Below, piece after piece: positions 1 to 64,000 of a stretch of 64,000 nt of DNA. A program made the translations under genes and the position numbers. How positions within the stretch are numbered: the stretch's first letter is position 1; every line of letters starts with the position of its first letter. This stretch comes from a virus. The DNA lies in IMG/VR virus record IMGVR_UViG_3300033997_000478, positions 62,001-126,000 of that record; one strand, 5' to 3'. The notes below the pieces were generated by a model. That model saw nothing but the letters and a program-made list of their open reading frames with translations. It had not been told where the DNA came from and made no database searches.

Positions 1-1
1 T

Positions 2-133
2 AATTCCCGCTTCCAGTCCAACACCGGCAGTGGCTGGGGTCGGGACAACGGCACCATCTCTCGGGGTGGTGGGCGAGTCTTCGGTGGTGGCGGTAGCAGC
101 CGTGGCGGTTGGGGTGGCGGTTCTTCCCTGTAA
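2..133 (+). CDS. C-terminal end of a glycine-rich protein (partial)
   Basis: The frame is open from the window edge to a TAA at 131-133. The visible 43 residues are very rich in Gly, Ser, Arg and Trp, with runs such as SRGGGRVFGGGGSSRGG. This could be the tail of a virion protein or of a single-stranded nucleic-acid binding protein, but the upstream domains are outside the window, so no function is assigned. A hairpin follows directly. Confidence 0.55.
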   Translation, partial: NSRFQSNTGSGWGRDNGTISRGGGRVFGGGGSSRGGWGGGSSL

Positions 134-139
134 GGCGGC

Positions 140-172
140 ATAAGCGCCAGGCCCCTCCGGGGGCCTGGCAAC
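140..172. terminator. Convergent terminator hairpin
   Basis: A 10-bp GC stem with a short loop lies at 146-169. It sits between the convergent genes ending at 133 (+) and 184 (-). Reading the minus strand, the stem is followed by GCTTATGCCGCC, the same tail seen after many other terminators in the window. Confidence 0.6.
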
Positions 173-183
173 TCAGGACATTT

Positions 184-522
184 TCATTTTGCCAAGGACC
201 GATACACTTGGTACAGGCGATTGAGGGTTTCGGTCGTAGGAATCATGACCGTACCTCGACTGCCATCAAACTCGGTGGGGTTGGTCATGCCATTGACCCG
301 CAGTGCTACCCAGTGACGCTCAGGTGGGACTCCCAGTTCCAGCAGGGCTCCATCAAAGTCGCCGCGGTACTTGTAACCCAAGTGGTCGTCAATGATCACC
401 ACGTCCATCTCCGCACTGCTTCGCAGCCATTGGAGATGGTCTTCCACCAGCTTCCTCCATTCGGGGGTGTAGTAAACAGCACCACCGGAAGGGGTAAGCA
501 GGCCCAAAACCGACATGGTCAT
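184..522 (-). CDS. Unknown protein, 112 aa
   Basis: The start at 522 is chosen because AGGAGG lies 5 nt upstream on the minus strand. The protein is soluble, with a hydrophobic strand ending in two acids (MDVVIIDDH, about residues 39-47) that resembles the Asp-bearing strand of a Rossmann or HAD-like fold. It is too short to assign. It is transcribed against its neighbours and shares a terminator with the gene to its left. Confidence 0.6.
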   Translation of the reverse strand: MTMSVLGLLTPSGGAVYYTPEWRKLVEDHLQWLRSSAEMDVVIIDDHLGYKYRGDFDGALLELGVPPERHWVALRVNGMTNPTEFDGSRGTVMIPTTETLNRLYQVYRSLAK

Positions 523-586
523 CGCGACCTCCTAAAAAATCTTAGACACATACTATCATGGGGAGAGTACTCCTGGTAGAATTGTA

Positions 587-1168
587 ATGCACAAAACCAA
601 ATCGCCGAATTACCAGCGTTGGGTCATGATGGTGCGCAGATGCACCAATCCCCAAGACCCCTCATACGGAAACTACGGTGCACGTGGTATTCGAGTTTGC
701 GAAAGGTGGATGTCTTTCGAGAACTTCGACGCCGACATGGGATTGCCACCAACGCCCGATCATTCGATCGAACGTCTTGACGTCAACGGCCATTATGAGC
801 CGAACAATTGTTGTTGGGCCACTCCCCAGGAACAAGCAAGAAATCGCAGAAGTAACGTTCTGCATGAGCATGACGGGGAGAAACACTTCCTCGATGATCT
901 GGCTGATAAGAACAACATCCCTAAGCGCACCGTGATCGATAGGATGCGTCGAAAGGGAATGAGTTTGTCCGAAGCACTGACAATGCCGAGGATGCGCGAA
1001 GACGTCTACATTGAAGTGGACGGCGTAAAGGTGAAAAGGGCTGATCTCTTGCGTAACGCCAAGATTTCCATACCCACTTTCAACAAACGACTCAGTCAAG
1101 GAATGTCGGTCGAAGAGGCACTGAAGGCGCCCGTCGTTAGGGGTCGCCCGCGTAAAACACCTAAGTAG
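587..1168 (+). CDS. HNH homing endonuclease with C-terminal DNA-binding repeats
   Basis: A free-standing HNH endonuclease of 193 aa. The N-terminal half has the phage HNH signature YGARGIRVCERW, then ERLDVNGHYEPNNCCWAT (about residues 61-80), with the metal and catalytic residues present. The C-terminal half has two copies of a helix-turn-helix-like unit (RMRRKGMSLSEAL and KRLSQGMSVEEAL) and ends in RGRPRK, an AT-hook-like tail, so it probably reads DNA through repeats. It lies directly before the RNA polymerase beta gene, a place where, as I recall, phiKZ has an HNH gene inside an intron of the equivalent gene. It resembles the HNH gene at 58549-59226. Confidence 0.85.
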   Translation: MHKTKSPNYQRWVMMVRRCTNPQDPSYGNYGARGIRVCERWMSFENFDADMGLPPTPDHSIERLDVNGHYEPNNCCWATPQEQARNRRSNVLHEHDGEKHFLDDLADKNNIPKRTVIDRMRRKGMSLSEALTMPRMREDVYIEVDGVKVKRADLLRNAKISIPTFNKRLSQGMSVEEALKAPVVRGRPRKTPK

Positions 1169-1239
1169 GGTCGGTTAGAACTACTGTATCCGCTGCCGCC
1201 GCAGCACGTCGTAAAAGCTACTGGGGTAGAAATAAGACC

Positions 1240-3639
1240 ATGAAACAGGTCAACGAACACCGCGCCGAATTGGCGTCCTCAGCATCGTTCAACCCGTTCA
1301 TCGCCCATGATTCCTCTGCCCGCGTGCAGATGATGGGCTCGCATCTTTCGCAAGCACTCCCCGTCAAGGATTGCCAACCGCGCCGGATTCTTACCGGCAT
1401 GGAACGGGAATTTGGCCGGGCCACGTTCAATGTCGAGATTCCGGTGGATGCGGAAATCATCGACATCATTCACAAGTTCACCGATACAGCCGGTGCAGGT
1501 GGTATTCGCATCAACCCCACCACCGTGATCATCTACATGGATGCTCGCACCAACCAGTTCGATGCCGTGGAGTTCAACAGCTACCACAGCATGCACCAGT
1601 CGTTCGGCTTCAACTTCGTCCGCACCCAGGCCATGCGCAACCTGCGTCCTGAGCAGTCGATCCCGGCCGGCACCGTACTGGGTCGTTCGCCGACACTGGA
1701 TGATCAGGACAACTACCGGATCGGTCTGAACGTCAAGTCGGCGTTCATGTCCATTCCCGGCGTTACCGAGGACGGCTTCATCGTCTCCGAAAGCCTGTGC
1801 AAGCGCATGACCACCACGTGCATCAAGAAGACCAGCTTCAGCTGGGGCAAGACGTGGTATCCGCTGAACTTGTACGGCGATGAGAAGAACTACAAGCCGA
1901 TGCCCGACATCGGTGATCGCATCCGTGACGATGGCCTGATCTGCACCCTGCGCCGCATGGACCAGGATACGGACATCATGTACTATCCGCTGGAGATGTC
2001 CAACGAAGCCCTGCAACGGGTGGACTACTTCTTCGACCAGCGCGTGTACGGCAAGAAGGGCGCCAAGGTGATCAACATCACCTCCCGCCACGGTCAGCGT
2101 GCATGGCCACGTACACCTGATGGCATGGAAGTGCAGGCCAAGAAGTACTACGACGCCGAGTGTGAGTTCCACCAGGCCATTCTGGACAGCCACCGCAAGT
2201 TGGCTCGTCGCTACGGCGATCGTGTGGCACTGGGTGGTACGTTCTCGATGTTGTTGCGCGAGGCCCGGCTGTTCCTGCCGTGCGAGCAGCGCGCCAAGTC
2301 GACCCAGATGTACCAGCTGCAACCGCTGGACGACTGGCGCATCGACCTGACCTACGAGTACGACTTCGTTCCGACCATCGGCTCCAAGCTGACCGGTCTG
2401 CATGGCGACAAGGGCGTGATCTGCCAGATCTGGCCGGACGAAGACATGCCGGTGGATGAGTGGGGCAATCGCGTTGAAGCGATCTCGCCTGCGTACTCCT
2501 CCATCGACCGCATGAACGATGGCCGACCGATCGAGCATGAGATCAATGGCTCGATGGAAATGATGACCGAGGCGGTTCGTATGGGCATGGGCGCACCGCT
2601 CAAGTTCATCGACCCGGCAACGCATCAGGCCATGCTGGAAGTGCGCGCCGAGCGTGAACGTCGTGGACTGCCGGTGCCCGATGGGCAGGTGGCCGCCGAA
2701 CAGATCGCAGCACGGATCAACGGCGACTACAACAACGCCTTCCACGAGGTCAAGGAGTACTACAAGACCATGTCCCCGAAGTTCGGTGCGATCTTCGATC
2801 GTCCGGATTACCTCAATGCAGGCGGTGGTGCGAAGTACCACATCGACGACCTGCTCAAGGATGGGATGTACTTGTGGGCACCGCTGGATACCCCCAAGAT
2901 CTGGCCGGATGTCATCGACGACATCGATCCGGATACCAAGGCGCGCATGATTGCTGAAAGCATCGTTGCCTCGGATCAGACCTTGGGCATGGTGGTCGGG
3001 GACAAGCAGCTCTACCCGGCACGCCGTTCGATCCTGCGGTTCCGTGGTCGCTCCGGCAAGATCCGTTTTACCGAAGAGCCGATCATGGTGGCTGATCTGT
3101 ACCACATCCTGCTGGAGAAAACCGGCAGCGACTGGTCCGGTGTATCCACGGCCTACCACCAGCACTTCGGCCTGCCAGCCAAGCAATCCAAGCAAGACCG
3201 TGATAGCAGTCCGGGTCGTGCCAATCCGGTGCGCATCTTCGGTGAGGCAGAAGTTCGCCTGACCAGTGCCGTGCTCGATAGCAAGATCGTGGCTGAGACC
3301 ATGGAAATGTCCACCAATCCTGCTGTGCACAAGAACGTGGTGTACAACATCCTCAAGGCACCCCAGCCGTCCAACATCGAAGAGGTGGTGGATCGCAGCA
3401 AGGTCCCGATCGGCAACAGCCGCTCGCAGTCGTTCGTGGCACACGGCCTGCAGTGCGCAGGTATCGAGCTGCGGTACGTCGACCATACCACCGAAGGCGA
3501 GGTCTATCCGGCCGATCCGGGTGGTGCTGCATCGGATCTGGGTCTACTCACTGGGGATGAGGAGGATGACGATGATGATGTCAATGAAAACGAGGACGGC
3601 GACGACAGTGCCGATGATGGCGATGACAGCGACGATTGA
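1240..3639 (+). CDS. RNA polymerase beta subunit, C-terminal half (non-virion type)
   Basis: 799 aa, one piece of a split multisubunit RNA polymerase. Residues ~25-60 match the bacterial beta region with NPFIAHDSSARVQMMGS and ILTGME (E. coli SLIPFLEHDDANRALMG and GTGME), and residues ~375-440 carry SKLTGLHGDKGV, EDMP, RMNDG and an E-rich helix, the beta active-centre block. The N-terminal half must be encoded elsewhere, as in phiKZ. The following gene is a beta-prime part and then a helicase, the order I recall for phiKZ genes 71-75, so this is probably the early-made enzyme that transcribes later genes. The last ~30 residues are almost all Asp/Glu. The ATG has only a weak GGGG signal upstream; the frame is open back to 1165, so the true start could be earlier. 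Confidence 0.88.
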   Translation: MKQVNEHRAELASSASFNPFIAHDSSARVQMMGSHLSQALPVKDCQPRRILTGMEREFGRATFNVEIPVDAEIIDIIHKFTDTAGAGGIRINPTTVIIYMDARTNQFDAVEFNSYHSMHQSFGFNFVRTQAMRNLRPEQSIPAGTVLGRSPTLDDQDNYRIGLNVKSAFMSIPGVTEDGFIVSESLCKRMTTTCIKKTSFSWGKTWYPLNLYGDEKNYKPMPDIGDRIRDDGLICTLRRMDQDTDIMYYPLEMSNEALQRVDYFFDQRVYGKKGAKVINITSRHGQRAWPRTPDGMEVQAKKYYDAECEFHQAILDSHRKLARRYGDRVALGGTFSMLLREARLFLPCEQRAKSTQMYQLQPLDDWRIDLTYEYDFVPTIGSKLTGLHGDKGVICQIWPDEDMPVDEWGNRVEAISPAYSSIDRMNDGRPIEHEINGSMEMMTEAVRMGMGAPLKFIDPATHQAMLEVRAERERRGLPVPDGQVAAEQIAARINGDYNNAFHEVKEYYKTMSPKFGAIFDRPDYLNAGGGAKYHIDDLLKDGMYLWAPLDTPKIWPDVIDDIDPDTKARMIAESIVASDQTLGMVVGDKQLYPARRSILRFRGRSGKIRFTEEPIMVADLYHILLEKTGSDWSGVSTAYHQHFGLPAKQSKQDRDSSPGRANPVRIFGEAEVRLTSAVLDSKIVAETMEMSTNPAVHKNVVYNILKAPQPSNIEEVVDRSKVPIGNSRSQSFVAHGLQCAGIELRYVDHTTEGEVYPADPGGAASDLGLLTGDEEDDDDDVNENEDGDDSADDGDDSDD

Positions 3640-3651
3640 GGGAGATAAGTA

Positions 3652-5643
3652 ATGCGTCGTTTCCATGCTCGTGAACTGGCTGCCATGCCCAAGGCCGAGC
3701 TCTGGGAGATCCCTCAGGAAAGGATCATCGTTGTCTTCGACGACGGTGAGGTGGAATGCTGGACCAGTGAGGCGCTGTACTCGGCCTACATGTGGGGGTT
3801 CTACGTGGACTTCCCCGAAACGCCGGCACTGAAGAAACATCACCTGGGCAAGCGCAAGATTGGAACCAGCACGCATCTGAACATGATCAACGAAGTTCGT
3901 TGGGATTGCCATGATGCCTACGATGGCCAGATTCGTTCGGACATCTTGAACAAGAAAGCGCTGGAATACATCAACATTGCCTACAATGACCTGAGCGAAG
4001 GAAGCGAAGCGTGGGCCACCACGCTGAGCCAGCTGGACATCAACGCGGTGATGCATCACCCGGAGATCAAGGCTGCCAACGAACAGGTCACCATCGCCGA
4101 CAAGACCATCGTGCATGCACATCGCACGATCGAACGGGTCTTGAAGGACGCCAAAGAGCTGGTGGGTAACTCCCTGGCTCTGGCGGTACAGTGCGGGCTG
4201 GTGAAGCTGGGGCAGGTGTTGCAGGTGATTGGTCCGCGAGGATCGGTGACCGACAACGACTCCAACATCTTCCCCTACCCGGTGCAGGTGGGTTTCGCAC
4301 AAGGCCTCTACCGGTTCTACGACAGCTTCATCGAGTCGCGGACGGCCTCCAAGTCGCTGACCTTCACCGAAAAGCCGCTGCAGGATACGGAGTACTTCAA
4401 CCGTAAGTTGCAGCTGCTGGCAGCGACCCTGCGTGATCTGTACGATGGCGACTGCGGTACTGAGCAATACCTGCTGTGGCAGATGGGGCCGGGCGATCTG
4501 GAAGCCTTCAAGGGTAAGTACTACCTGAAGGACGACGGGACGCTGGGCATGATTCAGAACAACGATGAATGCCGTAAGGAACTGGTAGGTAAATCGGTGC
4601 GCATCCGCTCGCCGCTGTACTGCGCCACCCCTGACTCCACGATGGTCTGTACGACCTGCTACGGTGAGATGGAGAAATCCATCCCCCACGGCACCAACAT
4701 CGGCCACGTGGCTGCCACTGCGTTGTGTAAGCAGGCCTCCCAGCGCGTGCTCTCCACCAAGCACTTGGATACCTCCGCTTCCAGCTCGGGTCTGCGCCTG
4801 TCTGAATTCGAACAGCGTTACGTTCGTCTGGGCAATGATCCGAACCTGCTGTTCCTGGCACACCGCCTGGCAGAAGGAGCGAAGATCAAGTTGTACATCT
4901 CCGCCGATGAAGCCGAGCGCATTGCAGAGGTCAAGTCGGCAGAGAACGTGGAGATCCTGCTTCCCAGCCACATCAGTGCGCTGACGCAGGTGACCTTCGT
5001 GGTGACCAAGAACGGCAAGGAAGAAGCCGAAGTCGTGCAGGTGTCCAATGGTAGTCGTACCAGCTCGCTCTCGCGCGAAATGCTGGTGCACCTGCGCACC
5101 CATGGCTGGAAGCTGCTCACCTCCGATCGTGGTGGTAGCAATGACATCGAGATCGACCTGACCGAGTGGGATCCGGATCAGCCGCTGTTTGCAACACCGC
5201 GGCGTCAGGAGAACATGCTCGATTACATGGCGACCATCGAGAAGTTCCTGAAGGCGGCGAAGAAGGGCTCTGCCCATAAGTCGCTGAAGGACTTCATGAC
5301 GGTCGATGGTGCAGCACGGGGTCTTTACGATCTGGTCAGTTCTCGCCTGTTCGTGAACTTCGTGCATCTGGAGATCCTGGTGAAGGTCTGTCAGGTCCGC
5401 TCCACGCATCACCGTGATTCGCGCATCCCGTTGATTGGCAACAAGGTGGAATTCGGTCGTTTCGACTTCACCATCTTCAGCCGCTCGGCCGGTGCGAGCA
5501 TGGCGTATCAGAATCATCGTCAGCAGTGGAATTCGCCGACGACGTATCTGACGCACCTGCGTCCGCCCCATCCGCTGGATCCCATCCTGATGCCGTTGCC
5601 GCAAACGCCATCGGTCCACTGGAAGGCGGGTAATTCGTTGTGA
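3652..5643 (+). CDS. RNA polymerase beta-prime subunit, C-terminal half (non-virion type)
   Basis: 663 aa, starting 12 nt after the beta piece with GAGGGAGATAAG upstream. Around residues 318-370 it has RSPLYC, then C-x2-C (the second zinc-site cysteines of bacterial beta-prime), NIGHVAATAL, and QRVLSTKHLDTSAS, which aligns with the bridge-helix-distal and trigger-loop region (E. coli NKGEAIGVIAAQS and TMRTFHIGG). The catalytic NADFDGD motif is absent, so it is the C-terminal part; the N-terminal part should be elsewhere. Together with the upstream gene it forms half of the catalytic core. Confidence 0.87.
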   Translation: MRRFHARELAAMPKAELWEIPQERIIVVFDDGEVECWTSEALYSAYMWGFYVDFPETPALKKHHLGKRKIGTSTHLNMINEVRWDCHDAYDGQIRSDILNKKALEYINIAYNDLSEGSEAWATTLSQLDINAVMHHPEIKAANEQVTIADKTIVHAHRTIERVLKDAKELVGNSLALAVQCGLVKLGQVLQVIGPRGSVTDNDSNIFPYPVQVGFAQGLYRFYDSFIESRTASKSLTFTEKPLQDTEYFNRKLQLLAATLRDLYDGDCGTEQYLLWQMGPGDLEAFKGKYYLKDDGTLGMIQNNDECRKELVGKSVRIRSPLYCATPDSTMVCTTCYGEMEKSIPHGTNIGHVAATALCKQASQRVLSTKHLDTSASSSGLRLSEFEQRYVRLGNDPNLLFLAHRLAEGAKIKLYISADEAERIAEVKSAENVEILLPSHISALTQVTFVVTKNGKEEAEVVQVSNGSRTSSLSREMLVHLRTHGWKLLTSDRGGSNDIEIDLTEWDPDQPLFATPRRQENMLDYMATIEKFLKAAKKGSAHKSLKDFMTVDGAARGLYDLVSSRLFVNFVHLEILVKVCQVRSTHHRDSRIPLIGNKVEFGRFDFTIFSRSAGASMAYQNHRQQWNSPTTYLTHLRPPHPLDPILMPLPQTPSVHWKAGNSL

Positions 5644-5715
5644 TGTTATGACAACGGCGGCGGGGTAACACCCGCCGCCTGAGTCGTTTCTTCTTATTTT
5701 GATTTGGAGGTTTGC

Positions 5716-7335
5716 ATGTCGGCTCCTTCTGCGGAGGGCGCAAGCAGCACGTCGAGCTTCACCCCAGCCGACATCATCAAGGCTGTCACCGTTCCCCGCG
5801 TCCGCTTGGACGTGTACAGCCATGGCATTAAGGTCAGTCGGTTCGGCGGAGAAATCCGCGCATTGCTGATTGACATGTGCCGTACCGAATGGGCCGAGTA
5901 CGGGGTGATGCAAAATCGCCACACCGGCCGTCGTGAATCGAAGATCAAGCGGGTGTTCGTTGGCACCAACCGAGCCCGTGACGTCTTCCACATCCATCGC
6001 AATCAGCTGGACCTGCTGATCCTAAGGCTGCGTCGAGCTGGGATCTCCGATCAACGTATCGAGATCATCAAGCACGAGATGTACGAACCGGTCAAGTGCG
6101 AACACAAGCGCGTGGACACCCGTCCCCCGCGAGACGTGCAGGTACCGGTGATCGAATACGTCCTAGCACCGCCTGATGCGCGCTATGCGCCGTCCAAGGT
6201 GGTTACCCTACAGACGGGTAAGGGCAAGACCTTCTTGGGCCTGTACTGCATGCGAGAGCTCGGCTCGCGCATCTGTATCGTCCTACCGGCCCGCTACATG
6301 AAGAAGTGGGTGGGCGACATCGAAGACGCCTACGGAAAGGAGAAGGGTAGCATCCTGACCATCTCCGGTCTGAAGGATCTGCGCAACGCTTTCCAGATGG
6401 TCAAAGACGGTGAGTTCAAGGCCCGCGTGGTACTGATCTCCACCACGACCATGTTCATGTATTTCAAGTACATCGAGCAGTTTGGCGTGGACGACATTGT
6501 CAAGGTCGACCCGTATGACTTCTACAAGTACTTCGGCTTTGGCGTTCGCCTGATCGACGAAGTACACGAGGAGTTCCACTGCAATTACCGCATGGACTGC
6601 TACGGCCATGTACCGTTGACGATCTCTCTGTCAGCTACCCTAGAGGCTGACCAGGAGTTCACCAACAAGATGTACCACATCGTCTGGCCGGTGGGTACGT
6701 GGGCGCCGAAGATCGAGCACCACAAGTACATCGAGATCCAGTCGCTGCAATACCGCTTCAAAGACGAGCATCTACCTAAGATCCGCTACCTGAACTTCAT
6801 GCGCCAGTACAGCCATACCGAGCTGGAAAAGTCGATCATGAAGCACAAGCCGATCTTGCGCAACTACGTGGAGATGATCCACGACATCGTCGATAAGAAG
6901 TTCATCCAAGTCCACCAGCCGGGCCAACGCTGCTTGGTGTTCGTGGCCACCAAGGACATGGCTACGATCGTGTCTGACCACCTCAAGAGTTCCTATCGGG
7001 ACAAGCTGGTTAACCGGTATATCTCTGAGGATGACTACGACCGCTTGACCGAAGCAGACATTGCGGTGTCTACGCTGAAGTCGGCCGGTACCGCAGTTGA
7101 CATCCCAGATCTTCGCGTTACCTTGATGACGACGGCCCTGAGTACCAAGCAGGGCAACGAGCAAGCGTTGGGGCGTACCCGTCCGTTGGTTAGCTATCCG
7201 GACGTTAACCCTGAGTTCCTCTTCCTCACGGCGATGAATATCGACAAGCACGTGATCTACGAGCGTGAGAAAAAAGAGAAACTGTATGGGAAGGCTTTGT
7301 CCTTTACGCCCGTCCGTACGCATTTCGTTATCTAA
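5716..7335 (+). CDS. SF2 DNA/RNA helicase (UvsW-like)
   Basis: 539 aa. The start at 5716 has TTGGAGG 5 nt upstream. Motif I TGKGKT lies near residue 166, motif II DEVH near 281, motif III SAT near 306, and motif VI QALGRTRP near 484, so both RecA-like lobes are complete. UvsW-type helicases unwind branched DNA and R-loops during recombination and the switch from origin-dependent replication. It directly follows the two RNA polymerase genes, as the phiKZ helicase does (from memory). Confidence 0.85.
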   Translation: MSAPSAEGASSTSSFTPADIIKAVTVPRVRLDVYSHGIKVSRFGGEIRALLIDMCRTEWAEYGVMQNRHTGRRESKIKRVFVGTNRARDVFHIHRNQLDLLILRLRRAGISDQRIEIIKHEMYEPVKCEHKRVDTRPPRDVQVPVIEYVLAPPDARYAPSKVVTLQTGKGKTFLGLYCMRELGSRICIVLPARYMKKWVGDIEDAYGKEKGSILTISGLKDLRNAFQMVKDGEFKARVVLISTTTMFMYFKYIEQFGVDDIVKVDPYDFYKYFGFGVRLIDEVHEEFHCNYRMDCYGHVPLTISLSATLEADQEFTNKMYHIVWPVGTWAPKIEHHKYIEIQSLQYRFKDEHLPKIRYLNFMRQYSHTELEKSIMKHKPILRNYVEMIHDIVDKKFIQVHQPGQRCLVFVATKDMATIVSDHLKSSYRDKLVNRYISEDDYDRLTEADIAVSTLKSAGTAVDIPDLRVTLMTTALSTKQGNEQALGRTRPLVSYPDVNPEFLFLTAMNIDKHVIYEREKKEKLYGKALSFTPVRTHFVI

Positions 7336-7346
7336 GGGGAAGGTCG

Positions 7347-7940
7347 ATGGAGACCGCAGAACAGATCGTCAACGAAAACTTCGAAGCGGCCGCTCAAGTT
7401 GCCCCCGCCCTGCGGGAGTACCCGGACGCTTTGATTGAGCGCTACCATGCTGAAGGGGTCGACATCGACCCCGTCGCTGTCCGAGAGAACGTCATCGGCG
7501 GCATCAGCGTGCTGTGGTTGCTGATGGAAGAAAACATCACCTTCCTGATGGAGGCGTTCCCCAAGGACATGCCCGCTTCGATTGAACACTTCGGCGAGCG
7601 CTACTCGCTGGGGCATTCGCTGCTGGATGTGCCCGAAATGGAAGAAGGCTTCTCCATGTTGGCGCACTTTGTGGTCTGTTTGGCCATGAACACCTACACC
7701 ACCGAACTGTTTGACATCTACCAGGAAACTGGCGAAGGTGAGGACGATGAGTTCGATGAGTTCAGTGGTTGGCCGGTCAAGGCCGATCCCCTGATGGTCA
7801 TGGGTCACATTGAAGTGGCCCTGGCCACCATTCCCTTCGACGCCCGCTCCTTGACGGGTGTGCGAGCCTACACCAACCGCTGGTTGGGTGAGGTGTTGAT
7901 GTATCACACCAAGCCGCCGGCGAAAAGTAAGTACCACTGA
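7347..7940 (+). CDS. Unknown protein, 197 aa
   Basis: It begins 11 nt after the helicase stop, with AAGG upstream of the ATG, so it is probably in the same operon. It is an acidic, helical protein with no signal peptide and no recognised catalytic motif. It has a hydrophobic stretch near residues 50-65 and an acidic patch EGEDDEFDEF near residue 131. Confidence 0.75.
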   Translation: METAEQIVNENFEAAAQVAPALREYPDALIERYHAEGVDIDPVAVRENVIGGISVLWLLMEENITFLMEAFPKDMPASIEHFGERYSLGHSLLDVPEMEEGFSMLAHFVVCLAMNTYTTELFDIYQETGEGEDDEFDEFSGWPVKADPLMVMGHIEVALATIPFDARSLTGVRAYTNRWLGEVLMYHTKPPAKSKYH

Positions 7941-7952
7941 AAGAGAGTCGAC

Positions 7953-8492
7953 ATGGATAGAACGTCGCAAACCCCCGATTCCGAGCGTTTGCTGGCCTAC
8001 CTGCGTGCTGACCCCAGCACGATCAGTGACGTCTACGCCCACAACCCGCATCTGCGTCAAGTGGCCACCCACGCCATCTCCCATCGTCTGCGCATGCAGC
8101 ACACCTATGGCGAGAAGGTCAGCGATCAGATCCTGGATGAGGCGGCCTCTGAAGCCTTTACGGCCACGATGCTGCTGACCACGTTGTACAACAACCGTGA
8201 GCGGGTTCTGCTGGTCAAGAACATGGGCGATGTCTTGGTATCTGAGGCGGCAACAACGTTCGTTCCTTTGGCTCGCTCCTTGCCCAGTCGCGTGTCCGAT
8301 CGAGCCCTTCCGTCGTTCGTGCGCGCGCAGATGGATGTTCATCTGTTGTGCTACTATGCCAACCAGATGCGCGAACCACGCGAGTACGTCCGTGAACTGG
8401 CCAGCGAGTTGATCATCGACAAGCAGTACATCGACAGGGCAGTGACTGAGGTCATGCAGCATCACCGCTACGTCGGCCAAACCTTCCATTGA
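7953..8492 (+). CDS. Unknown protein, 179 aa
   Basis: It follows the previous gene by 12 nt with GAGAG upstream of the ATG. The protein is helical and soluble and has no motif I recognise. A strong terminator follows its stop, which closes the operon that begins with the RNA polymerase genes. Confidence 0.75.
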   Translation: MDRTSQTPDSERLLAYLRADPSTISDVYAHNPHLRQVATHAISHRLRMQHTYGEKVSDQILDEAASEAFTATMLLTTLYNNRERVLLVKNMGDVLVSEAATTFVPLARSLPSRVSDRALPSFVRAQMDVHLLCYYANQMREPREYVRELASELIIDKQYIDRAVTEVMQHHRYVGQTFH

Positions 8493-8495
8493 TTG

Positions 8496-8530
8496 CCCCA
8501 CCTGCGTCCTCGGGCGTAGGTGGGTTTTAT
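8496..8530 (+). terminator. Rho-independent terminator
   Basis: A CCCACCTGCG / CGTAGGTGGG stem is followed by TTTTATT. It ends the 1.2-8.5 kb transcription unit. Confidence 0.8.
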
Positions 8531-8555
8531 TCACTACAGCAGGAGAGCAGTGCGT

Positions 8556-9107
8556 ATGAGCTTCTTTGAAACAGTTGAACTTTACTCCGAACATTACCCA
8601 GTCAAGCACCATCTGACCTTGGACCACTTCATGATGGGGCGCCTTGTCGATGCTGACACGGTAGAGGTCGAGCTCCTGTTCGGCAGTGACGGGGACAAGC
8701 CGAAGCAGGTGCTGTACAAGGACGGCCTGCTGGCCGATAGTTTTGGGGATACGATCTCCAAGGGACGGGTGACCCATCGCGCGCAGTCGATCATGACGGT
8801 GGTCCAAGGTCGGCATGGTGCGCCGTTCTATACCCCAATGGATGTGGGCGGGCTGGTTGCCTCACTGTTCTTCCAGTGGGACCAGAATCGCGAACACTAC
8901 CTCACCCATTCGCTGCAAGCCAAGGTCATCCGCGATCTGATGGGCGACCCCAATGCCGGTACCTGGACGTTGGATCGAATCCTGCAGATGGTACACAACG
9001 CCCACCGAGAGACCATCGTCCACATCAGCAACGACTATCCGGTCTCGGTACTGCTGCTTGGCTTCAACCAGAACAGCGACGACATCGCACCACCCATCAC
9101 CCGCTAA
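8556..9107 (+). CDS. Unknown protein, 183 aa
   Basis: The start at 8556 has AGGAGAG about 8 nt upstream; an earlier in-frame codon at 8520 lies in the terminator tail and is unlikely. The protein is soluble, with mixed alpha/beta character (strand-rich TVEVELLFGSDGDKPKQVLY near residue 32). No motif is recognised. The next gene follows 10 nt downstream. Confidence 0.72.
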   Translation: MSFFETVELYSEHYPVKHHLTLDHFMMGRLVDADTVEVELLFGSDGDKPKQVLYKDGLLADSFGDTISKGRVTHRAQSIMTVVQGRHGAPFYTPMDVGGLVASLFFQWDQNREHYLTHSLQAKVIRDLMGDPNAGTWTLDRILQMVHNAHRETIVHISNDYPVSVLLLGFNQNSDDIAPPITR

Positions 9108-9117
9108 GGAGAGTTGT

Positions 9118-9507
9118 ATGCCCACTCGTTTGTTGCTCCATACGGCTGTGGAAGGTCTGCCCGCCTCCCATCGTAGCTTGGCACTCCAACGCGGCTGCAT
9201 CCTCCACCTGCGGTTGATCAATGCCAAGAAGGCCATCGCCACATGGTACTCCCCGCTCGGAGATGGTGAACTGCTGTCGTATGCGAAAGACTCTTTCTAC
9301 CGCAACGAGAAAGAAGACGAAGAGATCTACGAGGTCTGGGACAATCCCTTGACGGTGCTGTTGCCTGACGGCTTGCTCAGGCACCTACCCTTCCCCTACG
9401 TTGGCGATGGCACCTACCTGCGCCGTGTACGGCATCGATTGGAGCACACCCCGATCCTGCGGCGTTACCTGAAGGAATACCATCGCTGCGAGATCTACCG
9501 CAGTTGA
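9118..9507 (+). CDS. Unknown protein, 129 aa
   Basis: The start at 9118 is chosen for TAAGGAG just upstream, overlapping the end of the preceding gene. The protein is basic with a beta-rich middle (ILHLRLINAKKAIATWYSP) and no recognised domain. A convergent terminator follows. Confidence 0.7.
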   Translation: MPTRLLLHTAVEGLPASHRSLALQRGCILHLRLINAKKAIATWYSPLGDGELLSYAKDSFYRNEKEDEEIYEVWDNPLTVLLPDGLLRHLPFPYVGDGTYLRRVRHRLEHTPILRRYLKEYHRCEIYRS

Positions 9508-9508
9508 C

Positions 9509-9560
9509 GGCATAAGCCCCCTCCCAGACGGGAGGGGGCGTTGTGCTGCCTTTTCTTTTT
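9509..9560. terminator. Bidirectional terminator
   Basis: GGCATAA precedes a 10-bp GC stem (GCCCCCTCCC / GGGAGGGGGC, 9516-9539), which is followed by TTGTGCTGCCTTTTC. It separates the plus-strand gene ending at 9507 from the DNA polymerase gene ending at 9564 on the minus strand. Confidence 0.8.
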
Positions 9561-9563
9561 GGT

Positions 9564-9842
9564 TTACGCAGCCACCGGGATATTCGGCGCCTTGTCCATC
9601 AGGTGCTTGCGGAACTCGGTCAAGACATCTTCCATCGACGGGGCCGAATGGATCTGCTGACAGATTTCCACCGCATTGACGAAACCACCCGACAGATTGA
9701 CACCTGCGGCACGCCGATAGATCTCCGGGATGTCGCGGATCATGCACAGTTCCTGAGCCGTGGTGGCCTTGGAGATGTTCATGATGATCTCAACGTTGGG
9801 ATATGTACCTTCTACGTCAAGCGAAATCTTCACATAGATTCG
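9564..9842 (-). CDS. DNA polymerase family B, exon 3 (motif A)
   Basis: The last exon of the interrupted polymerase gene. Just inside it is DVEGTYPN, equivalent to polymerase motif A (D-x2-S-L-Y-P), whose first Asp binds a catalytic metal. Translation continues for about 80 residues and stops at 9564. Motif B (K-x3-N-S-x-Y-G) and motif C (Y-x-D-T-D) do not follow, so this gene gives only the exonuclease and motif A part and the rest must come from another gene. The 5' boundary is inferred: in-frame reading is blocked by TAG at 9843-9845, and joining at CGA gives a smooth frame with exon 2. Confidence 0.75.
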   Translation of the reverse strand, partial: RIYVKISLDVEGTYPNVEIIMNISKATTAQELCMIRDIPEIYRRAAGVNLSGGFVNAVEICQQIHSAPSMEDVLTEFRKHLMDKAPNIPVAA

Positions 9843-10135
9843 CTAGATCTATGTCGACGACATTTATTTTGTCGTCTGCTCCAGCTTTCACTGGATGCCG
9901 AGACTATATCTTCTACCTCTTGGGTAGGTCACTATTTCGGGACCGCTTGGTCCCTACTCCCCGCTACGGGATAGTCGTTGAACGTTCACCCTCGCAGCGT
10001 CTCACGACGGGGCGAGGTAGCTTCGCTGCTGATTGCCCATTGTAGCATCCGTCGACTTTTCAACCTTTCACGCTCGTCCTTACGGACCACGTTGTAGGGC
10101 GACGACTTTAGGGGGTTCCAGCAATTAAATGACAT

Positions 10136-11467
10136 TCACGCTATCGATTGCTCGATAGGTGGACCTAGTTCTTCTTTCAGTTTGAAGAGGTTGAAACGAT
10201 ACTTGGATTGGTAGGTCTTCTCACCTTGAGCAAGATTGAAGACGTACACGGGCGACAAGTCGAAGTGGTGAGCTGCGGCTTGCCTGGAGGTGAAGAACTG
10301 TTCCTCATTGGTGGTGAGGTCAGTGACGACGATCCCGTCTGGTGATTTGATAGGATGGTCTTTGTAAACTGCAAGATGTCTGGCGCTGTGGTTGGGGAAT
10401 GGATCTCCACCTATCACATAGCGGAAATTGTACCCGTATGCCGGTAGGACGAGATTATCCCGAGCATGCTGGAGGATAGTGCCTGACTTTACACCGAGTA
10501 AGTCTTCCAGATGTTGGGCGCTGGTTCCGATGACGAGATCGCCAGTGAATACATTGCGGGCGACGATACCTCCGCCCGACCCATGACGACTCACCGAACC
10601 TGCATCGACTTCCGACCAGTTTGAACCGTCGTCGTATTTGAACAACAGGCGGTCGGAGAACACCTTGTTGGGACATTTACTCAACCGATACTGGATGATG
10701 TTGGGAGTCAACTTACCAGTTTGCCGATGGCATTCTGCAATACTCGGGAAGAGGTGTTCCTCGCCGGTGTTGAGGTCACGCATCCAGACAGATTGGAGAC
10801 TGGCCCTCAGGCCTGTGTCGTAGGCGTGTTGGTTATTGGTCGCATGCGTCGCCCACTCCAGGTTGTCGAGACGATCATCGCCCTTTTGACCGTTTTTATG
10901 GTTGACGACGATCTGGTTGACAGAGGCATTATATCGCTTGAACGTTAGCGACAATGCGCGATGTCTAAAAATAGTTCGACTAAAACCGCTCTCGTTGCTA
11001 ACTCTGGCGGCGCGATAACCCCCGCTGCGAACATCTTTCTCCTTCGTGACGTACCAACTCAAGACCTGCCCAGTTTCAATGTTTCTCAACTCGCCATCAC
11101 GATTGATCGCGTAGCGCGTGAAGAATGGAACGTAAAAGAATGCAGGCATTCCCTCTACTTCCAGAGGACCATGTCGAAAGCGATACGTCAGGTTTACCAC
11201 GTTGAGGTTCTTGGGGTCGCCGTCCTTAAAGAGCGGTTCGATCTCCTCCCACAGGTGCTCTTCCAGAGCAATCTGCCTATACGCTACCAGAACCACCATT
11301 CCGGCAGAGTATTTCTTTGTTCCGCCGACCCACGTCAGCTCGACCCAATGTTCACCATTTTCAAAGACAAGTGGTAGGGTTCGACCAGCACTGTCTTTGA
11401 TTTCACCGTATTGTGTCACCAAGTATCGCCGGGCTGAACCCGGCAGGTATTTCGTTTCTTCAAACAT
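10136..11467 (-). CDS. HNH homing endonuclease inside intron 2
   Basis: 443 aa, start at 11467 with GGTGAG upstream. Residues ~105-140 contain a NUMOD4-like segment (FFTRYAINRDGELRNIETG), followed by HNH core NHKNGQKGDDRLDNLEWATH near residues 191-210. The long C-terminal part has repeated segments that probably bind the intron-minus target. It fills most of the intron. Its RBS lies just after a hairpin at 11489-11506. It is paralogous to the endonuclease in intron 1. Confidence 0.88.
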   Translation of the reverse strand: MFEETKYLPGSARRYLVTQYGEIKDSAGRTLPLVFENGEHWVELTWVGGTKKYSAGMVVLVAYRQIALEEHLWEEIEPLFKDGDPKNLNVVNLTYRFRHGPLEVEGMPAFFYVPFFTRYAINRDGELRNIETGQVLSWYVTKEKDVRSGGYRAARVSNESGFSRTIFRHRALSLTFKRYNASVNQIVVNHKNGQKGDDRLDNLEWATHATNNQHAYDTGLRASLQSVWMRDLNTGEEHLFPSIAECHRQTGKLTPNIIQYRLSKCPNKVFSDRLLFKYDDGSNWSEVDAGSVSRHGSGGGIVARNVFTGDLVIGTSAQHLEDLLGVKSGTILQHARDNLVLPAYGYNFRYVIGGDPFPNHSARHLAVYKDHPIKSPDGIVVTDLTTNEEQFFTSRQAAAHHFDLSPVYVFNLAQGEKTYQSKYRFNLFKLKEELGPPIEQSIA

Positions 11468-11488
11468 GAGATTCTCACCAAGATATGT

Positions 11489-11506
11489 TCACCATAACAT
11501 AGGTGA
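11489..11506 (-). promoter_or_regulatory. Hairpin before the intron 2 endonuclease start
   Basis: On the minus strand TCACC-TATGTTAT-GGTGA forms a 5-bp stem 22 nt before the ATG, just 5' of the GGTGAG ribosome site. The loop holds TATG. Such hairpins often restrain expression of phage homing endonucleases. Confidence 0.45.
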
Positions 11507-11520
11507 GTTAAGAACTATTA

Positions 11521-11617
11521 ATCGGCCACGTGCGCACGGCCAAAGCTCTTGATGTTAGGCAGACCCTTCAGAAGGACCAGACCGTCATCAGAGACCAGAT
11601 GGGACGGCAAGGTGACA
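11521..11617 (-). CDS. DNA polymerase family B, exon 2
   Basis: A 97-nt internal exon, too short to show as an open frame by itself. The minus strand reads TLPSHLVSDDGLVLLKGLP then NIKSFGRAHVAD before a TAA. Exon 1 (1433 nt) plus this exon is 1530 nt, exactly 510 codons, and the frame then runs into exon 3. It lies between the 3' end of intron 1 (group I core at 11690-11890) and the 5' end of intron 2. Confidence 0.72.
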
Positions 11618-11896
11618 CGTTATCTTCGACCGGGGGCGTAACGCCCGGCCCGCGCCGTTACGCGCAGCTGTAGGTCTCCCTACAGACGAGACTATATCTT
11701 CCTCTCCGAGAGAGGGACACCATTTCGAGTCACTTGACTCTACAGGCTGACTAGGCCTTAGTCGTTGAACCTTCTCCTGGGTACGGAGCTTGGCTGCTGA
11801 TTGCCCAATCCTGTTCGTTGTCAAACCGTCAATACGTGCTTTCGCCGTACTTGTGGTGAACAGGCTCTAAGGGGGTTCCAGCAATTAAATGTCTTA

Positions 11897-13039
11897 TCAC
11901 TCAGCCGTTACCGGCTGAGGGGACTTCTTTTGTATGGTAAGTTGTCTATAGCGCAATCCTTGACGGACGGCGCCTTGCCTTGCCAAGGTCGCCACGCGGA
12001 TAGGAGAGATCCCCACCTGCGTTGCTACCTCAAACTTATCACCGAAGTAGACTTCTTCATTCGTGACCGCGTCCTCTACGATAATCGCATCGGATTGTAC
12101 GTTCACTCTGCCCTTGAAGAATTCTAAATGTTTCTCTGTAAACTCAGGCCACCCTTCAAAGCCCTCAAAGTGACGAAACAACCAGCCCTTATATGGGGTT
12201 ACTGTTTTTCGACTACACTGTTGGCTAATGGTGGACTGCTGGACACCGCTGATTTCAACGGCCATGGCCATCGTCGGAACAACCACTGTCTTTTTCTCAA
12301 AGACATTGTAGATGATCAGCTCTGTATTCCGAACGGACTTATTGGCATGACTGTCCAATTCCAACCAGTCCTGATCGGCGTACTTGAACCGCCAGCCATC
12401 GTGGTAACGTTTCTGATTACCCGTGCGGGTCCGGTAAGACACCACGGTGTGACTCAAGCCCAACCGATCCACTGCTTCTTGCATGGTGTTAAAGTGCAGT
12501 TGCGAGCCAGTGCGCCAGTTCCATGCATCCACCGGTACGACCTTTTCCGAATGGAGCCCTTGGTCGTAGGCGTGCTTAACGTTCTCAGAGGGCGTGACCC
12601 ACTCTAGGTTATCCAGACGATCATCCCCTGGAATGCCATTGCGGTGGTTCACCCAACGTTCTGCCGGATGGAAGTTGTAGTCGGTGAAGGTCATTAGGAG
12701 AAGGCGATGACGTCTACCCGGTCTCTTATTACCCACGTCGTCCAATAAATTCGCCACCGCATAGCCGCCAGTGATGCGTTTTTCAGGAATAGGTTTGGTC
12801 TTTCCCCACTTCAACTCTTTAGCGGTTGAGTTACTTCTCAATCGCCCGTCACGTGAGATCAGGTAGTTGCTGAAGCCTGGAATGAAGTAGAAGCCCTTAA
12901 ACAGCCAGTGCTCTACCGGAGCTTTGAATTTGTATGTGGTGGGGCGTTCCTCGTGCTCGAGGAGGGCGATTTGATCCCAGAGTTCGGCGGGCAGGCCGAT
13001 GCTAGGGAAAAGCGCTTTGATTCTTTCTTCGGTGTTCAT
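11897..13039 (-). CDS. HNH homing endonuclease inside intron 1
   Basis: 380 aa from the ATG at 13039; a GTG at 13048 is an alternative. It has a NUMOD4-like part (FYFIPGFSNYLISRDGRLRS) and HNH core NHRNGIPGDDRLDNLEWVTP, followed by HAYDQGL. It is paralogous to the intron 2 protein, which has NHKNGQKGDDRLDNLEWATH. The start codon lies in the arm of a predicted hairpin, so its translation is probably restrained until the structure opens. Confidence 0.87.
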   Translation of the reverse strand: MNTEERIKALFPSIGLPAELWDQIALLEHEERPTTYKFKAPVEHWLFKGFYFIPGFSNYLISRDGRLRSNSTAKELKWGKTKPIPEKRITGGYAVANLLDDVGNKRPGRRHRLLLMTFTDYNFHPAERWVNHRNGIPGDDRLDNLEWVTPSENVKHAYDQGLHSEKVVPVDAWNWRTGSQLHFNTMQEAVDRLGLSHTVVSYRTRTGNQKRYHDGWRFKYADQDWLELDSHANKSVRNTELIIYNVFEKKTVVVPTMAMAVEISGVQQSTISQQCSRKTVTPYKGWLFRHFEGFEGWPEFTEKHLEFFKGRVNVQSDAIIVEDAVTNEEVYFGDKFEVATQVGISPIRVATLARQGAVRQGLRYRQLTIQKKSPQPVTAE

Positions 13040-13066
13040 GTGACGCACTCGTTGTCGGTGTCACAT
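13037..13066 (-). promoter_or_regulatory. Hairpin covering the intron 1 endonuclease start codon
   Basis: On the minus strand ATGTGAC (13066-13060) pairs with GTCACAT (13044-13038). The start ATG at 13039-13037 overlaps the 3' arm. Confidence 0.5.
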
Positions 13067-13102
13067 TATAAGGCGACTTAAATACCTTTTTACTATACTG
13101 AA

Positions 13103-14535
13103 ATCCAGTCAGTGATGTCAATCACGTACTGATCGTTCTCATCGACCATCTTGTTGGACGTAGACGCTGCCACCAGACCATGCTTTTGCACCATGAAGTG
13201 CAAGTCGTCACAGGTACGACGCGGCTGGCTGGGGAAGCGCTTGTACTCGGAGAAGGTGGTCATCAGCGAGATCATCGACCGCAGGTCGGTAATCTGCTCG
13301 TCCAGAATTTCCACCGAGACGCAGTCGAAGATGTTGTAAACGCAGTATTCGATCTTGTAGTTCTTCTGCATGAACCGGTGCCACGGGCCCCTACCCGAGG
13401 TCAAGTGATCTGCTTCCTTGAACTTCAGCTTTCGAATACCCAACTCCTTCTCAAGGATGGCATCCAGACTGTAGGACGGATCCTTACCGCCGGCAATACG
13501 CAGCTTCAGGTAGACGCACATTGCATCCAGTGCGTACCACTTGGCCGGACAGATCACTTCATGCCAACGCTCTGCCGGAGCCAACGCCATGGTCTTGCCG
13601 GAGGCGGTGACCTTCTGTGCCGGACCTTCCTTGTATTCGAAGTAACGGAACTCGCGCGGGATCGAGGGATCGGAGAACACATCGGGTAGGTTGTACCCAT
13701 AGCGCTCCAGCGCCTCGATCATCTTCTTCATATCGAAGTTGATGTTCCAGAAGCTGACAAAGTCCGGACCCCATTCATGGGCGGTTTCGATGATGCGTGC
13801 CGAGCACTGGCCGGCGTTGTCGACGAACTCGATCTCCAAGTTCAGTCCACGCTGCTCGATCAGATTGACCGCCACGGTCCGTGGCTGGCTGGGGTCTTTC
13901 TTGTGCTTGGGGTTGGGTGCTTCGATGTCGCCCAGGTAGTAGTTGAACTTCTGGTAGATCTGCCGAGTGGCCTCTTCGTCGGACATGCCTTCCAAGAAGC
14001 TACGCACCACCACCAGTCGTGCCCGATCACGCATGGTGATCGAGAGCATGATGATCTCGCCGGTCTCCTCATCGAACATGTCGGTTTCCGAGTCGATCAC
14101 GGCCACCAGATTGTCCGAGACCCGATTGGGCCAACGGTTGAGGTAGTGATGCTTGATCAGTACCGGCGCTGGCACGTCCGTGCCGTAGACGTACGGACTC
14201 TGGGCAATCTGACGCAGGTCATTGCGTCCGGTCGGAATGCGACCCAAGGCACGGGTGATGGCCTGGGGCATGTTGATGTCCGAGGACTTCCATTCCTGAA
14301 GTCGCTCGATCTTTTCCCACTCCTTCTTGTCCTTATGGTTGCGATAAGGCTCTTTGGTGATGTAGAAGGGGCGCTGGTAATTGTAGATCTGCCGCAGGCG
14401 CGATTCGCGCGTACCGTCGGGCTTGTATTCGTATTCCTTGACCACCACCAGGTCATTGGGCGAGCCATCGTTGGCGGTAAAGTACAACGCGTGCTTGCAC
14501 TCAAACTCGCTCTTGGGAGGCTGCTGGTCACTCAT
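13103..14535 (-). CDS. DNA polymerase family B, exon 1 (3'-5' exonuclease part)
   Basis: The first exon encodes about 478 residues. It has the three proofreading motifs of family B enzymes: Exo I VIDSETD (D-x-E), Exo II WNINFDMKKM (N-x2-FD) and Exo III YNIFDC (Y-x3-D). Without splicing the frame ends at a TAG at 13093-13095, three codons into the intron. Splicing out both introns gives a ~602-aa protein ending after motif A. The gene diverges from the virion metalloprotease gene across 93 bp. It copies the phage genome together with a missing C-terminal half. Confidence 0.85.
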
Positions 14536-14628
14536 CTGCCTGTTACCTGTCTCTTATTGTGTCCCGGTATAGTATTGATATGAAGCGTATCTTTTCATTC
14601 TCCCTTCTCCCTCTCAGGGTCTATACCC

Positions 14629-15978
14629 ATGAAAATTCATCGTCTCCCTCCGCACCGGAGGGTCTCCATGGAGGCCCTTCAGTACCAGGGCAAGTCGATG
14701 TTCTTCTTCGATCTCATTCAGGCTGTGAACCTGGTCCGTGAAACCCACGACCTGGAAAAATTCGCAGTGGATCTGGGGAACATCATCAACCGCCACACCA
14801 AGATCTTGGTGCGCATTGTGGTGGACGAGGAGTTCGGCGCCTGCTTTGCAGAGCCGGCCTTGTTTGACGCCAGCAACCCCTACGTCAAGCTGCTCACCGC
14901 CAGCAACATCTTCGACACCAAGCTGGACCCGATCGAGCGCAATGCGCGTGCCCTGAACTTCGCAGCTGAGCTGGACGGTTGGGTGGACCTGAAGAACAAC
15001 CAGGTCGGAGGTATCTTCTCCAAGATGCTCAACACCATCCACATCAGCCGTGATGTGATCCTGCCCAATGAAGGCTATCAGCTGGCCAGCGAAGAAGCTG
15101 CCGCGGTCATCGGTCACGAGGTCGGTCACCTGTGGAGCTTCTTTGAGAAGGCGGCCAGTACGGTGGCCACCAACGTGGTGGTGGAAACGGCCACGGCCGC
15201 ACTGGCGACCACGCAGAACCCGGTCCTGCGCATGCAGATCCTGACCAAGAGCGCGGCCCGACTGGGCGCGCCTGCCAACAGCGAAACCATCAAGGCAGCT
15301 GCAGAGTCCAACGACTCGGCCGTGGTCGGCCCGCTGTTGATTCGACTGGGCGAGGAAGGTCGTCTGGAACGTCTGGGACTCAAGCCCAATACGGCCCAGG
15401 AAGCTTACCACGCTCGTTCGATCGAATACCTGGCCGATCAGTACGTGGTGCGCTTGGGTGGCGCTGTGCCGCTGGCCTCGGCCTTGCACACGCTCTCGCG
15501 CTGGCACGTGGCCGACTACGGCAAGAGCAACGCGGCCTTCCTGGCTACCCAGCTCAGCCGCTACACCCTGGTCGGCCTGATCGGTGCAGGTGCCACGCTT
15601 GTGGGCGGGCCGGCGGCGATCACCTTCTACGGTCTGATGGGACTGGTGACGCTGGTGGCCGCTGCCACGGCGCATGAAGATGACTACGACATGGACCCGA
15701 CCGAACGTTTGGGCCGTATCAAGCAGGACCTGGTACAGCTGCTCAAGATCCGCACGCTGACCACCCAGCAGCGCAAGGCCATCCTGCAAGACGTGGATGC
15801 CGTGGATGCCCTGCGCGCTGAATCCAAGTCCCACGGCGGTGTGGTGCGGTTCATCTACCGCAACATGATGCCTGCCGGTCGTCGCGCCGCCAAGGTGCGC
15901 GAATATCAGAAGGGTCTGGAAGACCTGGTCAACAACGATCTTTTCGTCATCGGTCACCGCCTCGGCGGCAGCCGCTAA
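14629..15978 (+). CDS. Virion-associated M48-like zinc metalloprotease
   Basis: 449 aa. HEVGH (residues ~163-167) is the HExxH zinc and catalytic motif, and SIEYLADQ near residue 264 supplies the third, glutamate ligand with the E-x3-D spacing of M48 peptidases. A hydrophobic segment near residues 313-348 may sit in a membrane. RVSME near residue 11 is the Ser-x-Glu signature at which phiKZ-type prohead proteases cut, which suggests that the enzyme is packaged in the head and trimmed. It could act on host or head proteins after injection. It is the first gene of a short plus-strand operon. Confidence 0.75.
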   Translation: MKIHRLPPHRRVSMEALQYQGKSMFFFDLIQAVNLVRETHDLEKFAVDLGNIINRHTKILVRIVVDEEFGACFAEPALFDASNPYVKLLTASNIFDTKLDPIERNARALNFAAELDGWVDLKNNQVGGIFSKMLNTIHISRDVILPNEGYQLASEEAAAVIGHEVGHLWSFFEKAASTVATNVVVETATAALATTQNPVLRMQILTKSAARLGAPANSETIKAAAESNDSAVVGPLLIRLGEEGRLERLGLKPNTAQEAYHARSIEYLADQYVVRLGGAVPLASALHTLSRWHVADYGKSNAAFLATQLSRYTLVGLIGAGATLVGGPAAITFYGLMGLVTLVAAATAHEDDYDMDPTERLGRIKQDLVQLLKIRTLTTQQRKAILQDVDAVDALRAESKSHGGVVRFIYRNMMPAGRRAAKVREYQKGLEDLVNNDLFVIGHRLGGSR

Positions 15979-15997
15979 TCTCTAGGAAACCCTCGCA

Positions 15998-16390
15998 ATG
16001 CGAAACATCGACATCATCACCCGCCTGACCGGTCTGGGCATCGCCCCGGAAGTGCAGGCTCAGTACGTCACCGCCGCTGTGGCCCGCGTGATTGCCTATC
16101 GCGCCAAGCTGCCGGCCGAACCGGACGAAGGGTTCTTCGCCAGCCAAGTCGCTCCGACCATCGCCGCTGAGCTGGACTTCTTCAACGAGTCCATCCCGCT
16201 GGACTACCAGGCCGTCACCGAACTGGTGCAGCGCCTGTGGGAAGTGCGTTACCGCATGGTGCATCCGGGCGACAACATGCGTGACTGGGCCGCGCTGGAT
16301 TTCGTGGCCAACGAAAGCGGCATCGACTTCGGCGTGCTGCGTACCGATCCGGCCCTGACGATCCTCACCAACGAACTGGCCGGCGGTTAA
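15998..16390 (+). CDS. Unknown protein, 130 aa
   Basis: It follows the metalloprotease by 19 nt, with TAGGAAA upstream. It is small, helical and acidic, with no recognised domain. The next gene, a head-type protein, starts 3 nt after its stop, so it is probably a virion or assembly protein. Confidence 0.72.
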   Translation: MRNIDIITRLTGLGIAPEVQAQYVTAAVARVIAYRAKLPAEPDEGFFASQVAPTIAAELDFFNESIPLDYQAVTELVQRLWEVRYRMVHPGDNMRDWAALDFVANESGIDFGVLRTDPALTILTNELAGG

Positions 16391-16393
16391 GTC

Positions 16394-17503
16394 ATGACCG
16401 CTGCGGTCTCCATTGACGCAGGTTTGGCTGAGCTTGCAGGTCTGGAGTCCACCGCCAGTGTTCTACTGCGCATGCGTGACCAGTGGCAGACCCGGCAACG
16501 GGTCGGCCGTCACGAAGTGCAGATCAGCATGGAACAATTCGGCGTTGACTACGGGCCTTATAAGCTCGGTGCATTCACTGCCGAGCCCAGCGCTGCGGGC
16601 CTGACCGTGGCCATGGAGAGCATGGGCAATCGGATCCGGGAGGTCTTCCGGACGATCTTGGCCAAGCTCAAGGAACTGATCAAGCGGGTGGTTGTCGAGA
16701 TCCGCAACTACTACGACTCGATCCGTAGTAGCAAAGACGCCGAGAAGGTCAAGGACATGCCAGAGTCTGTGCGCAATGCACAGGAGCTGATCGATGCGGT
16801 GGAAGAGTACCAAGACGCTCAGCTCTCGGCACTGGCCCATCGCGTCAAGCATCGTCTGGAGGTCTACGAGACCTGGTCGGTGCTCGACTTTGACCTGCTT
16901 CAAGACGGCAAGTACACCCAGGCCATGCGTTCGCTGGCTGACCCGATCAAGGAACTGCTGCGCCGCCTGAGCGTAACTGCCGATGATCTTGACCGTGTGG
17001 AAGATGCGCAGGAGATGCGCGGTCGTCCTGAGATTTACCGTGACGTGGTCTCCCTCCCCATTCCCGCTGAAGTCAGCCGCCTGGTCAAAGGCGAAGGCTT
17101 CATGGATACGATCGTCCGTCTGGTTCATCTGTTGGACATGGAATCGGAAACCGAATCCACCGATCGCCCGGTCTTGCACAACATGCCAGCCCAGCTGCGC
17201 AAGAACCCCAACCTCACCAAACCTCTCAACCCGCACATGGACAAGATCCGTGGGCAGCTGTTGGATATGGAGCGGTTGGTGGAAAAGGCGTCGCTACTGG
17301 ATACGCGTAGTGAGTTCAGCGAAGCCCATGCCAAGGAAACCCAAGAAGGCCTGCGCCTGATCTTGGATGCAGCCACTTCGGTGCGCCTGTATGTGACTTG
17401 GTGCGGCCGTCTGCAGCACTACCGCTCCCAGCGTATCGACTTCTTGCATCGCTACGTGACCGACATCATCAAGCTGACCAGCGGCATCAACGCTCGCCAG
17501 TAA
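16394..17503 (+). CDS. Inner-head-type virion protein with SME cleavage site
   Basis: 369 aa. QISMEQF (~residue 38) and VAMESMG (~residue 73) match the Ser/Ala-x-Glu cleavage signature, and the second is followed by an amphipathic Lys/Ile/Val-rich helix (REVFRTILAKLKELIKRVV). The same site-then-helix layout is found in the proteins at 32576, 35193 and 36515, so these are paralogues. In phiKZ such proteins (gp93-97 and others) fill the inner body of the head and lose their propeptide. Confidence 0.65.
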   Translation: MTAAVSIDAGLAELAGLESTASVLLRMRDQWQTRQRVGRHEVQISMEQFGVDYGPYKLGAFTAEPSAAGLTVAMESMGNRIREVFRTILAKLKELIKRVVVEIRNYYDSIRSSKDAEKVKDMPESVRNAQELIDAVEEYQDAQLSALAHRVKHRLEVYETWSVLDFDLLQDGKYTQAMRSLADPIKELLRRLSVTADDLDRVEDAQEMRGRPEIYRDVVSLPIPAEVSRLVKGEGFMDTIVRLVHLLDMESETESTDRPVLHNMPAQLRKNPNLTKPLNPHMDKIRGQLLDMERLVEKASLLDTRSEFSEAHAKETQEGLRLILDAATSVRLYVTWCGRLQHYRSQRIDFLHRYVTDIIKLTSGINARQ

Positions 17504-17506
17504 GCG

Positions 17507-17540
17507 GCATAAAGCCGGGCCTTCGGGCCCGGCCTTGTGC
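17507..17540. terminator. Bidirectional terminator
   Basis: GGCATAAA precedes a 9-bp stem (GCCGGGCC-TTCG-GGCCCGGC), which is followed by TTGTGCTGTC. It lies between convergent genes ending at 17503 and 17543. Confidence 0.8.
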
Positions 17541-17542
17541 TG

Positions 17543-18109
17543 TCAACCCATCGACCCCATGCGGGTCATGCCGCGTGGGGTGAAGGTGTCCATCGACGTT
17601 CCACCGGAGATCGAACCACTGCGCTGCAGCGTCTTCAGCAGACCCGTACTGACGGTCAGCTTGAACTGGGTGAGCGCATGCTTCATGAGCATGCCCTCCA
17701 CCTCGCGGACAAACCGCGCGTCCATGTCCAACGCTTCGCGCCGATCCTTCGGCTCACCGTAGGAGACCGGCAAGACGTACGTCTCCACGCGCAGGGGATT
17801 GCGTTGGGAATAGGCCTGGGTGAGGCGGCGGTGGGAATTCCGACTGTAGTAGTAGTCCTGCAGCGGAATGTCGGCCACACCTGCCTGCTTGAGCTGGTGT
17901 CCGTAGGCGCCCAGCGCTGCATTGTAGGTCGAGGGCAGGGATTGACCACGGCGAAGGAACTGCACATCCACCGGTCCGTAGAAGGTGAGCGTCCAGACCT
18001 GACTCGGGTGGCCCTTGGCCCACTTCTCCGTCACACGCTGACCGGAGTGACAGCTGTAGTAGGCCGTACGAGTCAGGCCCTTGGTTTCTTCCTTCTTTTT
18101 CTTCGCCAT
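17543..18109 (-). CDS. Unknown protein, 188 aa
   Basis: The start at 18109 (MAKKKKEET) is favoured because the frame upstream has poor coding character. The protein has a basic N-terminus, a beta-rich body (VWTLTFYGPVDVQFLRRG) and a Gly/Ser/Met-rich C-terminal tail. It may be a structural protein. It diverges from the gene at 18204 across 94 bp. Confidence 0.7.
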   Translation of the reverse strand: MAKKKKEETKGLTRTAYYSCHSGQRVTEKWAKGHPSQVWTLTFYGPVDVQFLRRGQSLPSTYNAALGAYGHQLKQAGVADIPLQDYYYSRNSHRRLTQAYSQRNPLRVETYVLPVSYGEPKDRREALDMDARFVREVEGMLMKHALTQFKLTVSTGLLKTLQRSGSISGGTSMDTFTPRGMTRMGSMG

Positions 18110-18203
18110 GATCTTGAGTTCAAAGGGATACACAACCACAAGCTGAACGTGTAAGAAATAACAACCCGCCGTTAATATTTGAAACATTACTCCTTGGTGC
18201 AAG

Positions 18204-18677
18204 ATGAGCGACAAAACCTATATCCCCGATCCGCTGCTGCCGGTCGAAGACCAGATTGCCCTGCAGACCCTCGATGACCGACTGGTGAACTACATCACCA
18301 AGATGGCACCGGGCAAAGCCAACTCCGATGCGGATCTGGCTCTGCAGCAGAAGCTGCTGATGAACAACGTGTTTGAGTACGCGCTGAACCTGCCGGCCCA
18401 CCTGTTCCACAAGGCATGGGCACAGATCCTCAACCGCGTACACCAGAACATCACCGGCTGCTTCTCGTTGGCTTACTCGGCACGCGGTCTGGCCTACATG
18501 CAGGTCGATCAGAAGACCCGCCGCAACTTCGAGCGCCTGCTGACGCTGACCTACACCACTGCCGATCCGAAGGCGCGCCAGTACTCGATCAAGCAGGTTC
18601 ATCTCGACCTGATCCTGGCCGGCCTGCCCAGCGAAGTGCAGCGGCAGAAGCTGCAAGACTTCTACACCTTCCAGTGA
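18204..18677 (+). CDS. Unknown protein, 157 aa
   Basis: It is a helical, soluble protein. There is no clear Shine-Dalgarno sequence, only CTCCTTGGTGCAAG upstream. It ends directly before a strong terminator. No domain is recognised; the setting among virion genes suggests a late gene. Confidence 0.7.
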   Translation: MSDKTYIPDPLLPVEDQIALQTLDDRLVNYITKMAPGKANSDADLALQQKLLMNNVFEYALNLPAHLFHKAWAQILNRVHQNITGCFSLAYSARGLAYMQVDQKTRRNFERLLTLTYTTADPKARQYSIKQVHLDLILAGLPSEVQRQKLQDFYTFQ

Positions 18678-18682
18678 ACCAT

Positions 18683-18744
18683 GGCCTCCTGCTTTCGGGC
18701 AGGAGGCTTTATGCAGCATAGACCCCCACCCGAAGGTGGGGGCT
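18683..18744 (+). terminator. Tandem terminator hairpins
   Basis: GCCTCCTGC-TTTCGG-GCAGGAGGC followed by TTTATGCAGC is the first hairpin. CCCCCACC-CGAA-GGTGGGGG at 18723-18744 is the second and may serve the minus strand. Confidence 0.75.
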
Positions 18745-18914
18745 TAGCTGTTGAATCAAGCTCTGGACCAGAGTTTAACACCACACGAGTGGTGCGTAAA
18801 ATGCTTCGGCTTACTAGCCACCCCCGCTATGAGGTGGGAGTAGGTTTACGAAGCTGCTCGGGTTTGGAAAGACTTTCGAGGGGTCTTCCAAATGATTACC
18901 AGCCGAGTAAAGAT
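18745..18914. other. Noncoding stretch after the RNA polymerase 3' copy
   Basis: No gene is seen. On the minus strand this follows the displaced 3' end of the beta-prime gene and holds several small inverted repeats (for example CCACCCCC-GCTAT-GAGGTGG near 18820 and CCACACGAGTGG near 18781). It is most likely the original 3' untranslated region. Confidence 0.4.
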
Positions 18915-18971
18915 TTACGAGAAGACCTCGTCAAGATCCATATCGGCCGTGGTCAGGCTCTTACCGTGCAT
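18915..18971 (-). repeat. Displaced original 3' end of the beta-prime gene (copy B)
   Basis: The minus strand encodes MHGKSLTTADMDLDEVFS and a TAA. It is a second copy of the last 18 codons plus stop of the gene at 19806-21089, separated from it by the GIY-YIG gene. Ten of 57 bases differ, nearly all at third positions. Its codons (CTG, ACC, ACG, GTC, TTC, TCG) match the GC-rich usage of the phage, so this looks like the native end. Confidence 0.85.
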
Positions 18972-19765
18972 CATTCCAGGTAGCGGTAGTCGTCACGTCG
19001 TGGATCGCGGACGCGGTTCCAAACAGTCTTTGGGTCGATACCGAGCTCACGTGCCGCGCCAGCCACACTATCGAACTGACGATTCTCAGCGATGACTTTC
19101 TTGGCAAACGGATTGTTCCCACCAGACCAAGCCTCTTTACTTCCCTCTTTACCCCAGCGGGTACTCTGACCCTCACGGATTTTCCTCGAGCGTTCAGCGA
19201 GCTGCTCAGGGGTCATTTCCTTCAGGGCCCGACGTCGCGCAACTGCCATCTTTTCTTTCATCCCCTCACGCCCCATCACGTGGGAGATAGGAGAACGAAC
19301 ATCGGTGACAGCATTTAACAGAAGCGACTTGTCAGCGTTGTCAATGCGCCGCTTCTCGTCTTCGTAGGCCTCCTCTCGGGTGCCAAAGACGAACACGGTC
19401 AGGGTCCATTTGTCCTCGCCAGGATCTTGATCCCACAGGGCCTGCATGGCTTTGTTGTTGTGCTTTCCTTTGCGCAGACTCCAGAAGTGCGAAGCTCTGC
19501 GGTTTTGGATGTTCTGCGTGCTACCCACATAGAAACGTCCTGTCGCTTTGTGGGTGAGCCAGTACGTATACCCGATCGGAATCTTCGCTTCCTCTGCGAC
19601 CTCCGGGTACACGCCATCGTCGAAGAGCCGCCATTGCGACCACTTCGGGTCTTCACTGTAGACGCGGGCAAGGATGTAAGTCTTACTCACACCCAGTGCC
19701 CGCGCAGCTTCAGCTACTGATTTATAGATCTTGTCGTCAATGGTGACGTTGAAATAGTTCCGCAT
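18971..19765 (-). CDS. GIY-YIG homing endonuclease inserted at the end of the beta-prime gene
   Basis: 264 aa. The GIY-YIG core is YTYWL (residues 66-70) and FYVGS (78-82) with a following R-x2-H helix region. Helix-turn-helix-like modules lie at both ends (SVAEAARALGVSKTYI at 16-31 and SVAGAARELGIDPKTVWNRV near 235), which would read the target. Its TGA overlaps the first ATG of the displaced 3' end copy. It is not in an intron: no group I core is visible. Upstream lies a 7-bp hairpin at 19776-19793. Confidence 0.87.
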   Translation of the reverse strand: MRNYFNVTIDDKIYKSVAEAARALGVSKTYILARVYSEDPKWSQWRLFDDGVYPEVAEEAKIPIGYTYWLTHKATGRFYVGSTQNIQNRRASHFWSLRKGKHNNKAMQALWDQDPGEDKWTLTVFVFGTREEAYEDEKRRIDNADKSLLLNAVTDVRSPISHVMGREGMKEKMAVARRRALKEMTPEQLAERSRKIREGQSTRWGKEGSKEAWSGGNNPFAKKVIAENRQFDSVAGAARELGIDPKTVWNRVRDPRRDDYRYLE

Positions 19766-19775
19766 GCCAACCGCC

Positions 19776-19793
19776 AGTATGATTGCTCATACT
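19776..19793 (-). promoter_or_regulatory. Hairpin in the leader of the GIY-YIG gene
   Basis: AGTATGA-GCAA-TCATACT (minus strand) is a perfect 7-bp stem ending 10 nt before the start codon. It contains TATG, the core of phiKZ late promoters as I recall, and may control when the endonuclease is made. Confidence 0.5.
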
Positions 19794-19805
19794 ATTTCCC
19801 TAGCA

Positions 19806-19862
19806 CTAAGAAAATACTTCCTCAAGATCCATATCGGCTGTAGTTAAGCTCTTACCGTGCAT
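19806..19862 (-). repeat. Recoded 3' end of the beta-prime gene (copy A)
   Basis: This is the end now in use by the interrupted gene: the same 18 residues as copy B except Glu for Asp, but with TTA, ACT, ACA, GAA, GTA, TTT, TCT and TAG codons. The AT-rich synonymous changes differ from the body of the gene and fit DNA brought in with the endonuclease. Confidence 0.85.
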
Positions 19863-21089
19863 CAATTTCATGAAGACATCCATGAGCAGCGAACCGATGG
19901 CTGCGGCGTACGTGCCCAGTGCCTGCGGGGTCGAAGCGATGCCCTCACCCATACAGCAGCGGCAGTAGTTGTTGGTGCCGGACGTACCTGCACCGGTCAG
20001 GCAGTAGGCCGGAGAACGCACGACGATCATCTCGCCGAACTTCTTCTGCACCGTCTGCTCATCGATCAGGATCGACTTACCGTTGATCAGCTCGTAATGG
20101 CCGATCAGGTACGGCTGGTTGATCTTGTCAATGCGCATGCGCAGGCCACGCTGACTGCCGCAGTCTTCCTTGTAGACCACCGAGTTCTGGTACATGCGGT
20201 TGTTGTTCTTCACCTCCACGCCGCCCAGTGCAGTCTGCGCACCACGACCATAGGAGCCGTCGCGCAGCTGGTTGATCATGGCCGGCAACTTCTTGATGTC
20301 CCAACCTTCGGCCAGCGAGGTGGTGATCAGATCCGGGTCCAGACCAAAGCCGGTGGAGAAGCCTTGCATGATGTACAGCTTGGCGCGCACCACGTCGTAG
20401 GCCTTGCCCTTGATGTAGAAGCGGGCACCTGGGTCGTTCTTCATCCAAGCCCGATCCATCGCGGTCAGTTCCTTCATGATCCCTGCCACGACCACCGGGT
20501 CGTGCAGTTCGTCCTTGTGCAGAGCCAGAAGCTCGTCACGACGCTTGATCATGTTCGGATCACAGGTCATCGTCTTGGGCGTGGCCGACGGCACGCACAG
20601 CTGGGAGAAGCCCGGCAACTGACCTGCAGCCATCTGGTAGCGCAGGAACTCGCTGGTGCGAATGGCGGTGGGATCATTAGAGCTATCGTCCCAGTGCTTT
20701 TCGATGATCTTCTCGATTGCACCGATACTGATCTCGCCATTCATGTAACCGATCTTGCTGCCGAAGGGCCAGACCAACAGAAGCTGGTTCACCAGCGCGG
20801 TGCCATAGGAGGTCACCACTGCTTCGGGCTGGTTCTTCAACGAACCGGCCGGCAGTTCCAGCTTACCCAGCGCCTTGAACACCGGTTGTTCCGGATCGGC
20901 ATCATCGATCAGTTCAAAACCACCTTCAGGCTTGTAGAACGCCCAGCGGTTGTCTTCGGTCTTGAACAGGCCGTACGGGTAAGGGTGGGGTTTGCCCGGA
21001 CGGAAGATGCTGAAGGCTTCCAACACCCAGCGCTTCCACAGGTAGTTCTCAGCCTGCAGGCAGAGCAGGAAATATTCGCGCTTGTTCAC
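19806..21089 (-). CDS. RNA polymerase beta-prime subunit, C-terminal piece (probable virion type)
   Basis: 427 aa. Near the C-terminus it has VVRSPAYC, then CRCCMGEG (zinc-site cysteines) and, after an Ala/Gly-rich helix, MHGKSLTTADM, which aligns with the trigger-loop start. It is a second, divergent copy of the region seen in the gene at 3652-5643, so it belongs to the other RNA polymerase. In phiKZ the virion enzyme piece gp80 sits near structural genes, as here. The protein ends right after the trigger-loop motif; a native stop at the same codon is kept in copy B, so the short end is not caused by the insertion. Confidence 0.8.
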   Translation of the reverse strand: MNKREYFLLCLQAENYLWKRWVLEAFSIFRPGKPHPYPYGLFKTEDNRWAFYKPEGGFELIDDADPEQPVFKALGKLELPAGSLKNQPEAVVTSYGTALVNQLLLVWPFGSKIGYMNGEISIGAIEKIIEKHWDDSSNDPTAIRTSEFLRYQMAAGQLPGFSQLCVPSATPKTMTCDPNMIKRRDELLALHKDELHDPVVVAGIMKELTAMDRAWMKNDPGARFYIKGKAYDVVRAKLYIMQGFSTGFGLDPDLITTSLAEGWDIKKLPAMINQLRDGSYGRGAQTALGGVEVKNNNRMYQNSVVYKEDCGSQRGLRMRIDKINQPYLIGHYELINGKSILIDEQTVQKKFGEMIVVRSPAYCLTGAGTSGTNNYCRCCMGEGIASTPQALGTYAAAIGSLLMDVFMKLMHGKSLTTADMDLEEVFS

Positions 21090-21922
21090 GCCTTGGCCTC
21101 GTCTACGTACTGCTTGATTTGCCGGGAGATCTTAGCCGAGTCGATCATGGGAATGTCGAACAGCTCCTTGGTCTTGTTGGAGACTTCCTCCAGCTTATCC
21201 AAGGGCAACGCCGAAGCGGCGGCAAAGACCACCAGCTCACCAGCCAGTTGGTTGGGTTTGAGCTGCATCAATGCATCGATGTGTGGTGCGATGGTTGCGT
21301 TGTAGGACATACCCAGCCGCAGGCCGTCGTCCAGAGCCTTCAGGAAGACGCTGGTCTCCGAGACCAAGCCTACCTTGGGGATCAACACGCGCAGGCGCTG
21401 ACGCGCCGCTGCGGCGTTCTGAGCGTCTGGTTGCGGTTCATTGCCTTCGGCGCTGGTGGCTTCTCGGATGCGGGTGAGCAGATCCACCGAAACATCGTTG
21501 ACGTGTTCAAGGATCTCTGCCGACGGAACGTTGCTGACATACTCGATCACATCGGCAAAGGCTTCAGTTGCGCCTTCGTCGTAATCGGCCAGCGCGTAGA
21601 TGGCTTCGTTGTCGCCCCAGTCATCGATCTGGTTGAGCGACTCCATCGTCACGTTGAGCATCTTCAGCGGTGTCTCTTGATCCATGTACACGCCGAACTC
21701 AGCCAATGCCTGACGCATCAGCGGAGACAAGATCAGGTTGATCTGCTTGTAGACAACATCAAACTCCAGACCCTCGGCGGTGTCCAATTGCTGCTGCAGC
21801 AAGAACTCGTGGTCGCTTACCCCGCTCTCCGCAAGGACGCGGCAACTGGTCAGGATGATCGTTCCCAGCTCCGATGTCGTTGCTTGATCGAGGTAGGCCT
21901 CAAGATCTGCAATCATGTCCAC
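21086..21922 (-). CDS. Unknown protein in the RNA polymerase operon, 278 aa
   Basis: It overlaps the start of the beta-prime piece by 4 nt, so the two are translationally coupled. It is acidic and almost entirely helical, with VTMESLN near residue 91. It could be an RNA polymerase partner or virion protein; no domain is recognised. Confidence 0.75.
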   Translation of the reverse strand: MDMIADLEAYLDQATTSELGTIILTSCRVLAESGVSDHEFLLQQQLDTAEGLEFDVVYKQINLILSPLMRQALAEFGVYMDQETPLKMLNVTMESLNQIDDWGDNEAIYALADYDEGATEAFADVIEYVSNVPSAEILEHVNDVSVDLLTRIREATSAEGNEPQPDAQNAAAARQRLRVLIPKVGLVSETSVFLKALDDGLRLGMSYNATIAPHIDALMQLKPNQLAGELVVFAAASALPLDKLEEVSNKTKELFDIPMIDSAKISRQIKQYVDEAKA

Positions 21923-21958
21923 TCCTTCTTACGTATGTTAAAAGTTAATACCAAACTG

Positions 21959-21972
21959 TTCTCATATGAGAA
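21959..21972. promoter_or_regulatory. 14-bp palindrome between divergent genes
   Basis: TTCTCATATGAGAA lies 36 bp before the minus-strand start at 21922 and 39 bp before the plus-strand start at 22012. It has TATG on both strands, so it could be a two-way late promoter or an operator. Confidence 0.35.
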
Positions 21973-22011
21973 GCCACGTCTTCTACGTTTTTACACATCC
22001 GAGCCCCGCGC

Positions 22012-22446
22012 ATGAAAAGCGACAATCGTCAGGGTCACCGACCCGAACAGACGCCAGCGTGGGATACGCTGGCTGGTCTCTCAGCGGCAGCCGGCCAATT
22101 GCTCCATCTACCGAGTATTCTGATCCCTCTCTTGCGTGATGAGAAGGCGATGGAAGCGGTGGAAGACAAGGGTCGTCTTCAGTCACTGATGAAACTGATC
22201 CAACAGGACGTTCACCAATTCTCCCACACCTACAGCCAACTGCGGCAACGCCACAGTCATCGTAGCGGTGAGGAGACTGACTCCAACGACTTGATGGACT
22301 CCATCCAAGTTTACCAGGATTACGTTGAGTGGTCTGCCAGCTTTGAAGAGCTGGTGATGCCCAACGTGACCGACCTCCTCGAGCTGCTGCGCCGCGCTGG
22401 TGCCGACACCTCCCACATCCACCTGCCCCGCCTCGACTTCACCTGA
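22012..22446 (+). CDS. Unknown protein, 144 aa
   Basis: Helical and charged, starting MKSDNRQGH. No domain is recognised. It lies 19 nt before the large structural gene at 22466 and probably belongs to the same transcript. Confidence 0.68.
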   Translation: MKSDNRQGHRPEQTPAWDTLAGLSAAAGQLLHLPSILIPLLRDEKAMEAVEDKGRLQSLMKLIQQDVHQFSHTYSQLRQRHSHRSGEETDSNDLMDSIQVYQDYVEWSASFEELVMPNVTDLLELLRRAGADTSHIHLPRLDFT

Positions 22447-22465
22447 GCACCACCAAGGAACCACA

Positions 22466-24190
22466 ATGAGTGACGAAAACCAGACCCCCGAAACCCCCTC
22501 GCAGGGTTTCCTGGGTGAGACCAACCTCGACCAGAGTCCTGTACAGACTGAGACTCCGGTAGTGGAGGCCAAGCCGAGCGGTGCGATCATCGGCCTGGAA
22601 GCGGAGCCGGAATTCATCGACGTCGAAGAAGCCGTCGAACAGCCGGCTACCGAAGAAGCTGCCGAGCAGCCGACGCAGACCACCAAGGACGAGGTCGTGG
22701 CCATCCTGGTGCGCCGTGGCGTCAACCCCAATGCCGAATGCAACAAGGGCAGCCCGTCCAGCCCGCTGGACAAGAAGGACGCCTACCGCTTCCGTCCGGG
22801 CGAAGCCCTGGCTGTTCTGCCGGTGACCAACCAGGAACTGGAAGGTCTGCTGACCCACTACGAGAACATCGATCCGTCCAAGTCGGCACCGGGCCGCAAC
22901 TGGGTCAATACCGTCAGCGCCGGCCGTGACACCATTCCGCGTGGCGACACCGGCCTGGACGCACTGCTGCGCCCGGACAGCCTGTGGCGCCAGAGCGTGA
23001 CCTTCGACCCCAGCGACAAGGGTTCGATGGAACTGGGCGCGGGCGTGCCGCCGATCGGCGAGCGTGAAGGCAAGGGTACCCTGACCGGCGATACCGCCAT
23101 GCGCTACCTGAACCAGGTCCTGCACCGCGGTCAGTACGTGCGTGTGCCGCTGTGGCACTCGGGCATCTGGACCACCTTCCGTACCCCGGCCGAGCAGGAA
23201 CTGCTGGAGCTGGAACGTCGCGTGGCCAACGAGAAGATCACCCTGGGCCGCGTCACCAATGGTCTGGCGTACTCCAACGTCTCGATCTACCTCAATAGCT
23301 TCCTGTTCAACTTCGCGCTGGCACTGGTCACCGACGCCACCCTGCCGAACACGGACCTGAACACCCTCAAGGCCAACATCAAGGTCACTGACCTGCCGAT
23401 CCTGCTGTGGGCCATGCTGTGCACGATGTACCCCAAGGGCTACCGTCACCTGCGTCCGTGCGTGAACAACCCGGCCGCGTGCATGCACATCGTCGATGAA
23501 CTGCTGGACCTGTCCAAGCTCTGCTGGACCGACAACAGCTCCATCACCGAAGGTCAGCGCAAGCACATGCTCAAGCGCAACTCGAAGTTCACCGACATCG
23601 AGCTGACCAACTACCTCAGCAGCCATCGCAACAACCGCTACTCCACGATCAAGCTCGATGAGAGCGAGACCCACCTGACCGTGGTGGAACTGCGCGTACC
23701 GTCGCTGGCCGACTGGGAACGTTCGGGCACCTCGTGGGTGGACGGCATCGTGGCCAAGACCGACGCCGCCTTCGGCTCGCAGCTCAACGGCGAATCGCGC
23801 AACCAGTACATCATGGATGCGGCCGCTACCACCAGCCTGCGCCAGTACGGCCACTGGATCGAGCGTATCGTGATCACCGACAAGCGCAACAAGCGCCAGG
23901 AAGTGATCGATGACCGCGAGACCCTGGAGGAGACCATCGGTCATCTGTCGGGCAGCTCGCACATCCACGATGCGTTCTTCGAGGGTCTGAAGAACTACAT
24001 GAACGATGCGACGATCTCCCAGATCGCCATCCCACGCTACGCCTGTCCGGTCTGCGGCGCTGACCAGGGTGAAATCGATACGCCGGAGACGCTGATGCAT
24101 CCGCATCTGATTCCCCTCGACGTGGCGACGATTTTTTTTACCCTTCTCGACCAACGAGTGAGCCTGTTGTTGGATCAGGCCCGACTCTAA
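22466..24190 (+). CDS. Large structural or assembly protein with C-terminal Cys2 knuckle
   Basis: 574 aa, start at 22466 with AAGGAA upstream. Residues 1-75 are acidic and repetitive (EEAVEQPATEEAAEQP). The rest is a folded domain. Near the C-terminus is CPVCGADQ followed by HPHLIPLDVATIFF, which recalls hub or chaperone proteins of contractile tails. Eight consecutive T (24132-24139) lie 17 codons before the stop; slipping back one base there joins the frame to the next gene. Confidence 0.7.
   Translation: MSDENQTPETPSQGFLGETNLDQSPVQTETPVVEAKPSGAIIGLEAEPEFIDVEEAVEQPATEEAAEQPTQTTKDEVVAILVRRGVNPNAECNKGSPSSPLDKKDAYRFRPGEALAVLPVTNQELEGLLTHYENIDPSKSAPGRNWVNTVSAGRDTIPRGDTGLDALLRPDSLWRQSVTFDPSDKGSMELGAGVPPIGEREGKGTLTGDTAMRYLNQVLHRGQYVRVPLWHSGIWTTFRTPAEQELLELERRVANEKITLGRVTNGLAYSNVSIYLNSFLFNFALALVTDATLPNTDLNTLKANIKVTDLPILLWAMLCTMYPKGYRHLRPCVNNPAACMHIVDELLDLSKLCWTDNSSITEGQRKHMLKRNSKFTDIELTNYLSSHRNNRYSTIKLDESETHLTVVELRVPSLADWERSGTSWVDGIVAKTDAAFGSQLNGESRNQYIMDAAATTSLRQYGHWIERIVITDKRNKRQEVIDDRETLEETIGHLSGSSHIHDAFFEGLKNYMNDATISQIAIPRYACPVCGADQGEIDTPETLMHPHLIPLDVATIFFTLLDQRVSLLLDQARL
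24133..24139 (+). other. Candidate -1 frameshift slippery site
   Basis: In the zero frame the codons read ATT TTT TTT ACC, so T-TTT-TTT is a perfect X-XXY-YYZ heptamer. The -1 frame is open from here through 24675. A stem GGAGGGG/CCCCTCC lies at 24203-24228. A homopolymer sequencing error is the alternative. Confidence 0.5.
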
Positions 24191-24261
24191 GCGATGACGA
24201 TCCGGAGGGGCACGTTCTGTACCCCTCCTTCGGTCAAGAGGAAACGCTCAACCTGACACCA

Positions 24262-24675
24262 GTGAAAAACCTGATGGCAGCGCTGCGTACCTTTGACCGA
24301 AAAGACCTCGACAGTATCAACACGCAGATCCTGCTGCGCGAACAGTACGACGAGGTCTTCCAGATCGCCAAGCATGGTGATCCCATGCGCCCGCTCTCCT
24401 TGGTGGCCAAACACCCCAAGGAGGATCTGTCCAATCGGGACTCGACCGCGCGAATGATGCGACGCTTTGGCGCGCTGAAGATCCGCGATCTGTTTGGGAT
24501 CTCATGGCCTGAGTTCATCAGGCAGTCACGGGCTGAAGTCGAGCAAATGTTCGAAGTGGCCGAGCATCTGGTGCTGGCCGAGAACAGTCGCCATGACGCC
24601 CTTCTCAACGCTCAGAAGAACGCTCAGCGTGAGAATGAGAGGGACATCCAGAACCTGCATAATCCCCCGACGTAA
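24262..24675 (+). CDS. Helical protein, possible -1 frameshift extension
   Basis: As a separate gene it would start at a GTG at 24262 with no convincing ribosome site. Its frame is open back to the 8-T run, and the bridging peptide (SDDDPEGHVLYPSF, then EETLNLTPVKN) has normal coding character. So it is probably the C-terminal part of a fused protein of about 736 aa made by frameshifting, like tail assembly chaperone pairs. The stop codon lies inside the terminator hairpin. Confidence 0.6.
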   Translation: MKNLMAALRTFDRKDLDSINTQILLREQYDEVFQIAKHGDPMRPLSLVAKHPKEDLSNRDSTARMMRRFGALKIRDLFGISWPEFIRQSRAEVEQMFEVAEHLVLAENSRHDALLNAQKNAQRENERDIQNLHNPPT

Positions 24676-24694
24676 GTCGGGGCTTTATGCTGCC
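24664..24694 (+). terminator. Rho-independent terminator
   Basis: CCCCGAC-GTAA-GTCGGGG is followed by CTTTATGCTGCC; the loop contains the stop codon of the preceding frame, and GCATAA precedes the stem. Confidence 0.8.
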
Positions 24695-24706
24695 AAAAAC
24701 GTTTGC

Positions 24707-24762
24707 AATGAAAAAAGTTTCATCGCTATAATACTCCCGTGAACCCTAGCAATAGAGTTCAC
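24707..24762 (+). promoter_or_regulatory. Promoter module 1 (early-type) with 5' hairpin
   Basis: TGAAA-AAAG-TTTCA, 4 nt, then TATAATACTCCCGTGAAC, then a small stem GAAC...GTTC at 24741-24760. TTGCAA lies 18 nt before TATAAT, so host sigma-70 recognition is possible; the TATAnTAC core also resembles phiKZ early promoters. Two close relatives occur at 42.5 and 43.9 kb. Confidence 0.7.
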
Positions 24763-24791
24763 TAACCTAACCCTTAAATGGAGAGCAACAC

Positions 24792-25196
24792 ATGAACCTG
24801 TCCCCTGAATTCAACGCCCTGATGACCATCCTCGAAATCGCCATCGCTGAAGGCCACAGCAACGTCCTGGAGCTGCGCGAGCGCGCCACGCGTGACCTCG
24901 CCATGCACATGTCAATGAAGCTGGTCGAAACGGAGATGCAGCGCAACACCCGTCGTTTCCAGTTGGAAGAACACGCGGAGATGGTCGCCAAGATCGTCGT
25001 CGAGATGCGCGGGCGCATCGATGATTCCATGACCAAATTCAAGCAGTTGGTGAGCTGGGGTGAGTCGGTGGAACTGGGTGAGCAGTTGGACGAAGCTCGC
25101 AACGCGATCCGCAAGCTGCGTGAAGTCAGTGCCGAATACGACTTCGTCGAACTTGGCTTGGTCGAAGTGCAGGCCAAGATCCAAGCCATGGTCTGA
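24792..25196 (+). CDS. Unknown coiled-coil protein, 134 aa (early type)
   Basis: The start at 24792 has GGAGAGCAAC upstream. The protein is nearly all helix with heptad-like spacing. It lies directly behind promoter module 1, so it is probably made early. No relative is recognised. Confidence 0.75.
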   Translation: MNLSPEFNALMTILEIAIAEGHSNVLELRERATRDLAMHMSMKLVETEMQRNTRRFQLEEHAEMVAKIVVEMRGRIDDSMTKFKQLVSWGESVELGEQLDEARNAIRKLREVSAEYDFVELGLVEVQAKIQAMV

Positions 25197-25202
25197 CCTA
25201 CC

Positions 25203-25237
25203 CGGAGCCCCCTCGCAGGGGGCTCCTCTTTTATACC
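25203..25237 (+). terminator. Rho-independent terminator
   Basis: GGAGCCCCC-TCGCA-GGGGGCTCC followed by TCTTTTATA. Confidence 0.8.
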
Positions 25238-25253
25238 CTTCAAGGAGAGTAAC

Positions 25254-25727
25254 ATGAGTAACGACACCGACCGACAGCTGGAAGAAAGCACCCAATTCGC
25301 TATCGCCAAGCTGGAGCGCTTGCGCGAACAGATGGTGGAGACCATGAATGCGGTACAGAGCGCTGCACGTGTCGTGCGGGATTCCTACCACAGCAACACG
25401 AACCCGGACAAGGTGGGTCGTGCTGATACCTTCCGGACGCGCTTTGCATTGGAACACTCGGTGGAGGGCCTGCGAGATGAACTGACCAGGACTCGCAAGT
25501 ACCGGACTGAGCATATCGCGTTGCTGGAGGAAACAATCAGCAGCGGACGTGCGGGTCTTGCAGACATGATAGCAGACGATCCGACCGATCCGAAAATCGC
25601 AGTGCACCGCCATCACCTTGCAATACTGGAAGAACTGCTGGCCAGGAATGCGGCGATCTTGAAGATGTGCGATGACGCTGACGCGGTGGTTGTCGAAGCT
25701 GACGAGATCATCGTGACAATCCAGTAA
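25254..25727 (+). CDS. Unknown coiled-coil protein, 157 aa
   Basis: The start has AAGGAGAG upstream. It is a charged helical protein similar in style to the preceding gene and probably in the same early unit, read past or initiated after the terminator. No domain is recognised. Confidence 0.75.
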   Translation: MSNDTDRQLEESTQFAIAKLERLREQMVETMNAVQSAARVVRDSYHSNTNPDKVGRADTFRTRFALEHSVEGLRDELTRTRKYRTEHIALLEETISSGRAGLADMIADDPTDPKIAVHRHHLAILEELLARNAAILKMCDDADAVVVEADEIIVTIQ

Positions 25728-25728
25728 G

Positions 25729-25785
25729 GCATAAGCCCTCCTCCCCAATTGGGGAGGAGGGACTCATGGGGTCTTTTCTTTTTTC
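25729..25785. terminator. Bidirectional terminator
   Basis: GGCATAAG precedes an 11-bp stem CCCTCCTCCCC-AATT pairing at 25736-25761; TCTTTTCTTTTTTCC follows. It lies between convergent genes. Confidence 0.8.
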
Positions 25786-25786
25786 C

Positions 25787-28705
25787 TTAGCTGGCCGTGT
25801 GTTGCAGCCAGACGAAGGCCACGTCATCTTCCACCGCCAGCGTGCCGTCAGCGCGAGCCACGGCCTTCTTGCGGATGGACAGACGCGCCGAGTCATCGAT
25901 GAGGGTGATGACATCGTACGGGGTGTTACCACCCAGACCAGTGATCGACACACCCACCGTATCGCCCTGCACACGTTCACGCAGTTCGCGGGTGATGTCA
26001 GACATGGACACCACAGCGTTCTGCAGCATGTCGTGGATGACCTCCAATGCGGTGGCCTCCAGTGTTGCACGCAGTTCCAGATCGCGGAAGGCCGCGCCGG
26101 AGAGGTGGAAGGTCACGTTGAAGCTCTGCGCCGAGTTCAGCGCCACGGTCTTGTTCTCCAGCACCTTGACGTTGATGTTACCCAGCGTCGATTTCGGATA
26201 GAAGAACAGGGTGGTCTGCTCGAGCAGTTCAGACTGCACTTGAGCGATGTCGTTCTTGAGCCAGCTATCGATCAGCGTCGGCAGGCGATCGCGGTATTCG
26301 CTGGAGTTGAACTCGGTGGCGAACCAGTAGATGCCATCGATCAGGAACATGTCCATCTGCCGCAGCAGACGACGTGAACCGATGATGATCGGGTTGCCTT
26401 CGATGTCGTGCTCGATGTCACCGGCGTAGTGGGCGATCACCTGGTTACCTTGGTCATCCAGCACCGGGTCACCCTTCTCGTGGAGAACCACGAAGGTGGG
26501 ATTGCCGTTGACGAAGACGACCTCGATCTCACCGTTGGCATCGCGCTTGTACACGGTCTGCTCCCACACCGCCGGTACGTCAGCGACGTAGCGCTTGTAG
26601 TCCTGCGCCGAGGCCACAGAGCGACTAGAGGACCACAGACCCTTGAGGGAGGAGCCCAGGGTGATTTCCAGACGATCCTGCGAGATGGCCTTGACATCGT
26701 TGGGCAGCAGGGCCCGACCCAGTGCGTCATCAACGGCCGCCTTCTGGTAGCCTTCGATTTCGATCTGGTTGACCGCAAAGTGCACATCGAAGCTGTTGGT
26801 CAGCGGGCACGGGTACTTGTGCACCGGATCTTCCAGCATCTGGAAGGAGTTGACGATCAGGTTGTCCTTGGCGTCCACGTCGAAGTCGGTGGCGATCAGG
26901 AAGGTGTAGACACGCTCCTCCGCGCCATCGGCGCCCACGTAACCCACCAGCGTACCGTTCTGATACGCACGCACGGTTTCACCGGCCGGCAGGAAACTCA
27001 TCTGGACAAAGATCTGATCATCGTCCAGATCCTTGAAGCTCTGGCCGGAGGTGAGCACGCAGGTCACCACGTAGCCTTCCGGCACGCGGTCCACCTTGTG
27101 GCTCTTGACCGAGACCGAGAAGGGCATGGTCACGTTCTCACCGACAAAGCTCTTGGCGTTGACGCTGGGGTTCTCGAAGTAGTACGGGCGATGCTCGAAC
27201 ACCGAGCCGGTCATGTCCAGCACGTAGTGGAACGGGCTGTACAGATAGGTGGCATCGTTCAGACGACGCGCACGCACGTCCACCTGCGTGGCCAGCAGCG
27301 AGTCGACCACCGCCTTGGGGACGATGGAGAGAATGCCGTTGGTGGACTGGTAGACCGTGTCCGGGGTGATCGTGATGCGATCGCCGTTGTCCTTGACCGT
27401 ATCCAGCTTGGCCAGGTTCTCCATGGACTCCGTCAGCGTCAGCATCGTTGAGCCCGCACCGGAGATGGTGGTGCCATCACCCGGATTGGGCAACAGGCGC
27501 GTGGCCAGCATCTGACGGTTGGTGACGTGGTCAACGTCGGTCACCATGTCAAAGCCCATGTCCGCCAGACGCGAGCCGATGTTGATGTTGGTGATCGGCA
27601 CGTTGGCCTTGCCCAGCGAGTTGGAGATCACTCGAGCGCGCAGCGTCTCGAAGGTCATCGCATTCTCACCGCCCGACACGGTCTGATCGTTGAAGATCGT
27701 CAGCGTGGACAGTTCGCGCAGCGGCTTGGAGTACGGCAGCTGACTGGTGTCAGCGTAGCTGGAATCCTTGAACTTGGCCTGGAACTGATTGATGGCGTAG
27801 TCGGACATGATCATCTGCATCGGACCGTGGGTCGTGTAGATGTCAATGCGCAGCTCGTTGGTCAGCTGTCGAGTGGTCTGGTAGATGGTCGGCACCGTCA
27901 CCGTCAGGATCTGGTCCACCACCTTCAGCTGCACCGTCGGCACACTCACGTCGTAGGTCTGATCGGAGTGGGTGGTCTTGATCTCCTTCCAGCTGCCGTT
28001 GGCATCGGTGTGATACGCACGGGCATAGTGGAACTGATCGCTGAAGGTGAACTGCTTGACCGAACGCTGGGACAGGTTCAGCGCGTAGCTGTGCGAGGTG
28101 ATCTCAAACTGGTACATCGGCACGCGCAGACGCAGCCACAGCACGCCTTGCCAGTTGACCCACTCCGGCTCGATCATGTTACTCTGCAAGGCTTGCAGCG
28201 GCGAAGGCTCGCTGGTGTCGTAGACCACGTTGATGGCGCCATGGGCTGCCACACGGATCTCGATGGGGTATTGCAAGGTGAAGGTCACCCCACCCACCGT
28301 CACCGCGGTATGACGCGGGATGACCAGCTTGTAGGTGCCCGTACTGCCCACCGGCACGGCCGCACGCAACACCTCATCACGATCGAACATGAAGGTGAAG
28401 GTGGACATGGCCGGCTGCGCAAAGCGGCCGGCGTAGTCAGCATCGGACATGTGCAGGTACAGGTCTTCTTGGGTCTGAGCCAGACTCGGATACTGCTTGG
28501 CCAACGTCACGCCCATCTCCTTGAAGAAGGCGGCGCAGTGGACGATGTTGGCTTCCTTCAGATGCATGAAGGGCGTATTGGGCGTGGACAGATCGTACTG
28601 TCCATCCAACATCTTCTCCAGACGGTTCAGGTCATCGACCAGCACTGCCTGGGGGTTGGCGAGCAACAGTTGAGCCTGGGCAACCCAGGCGGCTTGATCA
28701 CTCAT
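25787..28705 (-). CDS. Large virion protein, probably baseplate wedge-like
   Basis: 972 aa, start at 28705 with AGGACC upstream. Long beta-rich protein. The segment SGGENAMTFETLRARV (about residue 345) resembles the GG-x-(D/N)-x-E-T-x-x-x-L-R signature of T4 gp6/Mu gp47-type baseplate wedge proteins. It begins 8 nt after the gene at 28714-29856, with which it forms an operon. Function is inferred from size, motif and context. Confidence 0.6.
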   Translation of the reverse strand: MSDQAAWVAQAQLLLANPQAVLVDDLNRLEKMLDGQYDLSTPNTPFMHLKEANIVHCAAFFKEMGVTLAKQYPSLAQTQEDLYLHMSDADYAGRFAQPAMSTFTFMFDRDEVLRAAVPVGSTGTYKLVIPRHTAVTVGGVTFTLQYPIEIRVAAHGAINVVYDTSEPSPLQALQSNMIEPEWVNWQGVLWLRLRVPMYQFEITSHSYALNLSQRSVKQFTFSDQFHYARAYHTDANGSWKEIKTTHSDQTYDVSVPTVQLKVVDQILTVTVPTIYQTTRQLTNELRIDIYTTHGPMQMIMSDYAINQFQAKFKDSSYADTSQLPYSKPLRELSTLTIFNDQTVSGGENAMTFETLRARVISNSLGKANVPITNINIGSRLADMGFDMVTDVDHVTNRQMLATRLLPNPGDGTTISGAGSTMLTLTESMENLAKLDTVKDNGDRITITPDTVYQSTNGILSIVPKAVVDSLLATQVDVRARRLNDATYLYSPFHYVLDMTGSVFEHRPYYFENPSVNAKSFVGENVTMPFSVSVKSHKVDRVPEGYVVTCVLTSGQSFKDLDDDQIFVQMSFLPAGETVRAYQNGTLVGYVGADGAEERVYTFLIATDFDVDAKDNLIVNSFQMLEDPVHKYPCPLTNSFDVHFAVNQIEIEGYQKAAVDDALGRALLPNDVKAISQDRLEITLGSSLKGLWSSSRSVASAQDYKRYVADVPAVWEQTVYKRDANGEIEVVFVNGNPTFVVLHEKGDPVLDDQGNQVIAHYAGDIEHDIEGNPIIIGSRRLLRQMDMFLIDGIYWFATEFNSSEYRDRLPTLIDSWLKNDIAQVQSELLEQTTLFFYPKSTLGNINVKVLENKTVALNSAQSFNVTFHLSGAAFRDLELRATLEATALEVIHDMLQNAVVSMSDITRELRERVQGDTVGVSITGLGGNTPYDVITLIDDSARLSIRKKAVARADGTLAVEDDVAFVWLQHTAS

Positions 28706-28713
28706 GAAAGGTC

Positions 28714-29856
28714 CTACGGCGAGAAGAAGGGAATGATGGTGCGCGGGGGCATCGGCTCACCACTGGTGTTGGTCACCGGCTGATTGATCGGCTGCTGGGT
28801 CGTGGCTTGACTGCCGCCCTTGACCGCAGCGTAGTCTTCCTTGGACATCCACCACTGCAACTCGTTCTGCTGATCCATGTCAATGCGCGGATAGCCGTGG
28901 TAGTTCAGTGCCACCAGTTCGGTGCGCGGGATCTTGACCATGGCCTGTTCGCGACGACCATCGGCCATGTCCGGGTTGAAGATCTCAACCACGTCATTGA
29001 ATTCCTGCATGATGATCGGATCTTGGTACATCGCACCGATGGCTTGGAACGGCACCGAGATCTGGCTGGCACGATCCTGCATGAACGGAGTATCCGAGGC
29101 GAAGTCAAACGCCTGACCCAGCGCGCTGGACATGGGCCAAGCCACACCGCACGCTGCGATCTTCTGCACGTAGGAGCGGGTGGGGTCCAAGATCAATCGG
29201 TAGATGCGCGTTTGGTAATCGATCTCACGCAGCATCTCACTGTCCGGGTACGGCAGCATCTTGCCTTGATACACCAGCGACATGTAGATGCGCCAGGCCT
29301 CAAGGAGTAAAGATATGGGGTCACCGGAAATATTGCGGAAGCTGGCGTTGAGCGTGTACTCGTGGTAGATGGTGTCAATGCCATCGACCATACCCCACGT
29401 CTCCTTGGCCAGACCTGCATCAGCGATGTAGTTCTCAGTGACCGGATCGGGCCAGCCGTTGAGGCTGATCAGATTGTTGGTCAACCACGGGATGAAAGCG
29501 CACTTCGGATCGACCAGTGGGAAACGGGTGTTGTGACCGTCAGCGACGATCTTGGCCACCTCAGGATCCAACCACTGACGCACCGCCTCATGGTAGTGCG
29601 TACGCGCTCGACCTTTACCTGCACCCAGCAGCGACATGCGGCGGTCGGCGGTGAGGTTATTGTATGACAAATTTAGGCGCGGCCGAGTGAAAAAAGTCAG
29701 GCCCTGATTGTCTTGGTTATACGGTACGGGGTTGCCCACACCGCGATGGTTAATGCCAACTGTGATGTTGGCAAAGGCTTCGCTCAGGCTACCAAGACCG
29801 CTGCCTCGCGACAGGTAGTCGATGGATTCGCCCAGCACATTGTCGTTATCACTCAT
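28714..29856 (-). CDS. Virion structural protein, 380 aa
   Basis: It is the first gene of a two-gene minus-strand unit with the baseplate-like protein. No signal peptide or membrane segment is present. The C-terminus is Gln/Pro/Thr-rich (TTQQPINQPVTN), typical of a flexible virion tail. It may be a baseplate or neck protein. Its start is only 29 bp from the divergent start at 29886. Confidence 0.6.
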   Translation of the reverse strand: MSDNDNVLGESIDYLSRGSGLGSLSEAFANITVGINHRGVGNPVPYNQDNQGLTFFTRPRLNLSYNNLTADRRMSLLGAGKGRARTHYHEAVRQWLDPEVAKIVADGHNTRFPLVDPKCAFIPWLTNNLISLNGWPDPVTENYIADAGLAKETWGMVDGIDTIYHEYTLNASFRNISGDPISLLLEAWRIYMSLVYQGKMLPYPDSEMLREIDYQTRIYRLILDPTRSYVQKIAACGVAWPMSSALGQAFDFASDTPFMQDRASQISVPFQAIGAMYQDPIIMQEFNDVVEIFNPDMADGRREQAMVKIPRTELVALNYHGYPRIDMDQQNELQWWMSKEDYAAVKGGSQATTQQPINQPVTNTSGEPMPPRTIIPFFSP

Positions 29857-29885
29857 GTGTGCATCTCAGCTAGGAACTACGAAAA

Positions 29886-31100
29886 ATGATTACCACCGTT
29901 GCAACCAAAGCGGGCATTGCGGGAGCCTTGACGGTTATCGCAACAGTCGCAAAGAAGCTGCTCAACATGCAGAAGAACGATTCGTTGGTGAGCTTCACCA
30001 AGGTTCTTCGCGTGGAGCCGGTCACGATGATCGACGAGCGGCTGAAGAACTACGACAACCTGCCGGACATCCTGCAGACGCTGCTGACCCTGTTCTGCGG
30101 CTACTACCTGCAAGCGGTGGCCTGCATGACCAATGTCGGCCAGATCAATGTCGTGCGCATGCTCGACACGCTGAACCCGAACCGCGACGGTGGCATGGCA
30201 GCTTCATCGTTGGTGGATGCCATCAACGGCAAGGCATCGCCCTCGATGCTGTCCATGGAATCGTTCGGCACCCATCTACCTGATCCAGTCGTGAGCATGG
30301 AATCCCCGCAAGACGTGGGCCGTGCTGTGGACTCGGCAATGTCCGGCGTTCGCGCCGCTGTGTCTGCGCATCGTCCGGCCATGGACAAGAACATGTACGG
30401 CTCGCTGTCCACCGGCGGGGTTGATCTGAGTCGCGGCATCAAGGCCGCTTCGGAAGCCGTCAACCTGGCCGTGGGCAAGCTGCTGGAAGTGCCGATCATC
30501 GGCGAGAACGGCCAGAAGGCTACCTTCCCGATCTCGGTCCGTCTGGCAACCATGACGGTCAATCCGGACGTCCTCACTCATATCCTTGGGACTTCGGGTA
30601 GCGACAATTCCTACCGCGAGCGCATCCATCGCTGGCGTGCTGGTGAGCTGTCGCTCGTGCAAGATCTGATCCTGTGCCGGGACATGATCCTGGCAGACAA
30701 GCGCCTGATGGCCAAGGACACTTCCGGCGCCATGAGCGAGATCGCTCGCCGCCGCGCAGCCAACACTGCGTCGGCCTTCACCACCGGCACCCCGTCGGTC
30801 GGTTCGGCCAGTGGTCTGGTGGTCCTGTCCAAGGACACCGCCGTCCAGCTCGAACGTTCGCGTCTGGGCCGCCTGGACGACCCGCAGTTCCGTGATGCGG
30901 TCTTCGCCGACTCGCTGAACATGATCATGGTCGTTGTCGACCAAGACCGTGATCTGGTCACCATCTACACCCGTGACATCGCACTGCCGGTCAAGCTGTC
31001 GGTGCGTGAGATCAAGTCGGGTAACTCCGGCAAGGGCGGTGGCTTTGACATCAACGAGATCATGAAAGCCTACCGCCTGGGCAACAGCGCGGTCTTCTAA
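29886..31100 (+). CDS. Head-associated virion protein with SME sites
   Basis: 404 aa, AGGA 9 nt upstream. Residues ~1-30 are hydrophobic or amphipathic. LSMESFG and VVSMESP near residues 126-140 match the prohead cleavage signature. The downstream half looks folded. It opens a plus-strand run of head-type genes. Confidence 0.62.
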   Translation: MITTVATKAGIAGALTVIATVAKKLLNMQKNDSLVSFTKVLRVEPVTMIDERLKNYDNLPDILQTLLTLFCGYYLQAVACMTNVGQINVVRMLDTLNPNRDGGMAASSLVDAINGKASPSMLSMESFGTHLPDPVVSMESPQDVGRAVDSAMSGVRAAVSAHRPAMDKNMYGSLSTGGVDLSRGIKAASEAVNLAVGKLLEVPIIGENGQKATFPISVRLATMTVNPDVLTHILGTSGSDNSYRERIHRWRAGELSLVQDLILCRDMILADKRLMAKDTSGAMSEIARRRAANTASAFTTGTPSVGSASGLVVLSKDTAVQLERSRLGRLDDPQFRDAVFADSLNMIMVVVDQDRDLVTIYTRDIALPVKLSVREIKSGNSGKGGGFDINEIMKAYRLGNSAVF

Positions 31101-31120
31101 GCCCTGAGGTCCAAAAAGAA

Positions 31121-32026
31121 ATGAACAGCCTGAAAACCTTCTTCCAGAAGCTGCTGCCCTCGTTCGATCGCTCGCGCGTGATCGAGGACATCGACAGCAT
31201 GGCCACCAACATCGAAAGCAACCTTGCTCCGAACTACAAGGCCGCTGCCCAGCTGCTGCGTGGTAAGCAGCCGGCCTCCAAGTGGGGTCGGGTTGTGGAC
31301 GTGGCCTTCCACTACCGCAACAAGAACAACCGCGGTCAGAACTACGTCGGCTACTTCAACGAAGTGCTGCCGCGGATCGCCGAAACCCTGAAGATGCTCG
31401 AGCGTCTGGTCCCGGAGATCTTCGCTCGTGACGTCACCAAGGAATCGCTGACCTACAAGCGCGCTGCTGTGCTGCAGTTCCTGGGCCTGACCCGCTTCGT
31501 GCTGGACTACGCCGGTGTCAACCTGCGTGTGCTGCTGGCCGATGAAGCGGCCTTTGCGCTCAACGGCGCCGAGGCGGCTGAAGACGTGGCCAAGGCTGAT
31601 CGCGCCTACCTGAGCGACAACCTGGAAACCTTCATGCACGCGCTGAGCATCGTCGGTCAGCAGACCGTCGCGATCGCTGAGAACCTCGGCACGATGCAGG
31701 ACCTGCAGCTGATCGTTGACAAGATCAACGTGATCGCCCAGACCGCCGGTCCGGAAAACGTCGATCCGCTGCGCATGAACTTCCTGGGCTGGCAGGCCAC
31801 CTCCTCGCCGGTGTACATCCTGATGTCGGCTTGGGCCGGCTACCAGGACAAGAACCACAAGCGCCAGATCGAGGAGAGCAAGGCGCTCCAGCTGCGCCTG
31901 ATGGCGCTCAAGGAAGCCTACGCCCAGAAGCAGAGCCCGGCCATGCAGTCGCGCATCCAGTACACCGAAGATCGCCTGCAGCGGGTCATGGGTGAGCTGG
32001 ACGAATACCGCGCCAGCATCGCCTGA
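31121..32026 (+). CDS. Virion structural protein, 301 aa
   Basis: All-helical, starting 20 nt after the previous stop and probably co-transcribed. No SME site near the N-terminus. The setting between two head-type genes suggests a head or neck role; no direct motif is seen. Confidence 0.62.
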   Translation: MNSLKTFFQKLLPSFDRSRVIEDIDSMATNIESNLAPNYKAAAQLLRGKQPASKWGRVVDVAFHYRNKNNRGQNYVGYFNEVLPRIAETLKMLERLVPEIFARDVTKESLTYKRAAVLQFLGLTRFVLDYAGVNLRVLLADEAAFALNGAEAAEDVAKADRAYLSDNLETFMHALSIVGQQTVAIAENLGTMQDLQLIVDKINVIAQTAGPENVDPLRMNFLGWQATSSPVYILMSAWAGYQDKNHKRQIEESKALQLRLMALKEAYAQKQSPAMQSRIQYTEDRLQRVMGELDEYRASIA

Positions 32027-32046
32027 TCCCCACAAGGAGATAGATC

Positions 32047-32547
32047 ATGTCCTTCTACGTCTATCCCCGACATTACACCTCTCGCCGTTTCGACGGCGAT
32101 GAGGTTGTTGTGTCCAGTGGGGATGAATCGGTCGAGATGCTGTTTGCCTCGTATCTGGATCGCACCGTCAACATCGCCAGCTGGGACTTCCGTCGCGGCA
32201 TCTTGCTGCACGCCAAGCGCCTGTTCGGCGATCTGCATGAGTGGTTCCGCCTGCAGATGACCAACCCGAACGTGATCGGCTACAATCGCACGTTCATCCT
32301 CGACACGATCGAGTACCTCAACACCGGCACCCGGCAGATGTCGGTCACCACTTGGTTCGACCTGATCCAAGAAGGCGGCAAGGGCCATTCCGCCAATGCT
32401 GTCCCCACCGCCCTTCAGGGCCATAAGGGCGAAACCCTCTCCGCCAGTTCTGATGAACTGCTGCAAAAGTGGGTTTCGATGCCTAATGGTTTTGAGGATC
32501 TGCTCAACACCTTGCAACTGCTGTTCGGCCGCGCCCGAGCAGCGTAA
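32047..32547 (+). CDS. Unknown protein, 166 aa
   Basis: Strong AAGGAG upstream. It is a mixed alpha/beta soluble protein with no recognised domain, placed within the head gene run. Confidence 0.7.
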   Translation: MSFYVYPRHYTSRRFDGDEVVVSSGDESVEMLFASYLDRTVNIASWDFRRGILLHAKRLFGDLHEWFRLQMTNPNVIGYNRTFILDTIEYLNTGTRQMSVTTWFDLIQEGGKGHSANAVPTALQGHKGETLSASSDELLQKWVSMPNGFEDLLNTLQLLFGRARAA

Positions 32548-32575
32548 GACCAACTAAAGTTCGGAGCCACTTTCA

Positions 32576-35098
32576 ATGAAGAACAACTCTGTTGCCCAGC
32601 GCCTGCGCGCGATCTCCCAAGGCGCCAAGCCGTCGATGGAAGACAACGGCGAAGGCCGTGTCAGCGCCACCCTGCAGTCGCCGGAAGAAACCGTCGCCAC
32701 CGGCGAAGCGCCGGGTGAGGACAAGGACCTGACCACCAAGATCGTCGAGGTCAAGGAAGGTCACGATGTCGAAGTCGCTGAAGTCGAGCGCACCGACAAC
32801 GCCCCGATGGTCGGCGCCGAAGTCGCCGACGGCGAAGCCACTCCGGTGGAAGGCGCCGACATCAACCCGAAGGAAGCCGCTCCGGTCGTCTCGACCGAAG
32901 ATGCCGGCGACGTCAGTGCCACCCTGAAGCCGGTTGACGAAACCCCGGCCGACGGCGAGCGCGCTCCGGGCGAAGACCAGGACCTGTCGACCAACATCGT
33001 CGAAGTCAAGGAAAACCAGCCGGTCGAATCGGCCGAAACCGAAGTCAGCGGTGACGTCGAAGAAGCCTCGACCGAAGTGTCGCAGGAAACCTACAACGAA
33101 GCCATCTCGATGGAAGGCTGGAAGGGCGCCCTGGGCGGCTTCCTGGCTGGCACCACCTCCGTCTGGGCTGGCGCAGCCGTCGGCGGTCTTGCCGGTCCGA
33201 TCGGTGCCACGGGCGGTGCCATCGGCGCCAACGTTGGTATCAGTGTCGCCGCCAAGGAACGCCGCGAGCGTCTGAAGGACGACATCCTGAAGATCTCCAA
33301 GGCGCTGGAAAGCCTGCGTCAGGGTGACCTCGAGCGGGCCAAGAAGGAAGGCAAGGTCGTCCCGCCCGAACAGCGCCGTCGCCTCACCCCGGCGCAGGTT
33401 GCGCTGACCGCCATCAAGGGCTTCGTGCCGTTCCACACCACCTACCAGGGCCACAAGATCGAAGAACTGCAGGATGAACTGCAGGACAAGCTGCGTGAGC
33501 TGAAGCGCGAATTCCGCAAGGCCGGCATCGACGTCTCCAACGAGTCCTACGACGCCGCCGAAGCTGCTGCCCTCTTCGCCGAAGGCGCCATGGCTGCTGC
33601 TGAAGCAGCTGCAGGTGCTGAAGCTGGTGACTCGGCTGCGGCCGAAGTCCAGGAAGGCGCTGCCGTGACCGACGTGGTCGCTGATGCGGTGCAGGAAGCT
33701 GGCGTGGCCGAAGTGGCCGGCGATGAAGCCGCCGCTGAAGTGGCTGATGCCTCGGCCGATCCGGCTGAGCCGATCAGCTCGGACGACGACTCCGACGCCT
33801 TGGACGGCCCGAACGAAGAAGACGCGGCCCTGGACGAGGAAATCGCCGGCGCCGAAGATCAGATCGAGGAAGAGGAACAGAACCTCGAAACCTTCGAAGA
33901 CGCCGAAGTCTCGGTGGAAAGCCTGATCGACACCCTGGAAGCTGCTCAGCAGACCGGTGGTCTGACTCCGTCGGGCGCGAAGATGTTCAACGTCGCGCTG
34001 AACACCGTCAGCCGTTCGCTGACCGGCGAAGGTCTCCCGGTGGGCCTGGTCCCGTCGCTGGAATCCTACGGCGGCACCGATACCCGTCGCAACGCCACCG
34101 CCATCTCGATGGAAGCGGCCGGCGACTGGTGGCAGAAGATCCTCGAAGCCATCCGTCAGACCTTCCAGGTCCTGAAGCAGTGGGCCCAGAAGTTCGTCAA
34201 GATGCTGTTCGACAAGTCCGAGCGCGTGCTGCGCCGTGCCAAGGGCGTTCGCGCCAAGGCTGGCCAGGCCAAGGGCGGTCAGATCAAGGCCGGCGGCTGG
34301 GCCAGTGCCATTGCCCACGAAGGCAAGGTGGACCTGAACGGTCTGCAGGTGCTGCCGGGTATCGTCGATGACATCGCCAAGCGCGGTGCCGACGGCGTGG
34401 CCGGTTACAACGCCTTGGCTGAGGCCATCAAGAGCCTGGCCGCCAGTGGCGATGCGGGTGAACGCGGCGATGCCATCTTCTCGATGCCGGACCTGCGCAA
34501 GGTCGTTGCCAACGCCCGCGGCCCGCTGTTCAAGGTCGAATCCTCGGCTGACACCAAGACCACGGACGGTACGGTCTACAGCACCGACGTGCTGCCGGGC
34601 AATGTGCGTTTCGAACTGGAAGTCCACGAGCTCAATCACGGCAAGCTGGCCTCCAGCGACGCCAGCTTCACGGAAGGCTTCAAGGGCGGGTTCAAGTCGA
34701 ACCAGTGGCCGAAGGTCACCAAGCACTCGGTGGAAGCCGAACGCCCGACCGAAGTTCGCGGCCTGACCTCGGCTGAAGTCAACACCGTCGCCACCCGCGT
34801 CATCACCGTGGTTGAGCAGGTGCGTCGTGTGCGTAACCAGATCGCTGAAGCCGAGAAGGCCGATGCGGCGATGCTGCAGGTCCAAGCGCCGGAAGGTGCC
34901 GAGCGCGCGCAGCGTCTGAGTCTGTGGATGTTCGTCAAGTCGGCCGAAAGCCTGCGCAAGATGATCGCCAACAACCAGGCGGTGATGCTGAAGTACGTGA
35001 TCGGTGTGGCCGAAGGCTACGTCAGCTACGCCGAAGCCTCCGTGGGCGGCGCTGCTGCTGAAGCCCCGGCTGCCAGCGAAGCTGCTGCGGCTGCGTAA
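32576..35098 (+). CDS. Inner-head-type protein with acidic propeptide and internal repeat
   Basis: 840 aa. It has SME sites near residues 20, 180 (AISMEGW) and 513 (AISMEAAGDW). The first ~160 residues hold two copies of a repeat 84 residues apart (VSATL...GEDKDL.TKIVEVKE and VSATL...GEDQDL.TNIVEVKE). A glycine-rich hydrophobic stretch (~residues 187-225) could insert in a membrane, and a long Ala/Glu/Asp region precedes the last SME. After it comes the Trp/Lys amphipathic helix and a folded C-terminal domain. This looks like an inner-body protein that loses a large acidic propeptide on cleavage. Confidence 0.68.
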   Translation: MKNNSVAQRLRAISQGAKPSMEDNGEGRVSATLQSPEETVATGEAPGEDKDLTTKIVEVKEGHDVEVAEVERTDNAPMVGAEVADGEATPVEGADINPKEAAPVVSTEDAGDVSATLKPVDETPADGERAPGEDQDLSTNIVEVKENQPVESAETEVSGDVEEASTEVSQETYNEAISMEGWKGALGGFLAGTTSVWAGAAVGGLAGPIGATGGAIGANVGISVAAKERRERLKDDILKISKALESLRQGDLERAKKEGKVVPPEQRRRLTPAQVALTAIKGFVPFHTTYQGHKIEELQDELQDKLRELKREFRKAGIDVSNESYDAAEAAALFAEGAMAAAEAAAGAEAGDSAAAEVQEGAAVTDVVADAVQEAGVAEVAGDEAAAEVADASADPAEPISSDDDSDALDGPNEEDAALDEEIAGAEDQIEEEEQNLETFEDAEVSVESLIDTLEAAQQTGGLTPSGAKMFNVALNTVSRSLTGEGLPVGLVPSLESYGGTDTRRNATAISMEAAGDWWQKILEAIRQTFQVLKQWAQKFVKMLFDKSERVLRRAKGVRAKAGQAKGGQIKAGGWASAIAHEGKVDLNGLQVLPGIVDDIAKRGADGVAGYNALAEAIKSLAASGDAGERGDAIFSMPDLRKVVANARGPLFKVESSADTKTTDGTVYSTDVLPGNVRFELEVHELNHGKLASSDASFTEGFKGGFKSNQWPKVTKHSVEAERPTEVRGLTSAEVNTVATRVITVVEQVRRVRNQIAEAEKADAAMLQVQAPEGAERAQRLSLWMFVKSAESLRKMIANNQAVMLKYVIGVAEGYVSYAEASVGGAAAEAPAASEAAAAA
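32660..33013 (+). repeat. Internal duplication in the head protein gene
   Basis: Two copies, about 32660-32760 and 32912-33013, encode the same ~34-residue acidic motif with moderate divergence; spacing is 252 bp. Confidence 0.7.
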
Positions 35099-35111
35099 CT
35101 GAAGTAAGTGT

Positions 35112-35152
35112 GGAGCAGGGGCCTGAAAGGGCCCCTGCTTTATGCTGCCAAT
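35112..35152 (+). terminator. Rho-independent terminator
   Basis: GCAGGGGCC-TGAAA-GGGCCCCTGC followed by TTTATGCTGCC. Confidence 0.8.
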
Positions 35153-35192
35153 TGTATGTACTGTCTACCCCTTTCCCTTTTAGGAGACTGCC

Positions 35193-36518
35193 GTGTCCAA
35201 GACCAATGCGCAGCGCGCATTTTTGAGGGCCTGTGAGTCACTCAAGCCTCAAACCCCAGTCGATGAGACCTCGGCGATCTTCGTGGACACCCTCAGTATG
35301 GAAATGCTGGAGGAACTGGACAACGCCGAAGTTTCGCTGGAGTCGATGCTGGAACTGATGGCCGCTATGGATCGCCCCGAAGGTGGCCGGTCTGTCACTC
35401 GTGAGCAGCTCATGGAGTTTGCTCAACGTGCTGAGGAGTGCCCGTTGTTTGAAGCACCGGTCATTCCTTCGCAGGAGTCTTTTGACAACTTCCCCGACAA
35501 CGCAGTGGCGGTATCGATGGAAGGACTGCGCGATTCGGTGAAGAAAGCCATCCGTTCGATCATCACCTACATGGTCGAAGTGTGGAAGCGCATGATGGCG
35601 TGGTTTGAAGAGATGGCTCGCTCCACTGCGCTGATCAAGATGCGCTCCACGCTGGCTCGCACCCGCATCAATGACGTGCAAGGCCGCTTCCCGCAGACCA
35701 AGACGTTGGATGTGGCTGCCTTCGTACCGCTGATCACCACCGACCGTATGCCAGTCATCGACTACCGTCGAGTGTCTGAGCACATGCTGAACATGAACCG
35801 TCAGCTTGAGCGCGTGCGACAGCAGTACCTGCCGATGGTCACTGGCGTAGCTCAGACCTTCATCACGCTCTACGATCGCGGTGCGGTGGGTAGCAGTGAA
35901 TGGCTGGCCGGTTTGAATGATGCTGCTCAACGGTACAACCCGGAAGCGGCGATCAATCTGAGTGAGGCGTTCACCAATACCGCCAACACCCTGTTCCCGA
36001 TCGGGGCCAAGATGGGTCGTCCTCTGCCGGGTCGTCGCTCGATCGTCTGCGTCAAGCCGGATGCTGAGCGTTTGAACGCTGCCACTTCCCCGGTGGAACT
36101 GGCTCGTGCGTTGCAGACCTCGCAGGTCCAGCTGGCAGAGCTGCGTGACGACACTGGTCGCGATGAAATCGAGATGGAGATGGAAGTGCTGGGTGTGACC
36201 CACCTGTACGCCATCTTGGACTCGGTGGACAACGTGATCCGGGAGATCGATCGTTCTGCCAATGACAATTCGCGCCGCACCATCCGTGCGCTGACCGTCC
36301 GCCTGGACACGATCACCCGTGGTATGGCCGACATGGACGACGGCACGGTCGAAGCCTTCCGTGCGGGCATGGCCTATGCGCGCTCTCTGGTGCGCTGGTG
36401 CCGCGAACCGTATTTCTCGCTGATCAATCACGCTGGTAATGTCTGCAACAACGTCATCCGGCTGTGCAACCTCAACACCAAGGCCTACTGGCCGGAATCT
36501 GAAGGATCCAACCCATGA
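35193..36518 (+). CDS. Inner-head-type virion protein with SME sites
   Basis: 441 aa, GTG start with TTTAGGAG upstream. LSMEMLE (~residue 32), VSLESML and VSMEGLRDSVKK (~residue 109) are cleavage-type sites; the last is followed by an amphipathic Trp/Met/Lys helix as in the paralogues at 16394, 32576 and 36515. It overlaps the next gene by 4 nt (ATGA). Confidence 0.65.
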   Translation: MSKTNAQRAFLRACESLKPQTPVDETSAIFVDTLSMEMLEELDNAEVSLESMLELMAAMDRPEGGRSVTREQLMEFAQRAEECPLFEAPVIPSQESFDNFPDNAVAVSMEGLRDSVKKAIRSIITYMVEVWKRMMAWFEEMARSTALIKMRSTLARTRINDVQGRFPQTKTLDVAAFVPLITTDRMPVIDYRRVSEHMLNMNRQLERVRQQYLPMVTGVAQTFITLYDRGAVGSSEWLAGLNDAAQRYNPEAAINLSEAFTNTANTLFPIGAKMGRPLPGRRSIVCVKPDAERLNAATSPVELARALQTSQVQLAELRDDTGRDEIEMEMEVLGVTHLYAILDSVDNVIREIDRSANDNSRRTIRALTVRLDTITRGMADMDDGTVEAFRAGMAYARSLVRWCREPYFSLINHAGNVCNNVIRLCNLNTKAYWPESEGSNP

Positions 36519-37936
36519 GTCACCTCGCCCTGATGGTGCGACGCGCCTCGACCAACGTGGCCCAACGCGTGTCGATGGAGCAGCTGCTGGAAGCAGCCGA
36601 GACCGACAACCTGAGCATGGAGCAACTGTTCGACGAACACGAACAGCTCAGCGCCCTGCATGAAGGTCTGTCGGCCACGGTCGTGTCTTTCGAGAACCTG
36701 AGCGATCCCACCGATCGCGACTACCAGAACGCACGCACCCAGATCGGCTCACAGCTGCGTCTGGTGGGCATGAGTGCTGGTGATGTGGCAGACATCGTCC
36801 CGTCGATGGAAAACCGCAGCAGTGCCTGGGAAAACTTCAAGGCGTTCCTGGAGCGCCTGTGGAAGATGATCACCGAACTGGCCAAGAAGGTCTGGACGTT
36901 CATCGCCACTGCCCTCAAGCGCTCCACCGAAGGTGAGAAGCTGGCCATGGCTCGCCTGAACTTCCTGGTCAAGCACGGCCTGAGTCTGGCCCGTGACGGT
37001 ATGACCGTCAACCCGACCATCCCGCTGACGATGGCTCACGCCTACCTGTTCTCTCCGCCGACCATGGAGATTGCACCGGGTCAGCATCAAGGTGGCGATG
37101 AGATCTCCACCACTTGGCGCCGCGGTCCGGTGCTGTCCGATCCGGAACATCTGGTGGCCAACGTGGCAGCCTTCGTCAAGGCACGCGATGCCTTCGAGGT
37201 GGGTTACGTCAACCACATCCACGCTCAAGTGGACAAGGTGATCGCCGCGCTCAAGCAAGGCACCGGCATGAGCTCCTCGGACCTGACCGGTGCGGTGGCA
37301 ATCCAGTCGGCCATTGCCGATGCGGTGCGCGAGCTTTCCCCGGACGCCATGCTGCGCGCCATGGGTGGGATGAAGAACCCGATCCCACTGGTCTTTGACC
37401 GCGCCCTGTTCGTGGAAGGCACGCCGGCCATGGCGGTGCGCTGGGATGACCCGGTTGCTGTCAACGAGTACATGAACAGCCTGGGCGTGGATGTGGTACA
37501 GGTTCCGGTCAAGCTGGATCCGGAAAACCTCGGCTCGTTCCCAGCCATGCGTTGGCGCGAACTGACCCGTACTGTGGAACGTGCGATCAACCTGATCGAT
37601 ACTGGCCATAGTGCAGATCAGCGCAAGCGTTGGAACCAGTTGCAAGATCGCATCGAAATGCTGGAGAGCCATACCAGCGCCATGCGTAACCTGACCAAGC
37701 GTCTGGACAACGTGGACCCCAACATCGCCGTCATCTTCGAGATGGCCTACCGCTTCTACCAGAACGCGCTCAAGTGGGCCACGGCTCCTTATCGCAAGAT
37801 GGGTGCGGTGAACATCATGGTGGTCAACTCGCTCATTGCCATGGTGCAGTCGCAGTTGAACAACTACCAAGATGCGCACAACTTCCAAAAGGCCGACGGT
37901 TCGGTCGGGGGAGCTGGTACGGCTGGCTGGCGTTAA
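36515..37936 (+). CDS. Inner-head-type virion protein with SME sites
   Basis: 473 aa, translationally coupled to the previous gene. RVSMEQLLE, LSMEQLFDE and PSMENRSS mark three sites within the first ~95 residues, followed by the helix FLERLWKMITELAKKVW. The C-terminal domain is helical. It is a paralogue of the preceding protein and ends at a terminator. Confidence 0.65.
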   Translation: MSHLALMVRRASTNVAQRVSMEQLLEAAETDNLSMEQLFDEHEQLSALHEGLSATVVSFENLSDPTDRDYQNARTQIGSQLRLVGMSAGDVADIVPSMENRSSAWENFKAFLERLWKMITELAKKVWTFIATALKRSTEGEKLAMARLNFLVKHGLSLARDGMTVNPTIPLTMAHAYLFSPPTMEIAPGQHQGGDEISTTWRRGPVLSDPEHLVANVAAFVKARDAFEVGYVNHIHAQVDKVIAALKQGTGMSSSDLTGAVAIQSAIADAVRELSPDAMLRAMGGMKNPIPLVFDRALFVEGTPAMAVRWDDPVAVNEYMNSLGVDVVQVPVKLDPENLGSFPAMRWRELTRTVERAINLIDTGHSADQRKRWNQLQDRIEMLESHTSAMRNLTKRLDNVDPNIAVIFEMAYRFYQNALKWATAPYRKMGAVNIMVVNSLIAMVQSQLNNYQDAHNFQKADGSVGGAGTAGWR

Positions 37937-37939
37937 GTC

Positions 37940-37982
37940 GCATAAGCCCCGCCTTCGGGCGGGGTTTTATGCTGTCTTTTCA
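37940..37982 (+). terminator. Rho-independent terminator
   Basis: CGCATAA precedes GCCCCGCC-TTCG-GGCGGGG, followed by TTTTATGCTGTCTTTT. Confidence 0.85.
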
Positions 37983-38039
37983 CTCATTCTATGGCATTTA
38001 CGCGCCGGTTGCCCATAAGGGCCGCCTAACACAGGAACC

Positions 38040-40343
38040 ATGATCATGGCAAACAACAAGATTGCAACTTCCCTTGCACGCGCGATGGCTGCTACCCATC
38101 GCGTGTCGATGGAAGCCAGCACCGATGCCGAGCAGGGCAAAGATGCTGAAATCACCGACAAGGAGCTGGACCAGGTCAACGCCGAAGCCAGCGCCGAAGT
38201 CACCGATCCGGCGACCGATGAAACCGCCGGTGCTACCAACGACGATGGCGAGCTGCCGCCGAGCGATCCGGCTGCTGAGCCGACCGCTGAAGAAGGTGCT
38301 GCGACCGATGTGGCCGCTGACACCACGCTGCCGCCGGCTGAAGACGCTGGGAGCGACACCGAAGAGGTGCCGGTCGATCAGATCCAGACCCCGGCTGAAG
38401 AAGAAGCCGCCGCACTGAGCGAAGAAGATCCGACCGCAGGCGCTGAAGCCAATGCCGAGATCGAAGCAGCCGACCTGGGTTCGGACCCGGCCGCTGCGCC
38501 GGCAGCGACTGCTGATGCTCCGGTGGAGGGTGATGTGACTGCTCCGGCCGCCGATGGTGCCGATGCGATCGCCGTGGATGCAGGTGCCGAAGCTGCGGTG
38601 GAACCGGCTGCGGATGTGGCTGCCCCTGCGCCGGCAGAAGGCGTGGAAAGCACCGGTACCCCGGAAGCTGCCGAGGGTGGCGACGTCCCCGCTGTCGTGA
38701 GCGAAAGCGCTCCGGACAACAGCGAGCAGACCACCAGCGAACCGGCTGAAGGTGCGCAGAAGGAAGCCAGCGAACCCTCGCAGGCCGCTGACGCCTCCGA
38801 AGCTGTGGCAGAAGTGGTTGAGGTCGTCGAAGCGGCTGCTGAAGCCCAGTCGGCCGAAGACGTGCTCAAGCAGGTTGCAGGCATCAACGAAGGTCTGAAG
38901 GATCTGCAGGGCACCGCCGAGTTCATCAACGAACAGGGCGGTGTGACCATGGAATCGATGGCCATGCTGACGCTGGCTGCCAACGCCTTCACCCATCACC
39001 TGGGCCGTGAGCCGATCAGCTTCGGTGTGACCATGGAGTCCTTCGAGGACGCCACCACCCGCAAGCGCGTGTCGCTGGAAGAGCTGCAGGACCTGATCAA
39101 CGAGCTGGACCTGAGCGAGCCGGAGCTGGAGCGCCAGGCGCTGCAGTCGATCGACCGCATGGTCGAAGGCCTGAAGGCGGCCATCCCGAGTACCCGTCAG
39201 CGCCTGCTGGACGTGCTCTCCATCGCCTCGGCCACCGACGACAGCCGTGAAGGTGCGCAGGTCAAGATCGGCGACGGCATCGAAGGTGCCCTCTGCATCG
39301 ACGGTGCATTCCCGCAGGACGTGTCCAACGAGCTGCAGCAATACGCCGCGCTCGGTGAGACCATCCTGACCACCTACCAGGAAGCCGCTGTGCGCGCCGC
39401 CAAGGGCGCCTCGATGATCCTGAACAACCTGGACTTCACCAGCCTGACCTCCTTCTGGGAAAAGATCGGTAAGGTCGTGGACAGCGTCACCGATCCGCGC
39501 ACCAACATCAGCCGTACCCAGATCGAGCGCCAGCTGCCGGGTGGCGTCTGCCTGTTCGGCGAAGCCAACATGACCCCGGAAGTCCCCAACCCGGTCCTGG
39601 CCACGCTGTTCACCTACAACAGCAACTATCCGCCGCTGGAAACCGCGGTGGCGTCCAAGGGCGCGGCCAACGCTGAAGCCACCGGTCCGGCGCTGAGCGC
39701 TTCGAAGATCCAGCTGATCGGCAAGGCCTTCAACGAGCTGATGTGCTCCGAGCGCATCGATGCCCTGCTGGAGGAAGGCTCCAAGCTGTGGCCGGAAGCG
39801 GCCGACGCTGTGCGTCATCTCCAAGAGAACCTGGAGAACGCTCCGCAGGAGATCGCCCAGACCGCAGGCATCGACTTCAGCCAGCTGACCAAGTTCGTCA
39901 AGACCAACTACGCTCTGGCCACCTGGCCGCTGCTGAACTACCTGAGCAACCTGGTGATCACCGCCAATGCGTTCGTGCTCTACGCCGATCGCTCGCTCAA
40001 GGCAGAAGCACCGAGCGAAGTGGCTGACGTGAGCGAAGTCCTGCCGGCCGAGTCGGCCATCGCTGCACCGGCTGCCGATCCGGTCGTTGACGGCATTCCG
40101 CCGGCCGACCCGGCTGCCGATGCCGCTGTCGACCCGGCGGGTGCCGGCGACCTGCCGTTGCCGGAAGGTGGTGAGGAAGCTGCGACGGCCGATGCTTCGG
40201 CTGAAGGTGGTGAGCTGCCCGATGCCCCGGCTACCGATGCGGAGGCAGGCGCTGAGCCGCCGGTCGCTGACAGTGGTGATGGCGCCGAGCCGAAGAAGGA
40301 CGAGACCAAGCCGGAAGATGAAATTCCGGACCCGACCGTCTGA
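38040..40343 (+). CDS. Inner-head-type protein with acidic low-complexity ends
   Basis: 767 aa; ATG at 38040 has AGGA upstream, and an ATG at 38046 is also possible. RVSMEAS lies near residue 20. Residues ~25-280 are a low-complexity Ala/Glu/Asp/Pro region and the last ~100 residues are again Ala/Pro/Asp-rich. The middle (from VTMESMAML and VTMESFED) is the folded part. The layout suggests that acidic propeptides are removed during head maturation. Confidence 0.65.
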   Translation: MIMANNKIATSLARAMAATHRVSMEASTDAEQGKDAEITDKELDQVNAEASAEVTDPATDETAGATNDDGELPPSDPAAEPTAEEGAATDVAADTTLPPAEDAGSDTEEVPVDQIQTPAEEEAAALSEEDPTAGAEANAEIEAADLGSDPAAAPAATADAPVEGDVTAPAADGADAIAVDAGAEAAVEPAADVAAPAPAEGVESTGTPEAAEGGDVPAVVSESAPDNSEQTTSEPAEGAQKEASEPSQAADASEAVAEVVEVVEAAAEAQSAEDVLKQVAGINEGLKDLQGTAEFINEQGGVTMESMAMLTLAANAFTHHLGREPISFGVTMESFEDATTRKRVSLEELQDLINELDLSEPELERQALQSIDRMVEGLKAAIPSTRQRLLDVLSIASATDDSREGAQVKIGDGIEGALCIDGAFPQDVSNELQQYAALGETILTTYQEAAVRAAKGASMILNNLDFTSLTSFWEKIGKVVDSVTDPRTNISRTQIERQLPGGVCLFGEANMTPEVPNPVLATLFTYNSNYPPLETAVASKGAANAEATGPALSASKIQLIGKAFNELMCSERIDALLEEGSKLWPEAADAVRHLQENLENAPQEIAQTAGIDFSQLTKFVKTNYALATWPLLNYLSNLVITANAFVLYADRSLKAEAPSEVADVSEVLPAESAIAAPAADPVVDGIPPADPAADAAVDPAGAGDLPLPEGGEEAATADASAEGGELPDAPATDAEAGAEPPVADSGDGAEPKKDETKPEDEIPDPTV

Positions 40344-40350
40344 TCAATGA

Positions 40351-40380
40351 GCATAGGCGGGGCCTTCGGGTCCCGCTTTG
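40351..40380 (+). terminator. Weak terminator or attenuator hairpin
   Basis: GCGGGGCCTTCGGGTCCCGC is followed by TTTGAC, with the next gene 20 nt further on; GCATA precedes it. Readthrough is likely. Confidence 0.5.
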
Positions 40381-40394
40381 ACAAGGAAACGAAA

Positions 40395-41804
40395 ATGTCA
40401 TTGCTCAAGATCACGCTGGAAAACATGGCTGCCGAACGGGCAGTCCAGACCATCCTCGATGAATCGCAGGGTGAGCCCGGCAGTGTCCTGGAAGATGTGG
40501 TTCATGCCGGTGAGATCGCCCGTATTGAAATCGCTGCTGACGACTACGACAACGCCGCTGAAGATGGCAACAACCTGGATGAAAGTCTGGGTGGTGTGAT
40601 TGCCGAAATCGAACGACAGAACAGCTTGGGCGGTTTGAGCATGGAGTCGATGGCACTAGCCCATCTGGCCCTGCGCGCCCATGGCGTCAAGCTTTCGATG
40701 GAAACCGATCATGTACTGCCGTCCATGGAATCGCTGACGGAAGAACGCACCTACGTCGACACCGACTACTTGCAGGGTCTACACGTCAGTATGGAAGGTG
40801 TCTTCACCGACATCGGTCAGCGTGCTGCTGCCGAGTTCATCCGTGCATTTAACCTGGCCTGGGTTCGTGTGTTGCGTCATCGTGCGCGACAGGCTAATCT
40901 GGCCAAGGATGCAGCAGCAGCTGGCGGTAACACCTCCAGCCCGGAGATGATCACCGCCGGTATGAAGGGTCTGCACCGTGACGGTCAGGCGCCCAGGGAC
41001 ATGCGCGAGTACATGTTCCAGTATCTGCGGATCATCAACTACATGGCAGGTAGGTTTGGCTCGGACGGGGAGAAGGCGGCAGAGGCCAACTTCAATGCAA
41101 TCCATCGCATGGGGGTGACCACTGAAACCAACCCGGCTCAGTTTGACAGCGCTTGCCAGAACCTGCTGAGCAGTTGGCGCGATCCGCGTTCGGCTCTGCC
41201 GGCCAACTTCTTCTACTTCAACGCGCCCGGTGGTAAGCGGCTGTTTGAGGATACCACACCCAACTACAAGGGCCGTGATAAACTCACTGTTGCTTTTGAC
41301 GACATCGCCACCAAGAACCTGCCGACTCGCATCGGCAGTCAAGGTACGGGTGTGAAGTGGGACGGTAGTGCAGCGCCGTGCATGTCCAACCGTGACATCG
41401 TGGTGGTGTGTAACGAGTTCCTGAAGGTGCTTCAGCGCATCTCTGCGCCCAGCGCAGCAGCTGCCTCGATTCGCTCCTTCGGTAGTATCGCGCTGCCGGT
41501 GGTGAGCCTGCTGGCGCCCTTCCTGAGCCATCGTGATGCTCGTGCCAAGTTTGCCATGGTAGGTGCAGTTGCCGTGGCACAAGGCGTGCGTCGTGCTAAC
41601 AACACCGCACCGGTCATCGATGCGGCCAGTCAGCGCGCTGCAGCTCGTTCGCGTATCAACGCGATCAGCCGAGCCGTCAACACCGTCTATGGGTTCCGCC
41701 TGCGGACCCAGATCGATGCGATCAGCAACCTGTTGTCGGTCAGTGGGGCATTCATGTCCTACGCCCAAGCCTGCTTGGCAGCCAATGCCCGTGCGGCAAA
41801 ATAA
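40395..41804 (+). CDS. Inner-head-type virion protein with several SME sites
   Basis: 469 aa, start at 40395 with AAGGAAAC upstream. LSMESMALAHLA, LSMETDH, PSMESLTEE and VSMEGVFTD fall within residues ~75-140. The N-terminal part before them is acidic. The remaining helical domain resembles the other head proteins in this run. Confidence 0.65.
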   Translation: MSLLKITLENMAAERAVQTILDESQGEPGSVLEDVVHAGEIARIEIAADDYDNAAEDGNNLDESLGGVIAEIERQNSLGGLSMESMALAHLALRAHGVKLSMETDHVLPSMESLTEERTYVDTDYLQGLHVSMEGVFTDIGQRAAAEFIRAFNLAWVRVLRHRARQANLAKDAAAAGGNTSSPEMITAGMKGLHRDGQAPRDMREYMFQYLRIINYMAGRFGSDGEKAAEANFNAIHRMGVTTETNPAQFDSACQNLLSSWRDPRSALPANFFYFNAPGGKRLFEDTTPNYKGRDKLTVAFDDIATKNLPTRIGSQGTGVKWDGSAAPCMSNRDIVVVCNEFLKVLQRISAPSAAAASIRSFGSIALPVVSLLAPFLSHRDARAKFAMVGAVAVAQGVRRANNTAPVIDAASQRAAARSRINAISRAVNTVYGFRLRTQIDAISNLLSVSGAFMSYAQACLAANARAAK

Positions 41805-41811
41805 GACCAAG

Positions 41812-41850
41812 AATAGAAGGGGGCCGTGAAGGCCCTCTTCTTATTCTGTC
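41812..41850 (+). terminator. Rho-independent terminator
   Basis: AGAAGGGGGCC-GTGA-AGGCCCTCTTCT followed by TATTCTGTC closes the head gene run. Confidence 0.75.
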
Positions 41851-42018
41851 AACTTGGTGTTCACATCTACATAAAACCACATAACGGCGCAGGATCGTCT
41901 GGAGAAACCGACTGATCATCGGGGGATCCAGTCCATCTTGAGGAAACGCAACGACTTAAGATGGTTTGGGGGAACAGTTGGGGCTATCACACCAAACAAG
42001 TTCCGAGAGGCGAACACC

Positions 42019-42456
42019 ATGCGTAACATTGAACTTTTGACCAACCACGGTAACGATGCCCTGCGTGTCTCGGCCGATTACCCGTCCCGTCGCGGGATGC
42101 CTTCCCATCGCTATGTGATCTCGGGGTTCGATACCTCGGACAATGGCGCTGCGCGAAGCGGTGGTTTCATTCCTCGGTTCCAAGATGTTTCGATCATCTT
42201 GCAATCTGAGGGCGCTGCCAACGACCTGCGGCCGGATGGCGTCTCCAGTGACGCACTTCTGGCTATCGTCGAAGATCATCTCAGTGGTCTGCAAGGTGGC
42301 CCGGATGCATCGTTGAACAAGCAACTGGCGATCGAATACATCAGCCATGCTCGTCAACTGCTGGCAGAAGAAGCGGCGGCCCAGTCCTCGCACTATTCCA
42401 ACAGCACCCGCTGGGGTGGTTCCGAACGTCGAGTCGGTAGCCATCACAGCCTGTAA
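42019..42456 (+). CDS. Small protein resembling phage Acb2/Tad1-hairpin-type proteins
   Basis: 145 aa, start at 42019 with GAGAGG upstream; the longer frame from 41938 lacks a ribosome site. The N-terminal half is beta-rich (RYVISGFD..., VSIILQSEG), and the C-terminal half is a two-helix unit (DALLAIVEDHLSGLQGG, then LAIEYISHARQLLAEEA). From memory this layout resembles widespread phage proteins now linked to the Acb2/Tad1 helical hairpin, which sequesters nucleotide signals of host defence, but the match is unverified. The gene stands alone between two terminators. Confidence 0.55.
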   Translation: MRNIELLTNHGNDALRVSADYPSRRGMPSHRYVISGFDTSDNGAARSGGFIPRFQDVSIILQSEGAANDLRPDGVSSDALLAIVEDHLSGLQGGPDASLNKQLAIEYISHARQLLAEEAAAQSSHYSNSTRWGGSERRVGSHHSL

Positions 42457-42462
42457 CCAAAC

Positions 42463-42502
42463 GTCATAAACGCCCCACCGACGGGTGGGGCTTTATGCTG
42501 CC
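42463..42502 (+). terminator. Rho-independent terminator
   Basis: GTCATAAA precedes GCCCCACC-GACG-GGTGGGGC, followed by TTTATGCTGCC. Confidence 0.82.
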
Positions 42503-42514
42503 TCGTAAATGAGC

Positions 42515-42580
42515 AACAATGAAAAGAATTTCAAACCTATATTACTCTCCTGAACACTGGCAGTAAAAACCAGTCCACCA
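42515..42580 (+). promoter_or_regulatory. Promoter module 2 (early-type) with 5' hairpin
   Basis: TGAAA-AGAA-TTTCA, 4 nt, then TATATTACTCTCCTGAAC, then ACTGG-CAGTAAAAA-CCAGT. TATATTAC equals the phiKZ early promoter core as I recall it. It drives the gene at 42601. Confidence 0.72.
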
Positions 42581-42600
42581 ACCCTTGCAAGGAGAGTTAC

Positions 42601-43836
42601 ATGAGTACGCCCCATTCCACCTTCGCCGATGCCACCGAGCTCTTCGCCACCCAGGCCTTCATCTCCCATCTGGCCGATGCGGTCGAGGAGAATGTTCGCA
42701 AGGGCGATCTGCCCAAGGACATCATCGTCGCCGTTGACGGTGACAACTTGGTCAAGTTCTCCGGTGATAACTTCACCGTCAGCTGCACCAAGGTGATCGA
42801 CGATGTGCCGATCTTCGTCGTCCAGATCGCCTGCAGTCCGTCGCTGCGCGCCAAGCTCAAGGAATACCACACGCTGGAGTTCATCCACAAGCGTCTGCCG
42901 GAGTTCTTCAGCACCAGTGCTGAACAGCCCGACAGTGAGCACAACGTGCACGACATGCTCAAGGCCGCAGCGCTGATTCAGGGACGTACCATCCTCACTT
43001 CCACCTACCGCGAACCGATCGCGCTGCTGGCGGCGAACGAGCAGGATCATCATCGCGCGGTGCGTCGACTGAAGCTGGTCGAGGCAGAGTTCGAGGACAA
43101 GACCATCGTACTGGTCGGCGAGGATTTCCTGAGCACGCTCAAGTCAGCGCTGCGTGGTAGCGAAATCGAAGGTATCACCATCTCTGTCGATGACTTGGGT
43201 AACAACTACATCAAGTGGGAAACAGGTGAGGTGCATTTCCTCAAGGACGATCCGGGTATCTACACGGTCGACTTCTACACCAAGGCCGAACTGGCTTCGC
43301 TGACTCGCACCATCCTGCGCTCGCAGTACATTCAAGATACGCTCGCCCCGTACCTGCGCAATCTGCTGGATGACAACGCCGCCACCCAAGAGGTCTTGGA
43401 AGGACTGCGCAAGATCGCCCTGGCTGTCCCCACCGATCCGGAGTCCATCTCCGAACCCTTCTTCTTCCTGTACGCCAACCCGGCCGATGAGGCCACCATC
43501 CTGGAGCACCACATGAACAGCCATCACAAGAGCGAAGCCAACAACAACAACAACAACGACAAGCCGACCGCCGATGCCATCCGCGAAGCGGCAGGCGATG
43601 CGGTGGACACCGCCAAGAGCGGCATCGATCGCGCAGCTGAAGCCATCGGCAGTGCCGCCGAGAAGGTCAACGATGCAGTGCACGATGCACGTGAGCACGT
43701 GGCCGAAGCCCTGCTGAAGGAACCGACCTTCTTCGATCGCGCCACGCAGTTCACCAAGGACCACGCACGCGACATGGTCTTCGGCGCCATCGGCTTTGCC
43801 GTGGGCGTGGTTGCCACCACCATCATCAAGCGCTAA
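42601..43836 (+). CDS. Early membrane-anchored protein, 411 aa
   Basis: Start with AAGGAGAG upstream, behind promoter module 2. Residues 1-300 are a soluble mixed domain with no recognised fold. Next comes an Asn-rich linker (six Asn near residue 317), an apolipoprotein-like amphipathic repeat region (DAIREAAGDAVDTAKSGIDR), and a single C-terminal membrane helix (FGAIGFAVGVVATTI) ending KR. The bulk probably faces the cytoplasm as a tail-anchored protein. Confidence 0.72.
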   Translation: MSTPHSTFADATELFATQAFISHLADAVEENVRKGDLPKDIIVAVDGDNLVKFSGDNFTVSCTKVIDDVPIFVVQIACSPSLRAKLKEYHTLEFIHKRLPEFFSTSAEQPDSEHNVHDMLKAAALIQGRTILTSTYREPIALLAANEQDHHRAVRRLKLVEAEFEDKTIVLVGEDFLSTLKSALRGSEIEGITISVDDLGNNYIKWETGEVHFLKDDPGIYTVDFYTKAELASLTRTILRSQYIQDTLAPYLRNLLDDNAATQEVLEGLRKIALAVPTDPESISEPFFFLYANPADEATILEHHMNSHHKSEANNNNNNDKPTADAIREAAGDAVDTAKSGIDRAAEAIGSAAEKVNDAVHDAREHVAEALLKEPTFFDRATQFTKDHARDMVFGAIGFAVGVVATTIIKR

Positions 43837-43867
43837 TCGCGCCCGGCCGGTAAAAGTGGTGGAAGCA

Positions 43868-43926
43868 AAAAACTTTCACCACTATACTACCACCGTGATA
43901 ACCCCTAGTGAAGATTCTTCGCTAGG
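43868..43926 (+). promoter_or_regulatory. Promoter module 3 (early-type) with 5' hairpin
   Basis: AAAAAACTTTCA, 4 nt, then TATACTACCACCGTGATAAC, then the stem CCTAG-TGAAGATTCTTCG-CTAGG. Same layout as modules 1 and 2; drives the small membrane genes that follow. Confidence 0.68.
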
Positions 43927-43955
43927 TCCCTCAGCACCACAGAAAGGAGTGTGTC

Positions 43956-44108
43956 ATGCAAGACAACGTACAGTTCATCGATCGCAACGCCGAAGTCAAG
44001 GCGTACTGCAAGGCGCTGTTCGTCACCGCCCTGTGGGTTGGTGGGATCATCGCCATCCGCACGGCGATCACCAGCGGCTTCGACAAAGTCCTGGACAGCA
44101 CCAAGTAA
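43956..44108 (+). CDS. Small membrane protein, 50 aa
   Basis: AAAGGAG lies 8 nt before the ATG. Residues ~18-40 form one membrane helix (KALFVTALWVGGIIAI). It is the first gene behind promoter module 3. No relative is recognised. Confidence 0.7.
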   Translation: MQDNVQFIDRNAEVKAYCKALFVTALWVGGIIAIRTAITSGFDKVLDSTK

Positions 44109-44139
44109 TACCTCCCTCCGTCATACAAGGACCGCAGTC

Positions 44140-44295
44140 ATGTTCAACAAGAAGAAGACCGTCACCCTCGACGACCTGCTGCCGAAGAATAAAAACATGC
44201 GCTACTTCATCGGCACCTTCGGTTTCCTCTGCGCCATGGGTGCGGTGATCGAGATCACCAGCCGCACCACTGCCGCTGTCATCGAAGCGCTGTAA
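44140..44295 (+). CDS. Small membrane protein, 51 aa
   Basis: CAAGGACC precedes the ATG. A basic N-terminus (MFNKKKTV) is followed by one membrane helix (YFIGTFGFLCAMGAVIEI). It is the second gene of the module 3 operon. Confidence 0.7.
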   Translation: MFNKKKTVTLDDLLPKNKNMRYFIGTFGFLCAMGAVIEITSRTTAAVIEAL

Positions 44296-44391
44296 ACCAT
44301 GGCCGCCAGCATACGCGCAGAGCAGCTGCTGGCGGCTGCTCTGCGTCACCAAGATGTACCACCAGCCCATTCCAACGAGAACGAGAACATC

Positions 44392-44781
44392 ATGAACAAT
44401 TCCGCCAACAAGAACGCCTCCGCCACTGCCGATGCCCTGGACGCTGCTGCCGACAACCTGCGTGCCACCGAAGCCGACCTGCAGCGTGCCCGCCAGGAAG
44501 AGCTGGATCGCCTGACCTCACTGCGTGACAGCACCAACGCCCGCATCCAGGAACTGCAGGGCGAGAACAAGAACGCTGCCAACCTGCTGGCCGGCGCGGC
44601 CGAGCCGAGCATGGGCCGTACCGTCCTGAAGTACATGACCGTCACCGCCGCCGCCGTCGGCGTGGGCGCCCTGGGCCTGTGGGCCTACGGTCGCTTCAGC
44701 GGTCGTGGCGTCGAAGAAGTGGTGCAGTCGGCCGGCGAAGCCGTCGCCAGTGCCGGTGACGCCATCGCCAACGCCGCCTAA
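44392..44781 (+). CDS. Membrane protein with coiled coil, 129 aa
   Basis: Start at 44392 is favoured; an upstream ATG at 44299 would add a less protein-like leader. Residues 10-65 form a coiled coil, followed by a membrane helix (MTVTAAAVGVGALGLWAYG) and an Ala/Gly-rich amphipathic tail, the same plan as the C-terminus of the 42601 protein. Confidence 0.65.
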   Translation: MNNSANKNASATADALDAAADNLRATEADLQRARQEELDRLTSLRDSTNARIQELQGENKNAANLLAGAAEPSMGRTVLKYMTVTAAAVGVGALGLWAYGRFSGRGVEEVVQSAGEAVASAGDAIANAA

Positions 44782-44799
44782 GGCGAGCGCTGAGCAGTA

Positions 44800-44860
44800 A
44801 CAACGCCCTCCACCCTTCGGGGTGGAGGGCTTACGCCGGTGGTCTTTTCTTTTTCTCTCC
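44800..44860 (+). terminator. Rho-independent terminator
   Basis: GCCCTCCACCC-TTCG-GGGTGGAGGGC, then GGTCTTTTCTTTTTC. Confidence 0.8.
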
Positions 44861-44913
44861 AGCGACCAGAGCGATGATATGACTGACATTTAGAACCCAT
44901 CCTAGGAGCACGT

Positions 44914-46575
44914 ATGCCCCGGAACGTCATCGACGTCCAGCAGACGTTTGACAACATCACCCGTCCGGTGGCTCTGCAAATCGCAGAGCGTCTGGGTCGG
45001 GTAATGAACCTGCCACCCAACACCAAACTGCTGTTGCCTGATGCAGCTGAAGCTGCGTTGTTCCCCAACAGCGAACTGGGTGCCAAGGACCCTGCTAACC
45101 CTGCCACCTTTGGCCACACCGATCAGCTGCAGATCGAGATCCAAGAAAACCCAGTGGAAGGTTTCATCCTCTCCACGGCGGTCCATCAGGTAGACCAGCG
45201 TGCTATCTTCTTGGACCCGGAACTGAAGATCCGGATCTGGCCGGTGAAGATGCCAAAGGAGTTGGCCTTCAACTTCGTGGCTCGTTTTCAGAACCGCACG
45301 CGCGCACGTCAGTTCCGCGATGAGATCCTCAACCGCACCTCTGCGTTGCGCGAAGGGATCATGCATGAGCTGGACTACTACTACCACGTCCCCAAGATCA
45401 TGCAGGAGCTGTTGGTACACCTGCACACGCTGCGTGAGAAGACTGCTGGCTACGGTGAGGACTACCCCACCTGGCTCACCAAACACATCACTCCCACTGC
45501 CACGGAGCTGACCGATCAGATCGGTTGGATCGGTGCACTGGCCGTGGCGGAAAAGCAGGTCTACGATCTGGGCCACTTCGACTTCACCGGCACCACCGAC
45601 CCGGAAGAAGTCGACAAGCGTTCCGGTACGTGGACGGTGAGCTTCGGCTACAAGCTGGTCTATGACCAAGTCACCCAGCTGGTGATGGAGTATCCGCTGC
45701 AAGTCCATCAGTCGCTGGTCGACTCGTTGTGGTACGGCCGCCGCTATGCTTCCGGTGAACTGGTCGATCCGGATCGCCGCAAGCGCACCCAGACGCACTC
45801 ACGTGAGGCGATGGACTTCTTTACCAACAGCTTTATCAATCGCTGCCTGGAGACCTACCACAGCGGTCTGACACTGCCGGAGTTTGATGAGTGGAAGCCC
45901 AAGTTCGCTGTCCCCAACACCTCCACGCTGTACACCGCCATGCTTGGTCTGGACCCCACGGCCCCGCGTTCGCTGTACAACCTGTTTGACGATGATCTGT
46001 ACGGCTACAGCCTCAGCCCCAGCCTACGTGAGTTCATGGAAGGGGAGGCGCCGTATGTGTGCCGCAAGGGCGCTTCGATCTTCGACCTGCGCCTGTACCT
46101 GAACGACGACCCGATGGACGACGGTTGCCTGCTGCTCGATGCCGATGGCAACGTCACCTTGAACGTAGTGCCCGACTTCCGTCAGCGCTACCATGTTCGA
46201 CTGGCCTTGGTCAATAATCTGTTCACCTTGAACTCTGAGGCACAGATGCGCTTGCGTTCGGCCGGGCAGGTGGGCATTGACATCCTGAACACGCTGCAGT
46301 GGAAGTTGCTGGGTAAGGCTTTCACCCCACGCCTGCTCGGTGGTCGGGTCATCTCTCGCGAAGACTTCGAGACGATCGCGCAGCGGATCAACGATCTGAA
46401 GGTGCCACACCGCGGGCCATTCGAATTCAACATCTTGACCGTCAACGAAGCGGTCATCATCGCCCATCGGAGTAACAATGTCGGCAATCATCAAACCCAA
46501 CCCAACGGCTCCGGCTCCGCTGGATCCGGTGCAGGTTCAGATCCATTCACCGATCCAGCGCCATGCTGTAGTTGA
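44914..46575 (+). CDS. Virion structural protein, 553 aa (tail or baseplate)
   Basis: TAGGAGCA precedes the ATG. It is a folded mixed protein whose last ~33 residues turn into Gly/Ser/Asn-rich low complexity (SGSAGSGAG) exactly where the frame overlaps the next gene by 98 nt. First of five closely packed genes that look like a tail or baseplate operon. No specific fold is recognised. Confidence 0.65.
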   Translation: MPRNVIDVQQTFDNITRPVALQIAERLGRVMNLPPNTKLLLPDAAEAALFPNSELGAKDPANPATFGHTDQLQIEIQENPVEGFILSTAVHQVDQRAIFLDPELKIRIWPVKMPKELAFNFVARFQNRTRARQFRDEILNRTSALREGIMHELDYYYHVPKIMQELLVHLHTLREKTAGYGEDYPTWLTKHITPTATELTDQIGWIGALAVAEKQVYDLGHFDFTGTTDPEEVDKRSGTWTVSFGYKLVYDQVTQLVMEYPLQVHQSLVDSLWYGRRYASGELVDPDRRKRTQTHSREAMDFFTNSFINRCLETYHSGLTLPEFDEWKPKFAVPNTSTLYTAMLGLDPTAPRSLYNLFDDDLYGYSLSPSLREFMEGEAPYVCRKGASIFDLRLYLNDDPMDDGCLLLDADGNVTLNVVPDFRQRYHVRLALVNNLFTLNSEAQMRLRSAGQVGIDILNTLQWKLLGKAFTPRLLGGRVISREDFETIAQRINDLKVPHRGPFEFNILTVNEAVIIAHRSNNVGNHQTQPNGSGSAGSGAGSDPFTDPAPCCS

Positions 46576-47908
46576 TACCCGCTACACCCCACGCGCCTCG
46601 TTGATGCAGCACGTCGACGGCAGTTCGTGGGAAGTGGTGTATTACTCCCAGCTGCTGGGTGCCAGCAGTCAACCAGGTCCGCTGGACATCAACCGTTCGG
46701 CCACTGACCAGCAGTACTGCCGCATCCGTAACATGGAGATCAAGGTCACCACGCCCTTGACCCCTACTGAGGCAACTCCGGATCGCAGCCATACGCTGGA
46801 AGGTGTGGCTACGGTCTATCCGCACGTCAAGCCCAACTTCGGCGATATGTTCGTCGCTGACGTCGGTGACGGTCGTGCCGGTCTGTTTGCGGTGACCGCA
46901 GTGCGTCGCTTGACGCACCTGATGGAAACCTACAGCGAGATCGAATACAGCCTGGTCGATCTGATCGACACTCGTCCGGACATGAAGGCCAACCTCGAGA
47001 TCAAGACCAAGAAGAAGATGGTCTGGTACGAGGAGTTCCTCAAGTACGGTGAGAACCCGCAGATTCTGGAAAGCTTCTACGACGACATCATGTCGTTGAA
47101 TGCAGCCTACCAAGACCTGGCGCATTTCTACATGCGTGACTTCTTCTCCTCGCGTCTGAGTACGTTGCTGGTACCCGGTCAAAAGGGACCGACCTACGAT
47201 CCCTACCTGACCAAGGAACTGGTGCAGTGGTTGGTTGATGACATCCCGGAACTGCGCAAGGTCAAGATGCCCAGCATCACGGCCAACATCTACCACAACA
47301 ACTACACCCTCTGGGCGGCGTTGTCGGTGATGAAGCAGTCATACCTGACCAACTCGACCCAGCAGGCGCGCTTGATGTCCACCACTGCTTTCCGTGGCGT
47401 ACCGGACGTCAGCAGCATCTACTACACCGGTATCCAGTACGTGGTCTGCCCCAGTGACGCACCGGACAACGTGGACAGCGAGTACGACATCGATTCGTAT
47501 TGCTGCTGCAACACCGGCATGGGCAAGGGTTTTGACTTCACCAAGGGCGGTACGCTCTTGCAAGCCACTGGCCTGAAGTGGAAAGACCTGCTGCGCTATA
47601 TCCCCTCGGGCAATCTGGATGGTTTCACGGATGCCCCGAAGGATTCCCAAAAGCTCGAGAGCCTGCCCGACATCGTGCCTGTAACCTTCGATGAGTACTA
47701 CGTGCTCAGCGAGCCGATGTATCGGGGCGGTAAACTCAACTCCAAGTTGGAAGTGCTGGTCAAGCAAGCCTTGAACCAAGAACCCATCGACACGGTGACG
47801 TTGGTGGATCTGGTGCGTGGCGCCAGTAACTGGCCGAACTTGGAACGCTACTACTACCACCCGATTCTGTTTGCACTGATTAAGGTGGTGGTGCGGAGAA
47901 ATGCATGA
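46478..47908 (+). CDS. Virion structural protein, 476 aa (tail or baseplate)
   Basis: The ATG at 46478 has CGGAGTAAC upstream inside the previous gene. The first 30 residues are Pro-rich, followed by a beta-rich domain and a Cys-cluster (SYCCCNTG near residue 344). It overlaps the following gene by 4 nt. Confidence 0.65.
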   Translation: MSAIIKPNPTAPAPLDPVQVQIHSPIQRHAVVDTRYTPRASLMQHVDGSSWEVVYYSQLLGASSQPGPLDINRSATDQQYCRIRNMEIKVTTPLTPTEATPDRSHTLEGVATVYPHVKPNFGDMFVADVGDGRAGLFAVTAVRRLTHLMETYSEIEYSLVDLIDTRPDMKANLEIKTKKKMVWYEEFLKYGENPQILESFYDDIMSLNAAYQDLAHFYMRDFFSSRLSTLLVPGQKGPTYDPYLTKELVQWLVDDIPELRKVKMPSITANIYHNNYTLWAALSVMKQSYLTNSTQQARLMSTTAFRGVPDVSSIYYTGIQYVVCPSDAPDNVDSEYDIDSYCCCNTGMGKGFDFTKGGTLLQATGLKWKDLLRYIPSGNLDGFTDAPKDSQKLESLPDIVPVTFDEYYVLSEPMYRGGKLNSKLEVLVKQALNQEPIDTVTLVDLVRGASNWPNLERYYYHPILFALIKVVVRRNA

Positions 47909-48546
47909 CGGCTCGTACCGCTGTTGAGACCCGCTTTGTCAGGCGCGAGCGGGATCGTAGGAAGCACAGTCCGGCGTACAAGATCTTCTACTACATGTTC
48001 GACGTGTCGGTACCCTACGCGTACCACTTCACTGAGAACTACACCCGCTACTTGGGTGTGCCGGTCAGTGACGATCCAGAGTACAACAAGCGCCTGCCGT
48101 CGCAGATGGTGGGCGGTCGTTACACCGTGGCACAGATGGCCGAACTGTTTGACGAAGGCGCGCAGATCCTGCTGAGCAACCCCGAAGATGCGCTGACCAT
48201 CTATGAGATGATCTTCCAGCATCTGGAGGTGTGGTCCAGCAAGATCCGTTCCAAGGATCCACTGGATCTGGCCCAAGTCCCCGACCGTGATCTACTGGCC
48301 CTGTCGCGTCTGGGCGATGAACTGTATCGCCACGCCAAGCGCTTTGTGAAGATGCCGGTGCGTCGTGCCGGTGGTCTGATCTCTAAGCTGCAAGGCATGC
48401 GCGGTGGTCAGGTCAACGGCGGTCGTCACCGTGTGGTCGTACCGGTGGATGAAAAGGGTGTGCCCGAGCGTCCGCAGCTCAAGGACCACGCCGAGTTCAC
48501 CAAGGACATCATGTACGGTGGTAATGGGAGGACTCCGTGGAGCTGA
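47905..48546 (+). CDS. Structural or assembly protein, 213 aa
   Basis: CGGAGAA precedes the ATG, which overlaps the previous stop (ATGA). A basic helical protein rich in Arg at both ends. It overlaps the next gene by 10 nt, consistent with coordinated tail assembly genes. Confidence 0.65.
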   Translation: MTARTAVETRFVRRERDRRKHSPAYKIFYYMFDVSVPYAYHFTENYTRYLGVPVSDDPEYNKRLPSQMVGGRYTVAQMAELFDEGAQILLSNPEDALTIYEMIFQHLEVWSSKIRSKDPLDLAQVPDRDLLALSRLGDELYRHAKRFVKMPVRRAGGLISKLQGMRGGQVNGGRHRVVVPVDEKGVPERPQLKDHAEFTKDIMYGGNGRTPWS

Positions 48547-49922
48547 GGGATTCGGCACTGTGGGAAGAAATCAAAGCCATCGCCCTTCAGGGCGGTGGCG
48601 CTCCACTGATCTTTGGTTGGCGAGTTGAGTTCAAGGTCAAGGACAAGACCTACAAGCCGCTGAAGATGATCAGCATGGAGATCCTGCGCAACTACGCCAA
48701 TGCCATGGGCGATGAGATCGTCCTTGACGTGATGATGGGACAGGGTGATTTCCTCTACGACATCTACCCCAATCGCCAGAACCTGGTGGCCAACCTGTTC
48801 TGCGAACAGCGCGCTTACGATGAGAGCGTGGTCAAGCTGTCCTCGGACATCGAGACCCAGACGTTGCGCGCAACACTGATGGACGACCATTCGGCAGCTG
48901 TGGAGGCCAACACGTCCGCTGCTGCCAGTCGCGAAGACCTCAACCGTCTGGACCCGATCACGGTACGCTTCCAGTTGATCGATCAAGCGCTGGAGTATTC
49001 GCGCCTGCAATCGGTCCAAGTGTTGTTCCGCAACACCACCGTTGGTGACTGCTTGACCTACATCCTCACGGCAGCCAGCAAGGATGCCAACTTGGATGAG
49101 AACAACAAGGTCCTCGGTGTGGAGATGGTCGATCCGGCCAACACCGATGAGTACAAGCACATCGTCTTCCCCGGCGGCACCAAGCTCTCGCAGCTGCGTA
49201 ACTTCTTGCAGAAGAAAGTCGGTGGTCTGTATCCCACCGGCACCGGCCTGTACCTGCAAAAGCGAACGTGGTTCGTCTTCCCGCTGTTTGACCTGACGCG
49301 GTTTGACAAGAGCTTTGAAACGTTGACGGTGATCAATATCCCGCCCAACCAGTTGCCGAGCATCGAACGTTCATACCGCAAGACCAGCAACCAAACGCTG
49401 ATCGTGGCGACCGGACAAACCAAGCACATCGACCGTAGTGAGTCCAAGATCGCCAATGCCGGTAACGGTGTGCGTTACGCCGATGCGCGTAAGGTGATGG
49501 AGAACCAGCCCGCTGCCGGCGACAACAAGGCAGTGCTGAAACGATCTGAGACCAACAACGAGTTCATCACGGAAGAACGCCCCTCGGGGCTGAATAATGT
49601 GGTGACGTCTACCCGTCGCATCACGTCCAACAAGTTTGAAGAACTCTCCCAGATGTCTTCGCGCTACGGTGCGTTGGTGGAGACGTTGTGGGAAAACTCG
49701 GACCCCGGCTCCATTTGGCCTGGGATGCCGTTGAAGTTCCTCTACCTCAAAGGAAACGAGGTGAAGGAATTGAAGGGCGTTGTTCTGGGGGCACACCACT
49801 TCATTCAGACCTACGGACAGTCTGTGACGGATGGGCGACACATTTGCAATACTGCTCTGCAGCTTTTCGTTGAACGAGAAGACGTAGGTCCAGTAACCCC
49901 TCCCAGAGAAAGGAAACGCTAG
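48537..49922 (+). CDS. Virion structural protein, probable baseplate hub-like
   Basis: 461 aa, GTG start with GGGAGGA upstream. The C-terminal part (GVVLGAHHFIQ, then VTDGRHICNTALQLFVE) has the pattern of hub proteins that bind the tube-facing ring. The middle has a beta-rich domain. The C-terminus is basic (PRERKR). Assignment is by pattern and context. Confidence 0.58.
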   Translation: MELRDSALWEEIKAIALQGGGAPLIFGWRVEFKVKDKTYKPLKMISMEILRNYANAMGDEIVLDVMMGQGDFLYDIYPNRQNLVANLFCEQRAYDESVVKLSSDIETQTLRATLMDDHSAAVEANTSAAASREDLNRLDPITVRFQLIDQALEYSRLQSVQVLFRNTTVGDCLTYILTAASKDANLDENNKVLGVEMVDPANTDEYKHIVFPGGTKLSQLRNFLQKKVGGLYPTGTGLYLQKRTWFVFPLFDLTRFDKSFETLTVINIPPNQLPSIERSYRKTSNQTLIVATGQTKHIDRSESKIANAGNGVRYADARKVMENQPAAGDNKAVLKRSETNNEFITEERPSGLNNVVTSTRRITSNKFEELSQMSSRYGALVETLWENSDPGSIWPGMPLKFLYLKGNEVKELKGVVLGAHHFIQTYGQSVTDGRHICNTALQLFVEREDVGPVTPPRERKR

Positions 49923-49925
49923 GTC

Positions 49926-50435
49926 ATGTCCAATCCCCTTACCTCCGAGAAGGTCATCCTGAACCTGATCAACGAGAAGGCCACCCGCCAGTTCGTTGCC
50001 GGTCAGCTCACCTTCGCCGCCCCGACCGTCATCAGCGACGGCGCGTTCAACACCAGCCTGGTGGTCTCCCCGGCCGCCGGTCAGCCGTACACCGGCACCC
50101 AGACCATCAAGTACACCCGTCTGGCTCTGGCCGACGCCCCGCAGGGCGCCAGCACCGAGTTCACCCTGGGCTCGCAGGCATCCACCTCGGACGTCCTGGC
50201 TGATCTGGTGGACCGCTACGGCGTGCTGCTGACCACCGAAGACATCATCGTCGAAGCCCTGCCGGCCGCTGACGAGTTCGGTGCCGTCAGCTTCAACCTG
50301 CGCGCCAACGGCGCTTCCAAGCTGTGGATCGGCCAGCTGGCCCTGGTCCTCAAGCCGGTTGAAGTGGCGCTCAACAGCGTCATCCCGACCGACATGGATG
50401 GCCTGACCATCACCGACGTGTCCACCGCCCCGTAA
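49926..50435 (+). CDS. Small beta-sandwich virion protein, 169 aa
   Basis: It lies 3 nt after the hub-like gene, with GGAAACGC upstream. It is beta-rich (NTSLVVSPAAGQPYTGTQTI near residue 42), in the style of the repeated small tail-fibre or head-decoration domains common in phiKZ-type phages. It ends the tail operon at a strong terminator. Confidence 0.62.
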   Translation: MSNPLTSEKVILNLINEKATRQFVAGQLTFAAPTVISDGAFNTSLVVSPAAGQPYTGTQTIKYTRLALADAPQGASTEFTLGSQASTSDVLADLVDRYGVLLTTEDIIVEALPAADEFGAVSFNLRANGASKLWIGQLALVLKPVEVALNSVIPTDMDGLTITDVSTAP

Positions 50436-50439
50436 GGGT

Positions 50440-50496
50440 CGACGGCATAAAAGCAGCATAGCAGGAGGGCCGTGAGGCCCTCCTGCCTTATGCCGC
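50440..50496. terminator. Bidirectional terminator
   Basis: GGCATAAA, then GCAGGAGGGCC-GTGA-GGCCCTCCTGC, then CTTATGCCGCC. The outer GGCATAA and TTATGCC can extend the stem. Between convergent genes. Confidence 0.82.
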
Positions 50497-50497
50497 C

Positions 50498-50938
50498 TTA
50501 GGCGTGCGCAGCGCGCTGCCACGGCCGGGTTTCACCGGCCTGGGGATTCCACGGACTGACTGAAACGATCTTGTACTTGGCGATGTCGGCGCTGGCAGCC
50601 AGACGCACGAAACGGTTGTCCAAGTAGTACGCTTCCTTGAAGTCGGACGAAGCCACTTCGCACAGGCAGTGACCTTCACCGTTCTCGGTGTAGCAGGTCA
50701 CCAGTCGTGCGTTGAACCCCAACCGCATGGCATTGTCCATTGCCACCATGGCGAACTCTTCACAGTCGCCAGTGAACTTGGTGACGCCCGAACTGCGCAG
50801 GTTACGCAGCGTGGAGCTGTCTTCCCAATGTTCCACCAGCCCCCACTTATCCTTGTCGGAGCGATAGGTGAACTTCTCGCGGATGTCGCGATGCAGAGAG
50901 GTGAGAGCGCCGTAGGCGCCGTGGTCGAAGCCGCTCAT
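50498..50938 (-). CDS. Transglutaminase-like cysteine peptidase
   Basis: 146 aa. GDCEEFA puts the catalytic Cys at 59, NGEGHCLCEV His at 90, and YYLDNR Asp at 107, the Cys-His-Asp order of bacterial transglutaminase-like cysteine proteinases. The start at 50938 overlaps the stop of the lipoprotein gene by one base (TAATG). It could cut or modify cell envelope or host proteins. No signal peptide is seen, so it would act in the cytoplasm unless exported otherwise. Confidence 0.75.
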   Translation of the reverse strand: MSGFDHGAYGALTSLHRDIREKFTYRSDKDKWGLVEHWEDSSTLRNLRSSGVTKFTGDCEEFAMVAMDNAMRLGFNARLVTCYTENGEGHCLCEVASSDFKEAYYLDNRFVRLAASADIAKYKIVSVSPWNPQAGETRPWQRAAHA

Positions 50939-51102
50939 TAGCACTTCCCCCAACGACGACGCAGATCCAGACAGCCTGCCGGAGTCGGTGCCGGGCCGTC
51001 GGTTTGGATGGGTGCGCCGGTAGGACGCTTGGGTGCGGACTCACACCCGGCTACGAGTGCTACCCCAGCACACATGAGCGCATAAAGGACAAGACGTTTC
51101 AT
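50938..51102 (-). CDS. Small lipoprotein, 54 aa
   Basis: Start at 51102. The signal peptide has KR, a hydrophobic stretch and the lipobox LVAGC (cleavage before Cys20). The mature part of 35 residues is Pro-rich and ends in a basic tail with two more Cys. Size and Pro-content resemble an outer-membrane spanin (Rz1-like), but no partner spanin is adjacent; the peptidase gene follows instead. Confidence 0.72.
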   Translation of the reverse strand: MKRLVLYALMCAGVALVAGCESAPKRPTGAPIQTDGPAPTPAGCLDLRRRWGKC

Positions 51103-51191
51103 TCCCCAGACTCCAGTTGAGATCACTATACAATTGGTGTAATTGATTACAGAGCTAAGAAATGCTGTGTCTATAACCTGTCAATAAGCTC

Positions 51192-51872
51192 ATGAACAAT
51201 CAAGGGAAGTTCCTCTGCGTAGAGGGTCCGGATGGCGCTGGCAAGACCACCCAGATGGAAATGCTGCGCGACTATCTGGTTGCTCGCGGCGTGGAAGTGG
51301 TGACCGTTCGTGAGCCGGGCGGGACGTTTATCGGTGAAGGCATCCGTTCGCTGTTCAAGCAGAACTTCGGACAGACCAACCCGATGGCCGAGGTCTACAT
51401 GATGCTCGCCGCCAAGACCCAGCTGTGGCACGAAGTCATCCAGCCGGCGCTGCGCCGTGGTGCCTGGGTGATCACCGATCGTTACACCCCGTCGCTGTAC
51501 GCCTACCAAGGCGGCGGCCATCGCGTCAGCCGCAACGTGCTCGACGGTCTGGTGCAGCGCGGTTACGCCGGTGGTGCGTTCGACGCCCCGCACGCTACGG
51601 TGCTGCTGCAAGTCTCCCGTGAAGAACAGGCTCGACGTCTGATGGGCCGTGCAGATAGCGAGGAGCTGGACAAGATCGATACCGCTGCTGCCGACTTCCG
51701 TGAGCGTGTGTACGCCACGTACGTCTCCATGGGGCAGCGTCAGGAAGGTTATCCGGTTGGCGTGGTGCATTTCCCCATCGACGCCGACCGCTCGCCGGAG
51801 GAAGTCCACCAGCTCGTCCTGACCGCCTTCAGCTGCGACCTACCGGAGTTCGATAGTGTCGAAGTCAACTGA
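51192..51872 (+). CDS. tmk: Thymidylate kinase
   Basis: 226 aa. The P-loop GPDGAGKTT is at residues ~11-19, REPGGT at 41-46, DRYTPSLYAYQGG (DR(Y/F) motif) near 96-108, and a lid region follows. The enzyme phosphorylates dTMP to dTDP, which matches the phage thymidylate synthase at 59.2 kb. It is preceded by an 89-bp divergent control region with CACTATACAATTG. The next gene starts inside its last codons. Confidence 0.9.
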   Translation: MNNQGKFLCVEGPDGAGKTTQMEMLRDYLVARGVEVVTVREPGGTFIGEGIRSLFKQNFGQTNPMAEVYMMLAAKTQLWHEVIQPALRRGAWVITDRYTPSLYAYQGGGHRVSRNVLDGLVQRGYAGGAFDAPHATVLLQVSREEQARRLMGRADSEELDKIDTAAADFRERVYATYVSMGQRQEGYPVGVVHFPIDADRSPEEVHQLVLTAFSCDLPEFDSVEVN

Positions 51873-52365
51873 CATCCTGGAAGAGATCGAAACCCAACTG
51901 CGCAAGCCGGAAACGGACAAGCAGATGCTGTTGATGCAGTTGAAAGACTGCGTCAACGTGGCGGTTCTGGAGATGGACAAAGAAGACGGCCTGACCCGCG
52001 GTGCATTGGGCGGTGTGTTCTACTGTCTGGAGCGGTTGCGCAAGCACTGGAACCAAGACGGGCAAGCACCGTCCATGGAAGCGCTGACTGAGATCTACGC
52101 GCAGGTTGAACTGCAGCGTTTTGACTTCGACCAAGACCAGATCAAGCGCACTCAGCAGCACTACCGAGACGCCAACCTCTTGGCTCAGTTGCACCGAGTG
52201 GAACTGAAAGACGGGCGCAGCTGTTTTGTCCTGTCTTCGATACACAACCAAACCACGCTGGACGGTCGTTTGATCGCCAGGGGTGAGATGCTGCAATCGT
52301 CCCGCGCTCCTGTGCCGACCTTCGGTGAGATCGTGGACAAAGCCACTAACCGAGGGGGTAAGTGA
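51856..52365 (+). CDS. Unknown protein, 169 aa
   Basis: GTG start 17 nt inside the end of the kinase gene. It is helical and charged with no recognised domain. Its TGA overlaps the ATG of the DHH phosphoesterase gene (TGATG), so the three are translationally coupled. Confidence 0.72.
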   Translation: MSKSTDILEEIETQLRKPETDKQMLLMQLKDCVNVAVLEMDKEDGLTRGALGGVFYCLERLRKHWNQDGQAPSMEALTEIYAQVELQRFDFDQDQIKRTQQHYRDANLLAQLHRVELKDGRSCFVLSSIHNQTTLDGRLIARGEMLQSSRAPVPTFGEIVDKATNRGGK

Positions 52366-53258
52366 TGGAAGACGTGGTGTGTCTTTTTCATGGGGACTGC
52401 TTTGATGGCATGGGTGCGGCGTGGACGGTCAGGCGCAAGTACCCCAACGCCAAGTTCATTCCGGTAGAATACCAGAAGGTTCCGCCGGTAGAAGAACTGC
52501 TGGGCAAGAACGTCCTGATCGTCGACTTCAGCTACAGCATCCATTGGTTGACTTACATCGCTGTGGCGGCCAAGTCGCTGGTGATCTACGATCACCACAA
52601 GAGTGCAGAGAACGACCTGCGCATGTACAACGACTGGGTCAAGACCGAGCGCCCAGACCTGACCGAACGCTTCCATGCCGTCTACGACGTCAAGCGCAGT
52701 GGTGCGCTGATCACCTGGGAGGAGCTCTTCCCGACGATCACCCCACCTCGACTGATCCAGCACATCAGCGATCGTGATTTGTGGACCAATGTCCTGCCGT
52801 CCACCCGAGAGATCATGGCCGGTGTGGGCGCATATCCGCTGGATCTGGACGTGTGGAATGCGGTGTTCCCTTATTACTACCCCGGTCACTTCGACATCGA
52901 ACAAGATGACCTGATGTGTGAACTGGCAATAGCGGGCACGCACATCCTGCGCAAACAGCAGACAGACATTGACCGATTGATCGCACTAACCAAGCGCGAG
53001 ATTACGATCGGCGAACACACAGTGCAGATGATCAACGTTCCTCGCCATCTGGTGAGTGAGGCAGTTGGTCAGCTCGCCAAAGGCGCACCCTTTGCGGTGG
53101 GCTACTTTGACACGGCCGAAGGCCGCGAGTTCAGCTTCCGCTCAACCAAGGGCGAGGGGTTGGACGTTTCCAAAGTCGCTGCCATCATCGGCGGCGGCGG
53201 TCACATGAATGCTGCCGGAGCTCGCGTACCGCGCGACCATCCGCTGGCTCAAATCTGA
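52365..53258 (+). CDS. DHH/DHHA1 family phosphoesterase
   Basis: 297 aa. HGDCFDGMGAAW (residues ~9-20), VDFS (~52), YDHHKS (DHH, near 78-83) and a C-terminal GGGGHMNAAGA (DHHA1, ~281-291) are the family signatures. Such enzymes degrade short oligoribonucleotides, pAp or cyclic dinucleotides. In a phage this could recycle nucleotides or destroy defence signals, but the substrate cannot be told from sequence. It sits next to thymidylate kinase. Confidence 0.85.
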   Translation: MEDVVCLFHGDCFDGMGAAWTVRRKYPNAKFIPVEYQKVPPVEELLGKNVLIVDFSYSIHWLTYIAVAAKSLVIYDHHKSAENDLRMYNDWVKTERPDLTERFHAVYDVKRSGALITWEELFPTITPPRLIQHISDRDLWTNVLPSTREIMAGVGAYPLDLDVWNAVFPYYYPGHFDIEQDDLMCELAIAGTHILRKQQTDIDRLIALTKREITIGEHTVQMINVPRHLVSEAVGQLAKGAPFAVGYFDTAEGREFSFRSTKGEGLDVSKVAAIIGGGGHMNAAGARVPRDHPLAQI

Positions 53259-53266
53259 GAACTCCA

Positions 53267-54166
53267 ATGAACAACTTCTTCGTCAACCTCCATGCGTGGC
53301 TGAAGTCACAGCTGGTGTTCGTTGCCATGGCCGTCGTCTTCGGCCTGGTCGCGGGCTTTCTGCACTTCAACCACTCCCCGGTCACCTTCGTGGCCATCGC
53401 CACCCTCGTCGTCCTGACCCTCTACCTCACCTACGCCAACTACCGGCAGTACGAGCAGTTGGTGGGCGACCACGATGAGCAACTGGTGAGTCTCCATCGG
53501 GAACACAATGCCAAGGTAACCTCGATGGCTGATACCATCGAAGATCTGCGGGTCAAGCTGCACGGGGCCAACATCAACAACGCCACCCTGCGCAACCAGC
53601 TCGAATCCAAGGAGCTCGGCTACAGCCAAGCCCAGGCCGACCTGGCCGCAGGGGAGTTGAAACTGGCTGAGAAGCTCGCCCGCATCGAAGATCTGGAAGT
53701 GCAGCTCCAGACCGCGAAGGAGAATGCGCTCTTCAGTGACAATCGCCACAGCGTCGCCAAGATGGAAAGCGACTACCTGCGCCAGCACTCGCGTGAGCTG
53801 ATGATCTTCCTGGCCTCGGTCTACGAGTCCGGCACGCGCCAGGAGAACTACCTCGACGGCCTGCACTGGTTCCTGTACGTGGACGCCCCCGGTTCGCAGG
53901 TTCGCTTCCTGGTGCCGGAGCTGAGCGCCGAGATCTCCGCCTACGACAAGGACGCCAAGACCTTCGTGAACTTCCTCAAGGCCCTGCCGGCCTACGAGAA
54001 GGCCTGGGACGGCCACCTGCCGAACATGGTCTACGACCGACTGGTCGCACTGGCCGGCAAGCTGCACGACACCCGCCTGTCCCCGCCGATCGCTCTGGCC
54101 AGCACCGGCAAGGCGCCGACCAAGGCCCGCGTGGCCAAGAAGCGCGCTCGTGGCCCGAAGGCCTAA
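53267..54166 (+). CDS. Membrane protein with long coiled coil, 299 aa
   Basis: Two membrane helices (VFVAMAVVFGLVAGFL and VAIATLVVLTLYLTY, residues ~17-60), then a ~110-residue coiled coil, a small folded part and a very basic C-terminal tail (KARVAKKRARGPK). The basic tail probably stays in the cytoplasm and may touch nucleic acid. It overlaps the next membrane gene by 17 nt. Confidence 0.7.
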   Translation: MNNFFVNLHAWLKSQLVFVAMAVVFGLVAGFLHFNHSPVTFVAIATLVVLTLYLTYANYRQYEQLVGDHDEQLVSLHREHNAKVTSMADTIEDLRVKLHGANINNATLRNQLESKELGYSQAQADLAAGELKLAEKLARIEDLEVQLQTAKENALFSDNRHSVAKMESDYLRQHSRELMIFLASVYESGTRQENYLDGLHWFLYVDAPGSQVRFLVPELSAEISAYDKDAKTFVNFLKALPAYEKAWDGHLPNMVYDRLVALAGKLHDTRLSPPIALASTGKAPTKARVAKKRARGPKA

Positions 54167-54410
54167 GCGCTACGGTAAGTGGGTACTGATCACCTGGGCA
54201 CTGGCGACCTTTGCCTACTTGGTGTCCTTCGTGTTCTGGATGATCGGTAACCAACCGCTTTACCGTGTCACTCAGCTGATTGCGGCCGGCCTCAGTTTCG
54301 CCTTGATCTACTTTGCCATCCAGTACAGCCATCAAATCAAGATGGAAGAGATTCAGGAGACGCTGGCGAACGTGCGGGCCCGCAAGAAGGTCGTCCCGAC
54401 CGAGGAATGA
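54150..54410 (+). CDS. Small membrane protein, 86 aa
   Basis: GTG start inside the previous gene, placed like that of the 51856 gene. A basic N-terminus and two membrane helices (WALATFAYLVSFVFWMIG and AAGLSFALIYFAIQYS) precede a charged helix. Could be holin-like given the endolysin gene 68 nt downstream. Confidence 0.62.
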   Translation: MARRPKRYGKWVLITWALATFAYLVSFVFWMIGNQPLYRVTQLIAAGLSFALIYFAIQYSHQIKMEEIQETLANVRARKKVVPTEE

Positions 54411-54411
54411 G

Positions 54412-54444
54412 AGAGCCCCCACCTTCGGGTGGGGGTTTTATTAC
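54412..54444 (+). terminator. Rho-independent terminator
   Basis: GCCCCCACC-TTCG-GGTGGGGG followed by TTTTATTAC. Confidence 0.82.
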
Positions 54445-54477
54445 GCAATCGTATGGTTAATACATCGGAGAACAACC

Positions 54478-55329
54478 ATGCTGTTGCGTCTGAATGACAA
54501 GAACTGCGCGGTCAAGGAGATGCAGCTGAAGCTGGGTCTGACCGCCGATGGGGCCTTTGGCCCTGCCACGCAGAAGGCCGTGATTGCCTTCCAGAAATCC
54601 AAGGGACTGGTCGCTGACGGCATCGCTGGTCCGGCCACCTTGGCCGCACTGGGCTTGACGGGTCTGGAGATCTGCTCGGCACCGGTGGGCGTGGGTACCA
54701 AGCTGGTCGAGCAGGATTACATCGACGCTGCCAAGCTGCTGTCCAAGCCAGGGCAAGCCTGTGAGGTGGCAGCCATCAAGGCGGTGGCGCTAGTGGAAGC
54801 CAAGGGTGTGGCTTTCCTGCCCAGCGGCAAGCCTAAGACCCTGTGGGAGCGCCACTGGTTCTGGAAGCTGATGACCGACACCAAGCTGCGCGACCGTCTG
54901 GCGCTGAGCGAACGCGACATCTGCTTCAAGTCGGCCAAGACCAACAAGAAGGTCGACGACGCCGGCAAGCCGATCCTGGAGATCGACCGCTACCAAGGCG
55001 GCGACAAGGAGTGGGAGTTCATCGATCGGGCCATGAAGTACGATGCCAATGCTGCCATGCAGTCGGCCTCGTTCGGCATGTTCCAGATCATGGGCTTCAA
55101 CTACCAGCGTGCCGGCTTCACCACCCCCAAGGCGTACTACGACTCCACCTTCCGTGGTGAGCGTGAGCACCTGATGGCCTTCGTCAACTTCATCAAGTCC
55201 GACGCCACCCTGTGGAACGCACTGCTGACGAAGAACTGGGCAGTCTTCGCCTTCAACTACAACGGTCCTGGCTACAAGGTCTACAGCTACGACACCAAGA
55301 TGGCCAACGCTTACAAGCAGTACAAATGA
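54478..55329 (+). CDS. Endolysin: peptidoglycan-binding domain plus N-acetylmuramidase
   Basis: 283 aa, start at 54478 with CGGAGAAC upstream. Residues ~10-62 are a PG_binding_1 repeat (DGAFGPATQKAVIAFQKSKG). Residues ~80-283 match the N-acetylmuramidase (DUF3380) family, with AIKAVALVEAKGVAFL (catalytic Glu) and LWERHWFWK. The N-terminal binding domain order is that of phiKZ-type modular lysins. No signal peptide, so release needs a holin. Confidence 0.88.
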   Translation: MLLRLNDKNCAVKEMQLKLGLTADGAFGPATQKAVIAFQKSKGLVADGIAGPATLAALGLTGLEICSAPVGVGTKLVEQDYIDAAKLLSKPGQACEVAAIKAVALVEAKGVAFLPSGKPKTLWERHWFWKLMTDTKLRDRLALSERDICFKSAKTNKKVDDAGKPILEIDRYQGGDKEWEFIDRAMKYDANAAMQSASFGMFQIMGFNYQRAGFTTPKAYYDSTFRGEREHLMAFVNFIKSDATLWNALLTKNWAVFAFNYNGPGYKVYSYDTKMANAYKQYK

Positions 55330-55337
55330 TCGACAGT

Positions 55338-55372
55338 ATAGAGGCGGGCCTTCGGGCCCGCTTTTATGCCAT
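55338..55372 (+). terminator. Rho-independent terminator
   Basis: GCGGGCC-TTCG-GGCCCGC followed by TTTTATGCC. Confidence 0.8.
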
Positions 55373-55402
55373 TGAAAAATTTCCGACGCCCTTACTATCC
55401 CT
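55370..55402 (+). promoter_or_regulatory. Weak promoter-like site related to modules 1-3
   Basis: TTGAAAAATTTCC, then CTTACTATCCC. It shares the AAAA-TTTC upstream element and a TACTATCC core with the early modules but lacks the TATAnTAC match. Confidence 0.35.
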
Positions 55403-55477
55403 AAGAGAGCCCCTACTTCCGTAAAATCAAATTGTGGGCATCCATCATCTGAAACCTCTACCCGGCACACGAACCAC

Positions 55478-55801
55478 ATGAACGATACCGCAAAGCGCAA
55501 AGGCAAGTACCTGTACCAAGCTAACCGGGCAGCCCATGTTGCCGTCCTCTGGGCGGTCAATCAAGAACTTACCAGTGATGAAACCCTGCGCCTGCAGCGA
55601 ATGGAAGATACCCTGCGCAGTCATCCTGCGTTCGGACATCTGACCTTCGCACCGAAGGACGGCTACTGCGGAGTAGTCGAAGAATTTGATGTGCACCTGT
55701 ACAAGGGTAAGGAAATCTTCTACCCCCGCGGTGCCCACGTCCTGCCGTTGCCCCACTACATGCAGGTGGTTGGCAAGGGCTACTTCCAGTACGAGAAGTG
55801 A
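55478..55801 (+). CDS. Unknown protein, 107 aa
   Basis: Weak ribosome site. A soluble mixed protein with no recognised domain; the next gene starts 1 nt after its stop. Probably the first gene of a long unit of small genes up to 57.7 kb. Confidence 0.65.
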   Translation: MNDTAKRKGKYLYQANRAAHVAVLWAVNQELTSDETLRLQRMEDTLRSHPAFGHLTFAPKDGYCGVVEEFDVHLYKGKEIFYPRGAHVLPLPHYMQVVGKGYFQYEK

Positions 55802-55802
55802 T

Positions 55803-56402
55803 ATGCCCCAAGGCCGTGATCTGATCGTTCGACAGGTTGCTGGAGTCGGCAGCCGGGAAACACCCGAAGAGATCAAGCCGCTGTTTTTGGACATCTTTGA
55901 ATGTCTGACCGATGACAACTACCAACTCACCAGTGGCGATGCACAAGGGCCCGACGAATGGGCCCACGAAGGAGCCATGCGTTCGTCTAACTATGGCTTG
56001 ATCGGTGCGAACATCTTCCTTCCGTGGAATGGCGTTCGTCGCCACGATGGTACCTACCGTTATGAGGACGGCAAGGTTTTCTTTGACGCCTCCAAGTTTG
56101 AGAACTGGGAACGTGCCGGCGAGATCTCTCTTGCTGCGCGCGGTTCATGGGAGGGTTTGGGTCGTGGTGGGATTGCCTTGCACACTCGCAATGCCTACCA
56201 AGTCCTCTCGCGCTCACTGGAGAAGCCTGTCAAACAGATCGTTTGCTGGGCCTTGCCGGTAGGTAAGAAAGGCCGGGTTAGGGGTGGTACCAACACTGCT
56301 CATCAGATTGGTTTGGACTACAATGTCCCAATCATCAACCTTGCCACCGAAGAAGGCATGCAGCGGGCGATGGACTATTTGCGACGTAAGGGAAGGCGCT
56401 GA
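55803..56402 (+). CDS. SLOG/DprA-like Rossmann-fold protein
   Basis: 199 aa. GVGSRETP (residues ~14-21), SGDAQGPDEWAHEGA (~44-58) and GGTNTAHQIGLDYNVP (~161-176) follow the GSR, GxAxGxD and GGT pattern of the SLOG superfamily, which binds nucleotides or nucleotide-derived ligands. Phages carry DprA-like members of unknown role. It could bind DNA ends, lonely-guy-type ligands or ADP-ribose-type signals. Confidence 0.65.
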   Translation: MPQGRDLIVRQVAGVGSRETPEEIKPLFLDIFECLTDDNYQLTSGDAQGPDEWAHEGAMRSSNYGLIGANIFLPWNGVRRHDGTYRYEDGKVFFDASKFENWERAGEISLAARGSWEGLGRGGIALHTRNAYQVLSRSLEKPVKQIVCWALPVGKKGRVRGGTNTAHQIGLDYNVPIINLATEEGMQRAMDYLRRKGRR

Positions 56403-56581
56403 TGATTGCCTGGATAGATCGGGTCATCAATGAGACTCATGGCAGGCATTGGGCCGTGCTCTTTATCACCGGCCATGGCTTTCCCTTGTATTGGCTGATA
56501 CGTCATCCGCTCATTGCCTTCAGTGTTTATCAGCTGGCAATGTTTCGAATGAAGGAGTACCAAGGACGTGAACCTGACTGA
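56402..56581 (+). CDS. Small hydrophobic protein, 59 aa
   Basis: The ATG overlaps the previous stop. A single hydrophobic stretch (WAVLFITGHGFPLYWLI) suggests a membrane anchor. The next gene starts with a GTG 14 nt inside it. Confidence 0.6.
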   Translation: MIAWIDRVINETHGRHWAVLFITGHGFPLYWLIRHPLIAFSVYQLAMFRMKEYQGREPD

Positions 56582-56918
56582 GAAGAGCCTCAAAGAAGCC
56601 TACTACCAGCGACTGCTGTCGCGGTTCTGGCTGTCGGTGCTGTTGGTGACCCTACTGGGGGTAGGGATTATCTCGAGCGTCTATACCGCCTTTACCCATC
56701 CGGAGTTCTTCATCCGACCCGGCGGGATTGCAATCGTTCTGGCGTGGACGCTACTCACCGGAATCGTTGCACTGTTCCACGGCAACAATAACCGATCTAT
56801 CCACGCGCTGGAGAACTACTTCGGTTATCAAGGGGATCGTGCCAAAGCACGACACGAGCACTTCTGCACCAACCTCCTGCACTGCGCCATGGTGCATAAC
56901 AGGATTGACGAGGAGTAA
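56568..56918 (+). CDS. Small membrane protein, 116 aa
   Basis: GTG start overlapping the previous gene, AAGGA upstream. Two membrane helices (FWLSVLLVTLLGVGIISSVY and IAIVLAWTLLTGIVALF) are followed by a cytoplasmic-type charged tail. Part of a membrane gene cluster. Confidence 0.65.
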   Translation: MNLTEKSLKEAYYQRLLSRFWLSVLLVTLLGVGIISSVYTAFTHPEFFIRPGGIAIVLAWTLLTGIVALFHGNNNRSIHALENYFGYQGDRAKARHEHFCTNLLHCAMVHNRIDEE

Positions 56919-56925
56919 ATAGGGG

Positions 56926-57189
56926 ATGGGGATGGAAAAGATTGAAGAATCTGAGTACAAATATCGCACGGCCTATCTGATAGCGTTTGTCTTTGTACTA
57001 GCCATGACGCTGATTGATCTGGCCCTGTTGATCTGTGGTCTCAGGGGATGGGTGGAGATCTCTCTACTCACGGCGGGTAAGTTGTTTGTCTGCCTGCTCG
57101 TACTGGTGGTGGTCACTCGCCTGGTGTGGGAGTTCTACGATGCTCAGCGTGAAGCCTACCAACAGTTCAGGAGCCAGACCGATGCTTAA
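56926..57189 (+). CDS. Small membrane protein, 87 aa
   Basis: ATG at 56926 or 56932; GGAG and GGGG lie just upstream. Two membrane helices (YLIAFVFVLAMTLIDLALLI and LFVCLLVLVVVTRLVW) then a charged C-terminus. Overlaps the next gene. Confidence 0.63.
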   Translation: MGMEKIEESEYKYRTAYLIAFVFVLAMTLIDLALLICGLRGWVEISLLTAGKLFVCLLVLVVVTRLVWEFYDAQREAYQQFRSQTDA

Positions 57190-57421
57190 GCGTATCGCCG
57201 CCAGTGCTGCCCAAATCATCATCTGGGCCATGATGCTCGCCGTTTCAATTGCCATGGTCTGGGTGGCGTGTTGGGTCCGCCAAGCTGCACCGGAACTCAA
57301 GGACCAAGCCTACCTGACGGCAATCACCGCCGTGGCGATCGCCTTTGTCTGGATCATCGGACTGAGCACGATCAAGCGGCTCCGGTTCTACGACAGCCTC
57401 AAGGCTAAGGGAAGCGCATGA
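57182..57421 (+). CDS. Small membrane protein, 79 aa
   Basis: Start at 57182, 8 nt before the previous stop. Two membrane helices (QIIIWAMMLAVSIAMVWVAC and AITAVAIAFVWIIG) and a basic end. Overlaps the next gene by 4 nt. Confidence 0.63.
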   Translation: MLKRIAASAAQIIIWAMMLAVSIAMVWVACWVRQAAPELKDQAYLTAITAVAIAFVWIIGLSTIKRLRFYDSLKAKGSA

Positions 57422-57723
57422 AGGGCATGGGCAACTACACGCACCAGTCGCTGGTGTATGCAAGCGTCCACCGGGCGTGTGCGAGCGCTCGCACTGCCTG
57501 GCGCACCACGCTGCTGATAGCTTTGGTCTACGCAGGGATTACGATCCCGATGATCATCGCCAAGCCCGAGCGCACGCTGTGGACCTTCGTGGTCCCAACC
57601 CTGATCGCCCTCGTGTTCGGCGTTCTGGCATACGTCTTCTATCGACGTATGGTGCGTGCCCAACAGCAGCTGGACCATCTCACCGAGTCCTCCGGCATCG
57701 GACGACTGTGGGACGATCTGTAA
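57418..57723 (+). CDS. Small membrane protein, 101 aa
   Basis: Coupled to the previous gene by ATGA. Two membrane helices (TLLIALVYAGITIPMII and FVVPTLIALVFGVLAYVFY) followed by a charged helix. Last of four consecutive membrane genes, closed by a terminator. Confidence 0.65.
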   Translation: MKGMGNYTHQSLVYASVHRACASARTAWRTTLLIALVYAGITIPMIIAKPERTLWTFVVPTLIALVFGVLAYVFYRRMVRAQQQLDHLTESSGIGRLWDDL

Positions 57724-57724
57724 C

Positions 57725-57760
57725 CGCATAGGGACGGCTGCGGCCGTCTCTTATGCCCTC
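57725..57760 (+). terminator. Terminator hairpin
   Basis: CGCATA precedes GACGGC-TGCG-GCCGTC, followed by TCTTATGCC. Confidence 0.7.
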
Positions 57761-57782
57761 AAAACACAACAGGAATGAAATC

Positions 57783-58544
57783 ATGGCACGCTACAAGAAA
57801 CGCACCTACGAAATCCACAGCAACGGAACGGTGGAGACGTTCACCGACGAGGACAAAGTGTTGTCCTTCCTGCTCAACAGGGCACGCGACGTCACGGCTC
57901 TGTACGTCATCACTGGTGGTGGGCGACGTGTCTTGAGTCCTCTGACTAAGGAACTCAACAAGCCGCTGGACCTGTACAAGTTCCGCCACTGGATGTGGAT
58001 GTATCAGGACCGGATCAAGGGTATCTCTCCAGACACGGCCCGTCGCATGGGTATTCAACAGTACCTGCGCGGTCGTGCGGCACCGCTGGATCACAGCGTG
58101 CGTGCTACCCGCGATGAACTCAAGTTCAAACGCGAACTGGCCGATCTCAAGTACGCCCACAAGAAGTTGGCCGAGGACAACGACCGCCTGCGCGCTGAAA
58201 ACAAGCAGACTCAGAGTCTGCTGAACGAAGCAATGAAACTGCACATCAAGCACTGGATGGTTGAGCAGAACGGCGGCCCTATCGCCAGTGACCAGTACCG
58301 TTTTGCCACGCTCTGGTTGCCACAGCCTGCCGTATTCAAGAGCGTAGCTGACGTACTGGCCTCCATGCACTATTTTGGTACGTCCGGTAAAGATGCTGTG
58401 CGTGATGTGTGGGATCGCAAATATAAGAAAGAGCCCAACTCCACCAGCCTCTATATCGCCGAGCTCAACGGTGACAAACTCACTCTGTGGTGGCAGGGCA
58501 ACTACGACGCACTGCGCTACCGCATCTCCAAATTTACCAGGTGA
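57783..58544 (+). CDS. Unknown protein with coiled coil, 253 aa
   Basis: Start at 57783 (MARYKKRTYE) after CAGGAATGAAATC. A basic N-terminal region, a coiled coil near residues 115-160 (LADLKYAHKKLAEDNDRLRA) and a folded C-terminal part. No family recognised; it directly precedes the HNH gene. Confidence 0.68.
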   Translation: MARYKKRTYEIHSNGTVETFTDEDKVLSFLLNRARDVTALYVITGGGRRVLSPLTKELNKPLDLYKFRHWMWMYQDRIKGISPDTARRMGIQQYLRGRAAPLDHSVRATRDELKFKRELADLKYAHKKLAEDNDRLRAENKQTQSLLNEAMKLHIKHWMVEQNGGPIASDQYRFATLWLPQPAVFKSVADVLASMHYFGTSGKDAVRDVWDRKYKKEPNSTSLYIAELNGDKLTLWWQGNYDALRYRISKFTR

Positions 58545-58548
58545 AGAA

Positions 58549-59226
58549 ATGAAGAACAAAGACCTTACCGGTCGGCAGTTCGGTAAGCTTACGGTTCTTC
58601 GTGCAGATGGAGCTCGAGCGCGCCGGGACTACCGAGAGGTTTTGTGGCTGTGCCGCTGTGACTGCGGCGTGGAAAAGACCATCGGTAGTCGAGCCCTCCT
58701 TCACAAGGTCCACGGCAGTAAGTCGTGCGGTTGCGTGAGGAGCCAGAAGCTCGTCGCTGCCGCCTACAGTACCAAACACGGGCTCAAACAACACCGACTA
58801 TACCCGATCTGGAAAACGATGCGTATGCGGTGCAACAACCCGAATAACCATAAGTACGCCAACTATGGCGGTCGGGGAATTCGGGTCTGTGAACGCTGGT
58901 CAGACTTTAAGACCTTCTTGGATGACATGGGCCCATCATTTACAGAGGGTTTGAGTCTGGATCGCATTGACGTCAACGGGCATTACGAACCGGGTAATTG
59001 CCGCTGGGCGACTTACAAGGTCCAAGCCAATAATCGTGAAAGGTCGGGACGCCTCCAAGTTGTCGTCAAGGTTCCGGACACCTTGGACGATTCAGACCTC
59101 TCGAATTGGATGGATGTGGCTGAGGTGGTCAAAGTTCTCCAACCCATCCAGAAGCAACACGACAGCCCTTTCAAGTTTTATCGCCGCATCACATCAACCG
59201 ACGTTATCTACAGCCTGGAGCTTTAA
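58549..59226 (+). CDS. HNH homing endonuclease upstream of thymidylate synthase
   Basis: 225 aa, start at 58549. The N-terminal part has a small Cys-rich zinc module (LCRCDCGVEKTI and KSCGCVRS, residues ~32-67). The HNH part has YGGRGIRVCERW, then DRIDVNGHYEPGNCRWAT (~145-162), closely like the gene at 587-1168. It ends directly before the thymidylate synthase GTG, so it probably homes on this locus or uses its transcript. Confidence 0.87.
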   Translation: MKNKDLTGRQFGKLTVLRADGARARRDYREVLWLCRCDCGVEKTIGSRALLHKVHGSKSCGCVRSQKLVAAAYSTKHGLKQHRLYPIWKTMRMRCNNPNNHKYANYGGRGIRVCERWSDFKTFLDDMGPSFTEGLSLDRIDVNGHYEPGNCRWATYKVQANNRERSGRLQVVVKVPDTLDDSDLSNWMDVAEVVKVLQPIQKQHDSPFKFYRRITSTDVIYSLEL

Positions 59227-60696
59227 GTGAAGCAATATCTCGATCTTCTGCGTGACGTTCGCGAGAATGCACGTTACAAGCTGGACCGCACCAAGGTCGG
59301 CTGCTACTCAGTCTTCGGTCGACAGGTGAGGTTCAATCTTGCCGATGGTTTTCCGATGTGCACCACCAAGAAGCTGCACCTGCGTTCGATCATCCACGAG
59401 CTGCTGTGGTTCCTCAAGGGTGACACCAACATCGGTTACCTCAAGAGCCTGGGCGTGCGCATCTGGGACGAATGGGCCTCAGCGTCGGGAGATTTGGGGC
59501 CGATCTATGGGTTCGGCTGGCGGTACGCGCCCGTCGAAAATCCCAAGCATCTGGTCCAAGTTGCGATTCGCTCCGACCAAGATGCCGACTACGTGGAACA
59601 GATCCCCGCGTTCCAACCGCCCATCAAGTGCGATCTCAACAATGAACGCATGTGGGCCATCGAAGACCTGGGTGCAGACGGCGGGAACACCCGCTACAAG
59701 GTCCAGTTCGCCTCTGGTTTCATTGGTGAGATCTCGCGTCCGAACTGGCGTGCATTGACCGACTACGATGTGGTCGATGGTTACGCACGTACAGTGTGCG
59801 GTGTCGGCTATCTCGGTAATCCGGTCCTCAAGCACGACCGCCTGTACGCTCTTTGGCGTAACATGTTGGCCCGCTGCTACGACCCCGCACACCCCAGCTA
59901 TCCGTCGTATGGCGGTGCGGGCATCACTGTCTCGCCGATCTGGCATAGCTACGAGCAGTTCGTTCGCACGACAACGCGGCTACCGCTGTACGCACTGTGG
60001 AATATCCATCCGGGTAACTACGACCTGGACAAGGATTACTACGGAAGCGGCGTGTACTCGCCTAGCACCTGTGTGTTCATCCCACAGGAACTCAATGCCG
60101 CTCTCCCGAAGGACGGTATCGCGCTGGCCGTCAAGGGGCAGCTCTTTGCGAACTGGGAGGCCTTCGCGCGCCACAACCGTATTCGCCCGGATTACATCAA
60201 GGCTCGAATCTCTGAGGGGCATAAGTGCGGCGAATTCCACCCGGACGATTTTGAAGAAGTTCGTCCGAAGGAAGGGTTCTTGTATCGACAGAAGTTCTAC
60301 GTCGACCAGATCGCTGATGCCATCCATACGCTGCGAACGTCCCCGGCTTCCCGTCGGATCATCGTCAACGCCTGGCTACCGTCACTGATCGCAGACCAAG
60401 CACTTACCCCGTGTCATGCCATGTTCCAGTTCTACGCTGAAGAGCTGACCCTGCAAGAGCGCGCCACCCTGTACATCGCCAAGCAGTACCCGGAAGGCAT
60501 CAGTGCGGCGCAGTACAACGCTGACCACCTGCTGGGTCTGGTCAAGATCTACGAGGAAGAATCCAAGCTCACCTTCCATGGCGAGTACGGTGCTGCTGGC
60601 CAGCCGGAATTGGAACAGCGACTGGAAATGATCGAAGTGATCCTCGAAGAGCACAAGATCCCGAAGCATCGCCTGTCCTGCCAGCTCTACCAGCGT
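59227..60696 (+). CDS. thyA: Thymidylate synthase, exon 1, with in-frame HNH domain
   Basis: GTG start with TGGAG upstream. The ThyA sequence begins at once ([51 protein letters not shown]). Residues ~109-357 are an inserted HNH domain ([31 protein letters not shown]), then ThyA resumes at YVDQIADAI and SRRIIVNAW. The catalytic Cys is 396 ([12 protein letters not shown]). A second insert of ~75 residues follows before LSCQLYQR, where the exon ends (60696, T). No intein end motifs are present. The enzyme makes dTMP from dUMP and methylene-tetrahydrofolate. Confidence 0.88.
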
Positions 60697-60799
60697 AAAC
60701 AACACTGCGCCATTGCAGCGTGAGCTGCATTGAAACACATTCCTTAAAGCAATACATGTCCAGGAAGTAGTGTTCCGGGGCAATGACAGGAGAATTAAT

Positions 60800-61387
60800 T
60801 TGAGCGAACCACCGTCTGAACCAGAGGAATTCTGGAAAAGAGTCGAGAAATTCAAAAGACTAGAAGTCTCCAATCTGGGTGGTGCGCGAACGGTGTGGCC
60901 GCACAAGGTTAAGGTTCTTCAGCCGATGAAGGCACCTTCCAGTAAGGATCATTACCTGAAAATTTCAGTTAGTCCTTCGGAAGGAGGTAAACAAAAACAG
61001 GTCATGATCCACACCCTCGTTGCTGAAGCTTTCATTGATCGACCATCGGGTATTGTCGATATGGAAGTCAACCACAAGGATGGGGTAAAGACGAACAATG
61101 TTGCGACGAATCTCGAATGGACAACCCACCAAGGGAATATCCAACATTCGTTCGAAAGCGGATTGAGGGCGGCGTGTGTCGGTGAACTTCATCCACAGGC
61201 GAAATCCGTCCGGGCTATAAATGTGATGGACGGCGAAATTATCGCTGCCGGGACCGTTGACGAGTTGGCTCAGAAACTGGGCGTCGAAAGATCCTTCATT
61301 CGAAGGAGATTAAATGGAACCGTCACATCCATAAATCCTAAATTGCCTTACCGAATCGAAGGTCTGGGAAAGGGCAACACTACCTGA
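60800..61387 (+). CDS. HNH endonuclease in the thymidylate synthase intron
   Basis: 195 aa from a TTG at 60800 with CAGGAGAA upstream; a GTG at 60770 is the alternative. It has a NUMOD4-like part and the HNH core NHKDGVKTNNVATNLEWTTH, then NIQHSFESGL, and a C-terminal DNA-binding unit (VDELAQKLGVERSFIRRRL). Base use is more AT-rich than the surrounding genes, as expected for a mobile gene. Confidence 0.86.
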   Translation: MSEPPSEPEEFWKRVEKFKRLEVSNLGGARTVWPHKVKVLQPMKAPSSKDHYLKISVSPSEGGKQKQVMIHTLVAEAFIDRPSGIVDMEVNHKDGVKTNNVATNLEWTTHQGNIQHSFESGLRAACVGELHPQAKSVRAINVMDGEIIAAGTVDELAQKLGVERSFIRRRLNGTVTSINPKLPYRIEGLGKGNTT

Positions 61388-61530
61388 GCTAAATCAGTGT
61401 CCTCACCCAAAGGAATGTGTAAACCTCTCTAAAACGGGAAACTCTCGACTGAGACAATCCGTTGCTAAATCGAAACAACCTGAATAAAGACCTACACTAT
61501 CCTCAGGCTAGTAATCAGAGGAGAATTGTG

Positions 61531-62307
61531 ATGACAATTGCCGCCTATATCCTGACTGACCCCATCTCTGGGTTCGAGTACTACGGCAGCAGTGAAAATG
61601 TGGAAGTACGTCTTGATCGACACTTCCGCGACCTTCAAGCCAACCAACACCACAACAGTAGACTGCAGGAGCTGTACAACGCAGGTCGTGTGTTGGACAA
61701 GATCATCTTTGAAAGTAGTACAATCGAAGATGCCCGTGAAACCGAACTGGCGTTTATCAATTCCCACCAAGGTAGCTGGAGAATGATGAACATTGGTCTT
61801 GGCGTTAACGGGGGCGATAATCTCTCGAACCATCCAGAGCGGGAACGCATCATTTCGAAGATTTCTGAGTCCGTCCGAACGAGAATGGCTCAAATGTCAC
61901 CGGAAGATCGCAAGGAAAAGTGGGGACGCCCAGGCGCCAGCAACCCCATGTTCGGTAGGACCCACTCTGAAGAGGTCCGCCTTGCAAGTTCCAAGCTTCA
62001 TCGGGGGAACACCCACGCTCTGGGAAACGAATGGTCCCCTGAAGCTAGGGCAAAGTTGTCGAAAATAGCTTCCGAACGGACAGGAGACAAAAATCCTTTC
62101 TTCGGTAAGACGCATTCGGCAGAGAGTCGCGAAAAAATAAGGCAGGCCAAACTCGGCGGGGGACCGCCGACGAATGCCATGAAGGTAATGGTCAAGGGTA
62201 TCGTTTACAATTCTGTCAAAGATGCTTGCGATGGTGTCGGGATCTCGTATCCGACCATGGCTAAGCGTCTGAAAAGTGACGACCCCGATTATTCATTTGT
62301 CTCGTAA
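61531..62307 (+). CDS. GIY-YIG endonuclease in the thymidylate synthase intron
   Basis: 258 aa, start at 61531 with AGAGGAGAA upstream. AAYILTDPISGFEYYGSSEN (residues 4-23) is the GIY-YIG core with R-x3-H downstream. Two NUMOD3 repeats (NPMFGRTHSEEVR and NPFFGKTHSAESREKIRQA) and a C-terminal HTH (SVKDACDGVGISYPTM) bind the target, the same plan as I-TevI and I-BmoI. Confidence 0.88.
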   Translation: MTIAAYILTDPISGFEYYGSSENVEVRLDRHFRDLQANQHHNSRLQELYNAGRVLDKIIFESSTIEDARETELAFINSHQGSWRMMNIGLGVNGGDNLSNHPERERIISKISESVRTRMAQMSPEDRKEKWGRPGASNPMFGRTHSEEVRLASSKLHRGNTHALGNEWSPEARAKLSKIASERTGDKNPFFGKTHSAESREKIRQAKLGGGPPTNAMKVMVKGIVYNSVKDACDGVGISYPTMAKRLKSDDPDYSFVS

Positions 62308-62501
62308 AGGCCTAACGACTATCCAAAGTACCCTAGGACTAAAAGGGTAACGAGTAGAGTAGACTCCAAGTGGAGTCGAAAAGAGAGGGGTCTCCAAGGA
62401 AGGAGATCGTGATATAGTCTAAACTGCATGGTGACATGTAGCTGTCAAGCTTGAAGAACTTGACGGGTTAGGAGTAACGATCCTAACTGAAGGTCGGCAT
62501 G

Positions 62502-62798
62502 AGCGCCGACATCTTCCTTGGCGTACCGTTCAACATCGCCAGCTACGCGCTGCTGACGCACATGGTGGCCCACGTGGTGGGCATGGCGCCGGGCGACTTC
62601 GTCCACACCTTCGGTGACCTGCACGTCTACTCCAACCACATCGACCAGATCGAGTTGCAGATGACCCGTGACCCGCTGCCGCTGCCCAAGCTGCTGCTCA
62701 ACCCGGACGTGAAGAACATTGACGACTTCACCTTCGATGACATCCGTGTGGTCGGCTACGAGTCGCATCCGGCCATCAAGGGCGACGTGGCGGTCTGA
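62502..62798 (+). CDS. thyA: Thymidylate synthase, exon 2
   Basis: It encodes [20 protein letters not shown] (substrate-binding block), [12 protein letters not shown] (YxNH...Q, dUMP-binding) and ends with a ThyA-type C-terminus ([10 protein letters not shown], terminal Val that closes the active site). Exon 1 plus exon 2 is 1767 nt, giving 588 aa against about 264 for E. coli ThyA; the excess is the two insertions. Confidence 0.88.
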
Positions 62799-62800
62799 TC

Positions 62801-62908
62801 ATGTCTCACACTGGATTCTTCATCCTCTGCGGGTTTGTCATCCTCTGCCACGTTGGACTGTGCTTGGCACTCCACTTGGAGTACCGGAAGTACTACCGGA
62901 AGTGGTGA
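62801..62908 (+). CDS. Very small membrane protein, 35 aa
   Basis: The ATG is 2 nt after the thyA stop. One membrane helix (GFFILCGFVILCHVGLCLAL) and a basic Tyr/Arg/Lys end. Supported mainly by position and composition. Confidence 0.5.
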   Translation: MSHTGFFILCGFVILCHVGLCLALHLEYRKYYRKW

Positions 62909-62917
62909 AGTACAGAC

Positions 62918-62948
62918 ATAATCCCCTCCCGATTGGGAGGGGACAGGA
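62918..62948 (+). terminator. Terminator hairpin (no U-tract)
   Basis: CATAAT precedes CCCCTCCC-GATT-GGGAGGGG; no T run follows, so it may serve mainly as an RNA 3' end or the opposite strand. Confidence 0.5.
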
Positions 62949-62954
62949 GGGCAC

Positions 62955-63149
62955 ATGCAACATGTCTTGGCAACACGAGCGAGCGGATCGCAGTTCCCCG
63001 TTCGTATCTACGACCAGCAGGTTACCGACCACGGCGTCAAGGTGACCCTACCTGCCTCTACGATGGAAACGCTGAAGCGTGAGAACGCAACCATCACACT
63101 GCGCATCCATGCCGTGGAGCAAACCACACACCGACTCATTGGGGGCTGA
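62955..63149 (+). CDS. Unknown small protein, 64 aa
   Basis: ACAGGAGGGCAC precedes the ATG, a strong ribosome site. It is a beta-rich soluble protein with no recognised domain. A 17-codon frame (63151-63204) with ATGA coupling follows and may be a leader of the next gene. Confidence 0.65.
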   Translation: MQHVLATRASGSQFPVRIYDQQVTDHGVKVTLPASTMETLKRENATITLRIHAVEQTTHRLIGG

Positions 63150-63200
63150 CATGGCCGAGCTCGAAAAGCGCCTACCCTCCACCGCAACTGGAACCGAACA

Positions 63201-63794
63201 ATGACCTGTCCCGAACACACGATCGCTCTCAAGCAGAGCTACCTCGCCTGGCTCAAGGATGCCAACATCGATCGGCAGCTGAACCAGGATCCGCACACCG
63301 TCAACACGCTCCAGCACATGTTGCCGGTACTGGAATGGATCCACACCAACCTGAAGCGCCAGGACATGGCCGCCAGCTTCTCCGGTGAGACGCACGATGT
63401 CGCCCTCGAGCACTACCGGACGTTCGTGCTGGACATGGGTCGTCAGGGTGGTAACGCCATGCTGGCGCAGCTGCTCTGCAACGAAGATACCCTGCTCTTC
63501 GACGCAACCGATTACAGCGACCTCGTCGGGTACCGCGTCCAAGGTATTCCGGCCATCGATGAAAGCATCTACGCCCACCTGAAGAAAGCCAAGGTCGTCA
63601 AGAACGACGCCGCCGCCTTCATGGCCGAGCTGGACACCAACAAGTACGTGACTGTGGTCATCTACGGAACTCGTTCGCTGTCGCGATTCATTGGCGAAGG
63701 TACGGCGAAAGAGTACACCACGCGCAGCTTCCGCGACACGCTGTTCTATTCGCCCAATCGCGAGAACCTCAAGCACGTCCTGATCATCGGGTAA
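63201..63794 (+). CDS. Unknown protein, 197 aa
   Basis: Soluble mixed alpha/beta protein with no recognised motif. It overlaps a possible 17-codon upstream frame and is followed by a small membrane protein gene 6 nt later. Confidence 0.7.
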   Translation: MTCPEHTIALKQSYLAWLKDANIDRQLNQDPHTVNTLQHMLPVLEWIHTNLKRQDMAASFSGETHDVALEHYRTFVLDMGRQGGNAMLAQLLCNEDTLLFDATDYSDLVGYRVQGIPAIDESIYAHLKKAKVVKNDAAAFMAELDTNKYVTVVIYGTRSLSRFIGEGTAKEYTTRSFRDTLFYSPNRENLKHVLIIG

Positions 63795-63800
63795 CCGGCG

Positions 63801-63980
63801 ATGTTCGGCCATTTCAACAACATGTCCCACTTCGAGTACGAGTTCTGGAAGTTCCAGATGACTGCGTTGGCGATGGGGTTCATCCTCCTCGTCCTCTTGA
63901 TTGTCTGGATCATCGACTCGTGCACGAAATGGTGTCGCAAGCGCGGCGCACGCTGGCGTCGTAAACAACCACGGAGATAA
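63801..63980 (+). CDS. Small membrane protein, 59 aa
   Basis: One strong membrane helix (MGFILLVLLIVWIIDSC, residues ~25-41) and a very basic C-terminal tail (CRKRGARWRRKQPRR), so the tail faces the cytoplasm. The next gene starts 2 nt after its stop. Confidence 0.62.
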   Translation: MFGHFNNMSHFEYEFWKFQMTALAMGFILLVLLIVWIIDSCTKWCRKRGARWRRKQPRR

Positions 63981-63982
63981 TC

Positions 63983-64000
63983 ATGGCTGACTTTTGGGCT
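63983..64000 (+). CDS. Start of a gene cut by the window edge
   Basis: ACGGAGATAATC precedes the ATG; only MADFWA is visible. Nothing can be said about function. Confidence 0.5.

Follow-up and report, generated by a model that had tools for sequence, protein, structure and literature searches.

A homing endonuclease gene that appears to carry a spare end for the virion RNA polymerase gene of giant phages

The best explanation of the loci compared here is that, in giant phages, endonuclease genes have repeatedly settled in the end of a polymerase gene that encodes part of the active site, and that they brought a spare gene end with them. The locus from which the analysis starts lies in a 64-kb stretch of viral DNA (the window), part of a 324-kb contig, and its parts are given in the Table. 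We consider it highly probable that a homing element inserts in the 3' end of the virion RNA polymerase gene, before the codons for a Met-His pair, and carries a replacement gene end; that the element carries the very gene end that it destroys is well supported by the sequence comparisons. This was also the core of a first-pass annotation of the window, and the relatives with an empty site, the foreign composition of the tail in use and the independent repeats of the arrangement are all in line with it.

Table. Features of the window locus (WIN) and duplicated gene ends at other loci; L-numbers denote loci or contigs of the survey.
Feature	Position	Strand	Remarks
beta-prime core, phiKZ gp80-type virion RNA polymerase piece	19863..21089	(-)	ends one codon before the Met-His of the presumed trigger loop
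copy A, gene end in use, apparently element-borne, 18 codons + stop	19806..19862	(-)	47/57 match to copy B
inverted repeat AGTATGA-GCAA-TCATACT, copy A to endonuclease start	19776..19793	(-)	candidate expression-control hairpin, contains TATG; fold z about -3
GIY-YIG homing endonuclease gene, 264 aa	18971..19765	(-)	catalytic domain 19337-19573; Pfam/PHROG, residues, AlphaFold
copy B, displaced, apparently native gene end	18915..18971	(-)	GC3 equals that of the gene; 3' flank resembles LucasX and L016
apparent native flank (3') of the polymerase gene, which here follows copy B	18700..18914	(-)	alignment to LucasX and L016 flanks
L094			tails 54/57 identical; HNH endonuclease between
L050	5447..7459		tails 41/57; nitronate monooxygenase + unknown gene between, no endonuclease
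L227	5428..6339 (AbiTii)		tails 36/57; abortive-infection gene AbiTii between
L228			tails 48/57; HNH endonuclease + unknown gene between
LucasX			tails 38/57; copies abut, endonuclease absent
L117			30-nt copy, 25/30; sits behind HNH endonuclease

The whole gene (19806-21089, minus strand) is a homologue of phiKZ gp80, a beta-prime piece of the virion RNA polymerase (PHROG 2962, E = 2.3e-122), with further profile matches to PHIKZ074 and to bacterial beta-prime (PDB), and homologues of it are contained in 287 phage records. The duplication starts exactly at the Met-His codons. In a profile of 13 homologues the His of this pair is aligned with a His of phiKZ gp74 and with a region of bacterial beta-prime, both of which we assign to the trigger loop, and the His of the pair (H411) is invariant in the alignment of homologues. 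Since all homologues except L016 stop some 17–20 residues past Met-His, copy A can be regarded as a complete natural end. The stop codon of the endonuclease gene (TGA, 18971-18973) overlaps the ATG of copy B by one base. In L016 (1700-2080) the polymerase tail is extended in frame by about 26 residues beyond that of LucasX, with a repeated ELDLE motif, and this extension is possibly the fused remnant of an earlier duplication.

Copy A encodes MHGKSLTTADMDLEEVFS and copy B MHGKSLTTADMDLDEVFS, each followed by a stop codon. The first-pass annotation had described the last 18 codons and stop of the beta-prime piece as duplicated around a GIY-YIG gene, with differences that are almost all synonymous and with an AT-rich copy in use that is unlike the rest of the gene, and all of this holds. 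The next-best 57-nt match in the window reaches 28/57 on the same strand and 32/57 on the opposite one, and in the whole contig copy B is the sole other near-identical match to the gene end (E = 2.6e-4). Nine codons differ between the copies, the stop included, and eight of these differences are synonymous, compared to a share of ca 19% expected under random change (P about 1e-5). In third-position GC content, copy B (0.78) matches the rest of the gene (0.79), copy A is much lower (0.39) and the endonuclease gene lies between (0.63). For the part of copy A downstream of Met-His the content is 0.31 (z = -4.3), which is the second most extreme value among 109 homologues, after LucasX (z = -5.6). 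The sequence behind copy B, in turn, resembles what follows the gene in Xanthomonas phage LucasX and in L016. Because host-like codons and the native downstream flank are found with copy B and are both absent from copy A, the comparison shows, as far as sequence can tell, that the displaced copy is the native end and that the copy in use came with the insert.

Similar differences between the two tails are seen in other loci. In LucasX 13 of 15 differing codons are synonymous (P = 9e-9), and the corresponding P value for L050 is 5e-4. This pattern in the window, LucasX and L050 fits divergence in another lineage and not local duplication followed by decay. As the unused copy B of the window still encodes the tail and differs from copy A almost only synonymously, we infer that the insertion is recent and that selection acted on copy A while it diverged elsewhere. 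An assembly artefact is an unlikely cause, considering that the copies differ and that the pattern recurs in both isolate and metagenome records; the window itself belongs to a metagenomic contig.

The ORF between the two copies contains a GIY-YIG domain (PF01541, 2.4e-9) and a NUMOD1 domain, together with an I-TevI-type DNA-binding domain just under the cut-off. Arg89, Glu137 and Asn151 are conserved and the catalytic motif is intact. The best matches of its AlphaFold model are the I-TevI catalytic domain (1mk0/1ln0) and, next, the I-TevI DNA-binding domain (1i3j). With a catalytic domain that has the Arg, Glu and Asn residues and a separate DNA-binding region, the ORF is thus a predicted GIY-YIG homing endonuclease. 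Its closest relative, at about 35% identity, is found in L025 (5298-6617), where a second GIY-YIG fragment follows in the same slot. Single-protein scans of IMG/VR gave no match for the beta-prime piece of the window and only a distant partial relative for the endonuclease.

It is important to point out that the gene is complete without splicing, and the earlier view that neither an intron nor an intein is involved has been borne out. No Rfam match to a group I intron was found at 18000-20500, and two introns were detected elsewhere in the same window (cmscan). An intein would not fit either, since copy A ends in a stop codon, which precedes the endonuclease, and the latter is a separate ORF. 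The Rfam matches at 18677-18804 (HepC_CRE and STnc370) are far under their gathering scores and were dismissed as chance.

A strong inverted repeat (fold z below -2.2) between the stop of the polymerase gene and the start of the endonuclease gene is present in 10 of 13 endonuclease loci, compared to 20% of 91 loci without an endonuclease, and in several loci its 3' arm overlaps the apparent ribosome-binding site. These leaders resemble the T4 hairpins that restrain endonuclease translation (PMC2988022), and by this analogy they may control the expression of the endonuclease. The phiKZ late-promoter motif TATG (PMC4666361) was also considered. It lies inside 9 of the 13 leader hairpins (P = 0.08), so that a late-promoter signal there is suggestive but within chance.

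For the survey, homologues of the gene were gathered from phage records, IMG/VR and GTDB genomes and each was searched for a second tail, the background being at most 30/57; about 107 homologues served as the comparison set for calling a tail native or foreign. A duplicated tail was found in seven loci, full-length in six (WIN, LucasX, L094, L050, L227 and L228) and partial in one (L117), and between the tails there is a GIY-YIG gene, an HNH gene, cargo or nothing, depending on the locus. The displaced copy has the identical first base, before ATGCAYGG, in WIN, LucasX and L094, and it begins at the corresponding point in L050, L227 and L228. The junction of L117 is different, 9 codons from the end. 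Signs of decay are seen in displaced copies, where Met is changed to Val or Ala and His to Gly, and at L094 both tails are unlike the gene in composition. Two further candidates were discarded: the repeat in L207 seems to belong to an intron, and that in L219 seems to reflect repeated protein domains. For endonuclease genes elsewhere in IMG/VR, no clear extra tail duplication was found outside this polymerase gene. L227 is a jumbo-phage contig of Paraburkholderia adhaesiva ZD32-2, and the same bacterial genome holds two gp80-type loci on two contigs.

We now turn to the empty alleles, which are available for the clade of the window (L016–L018), for L050 (L031) and for L131 (L129). The comparison with an uninvaded relative, which had been proposed as a check, was carried out in the L031 clade and in another lineage of the gene family, L129/L131. 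L050, L227 and L228 have an empty relative, L031, to which they are about 75–85% identical in DNA and colinear on both sides. The displaced tails of these three loci all end in TCAATCATCTGA, exactly like L031 (last 12 nt), whereas their tails in use end unlike L031 and resemble one another; the flank that follows copy B in this clade is colinear with L031. A search of the L050 and L227 inserts for an endonuclease remnant found none.

The natural pair L129 and L131 is much closer. L129 lacks an endonuclease and L131 has a GIY-YIG gene, but the two match at 98.1% over the 5253 bp to the left and at 98.2% over the 2444 bp to the right, and their polymerase cores encode the same protein sequence. 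At the gene end the identity falls abruptly to 72% and then to 52%. The changes begin about 12 codons before Met-His, where they are synonymous, and past Met-His residues of the tail are altered in L131 (SVSKYNFKHSIT to SVASYDFKKSIT); a hairpin and the endonuclease gene follow. On the sequence evidence, the native tail of L131 is replaced rather than displaced, and the pair shows that tail and endonuclease apparently arrived together. A third close relative, L130, has a different tail, a hairpin and an endonuclease of 66% identity.

Altogether, a same-strand endonuclease gene is found behind the polymerase gene in 14 distinct loci and belongs to two families, GIY-YIG (WIN, L025, PhiPA3 (L014), L131 and L130) and HNH (L094, L041, L109, L117, L102, L037, L146, L228 and L078/L079). 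By parsimony on a quick tree of 107 cores, the occupied state changed at least 13 times and the duplicated state 6 times, counts that do not separate gain from loss. The comparison shows that there were probably several gains or losses of the arrangement, that the endonucleases at this one site belong to different families, and that copy B has apparently decayed or gone in some loci. An anomalous tail composition (|z| > 2.5) occurs in 5 of 14 endonuclease or duplication loci and in none of the 89 others (Fisher 2e-5). Three of these five have kept copy B (WIN, LucasX and L094), and its absence from the other two (L102 and L025) fits a loss of B following tail replacement. The anomaly is absent from the endonuclease loci L109, L014, L037, L041 and L130. 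In Serratia phages of the Moabite type (L006, L015 and L080), a GIY-YIG endonuclease gene lies just behind the same polymerase gene on the opposite strand.

Other explanations have to be weighed against a homing element with its own gene end. In most endonuclease loci copy B is missing, and L131 and L130 are clean replacements with no displaced copy, as would be the case for an ordinary free-standing endonuclease. The altered gene end would then be donor flank co-converted in break repair, of the kind with which free-standing T4 endonucleases home (PMC2988022), and a displaced copy would be an occasional by-product of untidy repair at the right end. However, the starting point of the displaced copies is shared by several lineages with different inserts, and this suggests that insertion occurs at a fixed position within the gene; we regard the free-standing explanation as rather unlikely. 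It is also conceivable that the slot serves mainly for the exchange of cargo or defence genes, the tail copies being recombination arms and the endonuclease one cargo among others, which would suit the contents of L227, L050 and L228. Yet endonucleases are by far the commonest content adjoining this gene, and cargo between tails is confined to one clade, which makes such a role improbable.

The abutting copies of LucasX, in which there is no endonuclease, could suggest a local tandem duplication of the gene end, with an endonuclease or cargo inserted later between the copies. Such an origin is very improbable, because it is the tail in use that stands out in composition and the differences are synonymous, the tails in use are the foreign ones in the L031 clade, and tail and endonuclease arrive together in L129/L131. 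A phage with both copies and no endonuclease is what the first-pass annotation had named as evidence against its reading, and LucasX literally has this state. We do not take it as refuting, since an AT-rich copy of foreign appearance is in use there and the junction is identical, as expected after deletion of an endonuclease, and it is best read as such an endonuclease-deleted remnant. Both L129/L131 and the L031 clade speak against an endonuclease-free duplication as the starting state.

In the homing mechanism that we propose, the mobile unit would consist of the replacement gene end (copy A), the hairpin leader and the endonuclease gene. Insertion would part the core from the native end (copy B), and the in-frame copy A would restore the full-length protein, doing what splicing does for an intron. 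The endonuclease would cut the intact core–B junction of a co-infecting relative, and the repair would copy tail A, leader and endonuclease across, with the core as the left homology arm and copy B as the right one. This role of copy B would explain that it is kept in register, with the same first base, in WIN, LucasX and L094. The sequence changes in copy A could help the carrier to escape its own enzyme, as was argued in the first-pass annotation. That annotation holds as regards the insertion in the trigger-loop end, the gene end that is brought along and the native end that is pushed downstream, but its recoding argument fails at L094, where the near-identity of the tails gives no evident immunity. 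Once copy B is lost, the element would be no different in behaviour from an ordinary endonuclease gene that lies downstream and homes with co-conversion.

In their logic, the mobile ORFs (mORFs) of fungal mitochondria appear to be the closest match; they are known from atp6 of Allomyces macrogynus and from atp6, atp9, cox2 and nad3 of Glomus sp. (Beaudet 2013, PMC3630166). In these, the gene is expressed with the carried C-terminus, and the native one is displaced (PMC3630166). Common to them and the window are an endonuclease ORF in the gene, a carried C-terminal piece in frame, the native piece behind the endonuclease and mostly synonymous differences; the Glomus atp9 mORF likewise has a GIY-YIG enzyme, with a carried end of 51 nt (PMC3630166). 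Several of the features that define an mORF are also found here, namely an endonuclease ORF behind an in-frame carried end, a displaced end that looks native and a carried end that looks foreign, and a related uninvaded allele. Unlike the fungal cases, the present ones concern phage genomes and the trigger loop of a viral RNA polymerase. One and the same site is used by GIY-YIG and HNH enzymes, hairpin leaders are present, and remnant and cargo versions occur; the endonuclease is known here from sequence and model.

The seg and mob genes of T4 are similar in being free-standing GIY-YIG or HNH genes beside conserved phage genes, with co-conversion expected in repair and RNA hairpins before several of them (PMC2988022). 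They are, however, intergenic or divide a gene so that it encodes two polypeptides (mobE/nrdA and mobA/gene 60), and no replacement gene end is described for them (PMC2988022). PhiPA3 gp210 is likewise a homing endonuclease whose target is a conserved catalytic site in the virion RNA polymerase of phiKZ-like phages, but it is an HNH enzyme of a group I intron in another subunit (PMC11620839), whereas the window locus has no intron. In the same phage the GIY-YIG gene gp078 lies behind the gp80 homologue, without a second tail. No example of a carried gene end in phages was found in open-access papers, subscription papers being mostly outside the search. The tail-carrying homing element, known in fungal mitochondria, is thus apparently new in phages.

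Such an element would allow selfish endonuclease genes to settle in the part of an essential gene that encodes the active site, with no need of an intron or intein, and it would explain the odd, fast-changing 3' ends of this phage RNA polymerase gene. It would also link homing in jumbo phages to the fungal mitochondrial mobile ORFs, and it may bear on the origin of the split polymerase genes of jumbo phages. For work on homing, L129/L131 and L031/L050/L227/L228 offer natural allele pairs. One can speculate, quite tentatively, that tail-carrying homing elements are a general third way beside introns and inteins inside essential phage genes, in which copy A replaces splicing, copy B is the right arm, the recoding of A provides self-immunity, and the slot may later carry genes such as AbiTii against competing phages.

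Finally, other homing genes were observed in the window. A family B DNA polymerase gene (9606-14535, minus strand) has three exons, at about 14535-13096, 11616-11521 and 9827-9606. Its group I introns (RF00028) are matched at 11668-11951 and 9879-10180, and each contains an HNH endonuclease ORF, at 11897-13048 and 10136-11467, respectively. At about 61049-61935 (plus strand) a second GIY-YIG endonuclease is the neighbour of an HNH_3 endonuclease.
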